The notes beneath the pieces were generated by a model. It was not told where the DNA came from. It worked only from the letters and a program-made list of their open reading frames with translations, and did no database searches. A stretch of 64,000 bases of DNA from Phascolomyces articulosus (taxonomy: Eukaryota > Mucoromycota > Mucoromycetes > Mucorales > Lichtheimiaceae), in assembly GCA_025677815.1 (NCBI GenBank), contig JAIXMP010000001.1:1-64000 (forward strand), written 5' to 3'. This document shows, one piece after another, positions 1-64,000 of the stretch. The position numbers and the translations under genes were made by a program. Position 1 is the first letter of the stretch, and each line of letters opens with the position of its first letter.

Positions 1-608
1 AGGACTGATCATATGGAATGCAAAATAAAAAGTCACTTTCATTGTCTTTTTATAAAAGGAAGACTCTCCCATGATAGATCTCTCTGAGAGACAATAAAAG
101 AATGGAAAGCAAGCATGGCTATCACCATGCGTAAAGATGATACATTTATGTTGTGTGTGTCATTCATTCCCCTTATGAAAGTACCTTATTCCTTCTCAAT
201 TGAATAAATAATATATCATTATTGTATGAATTATGAACACAAAGACAATTAGAATTTATGGTGCACTCCTTAAATGGAACAAGAAATAAAACTACCCAAA
301 AACGTTGTTTACCATAGATCGATGAATAAATCGTAAACTGCATAAGAGTATATGCGTGTGACATCTTTTTAATGACATTTAAAATAAAACTACTTTATGA
401 CAAGTTATAGGTAGTACATGGCGCAAGTAAAAAAACATGTTATTACAATGATGGTAGTTGACAAGTGTAGCCAACTTTAAAGTTGTTTATTTTTTTTTTT
501 TCAATCCAGAAGAATGGGAATTTTTATATTTATTTTGTTAAAAAAAAAAGTCGTCAGAAAAAAAAACCTGTCTTGCTAAAAAAAACAAGCTAAACAAGAT
601 TCTTGTTT
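1..608. other. 3' flank of TMA7, no gene seen
   Basis: Very AT-rich sequence with poly(T)/poly(A) runs and a few short unconvincing reading frames, including a 63-codon one on the minus strand at 173-364 with no recognisable composition. It lies downstream of the minus-strand TMA7 gene and probably holds its 3' UTR and terminator. No tRNA-like or repeat structure was recognised. Confidence 0.5.
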
Positions 609-1131
609 TTATTTCTTGCCACTCTTCTTGATACCACCACCCACTATATAAAAAAGGATTTTTTTTAATATTTTAAAGTTATATCCTATCATCATTATCA
701 ATGTCTCCCTTTCATAAAAAAAATACGTACTCAAAGGTCCTTTGCCGGAAGCCTTGGCTTGCATTTCCTTGAGCTTCTTGGCTTCTTCAGCTTGCTTCTT
801 CTTGAAAGCAATATCATCCTATTGGAAGAGGGAAGAAAAGATTCAAATGTTAAATGAGTTAAAAATGACAATTGGAAAAGAGATTCTCTCTATTTATTTC
901 ATATATTTTGATAATGGTAATAGCCATGTTCAATCTGTTTTGTTTTTCCTTACTTCGTCCATATCTGAATTCTTCTTCTTGGCCTGCTTAAGAGGCTTAA
1001 GTTTACCACCTATAAAATTAAATTACAATGTATATATTTATATAAGCATTCTATTTTTTTTAATTGATTCATGGATGGATGGCGATCACACCATGGATTT
1101 AGGATTTATATTTACCTTGTCTTCCGGACAT
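609..1131 (-). CDS. TMA7: Translation machinery-associated protein 7 (Tma7/CCDC72 family), 64 aa, 4 exons
   Basis: Small, highly charged ribosome-associated protein. Exons on the minus strand are 1116-1131, 954-1009, 731-818 and 609-643. They total 195 nt and join in phase with GT..AG borders. The product starts MSGRQGGKLKPLKQAK, has the family core DEDDIAFKKKQAEEAKKL in the middle, and ends GGGIKKSGKK, which are the hallmark blocks of Tma7/CCDC72. The length equals the usual size of about 64 residues. The first exon codes only five residues plus one base, so ordinary open-reading-frame scans miss the gene. In yeast the family associates with ribosomes and affects translation; that role is known from the family, not seen here. 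The acidic and basic stretches are consistent with RNA or ribosome binding. Confidence 0.93.
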
Positions 1132-1972
1132 TGTATTTCGATAAAGAAAAAAGTTTTGCTGTGAAGCACCTACTGGTTAAAAAAAATATTTTTTTTTCCA
1201 GTGGGGCGGAGTGATCTGATTTAATTCATCGGATTCCTTCCGTACATACGCCCCAGATTGCTTGGAAGATCATCTTACCACTTGCTTTTTTTTTTTTCAT
1301 CAAGTTATCGCCAAACTTGTATATATATAATCAATTGAATATTGATAAGATCCAAAATCAGGGCCATATTAGTTTAATATATAAAATTCACTTTTTTTCA
1401 GATAACACTAGGATGTACGTAGTTGTCGAGAAGGGTATCGATGAACAAACTAATTGACCAAAGGTAGCAATTACCTACTAGGTAAGTGATTAGATAGGCA
1501 GATTGAAAATAATAGATAGAGTATTATAAAACATGGAAGGGTAAAAAAGCTATTATTATATTTTTTAATTTAATTTTGGATAAAAAGGCGGCATAATAAC
1601 AGGATGAGAAATAGTAATACGCATAATCATATTTTGAAAGTAACTAGACAACTATCAAGTTGTAATTACTTTAATGACTACATATCATTAAAACAATAAG
1701 TATAACAATAAAGCCCGTTAGAAACCAGAACAACGTGGCAAATCTTATGGTATATGGATGATAGCGCGCCATTAAAAAATTATTAGAGGGTAACAAGTGC
1801 CACGGGTTTTTACTTACGGTCACGTTTTTTTAAATCAATTACATTATCTCTCTTTCTCTTATCCGTTCTTTTTATTAGTACTTTTTGGTCTAGTCTTATA
1901 TAATTATATATAAACATACTAGTTTATTATTATTATTATTATTTATTGTTTTTCTTTATTTTTGAATAAATA
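1132..1972. other. Divergent intergenic region between TMA7 and AVL9
   Basis: It should hold both promoters, as TMA7 is transcribed leftwards and AVL9 rightwards. It contains a potential hairpin at 1203-1254 (separate entry) and an ATT-trinucleotide run at 1926-1943 just before the AVL9 start. No coding exon was recognised. Confidence 0.4.
1203..1254 (+). other. Potential nested hairpin upstream of TMA7
   Basis: GGGGCG at 1203-1208 is complementary to CGCCCC at 1249-1254. Inside it, ATCTGAT pairs with ATCGGAT (one G-T pair) around a 7-nt loop. GC content is locally much higher than the surroundings. It lies about 70-120 nt upstream of the TMA7 start codon, so it could be a structured 5' UTR, a palindromic factor site, or chance. 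It does not fold as a tRNA by eye. Confidence 0.3.
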
Positions 1973-4900
1973 ATGGAAGACAATCAAAGTAGTAGTAACA
2001 ACGTGACAAAAGAGTCTTCCATTCAACAACCACCTCTGACAACAACAACAACAACAACAACAACAAATGCTTTTCAACCACAAGACGATTCATTAATTGC
2101 CGCCATTCTTGTTGTGGGTTTCCATCATGCTCATGGTCCCATTGTTGAATTCAGTGTACCCTCTTTACCACAACACAATGAGAATAGTAGTTTTCCACAA
2201 CAAAAGACGTTGGAAAAACTAAAAGTACCCGAAGAATGGAGTTTTTTACCTTTTCTTGCACTTCCTGGTAAATATTGTGCAAACTAAAGGGAGATAGTGA
2301 ATGTGTGTGTGTCATAGATAACAAGGATATATTCTATTTAACCAATGGACTTTATTTTTGATAGATGGGGCCCATCAAAAGGATGAAGATTTTGCCTATT
2401 TTCATTTACCACCCGTACCAGGATGGTCTGTAGCAGAATCTACATTGTTTGGAATATCGTGTAACCGTCAAATTGCTGCGAAAGTAGGTAATACATATTT
2501 ATATCCATTAGTCAAAAAGAAAAAAAAAGGATTTGAGATAGGAGGAGGATATAGAAGAAATAGGACTCTATCTTTAGATAGAATGATAGATAGAAAGAAA
2601 AATAATGATGAAATTTTAACGAACTATTATTATTATTATTTGAATAAAAGGATTTGTTGGTTACCACACCTGATGTTACTCGGTCCATAGTACAAAAGGC
2701 TGTCGTCGTTTTGGCACGTCAGGTAAAAATAAAAATTAGGTGTAAAAAATAAGCGCAGTAAAAAAGGGAGGCCAACAATTTTACCCCGCAAAAATTGCAT
2801 TTGCATTTATTTTTCTAGCCTATCTTTGGACCTCTTCGACAAAAATTGGCAGTGATTACATCAGCATGGTTTAATCAAAAGGATTTTACACAATTGGGAA
2901 TTCTTTATGTAAGTAACCCATTATCTTTTTCAAAAACAAACCTTCTATCTACTATAGATGGTTATTGAACAAATGGAGGGTTTTACTTTTTTTTAATAGG
3001 ATTTTTATCGAAACCTTCAATCTACCTATCATGGACCAATTGATGATTCAACACTTTATATGGGCACTTCATTACGTGAATTATTACATAAATTTAAAAG
3101 CAAAACTTTGATGTTACTTAAGTTGTTATTATTAGAAAAACGGGTAAGATAAAAAAAAACCAAGAGGAAAAGGGGAGGAAACTAAATGCTTATTCTATTT
3201 ATTAGATATTGTTTTATGGATATCCAGTAGAACGATTATGTACTTTTGAATATTCTCTCATGTCTCTCGTACCAGGTAAAAAAAAATCAACAAGAATTAT
3301 TATTGGATAATGGAATGAAAGGAATACTTTTACTTATTGTATATTTATTTGGTTTTTTTTTTAAAAAAGGTCTCCTTCGATCATTACAAGATTCAGGTGA
3401 TCCGAAACTTGATACATCAGAAAAGTTTTTACGGATAACAGAAGCAAAAGAGCTTTCAAATGGAGATAAAGAGAGTTTATTACGATTTATGGGATTACCA
3501 TTACGGCTTTTTGAAAAGGTAATTTGGATACAGATTGAATAATTTGTTGCTATTAAAAAGAAGAAAAAGAAAAAGAATGAGAGTATACTTATTTGGAGAT
3601 ATGTTATATTATGTATTTAGGGTTCTTTTTTTCAACCTTATTTGCCACTCCAACAAATCGATATTCTTTCATCGGAAAAAACACATTCTTATGTCGTGGG
3701 CACAACAAATCAAATCTTCTTTCATCATAAAAGTGATATCAATATTGATGTATTAGTGAATGTAAGGCTTTAAAACACTTAGTTTTTTGCTATTCTTCTA
3801 TATATATCATTAGAGAGAAAGAAATATTAATAGTGGGTTGAGGATTTTCGAATATAGGTTGAAACGGGAACGTTAGAATTTCATAATCAAAAATTATACA
3901 ATATTGTTGGACCTACGATGGCAGATCGTCGATGGATGGAAAAAATTGTACGCGTAGTGAATGATACATGGGATGAATCAGGTACATATATAACATGATA
4001 TAGTGTAAACTATGGATGGAAAATGAATTTATTCTAAACCTATTCTTTGGGAAAAATGAATATTTTACATGATAGACCCAAGTCGTCCTATACAAAATAC
4101 ATATCTTGGATCGGATGATTACCTTCGTGCACGTTTTGAAGAATATATTCTATCTTTATTATCCAGTATGAAACATGCACAAGATGCCAATTTAATACCT
4201 GACAATCATAGCATTGAAGAATCATCCCAAACATTCACGACGACAACTACAGGTAGTGGTTATGGTATAGAAAATAATACCCATGAAGATGTTATGAAGG
4301 ATGATGATCGAGGTATGTATATATATATATATATATATAAGATAAAGGGAAGATAGATGGGACAAAAAAATGCTGAAATATGTGTTTTAAAATGAAAAAT
4401 AGAAAAGAATTATTTGGCAGATTACGGGATGAGTTGGTTAATGTCATGGCGTGAAACAAACAATTTTGCATTATGGAATCAGTATACAGATCATGAAATT
4501 TATGAAATTGTCGAACCTGGGTAAAATAACCTTTTTTTTAGAAACAGTCAGGATGATGATGATATCAACACTTTACTTTCTTAATGATCATTGACTTTTA
4601 TCTGTATTTTATATCTAGTCATCCAGGAATGGGAAATATATCTATTGTTGATATTCAAAATACTTTATCCAAGTAAGCATCATTTTTTTTTATTGGATTG
4701 ATTGATAATAAAATTCTTTGTATCAGATTTCTAAATGATACATATAAAGTCGACTACGTGATTTGCAGCTTAGACAAAATCTTGCACCTTTACGACATAC
4801 ATTAACGCGAGCCATGACAGGGGGAGCAAAAGCAGTATCTACAGGACGATCTCGATTGATTCGTGGAATGGATGCATTATGGAATGAATTTGAACGAGGT

Positions 4901-5608
4901 ATGAATGATGAATCATCACCACGAAGGTCTTCAGCAGATACGGTCAATTCGAATGCAAGTGGTAAGGAAAAATGAAAAATGAAATATGAAAAGATGGATG
5001 GTTGTTATTAATTAGACTCATTTTTATTTATATTTCAAAGGTCAAACACGTTCCATGGTAGATCAAAAACGCCGTTGGTCATCTATTGCTGAAACACCCT
5101 CTACTGCAAAATCTGCAAGTAATAATGCCTCTTTAGAACGACCTAAAACACCTACTTCCTCATTGGAATCATCAACACAACAAGCAGGTCGATTGTTTTC
5201 TAGTTTTTCATCGTTTTTGAGTCGAAAACAAAAAGAAATTTCTCAAGTCATGGAGGTAAGTTTCCAATTATCAATGAGTAATAATGCGAAAAAAAAAGTT
5301 TAACTTAATCAAAATGACAGGAAACCATGGCACCTGTACAAAACAATGACACTGTTCATACCCCCATTAGTAATCCAAGATCACCGGTCAGTAGAACGGC
5401 ATCCTCTGGAGCCACAAGTGATGATGATAGTAGTTCAGCCTTTGTCGATGTGGGTGCCATGTTTCCATTCTCGACAAATTCCACTACCGCAGCTACCAAC
5501 AATAACAACAGCAATGTCAGTAATACAACAAAAGATATACAGCAACAGCAAGCGGATAAGAATGACTTAGAAAAGAAAAAGGAGGATGGTGGTGTTCTTA
5601 ATATTTAA
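1973..5608 (+). CDS. AVL9: AVL9-type late secretory pathway protein, 15 exons, about 769 aa
   Basis: Exons: 1973-2267, 2365-2483, 2651-2722, 2819-2908, 3000-3143, 3206-3275, 3370-3518, 3621-3761, 3858-3981, 4076-4312, 4421-4520, 4619-4672, 4750-4961, 5041-5255, 5321-5608. They sum to 770 codons in one frame. Diagnostic AVL9 blocks are visible: ILVVGFHHAHGPIVEF, EEWSFLPFLALPDGAH, FHLPP with FGISCNRQI, and further on the lysine/leucine-rich KTLMLLKLLLLEKRILFYG block. AVL9 is a DENN-like protein acting in late Golgi-to-surface transport in yeast and in cell migration in animals (family knowledge). The N-terminus has a Thr homopolymer (about residues 23-31). The C-terminal ~200 residues are Ser/Thr-rich, low complexity and probably disordered. 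The exon 13 acceptor (4748-4749) was chosen over one at 4725-4726 because only it keeps frame. Confidence 0.9.
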
Positions 5609-6813
5609 AGAGTGGGGAAGTAGTAGATCCTTATATAATTGTGTGAATAAACTTTTTGATCCTCCCCACCCCTGCTCTGCTCTTCTTTTCAGTTCCTTTT
5701 TTTCATTTAAATATTATTAATTAATAAACAATTTCTCCCTTATAATAAAAGCTTGCGCATTACGTACAGCGGTTGGCTTATAGCAAAGTGGGATATGAGT
5801 ATATTTGTTTGCACTAATAACTGATACAGGGTGTATAAACCCCTTGTATACCAGTTTGTTGTTTCCAATGGAATTCTTTGTCGAAACGTTGCTTGGTGTT
5901 CTTCAGTGTGCCGTTGATGGTACAGACTTTTTTCAACAAGTATATTGTAAATAAAGGGGGTGTTAATTTGTCTGTGCTTTCTTCGGAGTTGACCATGATT
6001 TCTGCAAGCTTAGTTGTAATTAATTTATGCAAGCTCTTCATTTTATATTTCTTTACAGTTCATCGTTTCTTTCAGACTATCATCCTCTTCACGTTATTGT
6101 CCATACACCTTATCCTTCTTATATAAAAGTGGCAATTGAAAACCATTACTTAAGAAAAAAATATATAAAGAGCCTCTGGTTTCGCCAATTTTCATCCTGG
6201 CCAGGGATCCAAAACGGCAACTGTCCCTTGGTGGGAAGAGGAAGTCAGAATTATGCCCTCTATCCTCTTTCGTAAACAGTTGGCCTATGTAAGCTTTTCA
6301 TAAGCTCCATGATGGCTCTTCTTTTTTTTCAGTGGCTTTTTTTTCTCATCTATAAGATGGAGAACTTTTAATAGTAATAAAGTGTTAATGTTTAAACTAT
6401 AAACTTTTACATTAAGTATTTTTTTATACATGTTGCTTTTTTTTGTTAATGATTACATGCAATGAAGAATAATAACGTGCACAAACCACACACATTGTGA
6501 TAGTAACATAACGTCTATTTTATTTTGTATTTGATAGTAGCTTCAATATAACTGTGTATATTGTATTCAAGATAACTTTTATCTTACAATGAGTTATTTA
6601 TAATGGTTATATATATATATTTATGCAAGATTCCTTTTCTTGGAATCGTTTGTTATGGATTTGTTTGTTTAAGAACAGTTTGACAGCTTGAAGACACGGA
6701 ATTAATCTCTAAGAATCAAGTATTTATTGCACAGCCCCTTTTTACTGTGCGCACTTTTTTTTTGTGTTGGACCTTATTTTTTTGACAAACGCGTTTTCTG
6801 ATGTTTATTAATC
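5609..6813. other. Intergenic, possible decayed coding remnants
   Basis: This is the AVL9 3' flank followed by about 1.2 kb before the F-box gene. A minus-strand frame at 5814-6041 (75 codons, Lys-rich, KSLHKLITTKLAEIMV near its start) has non-random composition but matches no family I recognise. Around 6180-6290 the plus strand reads TATVPWWEEEVRIMPS, which vaguely resembles the PWW block of LINE endonuclease-RT linkers. Both are too weak to call as genes. Confidence 0.25.
6789..6794. promoter_or_regulatory. MluI cell-cycle box (ACGCGT) before the F-box gene
   Basis: The palindromic hexamer ACGCGT lies 20 nt before the start codon. In ascomycete yeasts this is the MBF (G1/S) site. See the matching sites before SMC2 and MRE11. 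Confidence 0.4.
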
Positions 6814-9466
6814 ATGGCGGCAACCATAACCAATGCACAATTTGAAACAACTCCTTTTGCAGCATTATATAACGATCCATGGACTCACTTTACCTCCACC
6901 GAATTAGACTTTGCCACTCTACAAAACACATTTCATCAAGGAAAGCAAGCTTACGCAGTACAAAATTATAAAGAAGCTATTGAATTCTATAACAAAGCAC
7001 TGAATGCCCTTCATCAAGATCTCAAGCATACTATTCTATTGCATCGTGCTGTTGCTTATGAAAAGTCTAAGCAATACCAAGAAGCACTTGACGATTGTGC
7101 CTATTTAGAAGCCAATAGTGACGAAAAAAGACAAGAACAACAACAACCTCGTCCAGACGTGTATTGGATAAAAGCGAGTATTTTCCTTGAACTAGACAAC
7201 CTAGGAAAAGCTGCGTATATTTACAAAAAAGGCTTTGATATTATTTCAAAACAAACGTTTCCAGAGCAAAAGGAATTATTATTCAACCAATATGAATGTT
7301 TGATGAAAGAAATTCGTTATCAAAACCAAAGACTAGTCCGTCGATTACCTCATGAAATCCTTTTCAATATCTTATCCTTTATGTCTTGGCGAACACAAGG
7401 TCAATTCGCACTCACATGTTGGTTTTGGTACAAATTTATTTTACAAGAATGGCCAGGGTTTGGATCAAGTATTGAAGCTGTCAGGAGGTCTACCCAACTC
7501 CCCTATGAATACTTAACCCAATTCTTACGACATGTTCAACCTCGTCATGTCAAATCGGTTCAGTTAGAGCTATGTGAAATAAGGCATCCAGGTGTAGGGA
7601 ACTCTGGAATACGCGCATGGTGTGAAACTATTGGTAACCCGAGTATCGTGTATGAACATCTCATTGAACATGAGTGGGATAAAATTGAGAGTCTCAGTAA
7701 GTGTTTGGTAATTCATCAAGTGATAGAAAAAAAAAAAAAAAACTAAAATTACTATTTGTCTAGATATACGTCCTTTCAACAATCAGCAATTACAAAATAT
7801 TTTATTAATTAACAGTGGCTCAATCCAAACACTGGAGTTATATCACAATACAAGTAACAGCAATTTTCATCACGAGGATGGCTTGATAGATTCAGTACGG
7901 ATATGCAATAATATTCACACCATTGTCGACAATGTGGAAGGAGAAATAAGTAGCCAATATATATATATGACATTGGCTCAACCCAACTGGTTTCCAACAA
8001 AACTCTCTTTATCATGCGAAGTAACGTCCAGTTTCCTTTCCAAACTCCTCATCAAGGCGCCTTCCCTGACTTCCCTTTGTGTATGCAATTTCTACAGCAA
8101 AAATAACTTTATAGAGTTGTTACGAATCATATACCATGATGCTCCGCAACTACAATCCTTGATATATTCGGTGGGCAAGGTTTACAAAAACTCTTTATCA
8201 ACCACCTATTCGCGATTACAAGATAAACCGTCGTATGCAACAGTGATTGGCTTGAAATCATTCTTACTGGTATCTTCCAGTCTATGGAAGGATGACGAGG
8301 ACCATACGAGCCTTGACAATATACTTGAATTATTCATGAAAAGAAGTCATAATTCTCTAGAGCACCTGTATATAGAAAATATAAATATTCTTACTTGTAA
8401 AAAGACATTCACTACGTTGGTAGAACATGGTACATCAAATTTACAAGAGCTGACTCTTGTCACAAATACTCAAAAGGTCGCCCGTGTTCCTGGAACACTT
8501 TCCCAGTTGTTATTGCGGTCTTCTCTCCCTTCTCTCAAGATTTTGAACCTAGCATGGGATTATTTATGGTACGATTGCCTATATCAAGTTCTTGGAAAAA
8601 TACCACAACTTACTGAGCTTAACCTTACTATCAGTGGTTCAGACGGTCTGATGGGAAAGTACTTGAATCCGGAAGTAACGAAAATACCATCTGGAGAATC
8701 TTTTGGTGATCACACGTCAGAATTGCTACCATCTACATTATTTGGACAAACGAAGAGCCTCCAATCGATTCGTTTGGTATCCGCTCTCGGAGCCTCATAC
8801 CATTCCACTGAAAGACTGATAGATATGGTAACCTGTATTGGCATATGCGAATCTCTGACCACTGTTGACCTTAAATATATGAGACTTAAAAATGATCTAT
8901 TCATGAAATTTTTGGAGAGTATCAAGAATTCGAACATAAATACATTGAGGATCAATACACCCTCTGATCCTATGGACGAGGAAGAGTTGAAATCCCTTGC
9001 GTCACTTTCCAACCTTGAATATCTCAAGCTCTATGATTTTAAAAAAGACGTAAATGAATGTTTCGGTAAGCCAAAACTCTTTTGGTTATTCCAAGAATAT
9101 CAAGGAAATCGACGGCCCCTTTTTATTATTTACCGTTGTCCAATTTTTACCGTAAAAGGATGGACCGGGTTTCTTAGTACATCAAAAAACCATCTAGTAC
9201 GTGATGGTAATAATACAGAATGTTTACATGAAAAATACTCTATCAAGGAATCCAGCAAGTTCAGTAGAACATCATATGGTTATGATTTGGACTGTGTAGA
9301 TGAAGATTTTAGGGCTTGTTGCCTTTTCTTTGATGCTCCTTTTATTCGTCGAACTGAAGTTGAGGACTTATATGAATGGGTACGTTGTACAACATGTCGT
9401 CAAGACCATATACAACAGAGAGGCTATGATGATGTAAATGAAATATATGAATACTCTCAAAACTAA
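6814..9466 (+). CDS. TPR - F-box - LRR protein (Pof3/Dia2-like domain order), 2 exons, 861 aa
   Basis: Exons 6814-7696 and 7764-9466 join in phase (862 codons). Residues about 40-150 form tetratricopeptide-like helices, with motifs such as GKQAYAVQNYKEAIEFYNKA and KAAYIYKKGF. Residues about 175-210 are an F-box beginning VRRLPHEILFNILSFMS. The remainder is a long run of leucine-rich repeats of the type SLKILNLAW, LTELNL and NLEYLKLYDF. TPR plus F-box plus LRR is the architecture of fission-yeast Pof3 and budding-yeast Dia2, SCF substrate receptors guarding genome stability and replication. Because F-box/LRR proteins are greatly expanded in Mucorales, orthology is inference. The C-terminus carries a C-x-x-C pair (about residue 842). 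The likely role is presenting a substrate to Skp1-Cul1 for ubiquitination. Confidence 0.85.
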
Positions 9467-9875
9467 TAATATCTAATTATCATTGGTGTATAATAATAAT
9501 AAACAACCTTACATTTCACCTGTCTCTTCAGCTTATGATACTACTGTATATTGTATATAATAGTAATATGTCTGTCTAGGAAACTTCCTTCATTATTTAT
9601 AATCCTCCTACAAGGAAACCATGTTGTTTTCTCTGTGAATCTAAAATATGGAAAAGAGAATCATTTTTTTAAACGTTAATATTTCCATTCTTGCGATGGG
9701 AATTTGAATCCAGGCACAACTCTATTGTACGCGTTCGCGTCTAGGTACCAGTTCGCGTGATCAATTCATTTTACACAAGTCCGCCATATAGGAGCTTTTT
9801 TTTAAAACAACCAAACTATATTACTACCACCACTCTATTTTTTATATTATTATATCTGGTTTTCTCCATTGACAC
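9467..9875. promoter_or_regulatory. Intergenic region with SMC2 promoter; ACGCGT at 9729-9734
   Basis: Short spacer between the F-box gene and SMC2. The block at about 9725-9765 is GC-rich relative to its surroundings and contains ACGCGT (MluI cell-cycle box) at 9729-9734 plus two further TTCGCGT-type E2F/MBF-like cores. It sits about 140 nt before the SMC2 start, so cell-cycle (G1/S) control is a reasonable inference. Confidence 0.4.
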
Positions 9876-12800
9876 ATGTACCTTGAAGAGCTGATTATTG
9901 AAGGCTTCAAGTCCTATGTGTCGAGAACACATATCACTGGATGGGATCCTGAATTCAATGCTATTACGGGTTTGAACGGTTCAGGCAAATCCAATGTGTT
10001 GGATGCCATTTGTTTCGTTCTTGGTATCACAAACTTATCTCATGTAATATAAATATATATATTTCATAAACTGTCATGGATGGAGGAGACAATAGACTCA
10101 CGGGAATCCATTTTTGACTCATCTCTATTTTATTTCTCCTTGCAACACATATATAAAGGTGCGAGCAAGTAATCTTCAAGATTTGATTTATAAACGCGGT
10201 AATGCTGGTGTCACAAAAGCATCAGTCACGATTGTATTCAACAATGAAGATCGTGAAAGAAGTCCTGTTGGTTTTGAAAACTATAAGCAGCTTACAGTCA
10301 CTCGACAGGTAGGATGATATTCTATTATTCGACCTATCCTTGCAATAGAAAAGGCGATGCCAATAGAGGAATCCAAAGATAGTTTATATTAAAACACAGT
10401 AAAACGAAATAAAAAAAAATATAGGTATTGATGGGAGGACGTACCAAGTATATTGTCAACGGACATAACTCACAACAACAAACGGTTCAAAACTTATTTC
10501 AATCTGTTCAACTGAATATCAATAATCCTCATTTCTTGATTATGCAAGGCAAAATCACCAAAGTATTAAATATGAAACCAGCAGAAATCTTGAGTATGGT
10601 GGAAGAAGCTGCAGGAACAAAAATGTTTGAAGACCGTAAAAATAAGGCCATTGTTACAATGGGAAAAAAAGAACGTAAAGTGGAAGAAATTAATACGGTA
10701 AGTTGGAATGGATCTGAAAAAAAAAGCCATGGAAAGATGATGACGATGGAGAGGTGGATGGATGGATCATGAGAATCAGATGGATAGTAAAAATAAAGTA
10801 GGAAAAGAATCCTTGATAGAATACAAAATGATGCTTACAATTATTCTTCTTGATGACGATGATATATATATATATATATATATATATTAGATTCTACAAG
10901 AAGAAATCGCACCTAAATTAGAACAATTACGGGCCGAAAAACGAGTGTATCTTGATTTTCAAAAGACAGAATCTGAAATGGAACAGTTGAATCGTGTGAT
11001 GGTCGCCTATGAATATAGTCGTTATGAGGTATGGGGATATGAAGAAAAAATAGGATATATCTAATTTTGTCATGTAAGGATTTGAGAAGGTACAATTTTT
11101 GCTAACCTAAGAGAGATTATTTTATCTAGGAACGATTAAATAAAGTTGATATGGTGGCACGTCAAGAACGAGTTAATCAATTAACATCCGAAAAGAAAGA
11201 TCTTGAAAGTGAATTACAAGCTATTGAAGAGGATCGGAATGCTGCTGCTGCAAAACTTGCAAAGGTAAAAAAAATAAAAAAATAAAAGAGAAAACAAGAA
11301 ATAGTGTATGGAGGATAACAGCAAGTTGTATTGATGATTCTGACTCCATGTTGGATATGTGCGTGAAATTTAGGATTCTACCAGCAACAGCAATTATCGA
11401 CGCTTAGAAAATCAAGTAAAGGAATATTCAACTCAACTTGTTCGATTAAAGACGAAATGTGATTTGCAAGAAGCTACTACGGCAGATGAACAGAAATCCT
11501 TTTCAAATTTGGCGTCAAACAAGGGAGAGGTAAATAAAAAAAAAAAGAAGAAGTGGATGGCCTGCTATATACATAGCTAAACAGTATTCTCTATTTTTTT
11601 ATGGTTAGATGGAACGTAATCTTGCTGAAAAAGACAATTCATATACCAAAATCAATAATCAATACGAAACGTTCAAAAAAGAACATGATCAAAAGACGAA
11701 TGAATTACAAAAGAAATCCGAACTTTTACAAACACTGACGACTGGTATTTCAGCTGAAGAAGGCCATGAAAGTGGTTATATGGAACAATTACAAAGTAAG
11801 AATCTATACATTTTTTTTGGTTATTGATGCGCAAATATTGCGATATAGATGTGAGTTAGTTTTAAGAGGCTAAAGTTCCTAAATACCCAAAATCACAATT
11901 TGAATCAAACAAAAATAAATTATCATATAGGTGCCAAGAATGCTATCAATGAAGCTGCCACCATGGAAGAACAATCTCAACTCAAGATTTCTCATTTGAA
12001 GAAAGAATTAAAAGAAAAAGAACCTCAGGCAGCTCGAGCTGAAAAAGAAGACAGTGGCATGTTTAAAGAACTTTCAGCGAAACGGCAAGATCTAGCTGAA
12101 ACAGAAAAACAGCTATCTACTTTACATTGGAATCCTGAACGAGAAAATGATTTAATGTATCGTAAAAATCAAGAACGGGAAACGATTAATGAATTGAGTG
12201 ATGTAATGTATCTGTGTTTTTTTTATTGATCACCTCTATATATTTCATTGAATTTCATACTCATGTATCCTGTTTGAAACCAATTTAAATTCTAAAGAGA
12301 GCTGAAAGTTTATCACGTCACTTATCCAACTTGGACTTTTCCTACTCTGACCCAACCCCCGATTTCGATCGATCCAAAGTAAAAGGTCTCGTGGCAGAAT
12401 TGATCAATCTCGACAAACAAAACTACAATGCTTCCACTGCCTTGGAAATTTGTGCTGGTGGTCGACTCTACAACGTGGTAGTTGAAAATGAAGTGATTGG
12501 TGCTCAGTTATTGGATAAAGGTCGCCTTCGACGTCGTATTACTTTAATTCCATTGAACAAGATTCAAAGTTTCCGTGCCTCTGCTGAAACCATTGCAACA
12601 GCTAAACGCATTGCCCCCGGAAAAGTCGACTTGGCGCTTTCCTTGGTAGGTTTCAAAGAAGAAATTGAACCTGCCATGGAATGGATCTTTGGCAACACGT
12701 TGATTTGTGAAGATGCGGCTACGGCGAAAAAAGTGACGTTTGATAATAGCGTGCGTATGAAATCAGTCACTTATGATGGTGATGTGTATGACCCTTTTGG

Positions 12801-15177
12801 TACCTTGACTGGTGGTTCCAAGCCTCACTCGTCCGGTATTTTGGTCAAGGTCCAAGAATTGGCTGATATTCGACATCAAATCAATGAACATCGTCAGACA
12901 TTGGAACATATTGAACGAGAATTAGAAGCGGCACAAAAATCCATTGCTGCTTATCAAAAATGTAAACAGAGATTGGATCTCCAATCGCATGAAATTTCAC
13001 TTTTGGAAAGTCGTTTGAATCAAAGTAACCATGCTCAGGTAAAGTGCAATAAATATGTGTCAAGTGATATTTATACTCATGCGAACATTGGGGGATCACA
13101 CTCACCTGACTTTTTTTTTGTAGTTGAAACAACGTGTGGAAGCCATTAAAGTATTAATTGAAGAACAAGAAGCTGCTGTTGCCAAAGCAAAAGAAAGATA
13201 TCAAGAAGCCATCACCAATGAAGCTCGAATTCAAAAAGAAATGCGAGAATTTAATGATAACAGAGATTCAAAATTGAATGAAATGACAGTAAGCAAAGAA
13301 ATATGGGGGAGATAAAGCACAATAATTTCAAATGTTGTTGACTAAACTTTTACTTTTTGTTATGTTAGAATCGTGTTGCAAAACTTCGAGTCCAAGTAAA
13401 CAAGGACGCACAGAAAATGAATGACATGCATCGTGCAGTACAAACATTGGAACTTGAAAGAGGTATTTTTTATACACATTTATTTTGGTACCTGTATCTT
13501 GGATTCGAGTTACACACGCACACATACATACGCACAAACATTCATCATGTATTTACCATGTACATCAACTATTAGAACAATTACGATCGGATATTGCATC
13601 ATGTGATCAAGACATGAAACGTGTTCGAGATACCATTAGTGAATATAAAGAACGACACTCTGAGATGGTACAAGAAATTGAACAGCTACAAACCAATCTA
13701 AAACAATCCCAAGATGATTTACAACGAGAAACGGAAATTCTTGCTTCTTTCAATGAAGAGTTAAAAGAATTGGAAATGTTACAACAAAAGAAGGCAAAAC
13801 AAGTGAATGAACATAATTTAGAAATTCAAAAGATTTCACATGAGTTGGAAAAGTTTAATCGAGAGCAACATGGAGCACAACAAGCCATTCAGGAATTAGA
13901 AAATCAATATGATTGGATCCAAGATCAAAAACAGTAAGTTATTTTTTTTTGGGAGGGAAGGGAAAATGATAGGATGAAAGAGGGATCATTCAAAAACTGA
14001 TACAATGCATGATATAGATTCTTTGGTGAACCTGGATCACCTTATGATTATTCCAATATTAATGTGGGTGATTCCCGAAAAACATTACAACGATTACGTG
14101 AAAAATATGAATCTATGCGTAAAAAGATCAATGTTCGTGTCATGAATATGATTGACAAGTAAGTCCTTTCTTTTTTTTTCTGATGGAACTCCCCAATCTT
14201 TATGATGAGAGTCAACTCAATGTTTTTCTCTATCTATTTTTTTTAGTGTGGAAAAGAAAGAATCCGGTTTAATGACCATGCTTCAAACTGTACAAAAAGA
14301 TAAAAAAAAAATTGAAGATACCATTCAATCATTAGATGATTATAAAATGGAAGCACTCGAACGGACATGGAGTAAAGTAAACAAGTAAGTTGTTATTGTT
14401 GGTAGGATAAGTGTATATAAAAGATTATATTGATGGATGATATGTTTATTATTATTATTATTATTACTATTATAGAGACTTTGCGGAAATTTTTGCGGAT
14501 CTTTTACCAGGTAATACATGTCGACTTCAAGCACCTGAAGGAAAAACCATTTCAGAAGGTTTAGAAGTCAAAGTCAATCTTGGTGGTGTATGGAAACAAA
14601 GTTTAACTGAATTAAGTGGTGGTCAAAGGTATAATTCATTCTATTATTCTTCTATATTTTTATTGACCTGATCTCATTTTCTATTTTTATACTCTATTGT
14701 TAATCCGAAATATTTTTTTTATCTATATTCTTTTTTTTTTTTGGTACAAGATCCTTGATTGCACTATCCTTGATTTTATCCTTATTACAATTCAAACCTG
14801 CACCCATGTATATTCTGGATGAAGTAGATGCAGCTTTGGATTTATCACACACACAAAATATTGGTCAACTTTTAAGAACACGGTTTAAAGGATCTCAATT
14901 TGTGGTTGTATCACTAAAAGATGGCATGTTTAATAATGCAAATGTTCTTTTCAGAACCCGGTTCCGGGATGGTACATCTGTGGTAGAGGTAAGTTTGTAA
15001 TACAATCATATGGAATGTAGAGATCTTATTGTCTGACGTATTATTATCATCTACTATTAGCGTACAACACATCGACCAGCAGGATCTTCATCCGATAAAC
15101 ATTCTCGAGATAGTTCAGGTTCAAGTCGTAAACGTGGACGTAATGATAAAGAAAATCGACCTGTCACTACTACATAG
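9876..15177 (+). CDS. SMC2: Condensin subunit SMC2, 17 exons, about 1207 aa
   Basis: Exons: 9876-10043, 10159-10308, 10425-10697, 10891-11028, 11130-11264, 11374-11529, 11609-11795, 11931-12202, 12298-13038, 13124-13288, 13369-13462, 13576-13933, 14018-14158, 14247-14384, 14476-14628, 14751-14988, 15061-15177. They total 1208 codons with every junction in phase. The N-terminus reads [14 protein letters not shown] with Walker [10 protein letters not shown] (residues 33-41). The arms are long heptad coiled coils. The hinge is encoded mainly by the 741-nt exon at 12298-13038. The C-terminal head has signature [14 protein letters not shown] and Walker [16 protein letters not shown]. These SMC2-specific blocks ([25 protein letters not shown]) separate it from SMC1/3/4. 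It pairs with SMC4 in condensin for mitotic chromosome compaction. The length matches the family. The C-terminal tail is a basic/serine-rich extension. Confidence 0.97.
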
Positions 15178-15664
15178 TTCTATATATATAATTCACTTTA
15201 AAAATTAAAAATATAGTGGCTATGATATATATAGTGACTATATATTAAAAATTGTATGGTTTCTTTTTTTTTTCTCAATCTCATATTATTATATTCTCTA
15301 TACATCATCAAATTATCATCCGTCATTCTCATAATTCATCTATGTAATTTTTTTTTTTGCTCTTTCTCATCCTTCCCTTCTTTTGGACCCTTTTTTTTTT
15401 TGCTTCCAAACACTTTGTCAATATATATTTTTATCATTAACGAAATTTGTAATATTTAGTTATTTCAGAACTAAAAAGAAAAAAATTATAAAATTTACTT
15501 TGTGAAATAAGAATATTTTTTGGGAGAGTATATATTGTACAACATGGAAAATTAAAACCTAAATTTCCATGAAAAAAGAGGGAATTATATATATATAAAT
15601 AAAAAAAAAGAAGTGGGGTTTGGTTTTTGTTGCTCTACTTCTTTTTGAAGTGTTTCTTTGTATA
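15178..15664. other. Convergent 3' intergenic region (SMC2 / RING gene)
   Basis: AT-rich spacer with poly(T), poly(A) and TA-dinucleotide tracts between two genes transcribed towards each other. It should contain both terminators and polyadenylation sites; no gene seen. Confidence 0.5.
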
Positions 15665-17984
15665 TTATCGATGATTTTCTTCTGGATAGGGTTTCCCTCT
15701 ACAATCCCGTTTACACATTGGACATCGACTATTTAATGCCAACCATTCATGAACACACGTACGATGAAAATGATGGTTGCACCTATATATTGTATATATC
15801 CTTTTGTTAGCGAAAAGAAAAAAAAATGATATGCGTAATTAAAAAAAGGCGGTGCTTTACCATAATTGGCACAGTATATCTCCGTCATCATATGTGGATA
15901 AACAAATGGCACACACTTGGTCTTGCTCGTTGGGGATTTCGATTGTATCAAATTCTTGATAGGAGGATGAAGAGGAAAGCTCATTAATGGATGAATCAGA
16001 AATAAATCCTAATCGAACCCAAATATGATCCAGAAAACTTAATGAAGGTTCCATGGATTCTGACATTTTTTTCGATTGTTTTTTTGATGTTGTTGTGGGT
16101 ACCGTCGTGGTTGCAGCAGCAGCTGCTGTTGTTGCAGAAGTATTTAATTCATGAATTTCGATTTCTTCATGTCCAGCTGATGATATTGGACGTGTGGTAG
16201 ATGTTGGATTAGTTGTGGGAAGAGGTGTGGGTGTCGGTGGTATTGGTTTATTCGATTTAAACTGATATATAGGTATACTGGCAATTTCTTCACTGGAGGC
16301 ACCACCCATATCCACCGCATCTTCGACATGAATAATACGCATTCCAACTAATAATTCCATTAAAAATAAGTGGTGTGTGTGTATACAAAGTATGGGTGAG
16401 AAAAACTTTTTGGGTGAGAAAACAAATTCGTTTATGGAAAAGAGGCAACAGAAAATGATCAAGAGAAAAAGTGAATAATAATACTTTACCAAGAACACAT
16501 GGTAAACAAAAAATAACGGCAGTACACAAGAATATAGGAACGGATATTATCATATAATTATATATAATCACTACCAAAGATAAATAATATAATGGTACGG
16601 CCGTTTCAGAACATGTACTTGATGTAAATAGCATATAGTTGCCTATAATAAACCATAATAAACCAAACATATCTAATGCTGATTTTGCTCTACGGAGTGT
16701 AATAGTGTTTTTTTTATAAAAAGAATTAGAAACTACCCATTTTTATCATGTGCAAAATTTGTAAGAATTACAGTGGAGAAAAGGAAGATAAGTTTTACCG
16801 ATCAATCCAGTGGGTTAATGTAGTATCAGGATAAAGAGGATTGGAGATTTCAGGTCGACTTGTACGATGCATAATATTAGGTGGAGGAGCTTGTGCCATC
16901 ACAGAAGGCTGTTGCTCTGGATGCTGATGATGAGGAGAATAATGGGATGAATGAGATTGGTATGGATGATGATATGAATGGTATGATGAATAATGATGAT
17001 GATATGAAGAATGAGATGGAGTGGGTTCTTGATGTGCAGATGAAATAAATGATGCTGGAGTGGTAGGTGGTAATGGAGGTTGTGCTGCTGATGGTACTAT
17101 ACCAGTAGTAATAGCAGTATTGGTTGTCGTAGGATGGTTGGATGATGAAGAAGTAGATGGCAATGCTGATGATAATGTGGTATTAGGCATGTTCATTGTA
17201 GTAGAAGTAGTGATGTTAGTCATAGGATACATTTCACCTGTTTCGGCGCGATTCTCCGCGCTGACTGTGGGTTGCTGGAATGTATAATGAGATGATTGAA
17301 ATGGAGAGGATGAAGGTTGTTGTTGAGATTGTCGTTGTTGTTGCTGTAATAATCGACGTGGTATCAAATGTAAATAAACAGTAAGAGGACAAGCCAATGT
17401 CAGTCTTAAAATATAGACAGTGATAAATACACGTAAAGGTTTATCACAATACATTTCCCAAGAAAAAGTCAATACAATAATTGAGGCAATCACCTATGAA
17501 TAATACAAGTTGTTCATTATGAGTTATTATCATATACACAATGGTAACGAAAATAGAAAATAAACGCATCATTATTTATCGCCACCAACCCCACTTTCTC
17601 TCTTGCTCTCTCCTGAATAAATTAAAAAAAAATATGAGGCCAACAAATAGCCAAGTTATTTTTTTTTTAAGAAAAAAAAAACAAGTTTTATACCTGCACC
17701 GCCATTAACGTCATGGAGGAAGCAAGAAAGAGTTTCGAGGTACGTGAACTTCTACGCCAATTTAAAGCAAAATGACTGAACCAATGGGATCGTACTCTTC
17801 GTGAAGTACGGGCTGTACTTCTAGATAAATGAACGGCATTGGAAGGAGAATTGGTAAGAATATGTTGTAATGCAGGTCGTGTAGAAGAAGAAGAAGAACT
17901 TGTGGACGATGTAGTAGAAGTCGTGGATGGTTGATGACGATGATTTAGCCTACTTGTGGTGGTAGTAGGAGGAGGAGGCTGCAT
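15665..17984 (-). CDS. Multi-pass membrane RING-H2 E3 ubiquitin ligase, 5 exons, 596 aa
   Basis: Minus-strand exons: 17694-17984, 16799-17493, 16490-16689, 15861-16347, 15665-15782 (597 codons, all in phase). The C-terminus is a RING-H2 finger, about residues 541-582. It runs CAIC, then CQLW-CNHHFHRTC, then CPMC, the C-x2-C...C-x-H-x2-H-x2-C...C-x2-C ligand set, split by an intron in the middle of the finger. Four hydrophobic segments are visible: two around residues 85-150 flanking the exon 1/2 junction, and two in exon 3 (FGLLWFIIGNYMLF and the stretch after TAVPLYYLSL). Between them is a long Ser/His/Pro/Gln-rich loop with His-Tyr-rich repeats. This layout resembles fungal membrane-anchored RING-H2 ligases acting in ER/Golgi/vacuole quality control, but I cannot assign a named orthologue. 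Confidence 0.85.
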
Positions 17985-18728
17985 CGGTCACAAAATAAAA
18001 TAGCTCTCGAAAGCACAAAATAGATATAGATAGATATACTAATTATTAAGAATATAAAAGGTGTTCTATAATAATAATATATAATCGTGTAATAATATGT
18101 AAGAAAGATAGAAAATATGTATAAAAAAATTACAAAAGCGAAAGGAGAGGAAAAGAAAATGAGAAAAGGGAAAGCTTTTAGTTGGTTGCAGAAACAAGAG
18201 GTGTCGTGTAACTATCTAAATTCTTACATAATGAAGCGGGTCTAAAAAGGTTCTGGAATTTTGTTTCTGGTAGGATTGATTATAACATATAAAGTATAAA
18301 AGGAGTTCAGCTATAATAGTTACCCATCAAAAGGATCTTTTTATTTTGATGAAATGAATCGAATATATGATATCTTTTTGACAACAAATAAAAGAAGTAT
18401 GGTTATACCCGGGTTTTTTTAGTTGAAATCCATGAATCCTGGGAATTGTACTCCACGTTTTTATAATATATTTTGCATATAAGGAAAAAGGAAAAATGAT
18501 AACCAAAATCTAAGTGATATTGCGCCTCAAAAAGAATGATAACCTGCTTCTTTTTTTATACGCAGCAAAAAAAACCGCATTTGGTTCTTTTTTCTATACT
18601 TTTCCCCTCCCCTTTTTTTTATTGGTTACGCGCTCCTCAAAGCTCGACGCACGCGTTTTGATTCAAACAACAACTCATTCAATCTATATACGACACACGT
18701 TTGGTTGAAAATAGATTAAAAAAAACTA
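17985..18728. promoter_or_regulatory. Divergent promoter region, RING gene / MRE11; ACGCGT at 18651-18656
   Basis: It separates two divergently transcribed genes. Near MRE11 the sequence has a TTACGCGC block around 18626-18633 and a perfect ACGCGT at 18651-18656, about 73 nt before the MRE11 start. This again suggests an MBF-like cell-cycle site. The rest is AT-rich with no gene. Confidence 0.4.
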
Positions 18729-20402
18729 ATGGCCAATACATTTCGAATCTTGATCTCAACGGATAACCACGTTGGTTATCTCGAAGACGACCAAATCCGA
18801 GGCAAAGATTCCTTTCAATCGTTCGAAGAAGTATTATTATTAGCCAAACAATACAATGTGGATTTTATTCTTTTGGGAGGTGATTTGTTTCATCATAGTC
18901 AACCGTCTCTCTATTGTCTTCGTGAAGTCATGGGATTGATTCGACAACATTTATTTGGTGACAAACCATGTGAATTCAACATTTGCAGTGATCAATCCAT
19001 CAATTTCCCAAGTCGTTTTCAACGTGGTTGCAATGTTTACGATCCCAACCTCAATATCAGCATTCCTATATTTACTATCCATGGCAATCACGACGATCCA
19101 GTCGGTCAAGGCAATTTATCTGCCATGGATTTATTAGCCAGTGTAGGATGTGCTAATTACTTTGGGCGTTCTCATGATTTGAATGATATCAAGGTATATC
19201 CCATCTTGATGCAAAAGGGCGATACAAAATTGGCCTTGTATGGATTAGGTAATGTACGTGATGAAAGACTTCATCATGCATGGCGCGATGGCTCCGTCTC
19301 ATTTATTCGACCTGATAGTAGCGACCAAGATGACCAAGAAAGGAGACAAAGTCAGGAATGGCTGGATCATGCATTTAATATGTTTGTCTTGCATCAAAAT
19401 CGTGTGCGTCATGGCCCGACCTCTTATATTCCAGAAGAATTCTTGGATGAGTTTTTAGATTTTGTCCTTTGGGGTCATGAACATGATTGTCGTATTGATC
19501 CAGAACCTCGTGATGGAAAAGACATTTGTCAACCTGGATCTTCGATTGCTACCAGTCTGGCAGAGGGGGAAGCATTACCCAAACACGTAGGATTATTGGA
19601 AATCACAGGAAAAGATTATTCTTTACAAAAAATTCGACTTTCTACAGTTCGACCTTTTCAATACACAGCCGTGGCATTATCGCAAGTGGATGAACTTCGA
19701 AGTGCCGTTGGCGATGCCAAAGCATGTCAACGTTATCTTTATTCTGTGGTGGAAGATTTAATTGGTCGAGCAGAAAGGGAATGGGAAGAACAACAGGAAG
19801 AAGGAGAAAATCGTGAAGATCGAACCATGCCACTACCTTTGATTCGAATTCGTGTGGATTATAGTGGTGGATTTGATGCATTTAACGTTGTCGTCTTTGG
19901 GAAAAAATTTGTATCGCGTGTTGCCAACCCTCGCGATATTCTCAAATTCCATCGACAACGTACGAATATTGCCGGAGAAAATGCGACGACACGACGACAA
20001 CGTCAACAGCAAATATTAAATGATCCAACTTCGAGCGTACCTGAACGATTGGATAACGTGCGTGTGGAAACATTGGTGGATGAAATTCTCGGAAGGAATC
20101 TAGAAGTGCTTCCAGAGAATGAAATGCAGGATGTAGTACAGAAATTGATTGACAAGGATGACAAGAATGCAGTATCTAGTTTTATTAAACAGTCTGTGCT
20201 TCGCATGAAACGTAGCATTGATGGAGACCAACGTAGCAATATTGACAATTTATCGGATCAATATGTGAAACGAAGAGCAACAGAATTAAAACAAGATCGA
20301 TTTGATATGTATGCTCGTGAACAAACGTCACGTAATTCAAGACGACGTGCAAGACAACAAAGGGATGCCATGGATATGAATGATAATGATAATGATGAAT
20401 AA
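18729..20402 (+). CDS. MRE11: Double-strand-break repair nuclease MRE11, intronless, 557 aa
   Basis: Nuclease of the Mre11-Rad50-Nbs1/Xrs2 complex: 3'-5' exonuclease and endonuclease that starts resection and signals breaks in the nucleus. Metallophosphoesterase motifs are all present: D12-N-H14, GGDLFH (D52), IHGNHDDP (N120, H121), and WGHEHDC around residues 248-253, followed by QPGSSIATSL. The Mre11 DNA-binding (capping) domain follows to about residue 410. The C-terminal tail is short, basic and ends in Arg-rich and Asn/Asp-rich sequence; it is shorter than in human (about 700 residues). No intron interrupts the gene, although neighbours such as SMC2 have 16. Confidence 0.97.
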   Translation: MANTFRILISTDNHVGYLEDDQIRGKDSFQSFEEVLLLAKQYNVDFILLGGDLFHHSQPSLYCLREVMGLIRQHLFGDKPCEFNICSDQSINFPSRFQRGCNVYDPNLNISIPIFTIHGNHDDPVGQGNLSAMDLLASVGCANYFGRSHDLNDIKVYPILMQKGDTKLALYGLGNVRDERLHHAWRDGSVSFIRPDSSDQDDQERRQSQEWLDHAFNMFVLHQNRVRHGPTSYIPEEFLDEFLDFVLWGHEHDCRIDPEPRDGKDICQPGSSIATSLAEGEALPKHVGLLEITGKDYSLQKIRLSTVRPFQYTAVALSQVDELRSAVGDAKACQRYLYSVVEDLIGRAEREWEEQQEEGENREDRTMPLPLIRIRVDYSGGFDAFNVVVFGKKFVSRVANPRDILKFHRQRTNIAGENATTRRQRQQQILNDPTSSVPERLDNVRVETLVDEILGRNLEVLPENEMQDVVQKLIDKDDKNAVSSFIKQSVLRMKRSIDGDQRSNIDNLSDQYVKRRATELKQDRFDMYAREQTSRNSRRRARQQRDAMDMNDNDNDE

Positions 20403-20866
20403 TTACATTTATATAAAAGGAAAACAAAATATCTTTTTTCTTCTTCTTTCCAATTCAGTCAGTGTACGTAAAATGTAAATATATAACTTTTTCTTACCCC
20501 TCTACTATGTACTTTTGCTTGTAATAATAACAACACTTTATATATAAAAATATCATATATACTACACAACCAAAATATTATAGCACAATATGTCAATATT
20601 AAATTCTTTACTGCTTACAACTATATATATGATAATAATAATAAAGAAGGAGTAGAAAAAAAGAATAAATTCTTGGTTATATGTGCTTCTATGGATTTTT
20701 TTTTTCAGGGATAAATGGAAAAAAAAGATGGTTGGAATTTATCGCTTTTAGGCCGAAAGAGAGGGGGAGACTGTGCGTTTGACAACTCAAATCATTTTTA
20801 TTTTGTTTAATTATTCTATTTCTTTTTCTTGTTTACAAATCTTTTTTTTTTCAATAATCTATTACC
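20403..20866. other. Intergenic region after MRE11
   Basis: AT-rich 3' flank of MRE11 and pyrimidine-rich leader of the next gene. No gene or clear motif found. Confidence 0.45.
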
Positions 20867-22074
20867 ATGTCCAATGACAATAATAATAATAATAATAATA
20901 ATAATAGCAACAATCTATCCACATCAACACCAATAATACAAAATATGAATACAATGGATCCTGCAGAACAAATCCAATTCGCAGTTTTGGAACAATACCC
21001 AGAAGTGTATATAACGCGTAATAATGGAAGAAATCATTTTTCAGATATCATAACACCTACGCGTTTGCCATTTAAAGCACATGAAGAAGGTAACGAGATA
21101 CTATTATACAACCTATACCTACCCAAGCAAATTCAGTGACTGTATTAACAGATTCACATGATATTATAGTGCCCAATACAACGTCAACCGATCAACAAGA
21201 TCCTAATGATAATCATTATTACCTTGCTCGCGATTCTAACGTATCTCGTAATTCAATGCCACAATTTCCTTGCGCCGCCAAAAGTCGCACGTCAATAAGA
21301 AATCTACAGTATTATTATCATCAGGATTATTATCACAATAGTACTTTACCACGATCTCCACGCATTCCATCCTCATTATCCGATATCATCCAATTCAACA
21401 CAATCGACACGAACAATAGTCGACAACTACAAAATCCAGATAGTTATTATCAAGATCGTTTTAGTATTACAGAAATACCTTTAAACACAGGAGATGACGA
21501 TTCAATAAATGATGAAAAACAAGAGCGACGTCAAGTATTACAAGGTGCTTCTAGTAGTAAAACATTAGTTGCGATGCCGATGCATCCATCTGAACAACAA
21601 TATTCAACTACTGATCCTTCAACTAACGACACCAACAAAACAGATCAGCAATCACAACATCATAATAATCGACAATCATGGCGAGTAACAGCCACAGAAT
21701 CCATATTTTCCATGTTATCAGCTCCTTCCAAAATTAGTCGATCGACCACACAACATTATGTTTTCTCACCACCTTCATTAGCAGAATTAAGACAACACCA
21801 TCAAAGCTTTAATAATTATGGTGGAAGCTCAAAACATCAAGATGAAGAGGAAACCGTGACGATGTATATGGATGATGAAAAAACACTGGATAGCAAAGGA
21901 AACAAAAGGAGACCTCATCTCAAGAAACCATCCCAGCGTGGCTTATGTAATACCATGACTATTGCTACCGTTGTCGTGGTCGTTTTATTCTTATTTGCTG
22001 GATACCCACTTTCTGTTCATATTGCAAAACAAAGAAATGAAAATAATCACACGCCTTCCTCTTCTCTCTTCTAG
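20867..22074 (+). CDS. Type II membrane protein with long disordered tail, Kre6/Skn1-like N-terminus without GH16 domain
   Basis: Two exons, 20867-21089 and 21137-22074, are joined across a 47-nt intron in phase (387 codons). After a poly-Asn run (residues 5-13) the protein is about 340 residues of Asn/Ser/Gln/His-rich, presumably cytosolic sequence. A juxtamembrane basic patch (KGNKRRPHLKKPSQRG) is followed by one transmembrane segment, TIATVVVVVLFLFAGYPLSV, and a luminal tail of about 20 residues. The order of Ser-Pro-rich tail, basic patch and TM ending in F-x-GYP resembles the N-terminus of Kre6/Skn1 beta-1,6-glucan synthesis proteins. The catalytic GH16 domain that should follow is absent, and I found none downstream. 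It is either a truncated paralogue or an unrelated single-pass protein. Confidence 0.6.
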
Positions 22075-25000
22075 TTAACATAGAGTTCCATTTATACTTA
22101 TTATTGTCCTTAACTAGTACGTAGTTTTAACTATTACTATTATTATTATTATTACTATTATTATGCATTATATATTATATATTATTGATATATCATTACT
22201 TTCGAGTTTTTTAATTAATATAATCTTGTCAAACGGTAAATGCTACTTTTCCGTAGTAATTTAATTTTATAAAGAAATATAATACCATAAAAATAGCAGC
22301 ACGTAATGATGTCTAATTTTTTATTATAATATATATCTATACGTATATACCCCCAAAACAACAACAACAACAACAGAGTCCTGAACTACATATATTTACA
22401 AAAATTAAAATGGAGGAGAGAGGAGGGAGTGATATTTTTTTTATATCCATAAGTTGTTTTTTTTTTTTAAAAAAAAAAAAAGGATAGATATATTATCCAA
22501 TGCTGCCAGCATGATGTAAATTCTTAATAATGGTATATCATTTGGCACTAATGGAGAGCTTTATGTGTTCACACAATTTATTTTCTTCTACCTTAGTGAA
22601 ATATGTCAGGTAAAATGTAGTGCATATTCAATTTGAGTTTCCCCCTTTTTTTGATTTTGCACCTCAGCCATGAACTTTACATCATTCCTAATAACAATCA
22701 CCTTTATGGACCTCAGTTAAGTGATCTGCATAAATAAAAGAATATGATTTTCCAATATGCCGCCAAGCACCGTTAAAAATATTTGTTGCTTATCGGCCCA
22801 AATATGCTTTTTTTTTTCGAAGACGTACTACCCAAAGTTTATGAAAATATTTCAAAAATGCATTATTGAAAAAAGCTTTGTTCGCCACTATGTTTATAAA
22901 TAGAATCATTTTTTATTCGTATTTAGAAACTTTAAAATAAAATATATTTATCATATACCTTTTATCCATTGACTTGCTTCAAATGATAGTATATCATAAC
23001 GATTGAACACTGTATTAAAAAAAAGTTGATTAGTATGCCGTTGTCTTTTTGTAAACACCGTGCTTAACAGCGTAAAACCAGCGAAAAAAAAAGGCGGGGG
23101 GCCTGAAAATTTCTGGGGGAGCTTGCTATGACAACTTCGTTACCATGTCTACGACATCTGCTCAACTCACACTCTGCCTGTGTGCTCTTTTCCTCGTGCT
23201 GTACGGTGACTGTATTTCTGAAGATATTGCTTTAGCATTGCTCTTCTTGATTGACTCGTTCATTCAATTCTGTTTCCTGGTCTGACTCCTTCACTCCAAG
23301 TGGACTCTTCTTTTCTCCTTCTGGGTACTTATGTCCCATGTCAAAACTACATCGTGCTATACTTTAGCATGCACATATATTGTTAATAATGTAATATCAT
23401 TACGTTGTTCTCTCTTCTCGCTCCCTTCACCATCCACAACTGACATTGTGTTCCGTGATGTTAAAACTTCGTGTTCACCCACGGAGCGCCCACAATCTTC
23501 GAATTGCAAGGGCAAAGATGAAGTTCGATATACACCTTCTCTCTTCTTTTCCGAGGATGGTGAAGCTAAACTTCCTCCTGACCCTTGCGATGCTCCAGTG
23601 TATTCACCAATTTTTGGTAAATACGTCCCCTGGTTTATTGCACGTTTAAGTGATGAGATGCTAATAACATATGTTTCTATTTATATTTGCATATTAGAAT
23701 ATGGATGAGCTTATACATTTCAAAACTAAAATGATCCGACAAAAAAAATCATCATTTCTGACATCTATCCACTCTTCGATTCAGTAAGTTTAGATTATAG
23801 ATATTATATTACTTTATACCAATTATATTATATAAATTGATGGTTGTAGAGATACTAATGTGTCTTTCCTTTTCATATTACTATTGTGTATATAATAGAA
23901 CACGGAGTGAACAAAAAATACACACGCAAACACAAAAAAAAAAAGAATTATACGTACATAAATCACCTTATGGCAATTACGTACTATATATATAATGCTA
24001 CAAATATTTTGACAATTCAGTAAGTTATAAATTCATTTCAAATGTGTAAGAAACCATTTTGAATGTAGTCAGTATAACCTATCAATGTGCATATTAGAAT
24101 TTGGTCGTGATGAAATCAAGAACAAAAAAAAAAAAGAAAGAAAAAGAAAAATCTAATCCAACAGCCTTCATTTATCACAAGAACCAAAACCAAGAAAAAG
24201 AAACACTTCAATGTCGAAATATACTCATATCATCGCCACTGTTAAATTCCAACAAGAAGATTCAATATCATCAGGAATCCTATAAAAAAAAGCATATAGT
24301 TTTTATTGCTAACTACCTCCTTCTGTAATTCATATTACAGCATTCTCCCTAAAAAAAATAGATAGATAGATAAAAGGAAAAAAAAAAAAGAGGCGAAAAT
24401 CATCTCAAGCACATAACTAACTACTAACATTTTTACAGAGCTTCTTGGATAGGTATTTTTATTTTGCACTCGTACGTATATACACCTCAACACACAACAC
24501 ACTGTTAGCCATGGTATATTATTACCATATAGTTAGAAATCACATTAGTAAATAAAATTAATTACTTGTAGTATTATTTATATAATAAACCGGTAATGTT
24601 GATATATTGAAAATCATTTATCTTTCCAACAATTAAATGAAACGCGCCTGGGGGAAAAATATCGGGCTAGTCCTTTTAGTCATTTCCCCTTTCTTTTTTT
24701 CTTTCAAAACACACATTTTTTTGTCACTTTGGCAATGACGATGTTGACTCCTCCATCTCCATTACACTGTATACACTCAATGCAACAGCCATCAAAAGTT
24801 CTTTTGATTGTGTGAGCAAGGCTAATGATAAACTTGACTATCAATTGACAATAAATCACATGTCAGATACCATTATGTTCAAATGATCTTACTTGTTCCA
24901 TGCTCTTCATAATCGTGCTCATGTTTATTGCAAAAAAATATAAATACGAAGCAGCTGCTACGTAAGGGCGCCCAAGAAATGATATCAATAGCAACAGGAT

Positions 25001-26657
25001 GTCTCTTATTAACCAGTATATAAGCTTTACAAGGGAAAGCATAAAATGACATCGAATCACTGCAAAACACCTGTTTACCTTTTTCTTCACCATCATCATA
25101 AGCATCAGTTGACAACGACAGTTGGAGTAACTAAAAGCATTATTCAACGGCAGCACAATGGATGGATGGAAAAAAAGTTGGTGCTAGAACAAGCTAGAAA
25201 ACGCATCCTTGCTCCCTCCGGGACTATCCATTCTAATTTTTGCCACGCTGGATCAAAAACCCAAAAAGACTGCGTTGATCTTTTTCAAAAAAAAAAATTG
25301 GTGCCATTTTTACTAACACATCTACCGCATAAAAGAAGAAATAGGATATTTCGTGAATTGATTCTTGATCCCGGAAACTCTTATTTCACTTTTTTGAAAA
25401 GTATTCAGGGTAGAGAATATACTACCAATTCGTTGAAGCTTAAAGGAAAATTATTTCTATCTTTGTCAGTATTTTATCATGGGTTGCCAGAGAGCAAAAA
25501 CAAATGAGTGGGCACTGTCCATTGATTTATAATTTGTTGTAAATAATAGAAAATACGACCTGATGCCTAGGTCCTGAAATGATCGAACAGTTATTAACCT
25601 ATGGTACTCCAGTATTGTGGAATTATTTGACTGAATTTGAATTGAGTCAGATTGCTTATGATGATGGACGCGATCAAACTAAGCGCTTTATTAGAGGCTG
25701 CATCGAACATTAAACCTTTTATACATGCAACAATGAATGATTGACGGCCGAAAACTGCCCCATAATCTTATTTAAAATTAAAATCAGATAGAACAACAAA
25801 GAACGTAGTCTGGTCATTATTGGAAAATATGATGTCCGTTAGGATGTTTGAAGCTATATAATTGTATGGTAAATATAATGGATTTCTTCGGATCATATTG
25901 TCCCGATCTTTGACTATTTCTGCCAGGATGGCTTTGGTGATATGTACTAATCCACAAGCTATCGAAAAACACAAGAGACGGTACCAATTGATATTTGGCG
26001 ACAATTATAATAGAACACTTGGATTAAAAGAGTTCTATGGATTTATTCTGGAGATGAAGAAGATGTCATCCCAATCCAACCTTGTACTACTCTTGTTATT
26101 TAATGCCTCGGGGTCCCCTTCATGCATTTGAAATTACTATGATGTGACCACTATTCAACATGATCCCTCTTGTTTTGAAAATGCCCCATTTAGTGAATCT
26201 TGGGTTTTCATATGAATATCAAGCAGCCTTCACTGGTGGACTTTTAGTACAGTCGCTTCCTTTCATTCCAGCTTTAACACACCCAAGTTTCTTTTGGCTG
26301 GACAGGATTTATGTCGAATGTTTGATATTCTGCTGACGCTAAAACAGCTTCTACAAAGTGTACAGATTGGGATAGAAGATATGGGGATGGATGAAGGGCA
26401 AGCAAACGCAGACTTTGATTGATATTCTTCCAACATTATTCTGCTGCAGCTAATACACCATATCGGTCGTCATCTGATAAAAAAAAAGAGGCTCATCAAT
26501 AACATATAAACAACAAAAGGAAATATCGGTATGTTTTATTAAAATTATGGTACGAAAAAAGAAAAAAAAAACATATTATTATTCTATAGTATTAGATAGG
26601 ATCTAAGCGAGAATTGGCAAACGATCATATCATTGGATACCACCGTACTTTTTTTTT
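22075..26657. other. Gene-poor 4.6-kb region with decayed coding fragments
   Basis: No intact gene recognised. Noted pieces: a GC-richer patch at 23085-23145 followed by a 46-codon frame at 23145-23285 that begins like a signal peptide (TLCLCALFLVLYG). An open stretch at 23331-23708 contains PPDPCDAPVYSPIFG and may be spliced at 23614. Lys-rich frames at 25046-25507 and 25862-26131, and a frame around 26275-26420 (KFLLAGQDLCRMFDIL), look like fragments of one or more old protein genes interrupted by stops. ATT/TTA triplet repeats occur near 22130-22165. I could not link the fragments to a family. Confidence 0.3.
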
Positions 26658-27860
26658 CTAATCAATATATATAGCAGTAGAAGAAGAGTCCATAATATGT
26701 TGAACACGTTGATCCAAATAAGACAAACTTCTTTCATAACGTTGTGCCAGTACATGTTCCTGTTCAAGATGTTGTTGATCTTCTTGACTTGGATGTTCTT
26801 TCTTGATTTCAAATTGTTGTTCCATATCCACAATCGACTTGTATCCCTTCAACAATTCTGAATACATCTTTTCCACCCGTTCTATGGTTTGGTACAACAT
26901 GGCCAATTCTTTCTTTTCTTTTTCAATATAGTGTTGGAATGGTTCAAGAATTTCGTGTTTAAGTAAATCCATCCAGTGACGTCTAATTAAATTTGCATAA
27001 AAAAATATATGTGTGTATGTGTTTTTTTTGTTTGTGGTTATATAGGAAAAATCAATGATCATTTGTAGTAAAAACTTACTCTTCTCCTTTAACGTTGGTT
27101 ATTGCAGTCGTTCGTTCTTTCTTTTCAGAAGAATCATCGTCTTTTTTTGTATGACGTCTTTTGGCTGGGCCCTTTTGCTTCGTGTCATCATCATCTTCTT
27201 CATTATTTCGCTTTCGCTTTTGGATTTTCGGTCCACCTAGTATTATTATATAGAATTGAAAATAAGCAACTGCTCCATTTTTTTTTCTAAATAGGAGTGC
27301 TATATACCTTTACTGCTAGATGCTTGACTACTGGAGCTCTTTTGGGCTACAGGATAATGGATGACGACAAGTTTTGATCGTTGACCTCCTAAAGAAATGC
27401 AATCATTAAAAAAACCCATAGATTTTTAATATACTGCTGTTAAGTCATCCAAGAAACTGGAATGTGTACAATTTTATTCTTATTTTTTACCATCACTACT
27501 ACTGCTATCTTCATCTGACAAATCATAAAATTTAGTTGGTTCACGATGAGGACCAGGTTGTTTGGGAAGTTTTGTAGTACTCTGAACAGGGATACCAAAA
27601 GGGTTACTACTGTTGGATGCTGTTACTGGAACGGTTGTTGTAGTTGCTGTTGGAGGAGGAGGAGGAGGAGGATTAAGAATATTACGACCACGAGAATCAA
27701 TAAATGATGAAGAACTTCGTCTTCCTGAAGATGGTGGTGAGGGGGAGGCAATAGTTTTTGTTGCTGTTACTGTTACTGGTATATTGCTTTCTTGAGATGG
27801 AACAGTTTCTTCAGAAGAAGATGTCGGATTTTCTGTAGGAGCAGTAATTTTTCCTGTCAT
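26658..27860 (-). CDS. Unknown Ser/Pro-rich, basic, coiled-coil protein, 4 exons, 310 aa
   Basis: Minus-strand exons 27491-27860, 27308-27388, 27080-27236 and 26658-26982 sum to 311 codons, all in phase. The N-terminal third is Ser/Thr/Pro-rich with an eight-Pro run at about residues 65-72 and an acidic serine patch (DLSDEDSSSSDG). The middle holds a lysine/arginine-rich segment with KIQKRKRNNEEDDDD and AKRRHTKK, which look like nuclear localisation signals. The last ~105 residues are Glu/Gln/Lys-rich amphipathic helices typical of a coiled coil. Nuclear location and a role in a protein complex are inferences; I do not recognise the family. Confidence 0.65.
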
Positions 27861-30800
27861 TCTTTTCTCTAATCGTGGAAGAAGAAAATAGTGGATATTT
27901 GAAATGATTTTATAAAATAAATGCTTTCTTTTTATATATCACATCCATTTTTCATATATATATATATTATATCGCGTTAACATGAAGATGTTATTGTTCT
28001 ATTGATAATTTATTCTTCATTGTATCCATTTTGTAGTGGACTCGTTGTTCCAATGGCTACTTACATAGATATAGATCTACATATGTATGTATATATTATA
28101 AAATATGTAGCTTTAACTCATTGTAAATATTAAATCTTTTTGAAAATGTTGTACAGAGAATACATAATGCGGAAGTAGTATAATAAATCGTAGTATCTTT
28201 TGGATGAATTTAGTCGTACAAAGTTCCTTCTTCTCATCTAATAAAGCATCTTGTTTCATTTAAAACATATAGAGACTTGAGAATGAGTTGATTACATTGT
28301 TATAAAAATAAGAGTCTATTTTTAATCAATAATATATATAATAAATGCTTGATTATATATTCCAAATAATTTTTGTATATGAAAGAAACCCATAACATTT
28401 ATCCAGATAAGTCAAGATAATAATATATCAGACCATCTTTGATTGTTTACTAGTGTGATGGAACAAAATTTTCTGTTTTGTTGATAGATATCAATAGAGG
28501 AAGTTTATAGTAATATAAATTTTTATCTCCAGACTCAACCTACAAGAAGGTAGTAACCTCCTCATTCAATATTGATAAGGGAGAGAAAGTTCATGAGCGT
28601 AAGAAAAATAAAGGCATTCACATCGACGATGCGATTTAGAGAGACGGTTTCTATTCTTGGGATATTATTTGAAAGGGAGAGAGGAACCTGTATCGCTTGT
28701 ATATATGTTTTATATAAGCACAAGTAATGTATTCAGTAAATCACATTTATCTAATAAATGTTCCATGTTATAAAGGACCTTCTCATTTGTAATAGAATTA
28801 AATAATCAAAATAATAATAAATAAAATGACGAAAAGGGAAAAATTGAAAGAAAGAAAATAATATACCAGCACAGAATCGGGAGAGAATGTTATCTAAAAA
28901 AAAATAATAATCAAAGCGCGTTAGATGTCGTGAGAAATGAGCATGAGCCGGCCCAAAATAATTCTTTATTTGTCTGGTGCATATGTTACTAAAATGCGAC
29001 GGAGAATCCACTTTTTTTTTGAATAAAGATAATGATAAAAAAGTAACTTGGTATTGACTTATGTGAAGAATGATCTCTTCTGTTATGATGACTACGCCAT
29101 CATCCATGAAAGATGTGACAGCTATCTTAAAACGTAAAAATAGGGACAAACATTGAATGATTTCTTGCATCATTTTAGAGTGGATGATGATAATAAAAAA
29201 TGATAATTATCTTTTTCATCAAACCTTAATACTGTAAAAAATATTTACAATAATGTCCAAATTTCGCACTGTATATGTGCGAACAGGCTCCAATTTTTTT
29301 TTAGGTGATTGGGTCATGGGGGAGCAATTCACAGCATTGATTGAACGAAAACTATCGCTGTATCTGTGCGAGTATGAAATAACAAACAAGAGAATGGAGG
29401 GACGGACCCAAAAAGAGTCCCTGCTTTAAGTCTTTTTTTTCCAGGGTCCCTAGGAATACCCAATGCCTTTTCACCATCGTTTCTAATCTATCTTAATGAA
29501 AACGATGACTCTTTCTTCAATAAAGGTCTGAATATAAGGTTTTATGAATAGGTGCACAGGCCAACAACAAGCTCTTGTTGTTGTCATTCATAGAGATGAA
29601 AATATCCAATCAAAAATGGAAGAATGGGCAAAAAAGTTTGAAGAGTCTGGATCCTCCTTTATTTTACTTTACCAAAAATGCTTATTCCGAAATACATCTT
29701 CCTTTCTTTCATCACTAAAAAAAAATGGTGTCATTATTAATTCTTTAAGAGAAAAAGAGCTCAAATACTCATCATACCTTAAAAAGAAAGAATAGGTCAT
29801 TTGATCATTTCTTAAAAAAAACACAACACAGAAGGAGGTTAGATGTTTCAACCTTTTTGTTTATTCAGCTTTTTACGCTTGGTGATCATGATAATCATTC
29901 AAAGTGTTGTTTGATGGCTTTTATAAATTTGTGGTGAGTTGCTGGTGTGAGCTATTGAGACAATGACAGAAAAAGATAAAAAAAAATGTCAAGATAAAGT
30001 ATGATCAAGATGAAATTATCTTACTGGCTGTTTAGATCTTCTTTTTTGGAGAAATACATCCTTTATTATTTGACTTTATCGATAAGATTGATCTAATGTA
30101 ATAAAATATGACGCCTGCTAATCTCATTTATTAACTACGTACGTATTTATTCCAAAACGATATAAAATTCTACTTAACGGATAAATATTATAATGGGATG
30201 AACGGATTCATTCATTCCTAATGGAAAAAACCCAAACTCTCTTTTTTTTTCGTAAGCCTTTTGGGGTGTTTATCACCATATATGCTGCTCTTCTTATTAC
30301 TCACTTATGGTAACACATAAAGAAAAGTACCAATAACTTGGAAAGTTGTCCATCCTAGACTAAACTATATAAAAGAATACATTAGAGAAAGAGATTGGTC
30401 GTTTCAGCCAACGGGAAGAAGGGTGGCGTGTGCATCGATGATGAATCATGATTGAACTATGTATTTTTTTCAAGATCGATATCAATCAGATTATAATTAT
30501 TATTCAATTCTGAAACTGAGGTAATTATCAAGTGGGGGGAAAGGTCATGATGAAACATAAAAAATAGGAAGGCTGTCAGAATAATAATCATAAAATTAAT
30601 AACGCAAACAAAAAATGGAGGATGATGATGATGATGATGATGCTTTCAGTCTTTCTTTATGAAAGAATGGAAAAATATTAAAGTCTAAAATCGTAGGGAT
30701 ATTAAATAATAATAATAATAATGGAAGAAGATGTTGTTATTACGTGTGATAGAGTGCCTGATGAACCACATGGTGAAAACGTATAGTTAGGATAACACCT

Positions 30801-31880
30801 TTCAATTCAATTTATATCGGACAAGGGTGGGAAAACTTTCTTCTTTTCTCCCCACATTTTGGAAAACACTTTTCACATCATTCTGTAATAATAATAATAA
30901 AAATAAGAAGGATCTTCTTCCCCACGAACACATGGTACTTTAAAAAAGAGAAGAGAAGAACGGAGGATTCCGGTCAACATTCATTTTATTAAGTAAATGT
31001 TTTTATGGGTAACACTAACTTGGTTCTACACTCGTACTAGTTGACATGGTTGAAGAGAAGAGACTTACCTTTACTGAATTGTTATCATTATAAAAACGCC
31101 CAAGTTTTTTTTTGTGGCACCTTAAATTGAAGTTCGTTTGTTTGTTAAGTTTGATCCCTTGTTGGTGTGAAAAAAAAAGATTATAACAGAATACTAATAA
31201 TAATAATACTGCACCCCACAACATCAACAAACAAGTATCTTTAACACATCTTGTCTTTCATTCTTGGGGGTATGCATTTACAAGTTATAATAAATAAAGC
31301 CCCCTCTTGTTCCCAAAAGGGTCAAATTTGTTGTGAAAAAGATAAATGGAATAAGGTTTCCCACCCATCCGCGGGTTGAACAAAGCAAAACTTCATTGAC
31401 TCAGCTTCTTCTTGATCATTAAAACACGTTGCGCGATTGGAGGATGAGATCAGCACATTTTCGTTTCAATGGGATGGCCTATTATAAAAGGATTATGAAA
31501 ACCTCTCTCTCTCTTTTTCTTCCTCTTCTTTCTTACTGGTGGATAACATCTTTTTTTTTTGATAAGATAAGATTCTTGTCTTATACTTTACTTCTTTATA
31601 TATTGCTTCTGTCTCTTTTTACATTCTTCTTCTTCTTCATCTTTTTGTTATAACCTTCTTCTCGATATCACATCCAAAAGTTTTCTCACACAACCGTGTT
31701 TTTTTTTTCAAATCAACTCCACATTCTACTTACCCTTTTTACTCTTTTTCTCCCACGGTTGTCTTGAGTTTTTTTTTTCCCTCTCTTTTTTCTTGTATAA
31801 ACCGTCATTTTTATATTTCATTATCATCTATCAACAAGTAATCACATTATCTGCATCTATATATATATAATCACGAAACC
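27861..31880. other. Gene-poor 4-kb region
   Basis: AT-rich, with many ATA/AAT runs and a GAT-repeat at 30621-30641. A minus-strand frame at 28751-29173 and a plus-strand frame at 29544-29795 (Lys/Ser-rich) have no recognisable features. The last ~380 nt (31500-31880) become strongly pyrimidine-rich on the plus strand and read like the promoter/leader of the zinc-knuckle gene that follows. Confidence 0.35.
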
Positions 31881-32006
31881 ATGAATAGCCAATCGAATAT
31901 TCAATCTCCAACAAATCATCATCAAGCTGAAAATTCAGGTTGTTCCTATTGCGGTGCAAAAGGTCATATTGCTTGGAATTGCCCAAAACGACATCGTCCT
32001 CGCTAA
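31881..32006 (+). CDS. 41-residue CCHC zinc-knuckle mini-protein
   Basis: An ATG at 31881 in good context (GAAACCATGA) opens a 42-codon frame ending TAA at 32004-32006. After a polar Asn/Gln/Ser-rich N-terminus, residues 21-34 form one perfect CCHC zinc knuckle, CSYCGAKGHIAWNC (C-x2-C-x4-H-x4-C). A basic tail PKRHRPR follows. The knuckle is the single-stranded nucleic-acid-binding motif of retroviral nucleocapsids and CNBP/Gis2-type proteins. A long CT-rich leader precedes it and a (CT)n repeat follows the stop. It may be a real small RNA-binding protein, or a relic or first exon of a larger zinc-knuckle gene. No in-phase splice continuation was found. Confidence 0.55.
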   Translation: MNSQSNIQSPTNHHQAENSGCSYCGAKGHIAWNCPKRHRPR

Positions 32007-32059
32007 TACATATACAATAATATTCCATAATGGAAGAACCCAATGGTTTCCTCTATTTG

Positions 32060-32062
<3 letters not shown>

Positions 32063-32091
<29 letters not shown>
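32063..32091 (+). repeat. (CT)n microsatellite
   Basis: About 14 perfect CT units 57 nt downstream of the zinc-knuckle stop codon, probably in its 3' UTR or intergenic DNA. Confidence 0.9.
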
Positions 32092-32092
<1 letters not shown>

Positions 32093-32595
32093 ATATATAT
32101 ACATTTAAAAAACCAGTTGATACCCCATCTTTTAAAAAAAAAAAGTCTATATCATTTCATCCTCTATTTTGCATTCATATACATCTCTTGACTATCTATC
32201 ACAAAATACAAACACACATTCAAAGACGCACATATTTCTCTTCTTCCTTGTATCAAATGGATCTATTATTAAAAAAAATTATATCCTTGTATGCATCCTT
32301 TCCTTCTTCTTCTTCGTATTATTATTATTATATATATAAAAAAAAGAAATCCTCATTCTATCTATTTTGCATGCCCATTTTTTTCTTATTTATCATTGTA
32401 TATGCACAAAACCAATTTTTATTTTATATCGAGTCGTCGTCACATACCTCTTTTATTTTATCATGCAAAAAGAGAAAAGCAATCTCATTCTCTCCATTTC
32501 AAAATAATAAAATGATAACAAAAATAATAATAATAATAAACCATATGTGTGTTGTGTGTTTTATTGTGATCTATCTATCTATCCAAACATGTCTA

Positions 32596-34102
32596 TTACA
32601 ATGCCACGCGATCCAATTTTTTCAATTCGCGAGAAATTTCCAATCGAGTATGTGTAAAATAAGGGCGACACCGATCAAGTCGCGTTCGAAATTTTGTTTC
32701 AAAGCCGCTTTTTGTGGTTATGGTCGGATGTTGTTCCGGCAAATCATTTTGTTCCGGACAAGTAAAACTCATCAACATATAGTCTTGCCAAAAAGTAGGT
32801 TCGTGCAACCATAAGCGTGTTAATACGAGGGATCGATCTCCTAAACAATTGGGTACCATCTCCCATTCATCTAATTCTTGATCTAATCCTACGTCTTCTT
32901 CATGGGTCATGTAAAGAATCGGATATTCTAATAAAAAGCCTGTCAAGACAACCATATAACATGGCACCACGGATGAATAATACACCGGACTTGGTTGTTT
33001 TTGTTCATGGAAAGATAATAAATAGAGTTTTAATCTTTGCTGTAACCAACTTAATAGGATATCAGGACATGGATGCTAATGGTTATTATTTAAAACAATT
33101 GCAGTGAAAGTGTTATTAGGAGTATATAAAATCATTCATCCCACTTGATGAGTTTATCATAGAAACGTACCTGACTAGGGGGACCTTGTTTTCCCCGGAC
33201 ATTGATATAAACCCATTGATTTGGATGAGTTAACGTGGTTTCCACATGTTGTTCTAGTTCATATCGATGACATAAAAATGTATAACGGTCTTTAAACTGT
33301 AATACGATCAATGGCTGGCATTGTGGTTCCTACCAAATAAAGTTAGTTAAAATTAGTATTATTATTATTATTATTATTTTCTTGGGATTTTTGATATATT
33401 TATAAATATATATATATATATATACTTATATATATGTATGCATGTTATTTATTGTTATATATATAGCAAGTGCCACACATACACACTCACATAACATATG
33501 GAACATTAAATATCACACTGATTAAAAATGAACAAATGAGGTAATTTGGATCACGTCACAAAAAAAAGTAAAAATTAATAAGGGTGGATCTACCTGTCGT
33601 AATAAGATAATCAATTGGTTTATTTGGTCGGAAGTGACATGAGCAACATCAATGAGATGAGCAACTCTGAAACCAAAGTCAGTTTTATATGAGATTTCCC
33701 ATATGTATATGTCGCCGACATAAAAAAAATAGGTTCATTAGTATATTGAACCAGTTTTTGATTACTTTTCTAGTTTAAGATTCATTTGACTGTTATTTGT
33801 ACCTTAAACCAAGTGTCACTGCGACAATAGCTATAGTTATATTACCAATGAGTTAGATAAAGTATAAGTAATTTCAATGATAGTCACCAGATAAATAGAT
33901 AGATAGATAGACAGATAGATATAGAAGAGAGAAGAGAAAGAAAGAAATGGATAATAATAAAAATGAGGAGTAAAAATAAGTTACCCTTGACTAAGGAGTC
34001 AATAATGGTAGCGGATTTCCCTTTGAAACAGGCCCTGAGAGAAGATCGGATATGATGAATGATGCTGGTTTCTGATGGGTTAGGTTTTAAGGGGATCATC
34101 AA
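32596..34102 (-). CDS. C1orf74/DUF4504-like protein, 5 exons, 285 aa
   Basis: Minus-strand exons 33985-34102, 33803-33830 (28-nt micro-exon), 33594-33666, 33171-33329 and 32596-33075 sum to 286 codons with every junction in phase. The micro-exon supplies AIVAVTLGL and links the start to the block RVAHLIDVAHVTSDQINQL. Later blocks include WVYINVRGKQGPPSQ and VVLTGFLLEYPILY, and a tail rich in Trp and Leu. The size, the D-x-A-H-V N-terminal block and the G-F-L-x-x-Y-P motif resemble the eukaryotic C1orf74 (DUF4504) family of unknown function. I judged this by memory of the family pattern, so it needs a profile search. No signal peptide or clear membrane span is visible. Confidence 0.65.
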
Positions 34103-34412
34103 ATAGAATATAAGAAAAGAAAAAGAAGAGAGGAAAAGAGAGACGGCTTAATTACTTATTTCAATGTAAAACCAATTTTAAAAAGGGGGGATGGGATTAA
34201 ATAAGAATAGTAACTAATAATAAAAACTAATAAAATAATCACTATTTTATAGGTGATACACTTTATTATATTTCTCTTTTTTTTATATCCTTTTTTTTTT
34301 CTCTTCTTTTACTTTTTTTACTTCTTTTATTAACTTTTATACTTCTTTCTTCTTCTTCTTCTTCTTCTCCTCCCCCCCCCACTTACCCTCCCTTTCCCTT
34401 TATATATAAATC
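34103..34412 (+). promoter_or_regulatory. Divergent promoter with polypyrimidine leader for the Sel1-repeat gene
   Basis: From about 34260 to 34405 the plus strand is almost pure C/T, interrupted by A-containing TATA-like words, and a TATATATAAA lies immediately before the ATG. If that TATA is functional, transcription would begin inside the annotated coding sequence and a later Met would be used. If not, the CT tract is an initiator-type leader like those of other genes here. Confidence 0.3.
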
Positions 34413-37077
34413 ATGTCTCCTCCTTCTGTCCCTTTATCTCATATTATATCTCGTTCTCGACTTGCTTTTTCAAAGTTAAATTCAAACAAGGAATCAAATA
34501 ACAACTTACCACAACTTTCAACCAGTAGAAGTGCCATGACCACCACCACTACAACCACTACAAAAGTCAATGACAAATCACACGACCGACCCGCCATGCA
34601 ATCACGTTCTTCTAGTACAGCCAATACATCCAGTAGTTCTTCTTCCACCCATTCATCCCCACCTCAAACCACCTCTTTAGACACCACTACTCCACCTTGT
34701 TCGAATTATTCCCATTCCGCACGATTAATTTTCAAACTTGCCAACAATCATTTATTCGGACGACGAGGCTACCCAAAGGCTCCCACATTAGCCATCACCT
34801 ATCTCCGCCGAGCCGCCTCCCTTGGCCATGCCCAAGCTGAAGGAGTCCTTGGCTTTTGTTATGAATTCGGTATGGGTGTTGAACGTGATTTCGTTCGTTC
34901 TGAACATCATTATTTGGAAGCTGCCGCCAAATCACAAGATGGTCTTGCCATGGCTCGATTGGCATTTTTAAGAAAATATGGTCGTCCCAATGTAAAAATT
35001 GATCGTGCTGAAGCGGAAGAATGGGCAGAACGTGTCAAACGAGTCCTTCATACAAATCCTGTTGCTTGGATTATTGAAGCTGCTACTTTGGATAATGATC
35101 CTGCTGCCCAATATGCTTTGGGTGTGTGTCATCATGATGGTGTAGGCATGACAAAAGATGAACATGCCGCTTTTCGTTGGTATAAGGCGTCCGCCGATCA
35201 AGGCAATGCTCGTGGTCAAGGTATCTTGGGTTATTGTTATGGTGAAGGTTTTGGAGTGGCAAAAGATGATGTCGAGGCCATGAAATGGTATCGATTAGCT
35301 GCCGCTCAAGGTGAAACCGTCGCTATCTATAACGTTGGGTAAGAGAACACCTTTTCTTTTTCTTTTTTTTTGGAACTCCCAATCCATCTCCTCTTTCATC
35401 CTCCTTCACTCCGCCGCTAAATGTGGAGGTCTCTCTCCCTTCCAAACCACCACAATTCCCCTCCTCCCCTTAATGGATCCAGGGGAGAAGTCATTGGGTT
35501 GAAATTGGAATTACGACCTTTTTTTTTTAAAAAAAAAAAAAACAATCAGACAGAAAATAATTCTAATTCAATTTTTGTTTGTTTATAGATATTGTTATGA
35601 AGACGGTATAGGAGTTGAAAAAGATGTCAAGGAGGCCGTGAAATGGTATCGTATTTCAGCAGAACAAGGCAACGCATTTGCACAAAATTCACTTGGGTAA
35701 AAAATCAGTTTTTTTTAAAGAAAAAATCATTATCAAAAAAAAAAAGAAGACTGATTGAAAAATTATAAATAGATATTGTTACGAAGATGGCATTGGTCTT
35801 GAACAAGATTTAAAACAAGCTGCGATTTGGTATCAACGTTCAGCCGAACAAGGCTATCCATGGGCTCAATGCAATTTGGGTTACTGTTATCAAAATGGTA
35901 TTGGCATTATCAAAGATGATGCCTTGGGTGCTCATTGGTATCGCAAAGCCGCCGTTCAAGGTCACGCACGTGCACAACATAATTTAGGTTTTTGTTATCA
36001 AAATGGCATTGGTGTAGATCGTAACGAACAAGAAGCCGTTAAATGGTATCGACGCTCTGCCGAACGAGGCAATATTTTTGCTTATCATTCTTTGGGCTAT
36101 TGTTATCAAAATGGCATTGGTGTCACCGCCAATGAACAAGAAGCGGTCTTTTGGTATTATCTCAGTGCAGAAGAAAATCATGCTCCAGCTCAATTATCCC
36201 TTGGTTATTGTTATCGTAATGGTATTGGATTACCTAAAAATGAACGAGAAGCTGTCAAATGGTTCAGACGATCGGCAGAACAAGGCAATGCCTTGGCACA
36301 GAATTCTTTGGGTTATTGTTATGAAGAAGGATTGGGTTTGAAAAAGGATCCAGCGCGTGCCGTTTATTGGTACCACAAATCTGCTCGTCAAAAAAATCCT
36401 TGGGCACAATGTAACCTTGGCTTTTGTAAGTGAATCTTTCTTATTTATTTATTTATTTATTTTTTTGCCAAGGCTTTACCTGTATAGATGTAAAAAAAAT
36501 CACTTACATATTGAATGATTATATAGGTTACGCTAATGGCATTGGTGTCGAAAAAGATGATCGTAAAGCCGTATATTGGTATCAACATGCAGCACAACAA
36601 AATCATGCCAGAGCATTGGATAAATTAGGTGTTCATTTACAAAATGGAACAGGCATTGACAAGGATTTGGAAGCTGCTTTTGATTTATTTAAACGTGCAG
36701 CAAATCAAGATCATGTGGCAGCACAGTATCATTTAGCCAATTGTTTTGAACGAGGTCTTGGCTGTGCCGTAGACTTACATCAAGCAAGTATTTATTTTGA
36801 ACGTGCAGCTTTAGGTATGTCCATCATACGTTTTATTTTTATATATATATATCATTTCCTACGAGAAAAATTAAATAAATGAGGTGAGAAAAGAAAAAAA
36901 AAAGACTAATAATAAATTCATTCTACTATAGCGGGTTGTCGAAATTCACATGAACGATTACGACGATTATTATTCCGAGTATGTTTATGGTCTCCAGGAT
37001 CCTCCCCACTCACTATGAACGAAGAAGATCTTATTTGTTCAGGATTCATCAGTGGACACAGTGCGCCGGCCGCTTAA
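34413..37077 (+). CDS. Sel1-like repeat protein, 5 exons, 706 aa
   Basis: Exons 34413-35338, 35589-35696, 35773-36425, 36527-36814 and 36932-37077 total 707 codons in phase. The first ~105 residues are Ser/Thr-rich and presumably disordered. The rest is an array of about 12 Sel1 repeats of 36 residues (consensus LGYCYxNGIGVxKD..AVxWYRxSAEQGNAxAQ), including QNGIGVDRNEQEAVKWYRR. The introns after exons 1 and 2 fall at the same place in consecutive repeats (after LG), and so frame one repeat as a single exon (35589-35696), a sign of exon-repeat duplication. Sel1 solenoids are adaptor scaffolds, as in ERAD Hrd3/Sel1L and the chitin-synthase activator Skt5/Chs4. No signal peptide or CaaX box is visible, so a cytosolic scaffold is inferred. 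Confidence 0.9.
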
Positions 37078-37978
37078 AAACAGTGTTCTCTTCTCCTAAA
37101 AAAAAACCCCACATCCCATCCTAAACTTTATTATCTTTTTTTCCCTCCCTCTTTTGTTTATATATAAATTTTCATCATTATCATCCATATCATGTCACCG
37201 TCTATCATCGTTTTCTTCTACAACAACAACCACAACAGCAACAGCAACAGCACGTTTTTTTATTATCCCTCCCCTTTCTTTTTCGATAATCACAAGAAAA
37301 AAAAAGTTTATTTTCTTGTTCAAGGCATTAAGAAAAACTTTAATTTTGCATAATTGTTTTTTTTTTTCTGAAGAGAAAAAAAAATAACAACACTCCACAA
37401 ACTAAACTTTATTTTGTCCTTCTTTATTATAATTCTCTTCTTCTTCTTCTTCTTCTTTATTCTTCTTATTATATCAATGACCTATATAAACCCAAAAACA
37501 TTTGAAATGAGTATATATCATATTAATAATTCACACTACGTACTACTACTTTTGACATATTTGTTCATTGGAAAGAATATTCTGGTTTTCTATTCTATTG
37601 TCATCTATCCAAAAGGATAATTTACTAGTTGATCAACATTAGTATATTAACAGCACTAAAGTTTGCTCGTTTATATATTTGATTCTGTTACGTTATCACA
37701 TAAGGAAAAATACACTATAGAAGGGTTTTTATTCTGACTGACATTAGTTTTTTTAATCTTCCCATCAGCAACCAAATCGTTGGTAAATAATAGTAAAAAG
37801 ATGAAATATATTATTCTATCGGTTGTGTTTGCAATAGTATTTGCTACTTTATTAATTATCAAGTGGTTAGACACCTAATGTGAGTCAATGGTGCTGTAAA
37901 CCTAAATGTACGTATCTGGATGAAAATAAAAAAAAACAAACACATGTTCTATCACTCCTCCCCCCTCCCTTTTCTCCA
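37078..37978. other. Intergenic, no gene seen
   Basis: 3' flank of the Sel1 gene. It contains CAA/CAG-type triplet runs at 37221-37250 and a TTC repeat at 37436-37465. Remaining frames are low-complexity shadows. Confidence 0.45.
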
Positions 37979-38338
37979 TCATCCTATTTTTTTTAAGAAG
38001 ATGTTGTCGTAGAAGGAAGAGGAAATAGTAGTAGATAAAGGGACACCCAACGCATTCATGATTTTTTCAAGAATAGGATTTCCACCCAATCTATTCACTT
38101 GCCATTGTACTTCTTGTTCCATTTTGAAAAGAGGACGTCGACAATAATCAAAAGTATGTGTCTGTTCCAATATTTGCAATGTATATTGTTTCATTTCTAT
38201 GGAATTACTTTGTTTTTGTAAAGTGATCAATAGCTATTGGCTTATAGGACCTTGGATGCTAATCGAATGAATGGTAGGGAATGAAAATTTGCCTTTGGTT
38301 AAATCTTCATAAAATATCTTACTATCAGGGTATAATAT
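37979..38338 (-). pseudogene. Geranylgeranyl diphosphate synthase C-terminal fragment with internal TAG
   Basis: Reading the minus strand from about 38338 gives KIFYEDLTKGKFSFPTIHSI, then an in-frame TAG at 38234-38236, then LLITLQKQSNS, THTFDYCRRPLFKM and RLGGNPILEKIM, ending at a TAA at 37979-37981. These are in order the conserved blocks of the last third of GGPP synthases (EDLTEGKFSFP, QLL.IL, FDYCR, LGGNP.L). The upstream two-thirds, including both Asp-rich DDxxD motifs, is absent: the frame hits TAA at 38339-38341 and nothing similar lies beyond. It is therefore a truncated, stop-interrupted copy of an isoprenoid/carotenoid-pathway gene, not a functional enzyme. Family assignment is from memory of the conserved motifs. 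Confidence 0.75.
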
Positions 38339-38762
38339 TAAATTAATAATAACCAGCAAAGAGTGGTTCTTCGGTTCATAAATCTATGTTGTATTGCTAT
38401 ACTACTCTGTATACAATACCTGCTGTGATTGCAAGTTCAAATATAATCGTCACGCAGAGAAACATAATATCAATATATATAATATATAAGGTGGGAAATC
38501 CTCAATTAAGAAAAATGGATTAGAAAATTTACGTTATTATTAATTCACTTGTCACTTCCATTCATCTGACAGTTAAATATGAATAGACATGATTGATTTT
38601 ACGCAAGAATAAAAAAGAAAGACCAAAACCTATTTTAACCTTTCATATCTTTCGATGTAAGTACAGTAACAAACAGACAAACAAAAGAGGCTATATATTA
38701 TATATTTTAATAGAAAAAAAGTATCTATCATCACTCTATAATTCAAACATATACTCAGAACA

Positions 38763-40619
38763 TTATCCTTCATAGTGATAGCCTCTTTCATAACATTCTT
38801 CCAATTTGTTACTATTAATTGATCCACAGCAACCAATTGTCACTTTCTTAAGATGTGTGTCCTTTTGAATCAATCGGATTACTTCATACATCGTTAAACG
38901 CCCTAGTTGATAAAGACGAACACATGTAAGTTCGTCCTTCAGTATATTAGTCATAAAAATCACAGTTTCATCCGTAATACAATTCATTGATCTGTGCCAA
39001 TGCCCCAAAACGTCTCTTGAAAGCCTTGATGAATCCTTCCGTAGTAATGTGAGGTGACTGGCTCTTGATCCAAATGCTTTGAATTATTTTGATTCTGGAT
39101 AATATCTCTAATACATTGTCTGTAAAAACACAGTATAAATCGACTATATCAACCGTCTCAAGCATTGGCATCGAAGCGTGCTTATTAGATGTATTTTGAT
39201 ACAACGTCAAGGATGAATAGTGTTGGAAAAGGCTGATAAAACCTACATTTGGATCTTCATTATCACTGATTTTTTCTACATAAAACTCCAAGTTTTGCAA
39301 AGGTTGCTGTAGAACTAGTAGTGTATCGATAATTTTACATATATCGTGTAGACGTATTACTCTGAGTATCGTCAAATCTGGAAAGAATGGAATCAATTTT
39401 AGAAAAAAGCTCGCAATGGGAATCACCTATTCATCATGGTCATGAAACCCTTCAGCTTGGGTATTTTCAAAAGAGGAATGTGATCATACTGAATATCGCC
39501 CAGATTTTCACAATGATGCATTTCAGCCATTTCCAGGGTAATCTTATTATTAAGTATCACTGATGAAACAGGATTGGATCGTGTTACATCGTCATTGTTG
39601 CTCAGATCTCCATAGAATCATTTTAGTCCTGGGGTCGCTATATTTTCATGGTGGTCATAAATCAATTTCTTCCATCTTTTGTATAGTTGAACATCATCCA
39701 GATCAGATGTGCCGTTGCAATACATATTCTGATGGTAATTCAGTCAGAGCATTTGAAGATCTGGACAGTGGAATGACCAGAGGTCGTTTACATATCCTCT
39801 ACGATTACATAATCTCAAACATCGTAATCGAGAGCGTTTTTCCAGCACCAGCCAAATTGCCCTCCTTGTCGCATTGTTACTACATAACTTCAGATAGACC
39901 AGGGAATGGTGTTTACTATTCAATTTTTTGAAATCACCAAGGGCATGGAACAATTTATGCCTTATATCGTATATCAAACGTTGAAAGTTGGACGCAGCAA
40001 CAAATGGTTCGCTCAATTTAAAAGTCTCTTGCAACATGGTTGTGTATAACAAAAGCAATTTTCTAGCTTGATCAAATAATTTCCTTAATTGCCGAAATGC
40101 TGGTGGTAATCAATGTATTTAACATAGTAGGATTCATATACTCGGTAGCATCCCTGATATTTGTATATTTCAGATTTGAATAATTAGTAGTTGATGATTA
40201 TCGTACCATTTTACTCTCTTAATTCATTTTGGGAACAACACTGTTAATCCTTACTCTTTAACTTAACAATCTGGTAAACACTTGCCCATTGTTTATTCTT
40301 GTCACAAAATTTGAGCAAACATCCTCCATTCCAGTATCAATAATCAGTTCATGAAGTGCCCCTGATGATGTAAGATAGTTGATCTGAGATGTGTTGAGCT
40401 GTACCACGACCATTATTAATATACAAAGCTGAAAAAAATATACTGACAGTTGGTCCCCAATACAATAAAACTATACCATTTTTTCAATACAGAGCAAAGC
40501 ATTGTTTTGGGCTTTTGATCCAATGTTGTAAAAATCAAGATCAATAATTCCTGTGGAAGTAAAGGTACAACACCAACGCGTTTCGGATCTTGTTCCAATA
40601 CCAATATTTTTCTATCCAT
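38763..40619 (-). pseudogene. F-box/LRR gene, apparently decayed
   Basis: On the minus strand, 40619 starts MDRKILVLEQ and continues into an F-box, VPLLPQELLILIFTTLDQ, with KKWYSFI closing it. An intron from the GTATTG after KKWYSFI to about 40431 leads to a second open stretch (ALHELIIDTGMEDVC). Further down come LRR-like blocks (LVYLKLCSNN, LRCLRLCNRR, FFPDLTILRVIRL, MLETVDIVDLY). The frame is broken by two in-frame TGA codons (39744-39746 and 39618-39620) with clearly continuing coding sequence on both sides, and by a +1 shift near 39425. Unlike the intact F-box gene at 6814, no set of ordinary introns removes all breaks that I could find. Alternatives are an unusual multi-intron gene or TGA read-through. 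Confidence 0.55.
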
Positions 40620-42931
40620 TAGTTACTGTAATGCCATCAAATAGCAGCAACTGCTGCTGATTCCACTGATGTTGCCAAGGGATAAAGAGAGTGGTGATGT
40701 CGGAAAAATAAGTAGTACGTTGTCGTGTATACGCCGATGGCTTCCTTTAACTTGCCTTGTAACGTATATATACTATCTTAAGAAAAAAAAAGTTCAGGGC
40801 GCAACAATTACGTAGTACTGATGCTCAGGTAGAACTTAATCTCTTCATAAGAAAAAAGGGTATCAAAAGAAAGTAGACACGTCTGACCTTTCTGTTCGCA
40901 GCAATTATGTAAAACTACTACTTGACCCGAATCAGCTTTGTTAGCAACAATTACGTAGAACGGTTACTCGGCCGATTGAACCTTCTACTTTTTTGCTTTA
41001 CCTCTAACCATGAGTACTTGTTTGCTAGGTCCAGCAGGTCTAACCAGCGTAAAAAAAATCGACCTTTTACCACCAAAAAAGCTCTAATACATCTACTATT
41101 TAAAAGAATAACCAGAACCTGAAGAACCACCGCTGCCACCACAACTCCCATCATATCCAACTCAAGAAAGTAACCAAGTTACTATATAAATTTATATTTT
41201 CCACTCCTCCCACTCATAATCATTATACCTTCTATTTTCCCTTTTTATTTCTCTTACATATGTAACATTACCACACTATCCACACTAGCTTAGCTTTTCC
41301 TCCTAAAGGGGGGTTTTTCAGCTGATGCCATATATTCTTTTGCTCATACATAATCTTTACCACTAAGTACTGCAAGGAAGCGACCACATGCCTATAGGCG
41401 CAGGTCAATCCAGTCTTCCACAATAATAAATATAAATTTTAATCTAAAAGAATAACCATCTGCAACTTTAGCTAACGGCGCTCTTAGTTCCGCAGTCATT
41501 TATAACTCTTAACTCCGATTAGCTGATAGTGCATTGTTGCATTTTGCTGTCTTCACTTTGTACCCGTCTGAATCTATATTAAAAAAAATACCATGTAATT
41601 GTGGTGCTACAGATCATCGACGCGTAAGCTATAAGGGATCTCCCTCTAAATAAGTCCCGTACAATTTCAAATGAGTATGTTTTTTTTGAGCAATCTATTT
41701 TTGTACCTACTATTTAAAAAAAATAACCTTTCAATAATTAAATATTTGCAAAGCAGCACGTCGTCGTCAACAACACCCCAAGACCACCTTGCTGATGTGG
41801 ATCAACTGAGTACCAACGGAAAAGTTGTAGGGATTGTCCATTCTACCAATCACCATCGATTGCGTAAGTCCTCTCTCGAATAATATGTATCTTATTGAAC
41901 GAACGTAGCTTCTTTTTGCGAAGTTTTAAATAAACAAGTTTTTGATTTTTTTTTTTGTTATCACGCAATTTTAAGTCTACAACCAGAAATGTTGTATATC
42001 GGTAAGTTCTACGATAAAGTATAGATGAATTGCTTATATATGACTTTTATTTCCAATATCTGATAAGCTTCTAATTCTGGATGAAACTGCAACCCGAGCG
42101 AAGTGAGGGTGGACAGCTAGTTATTATTATTATTATGTAGGGTATTATTATACCATGTTCATTATTATATACTATTATTATTATTGGAATGAAGATTTTA
42201 TATGAGGTAACCAATTATTATCTATCTATCTATCCATTTATTTATTTAATATGATGATGCGATGTAATATATAATAATATCGGTGATTAATTATTATATG
42301 AGAAGTATGGATATGTAGATATACCACACGCATCCAAGAATATTTTGCACAACCTAGAATCTTTTTGCACAATTTTATAGATTCTGGAGTATATTAACTT
42401 AATTAAGCGCAGACTAATATATAATGCCATTACAAGGTAAAATAGAGCTGTGTGCATTTTTTTTATTGACGATCGATAGTATCGGATCCCATGGTACCTT
42501 TGACACACCTTTCAATAACATCCTCCGATTGGATTTGATGATAAATACTACATGGGTATGAAAACTATTATATATGTATTCAACACTGTTCGTTATATGT
42601 TACTGACCTTTTCATACAAAGTGAAAAAAAATGAATAGCCATATCTAAAAAAAATTCGCAATCATTTGGAGAATTTTATTGGGTGCCACTAAAATGACGG
42701 ATGTCTCGGATGCGCCAAGTCAGGATGCAGGATGAATTTTTCTTTACGCGAATAGTTTGGCATATTCTCCTATTTTGTTACAACATTTCTTTTTGAGACA
42801 GTGATCGACGATGATAACAATAATAAACTGTTCGTTTTTTCTTTTTTCTTCCATTTTGGGCACTGTTGCTATGAGTCAAGCCGATTCGTCTCATATTTAA
42901 ATGTCTGTTTTTAATATATATCCGATTTAGC

Positions 42932-42966
<35 letters not shown>

Positions 42967-43759
42967 AAAAATGAAAGCGTGATAAGAAATGCTTGTATAT
43001 CTACATAATTATCCGCAGTTTTTTTTTCTTCTTGGCAATAACTAACAATGATGGTTTGTATAGCATTGTCATTGACATAAGAAGAATTTATGCAATGACG
43101 AATGGTAAAAAAGTTAAAATTGAACATGGCTGTAAATTTTTTTTAGTCATACTAATCCGACATTATTTGGCTTAATAGGATGGTGTATTTTTCTGTACGT
43201 AGAAAATAAAAGAAAAGTTGGCTGATTTATTTAGCCTATAGATTAACATTTTATTCCAAATATTTATACGCGTAACTTACATATATGAAAAATCTATATG
43301 AGATACAAAAAAAAAATTCACATGATAAACTTAGAGTGCGGCACAGGGCAATCCTTCACACTTTTTTTTTATAACCTTGTTACAATTTTGGATCTCCTTC
43401 TATAGTCCAAAGTGTATAATTATTTGTTGTTAAATCATCATAATAATAAACAAATTCATGATCGATCATTTCATATTAATATGATATAGATAAATAATTA
43501 TTGTTCTGAAAGGTTCATTTAATTAATAATTTTATTTAACCACGAGTTTTTTTGTAAAGTGAAAGAGTGTCACAAGCTTTCTTTTTCGAAAAAAGAATAA
43601 GAGCTGTTTGCCAAAACAAGTATAAATAATCTTACCCTTTTTATTTTATTTTATTTTATTTTATTTTTTAACACTTTAAAAATAATAAAAGCATTTCTTT
43701 TTTTTTTTTTTTTTTTGCTTTTTCTTTTTCTTCCTTTCTTTCCTCTTATCCAATCTCCA
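40620..43759. other. Gene-poor region, 3.1 kb
   Basis: No intact gene. Around 41590-41652 a plus-strand frame reads PCNCGATDHRRVSYKGS, resembling a degenerate C-x-C..H zinc-knuckle block found in transposon proteins; it ends at TAA. A second frame (STSSSTTPQDHLADVDQL) follows at 41745-41883. Long TA (42935-42963), ATT and TTTTA (43639-43666) runs occur, the last just upstream of the next gene. Confidence 0.35.
40801..40957 (+). repeat. Three dispersed copies of a GCAACAATTACGTAG-like motif
   Basis: Exact copies lie at 40801-40815 and 40943-40957, with a degenerate copy (GCAGCAATTATGTAA) around 40900. Each is followed by A/C-rich sequence containing TACT. Spacing is irregular (about 40-100 nt). 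They lie upstream of the decayed F-box gene. Function unknown. Confidence 0.5.
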
Positions 43760-44473
43760 ATGGATACACATCATCATGCGGTTACCCCGCAATCACTCGA
43801 TCACCATTCACAACATCACGCAGAACACCCAAAAGAACCTATCTCACCACTTCCACTTGTCGATGACGATCTTTGGAAAGATATGGCTTCCATCAGTAGT
43901 AGCAGCCATTCCACTATAACCAGTTACAGTACCCGTACTTCTTCGTCACAACAATCCATACCAGCACCCCCTCCTTTGGACGAAGAATTACCTCCAACCA
44001 AACGTGAATTGATTGCAGGTCATGTACGATCGATGGTGATTGCATTCTTTCGTTTTGCAAGCAAAGGCAACAACTGGGCTTTGATTATCAACTTATTGCA
44101 TCATTTATGGGGTGCCCGCAAATTGATCACTTCGAAAAACAATCGAAAATATTATTTAAAACAAATTCGAGAAGCTCAACCCATGGCACGGGAGGTGGTG
44201 CGTGCTTCCGTAGGTGCCATGCACCTCACATTTGCTACATTGACCGGATTAGCATTAAAACATCGTCGCATGTCGACTGATCGATCGACATTGTTGGTCT
44301 TAACATTGGCTGCTATTGGTCAAGCATGGGTCTATGCAGCTTCATCTTGGAAATCTGGATCCAAATATACCATGAAGACGTTAAGACGATCGGGAATCTT
44401 GGACGCTTTGATATTTACGGTTTCTAGTATTGCTTTTTCAAAAACGGTTCGACGGTCAGGGCGATTATTATAA
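43760..44473 (+). CDS. Conserved-looking membrane protein of unknown function, 237 aa, intronless
   Basis: The start at 43760 (MDTHHHAVTP) is preferred over an in-frame ATG at 43715, because the extra 15 residues translate a pyrimidine leader (FLFLPFFP). The first ~85 residues are His/Ser/Pro-rich and disordered. From residue ~88 the sequence is ordered: ELIAGHVRSMVIAFFRFASK, an amphipathic/hydrophobic block with HHLWGARKLI, then two hydrophobic helices (ASVGAMHLTFATLTGLAL and TLLVLTLAAIGQAWVYAASS), a basic linker, and a final hydrophobic helix (ILDALIFTVSSIAFSKTV). Three or four membrane-associated helices with basic flanks suggest an integral membrane or organelle-shaping protein. I considered Pex11-like proteins but saw no diagnostic motif. 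Confidence 0.7.
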   Translation: MDTHHHAVTPQSLDHHSQHHAEHPKEPISPLPLVDDDLWKDMASISSSSHSTITSYSTRTSSSQQSIPAPPPLDEELPPTKRELIAGHVRSMVIAFFRFASKGNNWALIINLLHHLWGARKLITSKNNRKYYLKQIREAQPMAREVVRASVGAMHLTFATLTGLALKHRRMSTDRSTLLVLTLAAIGQAWVYAASSWKSGSKYTMKTLRRSGILDALIFTVSSIAFSKTVRRSGRLL

Positions 44474-46508
44474 AAGCAACAACAATTAGCCCCCCCTTTC
44501 TTTCTCTTTATCCAGTTCAGTCAAACTTAACAACCATCAATACACTACAACACAACACACTCCTTTTTTATTATTATCATTATTCCAACTTTACTATACA
44601 TAATCCCACCTACTCCTTTAAAAAAAACAACAAGACAACTATTATTTTATTATTATTATTATTATTACGCTTTTATATATATTTATATTTTTTCTTACTA
44701 TCTTATTATTTTTTTATCCTTTAACTTCCTAGTACAACAAATAACCAATATACCCAACACCAACTTTATTAACTCTCTCCCTCCTTCTTTGATTCCCTCA
44801 TAGTGAACAAAAATTATAAATTATATTAAAAAAAAATGCGGATTTATATGAGCACAACAACAAAACAGAAGAATGGGCTTGTGTCGTGATCCAACGCATT
44901 GGTTGTTATATCAATTCATTTATTTTTCGGTTTTAATTGTACAACTATTATGCTAATGGAACACCTAAATGACCTACCTTTCCAAAATAAAGTTTTTTTT
45001 TTGTATTATTATGAGGTTAATACAACATGGTTTATAATATTTTTAGCCAGTGTAATCATCATGAAAATTAGCATATATGAAGGAGATTACGCTATATTCC
45101 TTAGAGATAAAACATACGTAGCTTTTAATACGCACGCACAAATATATAGACGAAGATTTTTTGTTATTTGTTATGGCAAAAAGTTCATTACTCTCCAACC
45201 GTCTTCTGCGCCAAGCAATTCTTACAAAAGATATGGAAATGCGTTGTACAACACAGCTCTTATGTATTGAAGCAATAATAATAACCGTGTAAATATCTCA
45301 TGCAATTTTTTGTTTTTCAAGATTAAGGGGATGATTCCCAATAGATAATATCTAAAGGTATATAAATGCATAGAAAATCAGAGAACAAGATATGAAATGA
45401 CGTGATGTTCAAATGTGATTTTTTTTGATCGAAATGATGTCAATTAACGTGAGAGAATATTGTATCCAGAACCGCGTATCAGTGCTACTCGAGAGGACCT
45501 GTTTGATACTACACAAAAACACCGTATGTAACATCATTAAGTAATTTAAGCTCTTCATCCAATGGGATATCATCACACCCATCATTCCACGAAATGGATA
45601 AAATTCCAGACAAGCAAAAGTATAAACACAGGTTGATTTACAGTTGGTATATTCAAAAGTTCTTTTGTACGTATAAGCAATCTAGTAATGTATCTAGTGG
45701 TGCATCTCTGCTAGTAGAAAATATTTATGGACTGCTGTCTATATACGACGTTGCTTATTAACTTATTGATATTTTAGAATGCTTGTTTATTTTTATCCAA
45801 TGTCAAGAACGTGCTTCCAAGAACATTTTATTTTCGTATTCCAATTTCATGGATACAACTTTTCTTCCCCATTTGGCTCCATGTAGTACACCCTGCTTCT
45901 TGTTGTAACAGTCTTCCTTTGTTCTCCTCTTCTCCATAAAACATGGAAGCATCATACTTGCAATTCTCAAGAAACTTAATTATCTATAAAATTCTGCAAT
46001 GAACAAAAAAAACACCCTGGAACTCTTTCTTACTTTTTTTATATATATTCTACTCCTAAATAAAATATTGATACGTAGAATCGCCATGTTGAGAATAAGG
46101 TTTTGGCTTAGCCCACTGTTACACGTATAATCCTTGTAGTTCCATATCTATGTTTTATTTTTTGGTTAAGAATTTATAAATAAAATCCTTTTTTTTTTCT
46201 TATTTGTTTTTTGTGACAATAATACTGCTCCTGTCATCAACTATCAATTTTTTTTTATTTCTTTACAAATAGGACTCGATTCATTGAATAAATTAATCCC
46301 TTAATTTAATTTATAAATACTCATATCCATTTAATACATTTATCTATAGTTATCTAAGCATCGTCATATTACATCTCAAGGTAACACCATTCTTCTGCGA
46401 CTACATACTCATGAGCATTTTTCTCATGTAGTATTCAATTCCTAGTAACAGTGCTTGTTAATTTTATTATATACCTAGTATATAAACTATATAAAGCAGA
46501 AAGAAAAA
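44474..46508. other. Intergenic, 2 kb, no gene seen
   Basis: AT-rich with pyrimidine tracts. A 123-codon plus-strand frame at 44899-45270 is rich in Phe/Ile/Tyr, as expected of random AT-rich DNA, and was not called. Confidence 0.45.
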
Positions 46509-48221
46509 ATGTATATTACCTACGAAACAGCACAATGGCATGAAAACCAAGATAATAGCGATTGGAAATATCAATACATCAAAAGCGAAACACAACTGGT
46601 CACATTTCCCAACATATTACCCAAAACAGAATTTATGCCTACCAAACTTGTCCGTATTTCTGATATGAAAGTGGTGGAAGGGTCCCACATCAAAGAAGGA
46701 TACTGTACCTTATCCTATTCTTGGAATCAATCTGGAGATAGCGTAGTGGATCCCATTACTGGAAAAGAAAAACGACTCGATGAAGGCAAGCACCAACTTG
46801 TATTTTCTCCCCTCAGTACTCTCCAACATGTGTATTATAAAATGCAAAACAACGATATACCCGATACATCAAAACATGTTCTATTCGAAGGCATCATTCA
46901 ACATATGTGTCAACAATTTAACATTCACTATCTATGGTACGATCAAATGTGCATCAATCAAGACGACAAGGAAGAAAGAAAACGTGAAATACGAAATATG
47001 CATCGTATTTACAATAATGATTATTGTACTATTGCACTCGTCCCTGAATTCTATGTTGAAACAGAAAAGGATGGTAAACCTTCGTTTAATACTGTTTCCG
47101 ACGTTCAAGTCCTGTATGGCTCATTTCATTATTTCAAACGTTTATGAACCTTGGAAGAAGCCATCAAATCAAAACAACTGCAATTTGTCGGTAGAAATTT
47201 TCATATTTGGGGAAATTATACGGCATCAGCACCTGTGCATGATTTGAGTAGATCATTAGAAGATTTAAATGTGCAACAAATTTTATATCATGCTCATCAA
47301 CGAACTAGTACAAGAGAACACGACCGTGTATTTGCGCTTGCCAATCTATTCCCTGATTTTATTGACCAAATCAATTTTGATGATGATCAACCTATTGAAG
47401 ACTTGATGATACATTTTTACGGTCTATTAGCTAAAAAAGACATCGGTATATTGTTTTTTAAAAAATACAGTGATGATTATCAATCCACCATTCAACACTG
47501 TCACTTTTTGCCATCATGGACTGGAAGACAAGGAGAACATGACATTATGTCAAAGAGAAAGACATATTTTCAAAATTACAAAGTGATTGGCAAAACAATG
47601 CATTTGGCTTCTGCTTATATTACAAACGAGTCTTCTTCCATGGTCAATCATGATGCTTTGGAATTACGGTGTGAGGATTTGCCACCTATCCCGGAAGGGC
47701 GTAATAATAATAACAACGGCGACGATGACTACGATGCATATTACGATGATACTATTGGTATTTCCTATGATCGAAGGGATTATTACTTTTTAGGCTTAAA
47801 GGTCCGATTACCTGGAACAAACGATATCAAAACCATCAGAATATCGGATCGTAGCTGCAATGACAGTTGTTCTCAAGAGAAAGAATACATCCATGCTCTA
47901 TCGAAAAAAGTCGAACAACTATCAAATTTTTTTGTGGACACAAAAAAGGAAAATCTATACTGGCTTTTCGATATGGTGTTTGGTGATAAAAATGAAGCCA
48001 ACGCTATCTTTAATTTCGATTCTTTGGTGGAAGAACTGGAGTGCGATACATCGGTAGATTATGTGATTCTCACTTCGGCTTCTTTTCAACGAAATAGTCA
48101 AGATACCAAATACCATTGCCCTGTCATTAGAAAAAGCATGGAGAAGAATATTATAAATCTATTGGCAATTGTTATATACGAGATGCAAAGTATCTTTTCT
48201 CTGGTTGTAGTTTACGTTTAA
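46509..48221 (+). pseudogene. HET-domain protein gene interrupted by a single in-frame TGA
   Basis: A frame of 571 codons runs 46509-48221, broken only by TGA at 47145-47147 (codon 213). Before it, EGYCTLSYSWNQSG (residues 64-77) and YLWYDQMCINQDDKEERKRE (about 140-160) are the two signature blocks of the HET (heterokaryon incompatibility) domain. After it the frame continues TLEEAIKSKQLQF, RTSTREHDRVFALANLFPDF and a long C-terminal region. The stop lies in FKRL-stop-TLEEA, exactly where HET proteins usually have Trp (R-x-W-x-x-E), so a TGG to TGA change is the simplest explanation. HET domains trigger non-self recognition and cell death in ascomycetes; their role in early-diverging fungi is unclear. 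It is either a recent pseudogene, a read-through gene, or a 212-residue truncated protein. Confidence 0.8.
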
Positions 48222-49499
48222 AATTTGGTTTTTATTTAAAGTTTCTGTTGAACACATCGTCCTTGTTGGACTTTTTTGTTCGAGACAGATATTAAGAGAA
48301 AAAAGTGGATGAAAACCCTGCGCTCGTAAGCAGGGAAAAAGTTAAGAGGGAAAAGTTAAAGGGTATGTCATATAAAATATGAGGGGTTATAGTGAGTCTG
48401 TTTATAGAAAGTAAGTGACATAAAGTGGTAACTGTATCTAACTAAGTAATGAGAGTACACTAGGGAAAAAGGAAATGGGGAAGAAAGAAAGGTAATAATA
48501 AAATAAAATAAAATAAAATTAAAATAAAATAAAATAAAATAAAATAAAATAAAATAAAATAAAATAAAATAAAATAAAATAAAATAAAATAAAATAAAAA
48601 AAATAAAAGAGAAGAAAAGTAGTTATAAGGAGAGTGTCGTATTCTACATAATAAAATAACTCTATGATAAAACATATAGTATATAAGGGCTCAGCCCAAA
48701 GAACATGTCCAAATAAGGAAACCCAAATCCTTCAATTTTAAAAAGGAAATTAAGTCAAATCGCATAACGATGTACTACACAATAAAATCTAAAAGAAAGG
48801 ATCAAAGGGTGCGCCATATTCTTGCACTCGATCCTATGGATCCCATATTACTATCATCCTCATAAAAGAAATAATTATACAAGAAGGACCCGAATCTGTT
48901 ATACATAATACATAATAATCCACTAAGCCCTCATCCATCATAGAATAGAAAAAGTATAAATAAGCCATTGTGAAAGTAATTGTAAAAACCCTTTAATTAA
49001 CTTTTTATTTTAATTCGGAACTCTCATAGTAAACCTTTAAGAAAAGTCTCAAAGGATTCATACCAACTATTTTCTATTTTTTGATATAAAAACCTACTAA
49101 ATTCCACAGAGAGTATAAATAGCAAACTTACTCTGCTTCAGAAGGAGGGGGAGGAGTGATCCATTTTACCAAAGCATGACCGGGAGAGTCCTCGTAGTAT
49201 TGTTGGAGGTTGCTGTATAATAACGCAAGTCTAATTTGTATACTTACAAACGGGTTCGATTAGACAGTGTGAGGAAGCGCGAAATGAAATATAATAGAGT
49301 AGTTAAGGGTCGAGATATATGAATAATAAAACGATATGGGATCTTGGTTTACAAGATCCCTCTTTTTATATACGTCGAAATATAAGGGTTAATCTAACGT
49401 CTATGCTAATATAAATGATCTACATTTCCATAACTATACTGGTCCATCTTATATTTCTATATACAACCATGCGTTCATCCATAATCATCCATATGGTTA
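48222..49499. other. Intergenic, flanks the LINE 3' end
   Basis: No gene seen. Contains the AAAAT microsatellite listed separately and otherwise AT-rich DNA up to the recognisable end of the retrotransposon remnant. Confidence 0.45.
48497..48608 (+). repeat. (AAAAT)n pentanucleotide microsatellite
   Basis: About 22 AAAAT units with one TAAAAT interruption near 48520. A shorter TTTTA run occurs at 43639-43666. Confidence 0.95.
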
Positions 49500-50850
49500 T
49501 TTATATTGATCCGTCCAATTATCCTTGTATATATTGATATCCACGGATATGCTGATCAACGACTTCATGGGTTGTATATCATCGTAATGGTCTACACCAT
49601 TACATGCTGCCAGGGTGTTGGTATGCATCAAGTTCTGCAAGTATTTTACACACAATTGGCCATTTACTGCTTAAGTGGTGGATTCTGCGTAGTGAGGTTA
49701 GTTTCGATTTTGGGAGCTGATTTAGGATGTGAGAGAGAGGATCTTCATGGTATTATGGTAACTGTAGACGATGGTGCATGTGTAGACAATGTATAGCATG
49801 TTTCTTTGTAAGTATTTGTGAGGGGCATCTTGGACAAGGTTTGGGTCTTCTACCTGGAAGCCAACCAAACCTCCATCTGATACAGCGGCTTCTTTCCTTG
49901 TTTGTCATTGGGATCCACATTATTGGACCAACACCTAATTTCGGGAGACAGGCACATACTAGTTTTGCACCCGTCAGTGTAGAATGTATATTTTCGAAAG
50001 TGTCAACTAAGTATTAGTGGATGATTGTCTTAAGCATTATTCCAGAGATATCATTGTATAGTTGTGGGAGAAGGTTTACAATATCTGATTTGTTGCAAAG
50101 TTTGCTCCAGTAACTTCTTTTTTGTGCTTCGAATCCTGGTAGCAATTGTGTTAGGAGTGCATCTTCAGGTAAAAATTGTGCTCTGTATACAAATTTGACT
50201 TGCAATGTTGCTATTCGTTCTGACATACTTGGTAATTCAGTGAGATGGCGCATGATTTTTGTTTCGGATTTAGAATGTGTACTGTAAATTATACGAATGC
50301 ATTGGTTTTGAGCTTTTTCAATATTAGCTAGTTGTGGTGTGGTAAAGGTTAATATGGCTAGTCTATACTCGGGTTTAGGCCTTATAAATTGTGTGTAGAG
50401 CTGACTGGGTAGGATTCTAGAGAAGCCATAAGGGCTGAGGCCAATATTGTTTAGAACTCGTATGCTGTTAATAGCTAAGATTGTGTTACGTGTAACTAGC
50501 TGTTGTGCATCTAGATAACCCTTATTGTTGATCGGCACCCCAAGATAAGTAAAAGAAGTTTGGTTTGGATTGGGATTTCATATAGATGATAAATGTGTTC
50601 TGCATTAGCTGACAGTATGATAGCACATTTTATTGGGTTCCATCTATATCCTAGATCAAGACTGTGTTGTTGGCAGAGATTAAGTAGATTCTGCATGTTG
50701 TTTGCTGTACTAATGAGTACCACATCATCTGCATATAGGAGGTATTGAATATTTGGGAGTGGACTTGTAATGTCCAAAGTTGAACGTTGCTCTCTACTAT
50801 GTTGTTGGCATGGAATGGTTGTAGTTTACTGGTTTTTTCCAAATTATTTG
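49500..50850 (-). mobile_element. Decayed non-LTR (LINE) retrotransposon, 3' half
   Basis: Minus-strand translation shows the reverse-transcriptase catalytic block NIQYLLYADDVVLIS at 50700-50765, then YRWNPIKCAI and, after a frameshift near 50550, TYLGVPINNKGYLDA, a long thumb/linker region (SIRVLNNIGLSPYGF, EYRLAILTFTTPQL), and a final cysteine/histidine block CPRCP..HAIHCLHMHH at about 49770-49835 typical of the LINE C-terminus. Frames are broken by a frameshift and several stops. Sequence 5' of the YADD block is missing: the homology stops within about 70 bp of the inverted-repeat element at 50851. I found no LINE sequence on the far side of that element. Confidence 0.8.
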
Positions 50851-51378
50851 CGCCAATAAGGATGAGATTTTGCGTTTCCACAGAATTTTTTTGCGTCACT
50901 TGTGAAGGGTTTTGCGTTATCTAGGGAACAAATTTGTGCCAGTAATGTTGCATTACAAGTTTTGTGTTCCTATTTTTGCGTCGCTCTGCTTATCTATTTT
51001 TATAACGCGAACAAAGTGGCTAGATGAATTCTGATCGAAGTTGAAGCAAATCAAGACAGCATCAGCATTATTGTTCTTAGGTTTAATATTATTAATATAA
51101 TAGGTGTTCGAAGAGACAAATTGAGTAAGAAAGATCGATTATTGACCTCGAGAATAACGGAAGGTATTTTCTTTGTTGTTATATAGTAGTCTTGTAATAA
51201 AATAAAAGTTGGTACATACAGTGTTTCGGGAATTACTAGTCACCCATTTTGAAATCAGTGTCGCACCTGGAGAAAAGGGGTATCGCATTTTCACCTGTCG
51301 CATTTTTTAATGCTTGTTTCTGAAACCACAATATTTTTTTTAATAGAGCGTAAAAAATGAACTGGTGTGAACTAGAGC
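50851..51378 (+). repeat. Left terminal inverted repeat (528 bp)
   Basis: Reverse complement of 54110-54641 except for a 4-nt deletion (AAGACAG versus AAGTAAGACAG), an A/G change a few bases later and a T/C change near the inner end. The outer 135 bp contain four direct copies of TTTTGCGT (50868, 50889, 50910, 50974), candidates for transposase binding. Confidence 0.93.
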
Positions 51379-51508
51379 TTAAAAAATTGCACCGGTGTGA
51401 ACCAGTGTGAACCGGAGCTAGTTAAAAAAATAAACCAGTGTGAACCAGAGCTTAAAAAATTGCACCGGTGTGAACCGGAGCTAGAACCAGTGTGAACCGG
51501 AGCTTCCT
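51361..51508 (+). repeat. Left subterminal repeat array
   Basis: Short array of the unit containing GTGTGAACCGGAGCTAG and TTGCACCGGTGTGAACC, in the opposite orientation to the right array. Two canonical CACCGGTG palindromes. It ends 40 nt before the recombinase-like gene start and may form its promoter. Confidence 0.85.
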
Positions 51509-51548
51509 CTCTTCCTTTGTTCTTTACTCTTCATATCTCTTTATCAGA

Positions 51549-52891
51549 ATGAATATTACAGAAGGCCAGGCATTATGCATGCTCTTTTCAATGGAGTGCA
51601 CAGAAGAAAACATTAGCCTGTTGACCAAGAAACTTGAAAGCTATGAAGAACTTCTATTGTGCTACGAGACACACCCACTGAACCCTGTACTTGTCACTAA
51701 GTCACGAGTGTTTTCCTTGCCTTACACGTTTAAACGCTATTTGATTGAGTCACCTACGGCAAATCATGCAACAAATGAAGTAAAATTATGTATGTAATCT
51801 AAGAATGTTTGCACTTGTATGATTCTAATATGCACTCTTGTTTTTTTCTTGTAATGAAGCGTCTGGTACGCATGTAGTTCAATTTATAAATGCTGCCTTC
51901 TGTGCCAATGAAGTACCAAACAACCCCGCATATACTCAAGAAGATATTACTTCCAAGGATATCTTTACTTCCATTCTGCCTTATACCGATATCTTTGACG
52001 AAAAAACGGTTCTTGGATTTTCTCAATGGTGCGTGAAGAATAAACCTGGATTCATAACGTTGCCGGTCACCAGAAAACGAAAACACGGTGTTAATGCCAG
52101 AACCCGGCAGCTATACGTCCTAAAAAAAGAATATTTAGGTAAAGCTACATAGTTGTGTCATACTGCTCTATTATACTAATTGTCTTTTTTTTTTATTACA
52201 TGGTAGCTAATTTGGCTAAGAACATTGTCATGTTCTTACCCAACCATCAAAATTACATCAAACAACTGAAAGAAGAAGGATACGAAATTGTTGGTTACGC
52301 GCGGAAGTCACCTGGGGAACAACCAAACCGATTAGCAAATTTGACAGCCATGGTGAACAAACTGAAGGAACGATCTTTTGTAGATAAATGCTTTATATCA
52401 AGAGTTAGCAATGCTTCTGACGAGCTAGGAGAACGAGACCTGCGTGACACATCAACTTCGAACATACCAGGAACCCACGGAAATACCCAAGGTATGTTGT
52501 ACGTTATTATATCTATAAACAAAGATAATTATATACCTGACCCTCCTACTTTTTAGATATGATCGGTCACATTGCTTCTAGCAACAAGAAAATATGCCTC
52601 GTTGTCATTGACTACGCTGGCTTCAGCACAAACCAACAGAATATTTATGATTTTGTCCAGTAAGTTATTAACTTATAAAACCGAACATGTTAATTTTTTT
52701 ATGTCCAAACTTGTTAATAGACTAACATTTCTTTTACAAGTAACCACAAGGCATTGGAAAAGATAATCATCGACCAAATACCGTATTACAACCAAACAAC
52801 ATGCTTTACTAGAAGTCAAATACTGGATGATATTTCAGTTCTCTCTGTATTTGACTGCCGAATGAAGACTTTACAACGATCCAAGGCTTGA
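51549..52891 (+). CDS. Transposon-encoded serine-recombinase-like protein, 5 exons, 352 aa
   Basis: Exons 51549-51789, 51860-52138, 52207-52491, 52557-52659 and 52741-52891 sum to 353 codons, all in phase. Residues 1-80 form an N-terminal domain (MNITEGQALCMLFSME, LNPVLVTKSRVF) shared with the second gene of the element. A middle region has a basic block (PVTRKRKHGVNARTRQ). The C-terminal half has a predicted beta-alpha pattern: EGYEIVGYARKSPGEQ, then TAMVNKLKERSFVDKCFIS, RDL, and ICLVVIDYAGFST. This tracks the serine-recombinase order (Y-A-R-x-S, then LVV..LDRLSR). However, the D-R-x-x-R arginines read D-Y-A-G-F, so the active site is degenerate, differently arranged, or the similarity is only structural. 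No DDE triad was recognised. It is the only candidate transposase of the element. Confidence 0.8.
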
Positions 52892-53014
52892 ATAAAATAA
52901 ATACAACCTTTTTTATATTTTTATTATATCATTTGATACCATAAAAATGATGCTCTCCTATTTTAAAATAATTTATCAATATAATAAATAGTCTTCATTT
53001 GCAAAGTTCCCCGT

Positions 53015-53236
53015 TCAAAATTCTTTTCCAGTAGAGGAACGGTATCTCTTGTAATGATGAGGTTCTGCCAAGATTTTTTTGCGAGTGACCAAGACAGGTT
53101 TTTCATAATCGTTTTCAAAACAGATGTCTAATTCCCCAAGATCGTCAATCCTTTTCAATAGTCTTGCGGCATTTTCATGGTTAAATTCTACACTGTAAAA
53201 CATGCAGATGGCTTGTTCCCTTGTTATATCTTCCAT
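53015..53236 (-). CDS. Stand-alone N-terminal-domain paralogue of the element's recombinase-like protein, 73 aa
   Basis: Minus-strand frame from ATG at 53234-53236 to TGA at 53015-53017. Its product (MEDITREQAICMFYSVEFNH, then KPVLVTRKKIL and HHYKRY) aligns end to end with residues 1-66 of the neighbouring gene. By eye about a third of positions are identical, including PVLVT and KRY. It stops just where the larger protein continues, and no in-phase splice onward was seen. It faces the larger gene tail to tail, and its start is about 75 nt from the right subterminal array. It may be a truncated second copy or a regulatory (repressor-like) short product. Confidence 0.65.
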   Translation of the reverse strand: MEDITREQAICMFYSVEFNHENAARLLKRIDDLGELDICFENDYEKPVLVTRKKILAEPHHYKRYRSSTGKEF

Positions 53237-53309
53237 TTGCAGTTGAGATCAAATACAAGATTGCAGAAAAAATTGGCGAGGGCATGTTCCAAACTTTACA
53301 CTGGTTTAT

Positions 53310-54130
53310 TTTTTTTATACAGCTCCGGTTCATAGCGGAGCAATTTTTTTAAGCTCTCGTTCACACTGGTTCACACTGGTTAACTAGCTCCGGTTCACAC
53401 CGGTGCAATTTTTAAGCTCTGGTTCACACTGGTTTATTTTCTTTAACTAGCTCCAGTTCACACTGGCTCACTAGTTTATCTTTTTAACTAGCTCCGGTTC
53501 ACACCGGTGCAATTTTTTAAGCTCTGGTTCACACCGGTTCACACTGGTTTATTTTCTTTAACTAGCTCCGGTTCACACCGGTGCAATTCTTTAAGCTCTG
53601 GTTCACACCGGTTCACACTGGTTTATTTTCTTTAACTAGCTCCGGTTCACACCGGTGCAATTCTTTAAGCTCTGGTTCACACTGGTTCACACTGGTTCAC
53701 ACTGGTTTATTTTCTTTAACTAGCTCCAGTTCACACTGGCTCACACTATTTATCTTTTTAACTAGCTCCGGTTCACACCGGTGCAATTTTTTAAGCTCTG
53801 GTTCACACCGGTTCACACTGGTTCACACTGGTTTATTTTCTTTAACTAGCTCCAGTTCACACTGGCTCACACTATTTATCTTTTTAACTAGCTCCGGTTC
53901 ACACCGGTGCAATTTTTTAAGCTCTGGTTCACACCGGTTCACACTGGTTTATTTTCTTTAACTAGCTCCGGTTCACACCGGTGCAATTTTTTAAGCTCTG
54001 GTTCACACCAGTTCACACTGGTTTATTTTCTTTAACTAGCTCTGGTTCACACTGGTGCAATTTTTTAAGCTCTGGTTGACACTGGTTCACACTGGTGCAA
54101 TTTTTTTAAGCTCTGGTTCACACCAGTTCA
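53310..54130 (+). repeat. Right subterminal tandem-repeat array, expanded
   Basis: Units of about 65-75 bp with the shape TTTAACTAGCTCCGGTTCAC, CACCGGTGCAATTTTTTAAG, CTCTGGTTCACACCGG, then ACTGGTTTATTTTC. I count about seven CACCGGTGCAA copies and further CACTGGTGCAA variants. Higher-order units containing TTCACACTGGCTCACACTATTT recur at about 53735 and 53863, showing segmental amplification. Long open frames here are artefacts of the repeat. Confidence 0.93.
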
Positions 54131-54641
54131 TTTTTTACGCTCTATTAAAAAAAATATTGTGGTTTCAGAAACAAGCATTAAAAAATGCGACAGGTGAAAA
54201 TGCGATACCCCTTTTCTCCAGGTGCGACACTGATTTCAAAATGGGTGACTAGTAATTCCCGAAACACTGTATGTACCAACTTTTATTTTATTACAAGACT
54301 ACTATATAACAACAAAGAAAATACCTTCCGTTATTCTCGAGGTCAATAATCGATCTTTCTTACTCAATTTGTCTCTTCGAACACCTATTATATTAATAAT
54401 ATTAAACCTAAGAACAATAATGCTGACGCTGTCTTACTTGATTTGCTTCAACTTCGATCAGAATTCATCTAGCCACTTTGTTCGCGTTATAAAAATAGAT
54501 AAGCAGAGCGACGCAAAAATAGGAACACAAAACTTGTAATGCAACATTACTGGCACAAATTTGTTCCCTAGATAACGCAAAACCCTTCACAAGTGACGCA
54601 AAAAAATTCTGTGGAAACGCAAAATCTCATCCTTATTGGCG
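54110..54641 (-). repeat. Right terminal inverted repeat (532 bp)
   Basis: Reverse complement of the left repeat; carries the 4 extra bases. Ends CCTTATTGGCG at 54641, immediately followed by unrelated sequence. Confidence 0.93.
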
Positions 54642-56249
54642 TACCTGAACTAAAGTTTCTAATACAATAAACTGGGAATGTCTTCGCTGAAATATTTCAC
54701 CAAGAGACCAATGTGACACATACATATAAAAAGCTGCACAACTTTTTATTTCGTACACACACGCCATTTTTCAGCTTCTTTCTTTCTTCTTCACTTTGAA
54801 TTCTTCAAAAAAAAAATATCATAATAAAATATATATTACGTATCTCCAATGAGTGTGTGATGGTTTATATGACCAGGAGGAGCAATAATAAAGCATGTAA
54901 TGATATATAGAAAGATGTCTTCCATATACTTTTTCTTGAGAGTATGTCCGCTTTAAAAAGAGTGCTTTATTATACCCTGCCACCAGCAACAGAAATATAA
55001 TAAATCTGCTTGTTTTTGGGACATGAGTAAAACAAAAAAAAAGTCTGGTGTTCTTCTTCCAATTAATATGTCTTTAATAATAATATATATATAACCACAC
55101 TTCTCGTATAGTCATACTCATCTTGCTGGTGAAGACTTTAAGAAGGCTCATAATTTTTCATGCATTATTTTAATAAGCAATAAAGCAAAAATTGACGTGG
55201 TATCAATAATAGTTGCTTTTCAATTAACTGTTATGATGCTATATGATATACACTTTTGCGTAATGTAAAATGAAAGGAAAAATATTCTGGTGATTGGTAT
55301 TATTTTATTCCTATAATGATGCTACTCTATTTAAAAAACGTATAAACTATCATCCTTTTTCTTTTGAAACTGTTTATTATATATATTGCTCATCAGTGAA
55401 AAAAATATATTTTGAAATAATGCCTACTTATTTAAGAATGTGCAATCATATAAAGTTTTGACATGGGAAAGTAGTTATGTTTTCAGTCTCCTTCAGAGCA
55501 TAGATGAGTTTTATTTTGGCCAATCAATTGCCTGAGCCTCATCGGCTGCGGGATCGTCGCCGACTGACCGATCCATTTTTTACAATTCTTTACGTCATTA
55601 CCGTTCCTTTTCAAGAACTTCTCAATGTATTCCTTTTTTCTTTTTTGCATAGTACATCAAGAATGTATTTCATCCATTAAAGATAGGCCCTCGATGTTTG
55701 GATTGTTATTTTATAATTGTCGAATAAGTATTTGATGAAGATTTGCATTAAAACAGGTGTAACAATTGAAAACTCCGGATTGCCGCGCACAAGTTGTGAT
55801 CATTTTGGCACAGTGATCATGCCTTTATGTTTAACTTTACCATAGAAGAATGTATTAATAATTGTAAAAAAGATATGCTTAATAGGACAATGGATATATA
55901 CTATTTTTTTTTGTATTACTCATATAAATGATAGATTCATTGCTCAAATAATTATGCCAGATATATATTGAAACAATAAAGCAGTAGACTATGATGACAC
56001 GGATCTCGGTAGATTGTGACAGCAATTCACCGAGAGAGATATTCAGCGCATAAACTTTATATCCTTTTGGCATCGATTGAATGTAAAAAGGTTAGCCCGT
56101 CGAACTATAGAATAAAAAATAACCAAATATGGAAAGATATTTGATCTAAAGTGAATTAAAACTATAAATATTCGATTTTTGTTTTTTAATTACAACTCCA
56201 TCTTACTCTTTTTCATCCATCATTATATAACTACTATAATATCATTGTC
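54642..56249. other. Intergenic, 1.6 kb, no gene seen
   Basis: AT-rich. A GC-richer patch at 55505-55580 contains a CCAAT word (GGCCAATC) and an imperfect inverted repeat CGGC..GCCG. No coding exon recognised. Confidence 0.4.
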
Positions 56250-57571
56250 ATGTCTTCTTCTCAACGAGCTTGCTGTACAATTCCTCCCGTTGCCAGTAAT
56301 TACGAACCTGTTGGTACCCTTGAAACGATCAAGAGTGATACTGTCCCCGAAATGTCCGTCTATGTTGTTGGTCCAAAGGTAAAATTCGTCTCAATACTAT
56401 TCTGTTTTTTTATCGACACAATGTATGAGATAGTTATTTATTTATAACTCCATTTTTGATTCTATATATACAGGATACCAAGAAAGCCGTGATAGTCTTT
56501 TATGATATTATGGGATTCCAGTAAGTAATTAATTTAATATAAAGTTATGTTATCATCACATTTTCTTATATTCTATGAAACGCTCAATGTATACTCAATA
56601 CTTACATCATCTGCTATTATTATAGCAATAATACTAAACAATTTTGCGATATTCTTGCTAAATATTGTGGTTACAAAGTCCTTCTTCCTGACTTTTTCCG
56701 TGGTAGTTCATGGGACCCTTCTCGTATGACACCTGAAGATATACCAAAGCTGATGGCTTGGATTGGTGAAATTGGTACTATCCAAAAGGTAAATAAATAT
56801 ATTATTAGTATACCACACAAAAATTACCCTACAGTTTTGAAAATCTAATATTTTTTTTTGACACATATAGATTCGTCCTGATGTTGACCTTCTTCGCGAA
56901 TGGTTAGAAAAGCAAGGGGTTATACAAGCCGGTCTTGTAGGATTCTGTTGGGGGGCAAAAGTATATCACAATTTTCTTATTGAAATCTTAAAAAAGGCAT
57001 TATAGATTATTTACTAATCTATATTATAATAGGTAGCTATTCAAGTAACTGATGAAGGTTCCTTTTTTGGTGGTGCTGCTCTTATTCATCCTTCCATGGT
57101 TGATATTAAAGATGCTGAAGCAGCAACTGCTCCTGTCTTGGCTTTACCCACAAAAGATGAACCCGATATGGTAACAAGATACTTATGCTTTTTCTTTCGT
57201 ATATATTACACCACTCTATTGTATATATAATAATCTATATATTTAACAATATTACCCATTCTTCTATTTTATTATTTTAGACTGAATATATGAACGTATT
57301 GGCAAAGAAGCCATTTGGTGATAAATGCAAGCATTATCGATTTGATGGTATGATGAATAAACTCAGCACTTTGTTCATTCTATTGTAATAATACAATGGC
57401 AATTGAATTCTAACAATTTTTTTTTTTTTGGAAAAAAAAATAGATATGCAACATGGTTTCTGTGCTGCTCGTGGCGACTTTTCCGATGAACTTAACAATA
57501 AGCGTGCCACTGAAGCCATTCAAATGACAGCCGGTTTCTTTGATGAAGTTCTTACAAACACAAGCTTGTAA
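56250..57571 (+). CDS. Dienelactone hydrolase-family protein, 7 exons, 253 aa
   Basis: Exons 56250-56378, 56474-56520, 56626-56788, 56871-56960, 57033-57170, 57281-57347 and 57444-57571 total 254 codons in phase. An alpha/beta-hydrolase of the dienelactone hydrolase family: N-terminal ACCTIPPVASNYEPVG, strand KKAVIVFYDIMGFH, YKVLLPDFFRGSSWDP, the nucleophile elbow GLVGFCWGAK (Cys about residue 139), an Asp in LPTKDEPD (about 185-188) and the His in DDMQHGFCAARGD (about 215). That is the Cys-Asp-His triad expected for the family. The length of about 250 is typical (yeast AIM2 and relatives). The physiological substrate is not predictable; fungal members are soluble cytosolic or mitochondrial esterases. 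Confidence 0.93.
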
Positions 57572-58701
57572 ATTAGTTTATCATTTTATATGTAATAAAA
57601 ACTATAAATATCTACAATATCGATATTTCCAAAAAAAAAAAGGATAATGTTCAATTAATTTACCTGAATATACGAAAGCATTGATTTCAATCGCGCTAGT
57701 GTATAAAGAAACTGTTGTATTCTAATAATAAAAAGGAGACATAGTAAGATACATCAGGTGAAATGGTTAGGATTCCAATTTTTAAAAGTGAATTAGTAAA
57801 TCAATAATAATATCACTCATAGAATAGGACAAGGCAAGTATAACCACTGTCTTATATTCTGTGAAGTGTTTTTTTTTGAAAAGATAATTATTTCAAGTTT
57901 GAAACATTTTTGTTGTAGGCGGGTGTAAATCATGGATTGACATACAAATAAGCACATTGGGTTTGTTCATTCGATTTATAGAATAGAAAGAAGAATGATC
58001 TAAAGAAAAGTGTACATTATAAAAAAATGGAAAAAGTAACAATTGATATGTAGAAGGTTCTTTGAGTAGATATAAGCGATAATAGGTAGTGGTATTTGCA
58101 TCATAAATGAAAATATTGGATTTAAACTTTGGTTGTGGTGACCTATATAGAAAAAAGTTAAAATGAAATGCAAATGATGGGAAAATTTTCGGTTGATACA
58201 TAAATTTTGTTCTTGTATTAGTGCTTTACCTCAAATTACCATATTGAAGCAACGATATCACCATTACAGTAAATATTTTTTTCATGCAGATTGTGTACAT
58301 TTCCTTACGGTTACCTTCAAAGGCTACTATGTAAGAAATAATAAGGTGTGGTCATCCTAAGGACATATGTTATTTTCTCCCACTGATTGTTAACATTTTT
58401 TGTTGTATATATTCTTTGTACATATGTGTAGCGAGTGGGCCAATATGAAGATGGAACAAGGTTAAGAAAAGGTTTGGGGGCTACAGAGAAGGAACAATGA
58501 AAACCCATTTTAATATATAAGATTTTCTGCCATTGATCCATTTCACAACGATAATTACTGCTTTTTTTCTCACTGAATCCTTCACACACAGGCAGATTTT
58601 AAAAGTGCGCTCCTATTTTTGACTTTTGACGCGATCTTTTGCATTTTTTCCCCTCCTTTTCTTACTTGTTACCTGTACAACAGCAACAGACAGCACTCAT
58701 A
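57572..58701. other. Intergenic between DLH and UBA2
   Basis: Two minus-strand frames (57893-58201 and 58317-58589) are Tyr/Phe/Ser-rich with no family features and several stops between them. I did not call a gene. TTGACGCGATC lies about 75 nt before the UBA2 start. Confidence 0.4.
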
Positions 58702-61660
58702 ATGTCAAGCACAGCACGAGATAGTTATAATGTTCGTATTTTAGGTCAACCTCTTTTTGATAAAGTTGCCAACAGTTGTGTTTTAATGGTGGGCGCCGGT
58801 GGCATTGGTTGCGAACTGTTAAAAAATCTTGTATTATCAGGATTCAAAAACATTGAAGTCGTACGTTATATTCTTTTTTTTTTTATTACTTTGACATGTC
58901 AAAACACGAGGGACCATTCTTTTTGTCTCTCTATCCTCTTTATCTTGTAGTCACTTAACTAAATACAAAACCGTCTTACCTTTTTTTTTGAACAAAATAT
59001 TACAGATTGATTTAGACACGATTGATATTTCCAACTTGAATCGACAGTTTTTATTCCAAAAACAACACGTGAAAAAATCGAAAGCTCATGTACGTTTTTT
59101 TTTTTTTTTTTTTCATACTTTTTTTTTAAAAAAAACAATGACGAATATATATGAATTATAAAAGGTGGCTGTCTCTGTTGTTGCCTAATATAAATATGAC
59201 CATCTATGCACGTTTTTTTAGGTCGCAAAAGAGTCCGCACTGAAATTTAATCCAAATGCCCAGATCATATCGCATCAAGCTAATATTAAAGATTCAGAAT
59301 TCGACGTTTCTTGGTTTTCGCGTTTCACAGTTGTATTTAATGCATTGGATAATTTAGGTATATATAGAGAAAGGGAATAATAGGAAGAGAAGAATTATTT
59401 ATGTAATCATGCAAATCATAATACTTGTTTTGCTAAGTTTCAGAAAAAATATATATTTTGTATTTGCAATAGAGGCTCGTCGCCATGTCAACCAAATGTG
59501 TTTGGCTGCTAATGTACCTTTGGTTGAATCAGGAACAACAGGTTACCTGGGTCAAGCTTATGTTATTAAAAAGGTAAAGATTTTTTTTTCAGGAACCAAA
59601 TTTATGTAAGTTACAGCTGGTTCATTTATGTGTGCTTGCCGAATATAAAATAGGATGTCACCGAATGCTTTGATTGTGAACCCAAACCAACACCTACCAC
59701 ATTTCCTGTTTGTACCATTCGAAGTACACCTAGCGCACCTATTCATTGTATTGTTTGGGCAAAAAGTTATTTATTCAGGTAAGGAGAGTCATCATGCTGA
59801 GTAAACTCCTCAAAGGAATGGAAAATGTAATCCTCTTTTACGTTTATCATAGCCAATTGTTTGGTAACTCTGAAGAAGAAGAAGAGGATCTACAATTAAA
59901 GGATTCAGATAAAGAAAATGGTAAGTATCGAATTAGGTATATAGACAAGAGGAAAAGGGTTGTTGTTTGGGGACCATTCACTCAATTTTCTATTTTTATG
60001 TAGCTCAAGAACTTGAAGCATTAGCACGAGAAACTCAAGAACTGAAGCAAATCAAAGATGTCATGGGAACCGATGCTTATGCTAAAAAAGTATTTGACAA
60101 GGTTTTTACATCCGATATTGAACGATTGTTAACCATGAAAGATATGTGGCAAAGCCGAGAAAAACCTGTTGCTTTATCTTTTGATACCATTGAAAATGAA
60201 CAAATATCCAGTAATGGTTCCACAACACAAAATGGATTAAAAGATCAACGTGTATGGAGTGTCAAGGAATGTCTTGATATGTTTAAGGATAGGTAATACT
60301 GTGAATAGATTAGCTGGGTGCTTTTTTATATAGGTATAAAAAATATTGGAAAATGATCACTGATGGTTTGTCATTGATCTATGTATATATAGTGTGGAGA
60401 GATTATCCAAGCGATTAATGGAACTCAAGGAAAAAAACAATGATTCAATTTTATCGTTTGATAAAGATGACGATGATGCATTGGATTTTGTTACTGCTAC
60501 AGCCAATCTTCGAGCACATATATTCCATATCCCAGAAAAGAGTCGATTCGAAGTGAAATGTAAGTATTACTCATCAAAAACCAGGATTGGATGGATGAAA
60601 AAAAAAAAAAAACTAATCATGTTCATCTTTTTATATATAATGTATATCAACAGCCATGGCAGGCAACATTATTCCTGCTATTGCAACAACCAATGCTATT
60701 ATTGCCGGTATTGCTGTCATGAAAGGATTTGCAGTACTTCGTGGTCAAATCGATACTATTAAACGTGTACGTACTTTTGGTTGTTTATGGAATTATGTAA
60801 TTGGATGAGGGGAAAAATTGAGATCCATCATGTCTTAACAAATCCTCAAAAAAAATGACATCTATAGACTTACTTGACAACCGTGGGACGACAACGACCT
60901 ATACTCATGTTGGAGGACCCAGCCAAACCTAATTCAGAGTGTAAAGTATGTCAAACAGTGAGTGCCATTGTCAATGTCGATTTTAAACGAGCCAAATTAA
61001 ATGATCTTCTGGAAACTGCTATTGTGAAAGGAGCTGAACTTGATGCAGAAGAAGTCACTATTATGGATGGTAGCAAGTAAGGATTTATTTATAATATGTA
61101 TATGTGATATATTTACAAACAGCGTTCAGGTTTACCTAACTTTATTATTTGCAGGATTGTTTACGATGTCGATCTGGATGATAATTTACAAACGTTATTG
61201 ACTGATTTGGGTATACAAGCTGGTAAAATTCTTCGGGTAGCCTCGGATGATGGCGATGAAATTGATTTGGTGCTGCAGGGGCTGTATGTATATTTTATCA
61301 TTTTTCTATATATCATCACAAAATTTCATTGTCTTTTTTCACTTTCTCTATATTGTATATCAAATAGCAGCCAAAAAAAAAAGATCAATATCACTCAACT
61401 CAAAGACATCATGTAATGACTTTTTTTTTCGTAATTGAAACTATAGGTCCAATGCTGAGCCTGTGGTTCAACTTATTGGAGGACTCATCCAAAAGAGGGA
61501 AAAGAAGGTTGCACCATCTTCGGGATTGGGTGAAAAACGTCCGTTACCAGAAGATGAAGATGTAGCCATGGTTGAAGCAAGTAGTAGTTCAAGTAAACAA
61601 CGCAGGTTAGACCAAGATGTTGTAGTGCTTGATGACGATGATACAATTCTACTTGATTAA
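58702..61660 (+). CDS. UBA2: SUMO-activating enzyme subunit 2 (Uba2/SAE2), 13 exons, about 612 aa
   Basis: Exons: 58702-58860, 59006-59089, 59222-59357, 59473-59573, 59654-59778, 59853-59920, 60004-60292, 60393-60559, 60654-60766, 60868-61076, 61155-61283, 61368-61412, 61447-61660 (613 codons). The N-terminus has the adenylation-site loop [14 protein letters not shown] (residues 30-43), then [17 protein letters not shown]. The catalytic cysteine is C180 in [11 protein letters not shown]. Zinc ligands are the C165/C168 pair and the later CKVC pair. [15 protein letters not shown] and a C-terminal ubiquitin-like domain follow. It ends in an acidic tail rich in DDDD with a SUMO-interacting-like VVVLDDDD. 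Partner is Aos1; it charges SUMO for Ubc9. The 45-nt exon at 61368-61412 is optional, since skipping it also preserves frame. Confidence 0.96.
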
Positions 61661-62023
61661 TATCATTTATAATCATAATACCAAAAAAAACCTCCTCCAT
61701 CACCAATGCCGCCTCTTTTTTTTTATTATATCACTTATACCGTGGACACGTGCATAACAACAAAAAAAACATGTTATGCTAAATGTACCATGAGAAATTG
61801 ACTACATTATATATAACTCACACACACATACCATCATCCCACTCACTCCATTTACTTCTCTCACACGTACATACTTATAACTCTAACTCACACGCATATT
61901 TTTTTTCTTTACTTATTGCTCAACAAAAAAAAAAACTTTGCTTTTCTTTTTTCTTTTCTTTTCCTCCATCACATTTTTTTCATTATTTTTTACAACTTCT
62001 TTTACTATATAAAATAAACAAGG
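61661..62023. other. Short intergenic with pyrimidine-rich leader
   Basis: 3' flank of UBA2, then a CT/CA-rich leader (61800-62020) before the next gene. No other feature seen. Confidence 0.45.
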
Positions 62024-63243
62024 ATGATTGGTATTCAACATAATAAACGTATACGTGATGATGAAGAAGATTATCAATCAACGACAAGCACTTCTTTTCA
62101 ACAATTAAAACGACGATCGACTGATTATACAGCATCCATGACAATACCTTCAAAACCTTTCGTACATGATTTTACATTAAAAGCATATACTCAGCACCAC
62201 GGCATTGTAGACTTGCAGCTATCCAAAGTCTTAGCAGAGTTTCAATGTGCCGTATTATTTTGTTATGCACATGACTTGTGAGTTTTCTCTTTTCCTTCTC
62301 TCTCTTTATTATGATTCAACAACATGACAGTTTATATTATAATAACGCGTTTTTTTGTTTATTGACAAATATATAAAGTACCCCACAAGCTGAACATGAT
62401 CTGCGATCGATCGAGTAAGAGATTATTTTTTAAAGATTGACATGATTGATCACGATTTCAAAATATATAAAACTAAACTGTGATTGTTGTTGGCTTACTC
62501 TGTGTATAAAATAGAGATTATGCACAAATTTTAATGAAAACACACCATGCGGCACCACTGGCCTTGTCAACCGATCATCCCCAGGTTCATCAAGCTTTTG
62601 CTAGTTTCCCAAACGGGTTAAAATTCAAACCAAGCTATCCCATGGGTAAAAAATAATAATACTCTCACTTGTACACTAAATTAAATTCATGTGTAATGAA
62701 AGGATTGCTTATGAATATTAAATTTTATTAGTTTCGGATCATGTACGCTTAATTACCAACCACTTGGGAATACTTGATCAGGAACAAGGATGTTCTAAGC
62801 GGTAAATATGATTCTTTTGTTTATTCTTTACTCTGTGATGATATGCTAATAATATCTTCTGTTACTACTACTACCAGTGCTATTCTTATTATTGATTCTA
62901 TGCGAAACGTATTTGACGCCATTTATTTACAAGATAATCAACCGTTCCCAATGACAACAGTCATGAGCAAAGTACAGTCATGTTTTTTTATTGATGTTAC
63001 CCCACAAAAAATTGTTCTTACTATGGGAAAAAGCAAAGTTATAAATAACTTTATAACTTACTCACTTTCTAAATGATGTTTATAGGTTGTTTCTTGTTGT
63101 AATCATAATAATAATAGTACTAGTTCTCATTTGAAGATTCATTTATAGTTGTTTATATATATATATATATCTACCTCTGTTTTATAAATCCTTCATTTTT
63201 GCATTATTTTTAGATGCATGTCCATTTTATCCAGGTGCTCTAG
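62024..63243 (+). CDS. Peroxiredoxin-like (BCP/PrxQ fold) protein lacking the peroxidatic cysteine, 6 exons
   Basis: Exons 62024-62277, 62379-62414, 62515-62645, 62732-62801, 62878-62971 and 63214-63243 sum to 205 codons in phase. The last junction is the least certain: without it the frame reads on to TAA at 63074-63076. After a basic N-terminal ~45 residues comes FVHDFTLKAYTQHHGIVDLQ, the strand CAVLFCYAHDFTPQAEHDL, ALSTDHPQVHQAF, SYPMVSDHVRLITNHLGIL and RAILIIDSMRNVFDAIYL. This is the thioredoxin-fold order of AhpC/TSA peroxiredoxins. The active-site T-P-x-C reads T-P-Q-A (A89), so the peroxidatic Cys is replaced. The basic N-terminus with KRIRDDEE and LKRRS suggests a nuclear location, as for yeast Dot5. 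Likely a non-catalytic or differently acting member. Confidence 0.72.
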
Positions 63244-63707
63244 GGTTGCTGTACAACCTTTCACATATTATGCAACGTTGTACCACATTCCCTCGTTTCC
63301 ATCCACTCGTATATATCTTACTTTTCCCATTTCACGTAGTAGGCGTTACTATTTTACCCAACACATTATTAGAAATGAAAGATATCCATTGTTAAAGCAA
63401 AAAGAGAGAATGATATAAATTTTTATTGTTGAAATGATCATCATTATAAAGCAAAAAGAAATAAGACAAACAAAAAAGAAAAGAACGAAAGGAATGAGAA
63501 TTTACAAGTTCAGTGCCACTAAAAAGGAAAAGGGAATATAGAAAAATGATGGATCCTGCTTTTTTTGAATATATATATTTTTTTTTGTGTATGTAATTGT
63601 GAAATGAAAGGAAAAAATAAAGCAAAAGTAGGATATGAAGAATTGAAATATGAATGATGTTTTTTTAAAAAAAAATTATAATAAAAAAACAGTAAAAAAA
63701 CTTATTC
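63244..63707. other. Convergent 3' intergenic region
   Basis: Between the peroxiredoxin-like gene and the minus-strand Ala-rich gene. Contains A-rich stretches, probably both 3' UTRs; no gene seen. Confidence 0.4.
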
Positions 63708-64000
63708 TTAGTTCTTCCAACCATAACCTTTGTATTCCTCTTCAACATAGTCATCATCGGACCAGTATTCTTCATATTGATCATCCATAAAGTAACTATC
63801 ATCACCAATCAAGATATCTTCTTCCACAATCACAACGGGAATACCAGAAGCTTTGGCAGCAGCGGATGCAGAAGCAAATGCAGCAGAGGCAGAAGCTGAA
63901 GCAGCCTTATAAGCAACCATGGAGGAGGGAGCAGCTGAAGCGGATACAGATGCTGAAGCAGCTCTGAACATGGCAGATCCGGAGGCTTCAGCGGCTTTGT
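63708..64000 (-). CDS. Ala/Ser-rich low-complexity protein, C-terminal part (runs off window)
   Basis: Minus-strand frame open from the window edge (64000) to TAA at 63708-63710; the start lies outside. The visible 97 residues are two blocks. The first has about 60 residues of imperfect Ala-Ser-Val repeats (AAEASGSAMFRAASASVSAS, ASASASAAFASASAAAKA). The second is an acidic, Tyr-rich tail with VVIVEEDILIGDD and YEEYWSDDDYVEEEY, ending GYGWKN. There is no recognised family. The composition recalls structural or phase-separating proteins, but that is only an impression. Continuation upstream should settle whether the Ala-Ser repeat extends. Confidence 0.75.
   Translation of the reverse strand, partial: KAAEASGSAMFRAASASVSASAAPSSMVAYKAASASASAAFASASAAAKASGIPVVIVEEDILIGDDSYFMDDQYEEYWSDDDYVEEEYKGYGWKN

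Follow-up and report, generated by a model that had tools for sequence, protein, structure and literature searches.

Mariner-derived arms enclose a gene with a predicted serine-recombinase fold in the mould Phascolomyces articulosus

We find that an element in the 47.4 Mb genome of Phascolomyces articulosus, a mould of the order Mucorales, is best explained (at a probability of about 0.5) as a chimera, in which mariner-derived arms of the DD34E, TA-target type enclose a gene for a predicted winged-helix serine recombinase, and whose last move was likely driven in trans by a DDE transposase already resident in the genome. The element lies in a window of 64,000 nucleotides (the whole stretch of DNA analysed), where its two arms are the sole inverted repeats of at least 60 nt with copies no more than 8 kb apart, and sit at both edges of the gene-bearing unit, facing outwards as transposon ends do (Table 1). 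A first-pass annotation had described a near-intact transposon, starting at 50851, with long terminal inverted repeats (TIRs) of 528 and 532 nt that differ by two substitutions and one 4-nt indel. Recomputation returned the same lengths and differences. However, the true left terminus lies further out, with the end motif starting at 50829 behind a TA at 50827-50828, and the copy is not near-intact, because the right arm ends 22 bp before the family terminus. The only open reading frames (ORFs) of at least 60 aa inside the element are the exons of the gene itself and one small N-domain ORF. The gene-bearing interior is single-copy, and we found no second genomic copy that combines these ends with this gene, so that movement as a unit is not seen.

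Table 1 Features of the element, in window coordinates
Feature	Position	Strand	Description
Left-junction TA	50827..50828	.	Same place as the TA at 22 of 30 end-family junctions
Left terminus, mariner-type end family	50829..50850	+	Exact end-motif match
Left inverted arm	50851..51378	+	Mariner-type end sequence and scrap of DDE transposase 3' end
Left subterminal array	51392..51498	-	5 units of GGTTCACACYGG, at most 1 substitution each
Recombinase-like gene	51549..52892	+	Five exons, 352 aa
Convergent ORF	53015..53236	-	73 aa, N-domain only
Right subterminal array	53358..54126	+	31 units of GGTTCACACYGG
Right inverted arm	54110..54641 (start approximate)	-	Last 22 bp of family terminus absent

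The sequence at the left end, outside the range first annotated, reads TA followed by CTGGTTTTTTCCAAATTATTTGCGCC (in its longer form, TA followed by CTGGTTTTTTCCAAATTATTTG). The possibility had been raised that the TIR is unique in the genome, yet related ends occur genome-wide: with as many as 2 mismatches allowed, the end motif matches 53 sites and its reversed control 6. TA stands at the expected place in 22 of the 30 end-motif junctions for which DNA was fetched, and on both sides of 6 of the 7 paired elements of this end family, while some motif pairs are MITE-like and only about 125-142 bp apart. One relative, L022 (C23:1533642-1535505, motif to motif), has the same ends around an intact protein of 430 aa, which carries a DDE_3 domain (PF13358, E 2.2e-24) with D261, D367 and E402 in DD34E spacing; the end family is consequently of Tc1/mariner type, and the repeats of the window arms, judged by their sequence, belong to this resident DDE family with TA junctions. 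Long TIRs around a serine-recombinase-like protein had earlier been presented as a non-standard transposon design, whereas the TIRs are those of a resident Tc1/mariner-type family and the gene looks like cargo.

The window arm aligns with both ends of L022 at 70-81%, and with the 3' end of the L022 transposase gene at 69% over 141 nt, the transposase scrap being placed in reversed order relative to the left end of L022. These alignments indicate that each arm carries an internally deleted mariner relic. L022 and the window element thus have in common their outer ends, the TA junction and the 3' end of the transposase gene; they differ in that L022 encloses a DDE transposase between arms of about 140 nt, and the window element a recombinase-like gene between arms of about 550 nt. 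The window element encodes no DDE transposase beyond the 3'-end scrap in its arms, and because the intact transposase gene sits in its relative L022 we regard it as mariner-derived rather than as an autonomous member. Matches to the L022 transposase, whole or partial, number 101 genome-wide, among them several uninterrupted frames long enough to be of use, and these could supply the enzyme in trans. In the window copy the family terminus is present on the left and absent on the right; a TA also follows position 54641, but there it stands behind the truncated end. The left terminus is preceded, at a distance of 6 bp, by the end of a LINE-like copy, and the left TA may derive from this neighbour rather than being the original duplication. 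We have seen no intact pair of mariner ends around a recombinase-like gene.

The enclosed gene (exons 51549-51789, 51860-52138, 52207-52491, 52557-52659 and 52741-52892) encodes a product identical to a public hypothetical protein of P. articulosus (P0001), in agreement with the five-exon, 352-aa model proposed at first pass. No Pfam domain is found in this protein, neither a DDE domain nor Resolvase (PF00239); PF00239 likewise has no match in 18 family members, nor in the six frames of the genome, by a search that was positive in 10 of 14 control genomes. Searches of Pfam, NCBIfam and PDB sequences gave no trustworthy match for the protein or its family, the IS607 model being matched by a single family member of 18 (E 0.087), and Rfam gave none. 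Two family-profile matches, to TRM6 (E 0.0069) and, for the middle domain, to FOXO1 (E 1.1-1.6), were not trusted.

The predicted structure supports a resolvase-type catalytic fold for residues ~199-345, as the first-pass annotation had proposed, within a predicted order of N-domain, winged helix and serine-recombinase domain. The same annotation had seen no DDE enzyme, which agrees with the Pfam result and with the predicted model and its structural matches, neither of which supports the DDE fold that would have refuted its reading. Foldseek searches of PDB and BFVD with the model gave no match at E <= 0.001; the fourth PDB match, at a probability of 0.91, is a serine recombinase (3pkz), and proteins named as recombinases or integrases take the first two places in BFVD and several others among the top 20. 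The list of structural matches barely covers the first 80 residues of the model, and we claim no fold for the N-domain. Alignment by hhalign to nine serine recombinases of phages and plasmids, whose profile was built in three template orders, matched motif A (~25 aa, p ~0.005) in two of the three orders and fell elsewhere when TP901-1 was placed first. The profile joins the protein to serine recombinases over motif A only, and the wider fold comes from the predicted model.

Conservation of the active-site motifs was counted in 18 of 20 aligned sequences, P0020 and P0021 being left out since their gene models look mis-spliced. Among sequences with a residue at the position, motif A (Y-x-R-x-S) keeps its tyrosine in 17/17, its arginine in 16/17 and the nucleophilic serine, Ser208, in 15/17; of other arginines, R250 is kept in 16/16, R215 in 15/17 and R229 in 14/17. 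The motif-C stretch reads IDYAGFST where the canonical form is LDRLGRS. We set the motif-C register by eye, and the hhalign global alignment places the stretch two residues away; in either register no sequence has an arginine in columns 286-293 (13-15 residues per column). Two arginines of motif C, D-R-x-x-R, are catalytic in characterised serine recombinases. Given their absence, the sequences suggest a protein that is either chemically compromised or reliant on other residues.

A dense array of the 12-bp unit GGTTCACACYGG lies at the inner edge of the arms, with 36 copies at up to 1 substitution (5 left and 31 right, in opposite orientation) against 0 in 50 dinucleotide shuffles; the right array runs into the inner end of the right arm. 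A genome-wide search that tolerated up to 2 mismatches found the double array unit at no other site. The C-terminal tail (FTPVHF) of a relative, P0003, resembled the array in another species, a resemblance that was discarded, given that 5 of the 141 other proteins compared also have a 6-residue word in common with translations of the array. The 73-aa ORF, which like the array had escaped the first-pass annotation, faces the gene on the minus strand and repeats the N-terminal domain of the main protein, with 40% identity over 63 aa to that protein and 43% over 68 aa to an Umbelopsis relative (P0007).

Near-identical arms had been taken to mean that the element moved or was homogenised recently. 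A 6-kb relative, L017, speaks against dating the element in this way: flanked by TA at either end, it has a transposase broken by stops and frame changes, yet its arms share a tract of 631 nt at 100% identity, while the outermost 51 nt are 88% alike. As so decayed an element keeps identical arms, arm identity is no clock, and long near-identical TIRs should not necessarily be read as a sign of recent movement. If a stretch of one arm had been copied onto the other, this would account both for L017 and for the 22-bp shortfall of the window element.

The gene family occupies 8 loci in the genome, that in the window included. The catalytic exon has 7 further genomic matches, 3 of which contain an internal stop, and several loci are only partial matches. 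In the 9-10 kb of DNA fetched for the other 7 loci, no mariner end motif is present with 2 mismatches or fewer (a limit of 4 admits two weak matches, one in L027 and one in L030), and none of these loci has defined ends or a target pattern. L026 carries the gene and a convergent N-domain-only ORF between different arms of its own (216 and 61 nt, 94-95%), the end sequence of which is found at L026 only. L028 also lies between older inverted repeats, and L031 between inverted copies of an apparent retroelement; the 1,968-nt arms of L031 were rejected as ends of a recombinase element, since their ORFs look like two inverted retroelement copies. No inverted repeats longer than 33 nt occur at L025, L027 or L029, and L030, which begins at a contig end, has a single inverted pair of 31 nt.

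Relatives of the protein occur in many Mucoromycota, and all named relatives belong to this phylum, in line with the first-pass statement that similar hypothetical proteins recur in Mucorales; a pattern scan and tblastn found none in prokaryote genomes or viral contigs. We compared their identities with those of MRE11 from the same window, a single reference gene (Table 2). The Parasitella protein is 89% identical where MRE11 is 50%, over 149 aa of a fusion gene model that also contains a helix-turn-helix segment (PF13551 at E 8e-5, short of its cut-off), which suggests horizontal transfer, the family as a whole not being slow-evolving. Sporodiniella, with 76% where MRE11 has 50%, fits the same view, whereas several other relatives, such as Halteromyces (34%) and Radiomyces (28%), fall below MRE11 and speak against it. 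The sequence comparison thus suggests that the gene has been transferred between distantly related moulds. The Circinella minor protein differs mid-protein over about 12 residues, which may reflect a frameshift or an annotation choice.

Table 2 Identity of relatives to the recombinase-like protein, beside that of one reference gene
Species	Recombinase-like protein	MRE11
Circinella minor	92%	85%
Zychaea	84% (131 columns)	78%
Parasitella	89% (149 columns)	50%
Sporodiniella	76% (179 columns)	50%
Hesseltinella	46% (350 columns; second match 72%, 76 columns)	54%
Halteromyces	34%	57%
Radiomyces	28%	53%

Under the chimeric explanation that we favour, a DDE transposase supplied in trans would cut the mariner-type ends at TA, and the recombinase-like protein would ride along as cargo, as Fanzor1 does in other mariners. 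The predicted winged helix would have the subterminal 12-bp array as its target, in the manner of IS607 TnpA on its subterminal repeats. Since motif C has lost its arginines, we propose that the main part played by the protein would be that of a DNA-binding or accessory factor; the small protein of 73 aa, which consists of the N-domain only, would tune it, perhaps as a competitor. The arms would have become near-identical by copying of one onto the other, and not through recent transposition. With its right terminus missing, the window copy is now probably immobile.

Several alternative hypotheses may explain the same structure. The arms may never have moved the gene, if a mariner relic beside an older recombinase-like locus was copied to its other side by conversion or inverted duplication. 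The shared tract that stops 22 bp before the terminus on the right is consistent with this, as is L017, whose identical tract lies inside less similar outer ends; moreover, the N-domains flanking the interior share just 40% identity, and therefore the inverted layout is older than the identity of the arms. Yet the arms stand at both edges of the unit, facing outwards like transposon ends, and no remnant of an older, non-mariner boundary was recognised, so that we hold this history to be somewhat unlikely. A further possibility is that the gene belongs to the ordinary complement of host gene families, with no more than an incidental relation to the repeats. It is spliced, is annotated as a gene and has relatives across many Mucoromycota; however, the stops that interrupt 3 of the 7 other matches to the catalytic exon, the several partial loci, the very uneven cross-species identity beside MRE11 and the inverted repeats at L026 and L028 as well make this highly improbable.

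A different origin would follow if the recombinase-like protein were a transposase in its own element, a eukaryotic one that used IS607-like serine-recombinase chemistry, had subterminal repeats and acquired mariner arms later. A predicted winged helix precedes the catalytic domain, the order described for IS607 TnpA in the available text of PMC6188088; a large subterminal array is present, and in this element only; 7 of the 8 family loci are without mariner ends in the fetched DNA; the motif-A serine and arginine are largely retained, cross-species identities suggest transfer, and the gene recurs with its convergent N-domain ORF at L026 between different arms. Against this stand the complete lack of arginines in the motif-C columns, the want of defined ends or a target pattern at the other 7 loci, the restriction of the L026 end sequence to L026, and the stops in the other catalytic exons, and we consider such a transposase unlikely. 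We judge it quite unlikely, too, that there is in Mucoromycota an undescribed class of eukaryotic serine-recombinase transposon, whose winged-helix enzyme would have an active site rebuilt without the motif-C arginines, bind a dense subterminal array, be paired with a convergent N-domain-only regulator (as in the window element and at L026), hop between fungal species and sometimes borrow mariner ends.

Among known systems, the closest parallel to the chimera that we propose is with Fanzor1, which the available text of Bao and Jurka 2013 (PMC3627910) describes as carried by mariners with TIRs and TA duplications, some lacking a transposase of their own. As far as that text goes, both have mariner-type TIRs around a protein that is not a DDE enzyme and has its relatives among the transposon proteins of bacteria, whereas the window element differs in its predicted serine-recombinase fold, which is not that of Fanzor, its long arms, its dense 12-bp array and its lost right terminus. 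No TnpB/Fanzor companion, usual in the IS607 family, is found inside the element, and the four genomic PF07282 matches are on contigs C23, C45, C27 and C33, with none on C1. In IS607 TnpA, according to the available portions of PMC6188088, a winged helix lies before the catalytic domain and the protein binds subterminal repeats. The IS607 family has neither TIRs nor a target-site duplication, in contrast to the arms of about 530 nt in the window element, the protein of which departs from TnpA in its extra N-domain and in a motif C without arginine. IS607-like serine recombinases were also acquired horizontally by Saccharomyces kluyveri, where, in the text available to us (PMC2715888), they have multiplied, in some cases with replaced catalytic residues, and are recognisable IS607 relatives with 27-31% identity to bacterial proteins. 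In contrast to the proteins as described there, the present family has no Pfam Resolvase match, contains introns and occurs in many Mucoromycota. The portions of the open-licence literature available on Mucorales and on serine recombinases from elements of fungi or other eukaryotes contain no description of it.

These results point to a family that is present in many Mucoromycota and invisible to Pfam, with a predicted serine-recombinase fold and an altered active site. They make testable the question of whether, with the arginines of motif C gone, such a fold can still carry out chemistry on DNA or has turned into a DNA-binding passenger, for which the 12-bp array in a mariner-derived element offers a ready set of candidate binding sites. 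As far as the accessible accounts of Fanzor1 allow, the theme of eukaryotic DNA transposons that take up mobile-element proteins of bacterial type, exemplified by Fanzor in mariners, would thereby extend to a second class of protein.

The end family of the window element recurs at L017, where a second element with long arms is flanked by TA on both sides; between its arms lie a decayed DDE gene and several further ORFs. It is possibly another cargo carrier. At L026, a recombinase-like locus with its own different arms, a 21-bp unit repeated about 164 times forms an array upstream of that locus. We also observed an additional N-domain copy, interrupted by one stop and absent from the catalytic-exon search results, with 42% identity to the small convergent N-domain-only ORF of the window (53015-53236).

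Four PF07282 (TnpB/Fanzor-type) matches occur in the genome (three above the cut-off), none of which adjoins a recombinase-like locus. The gene model of P0006, the Parasitella parasitica relative of the window recombinase-like protein, joins a helix-turn-helix segment, which looks transposase-like, to recombinase-like exons, and may represent either a nested insertion or a real fusion.

Coordinates of associated features
Feature	Location	Size or match
HET-domain (heterokaryon incompatibility) ORF	window 46509-48221	PF06985, E 1.1e-15
LINE-like reverse-transcriptase element piece	window 48212-50822
Long-arm element	L017 2365-8446 (C15)	6 kb
21-bp repeat array	L026 6-3411 (C57)	3.4 kb
N-domain copy	C31:6896-7087
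PF07282 matches	C23:1327991, C45:1634757, C27:718569, C33:524465

Within the window, about 2.6 kb separates the HET-domain ORF from the element under study; after this ORF comes another open frame, to which no Pfam domain matched. Pieces of the LINE-like element, whose copy at L022 carries an RVT_1 domain match (E 2.2e-27), were found beyond the window at 12 distinct loci among those examined (L018, L022, L024, L026, L036, L038, L040, L041, L042, L047, L053 and L059). The end of the piece lies 6 bp from the mariner-type terminus in the window and approximately 12 bp from such a terminus at L038 and L053, a proximity that gives no rate, since the loci were selected by their mariner-type ends. 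Mariner-type ends may be preferred targets of the LINE-like element.
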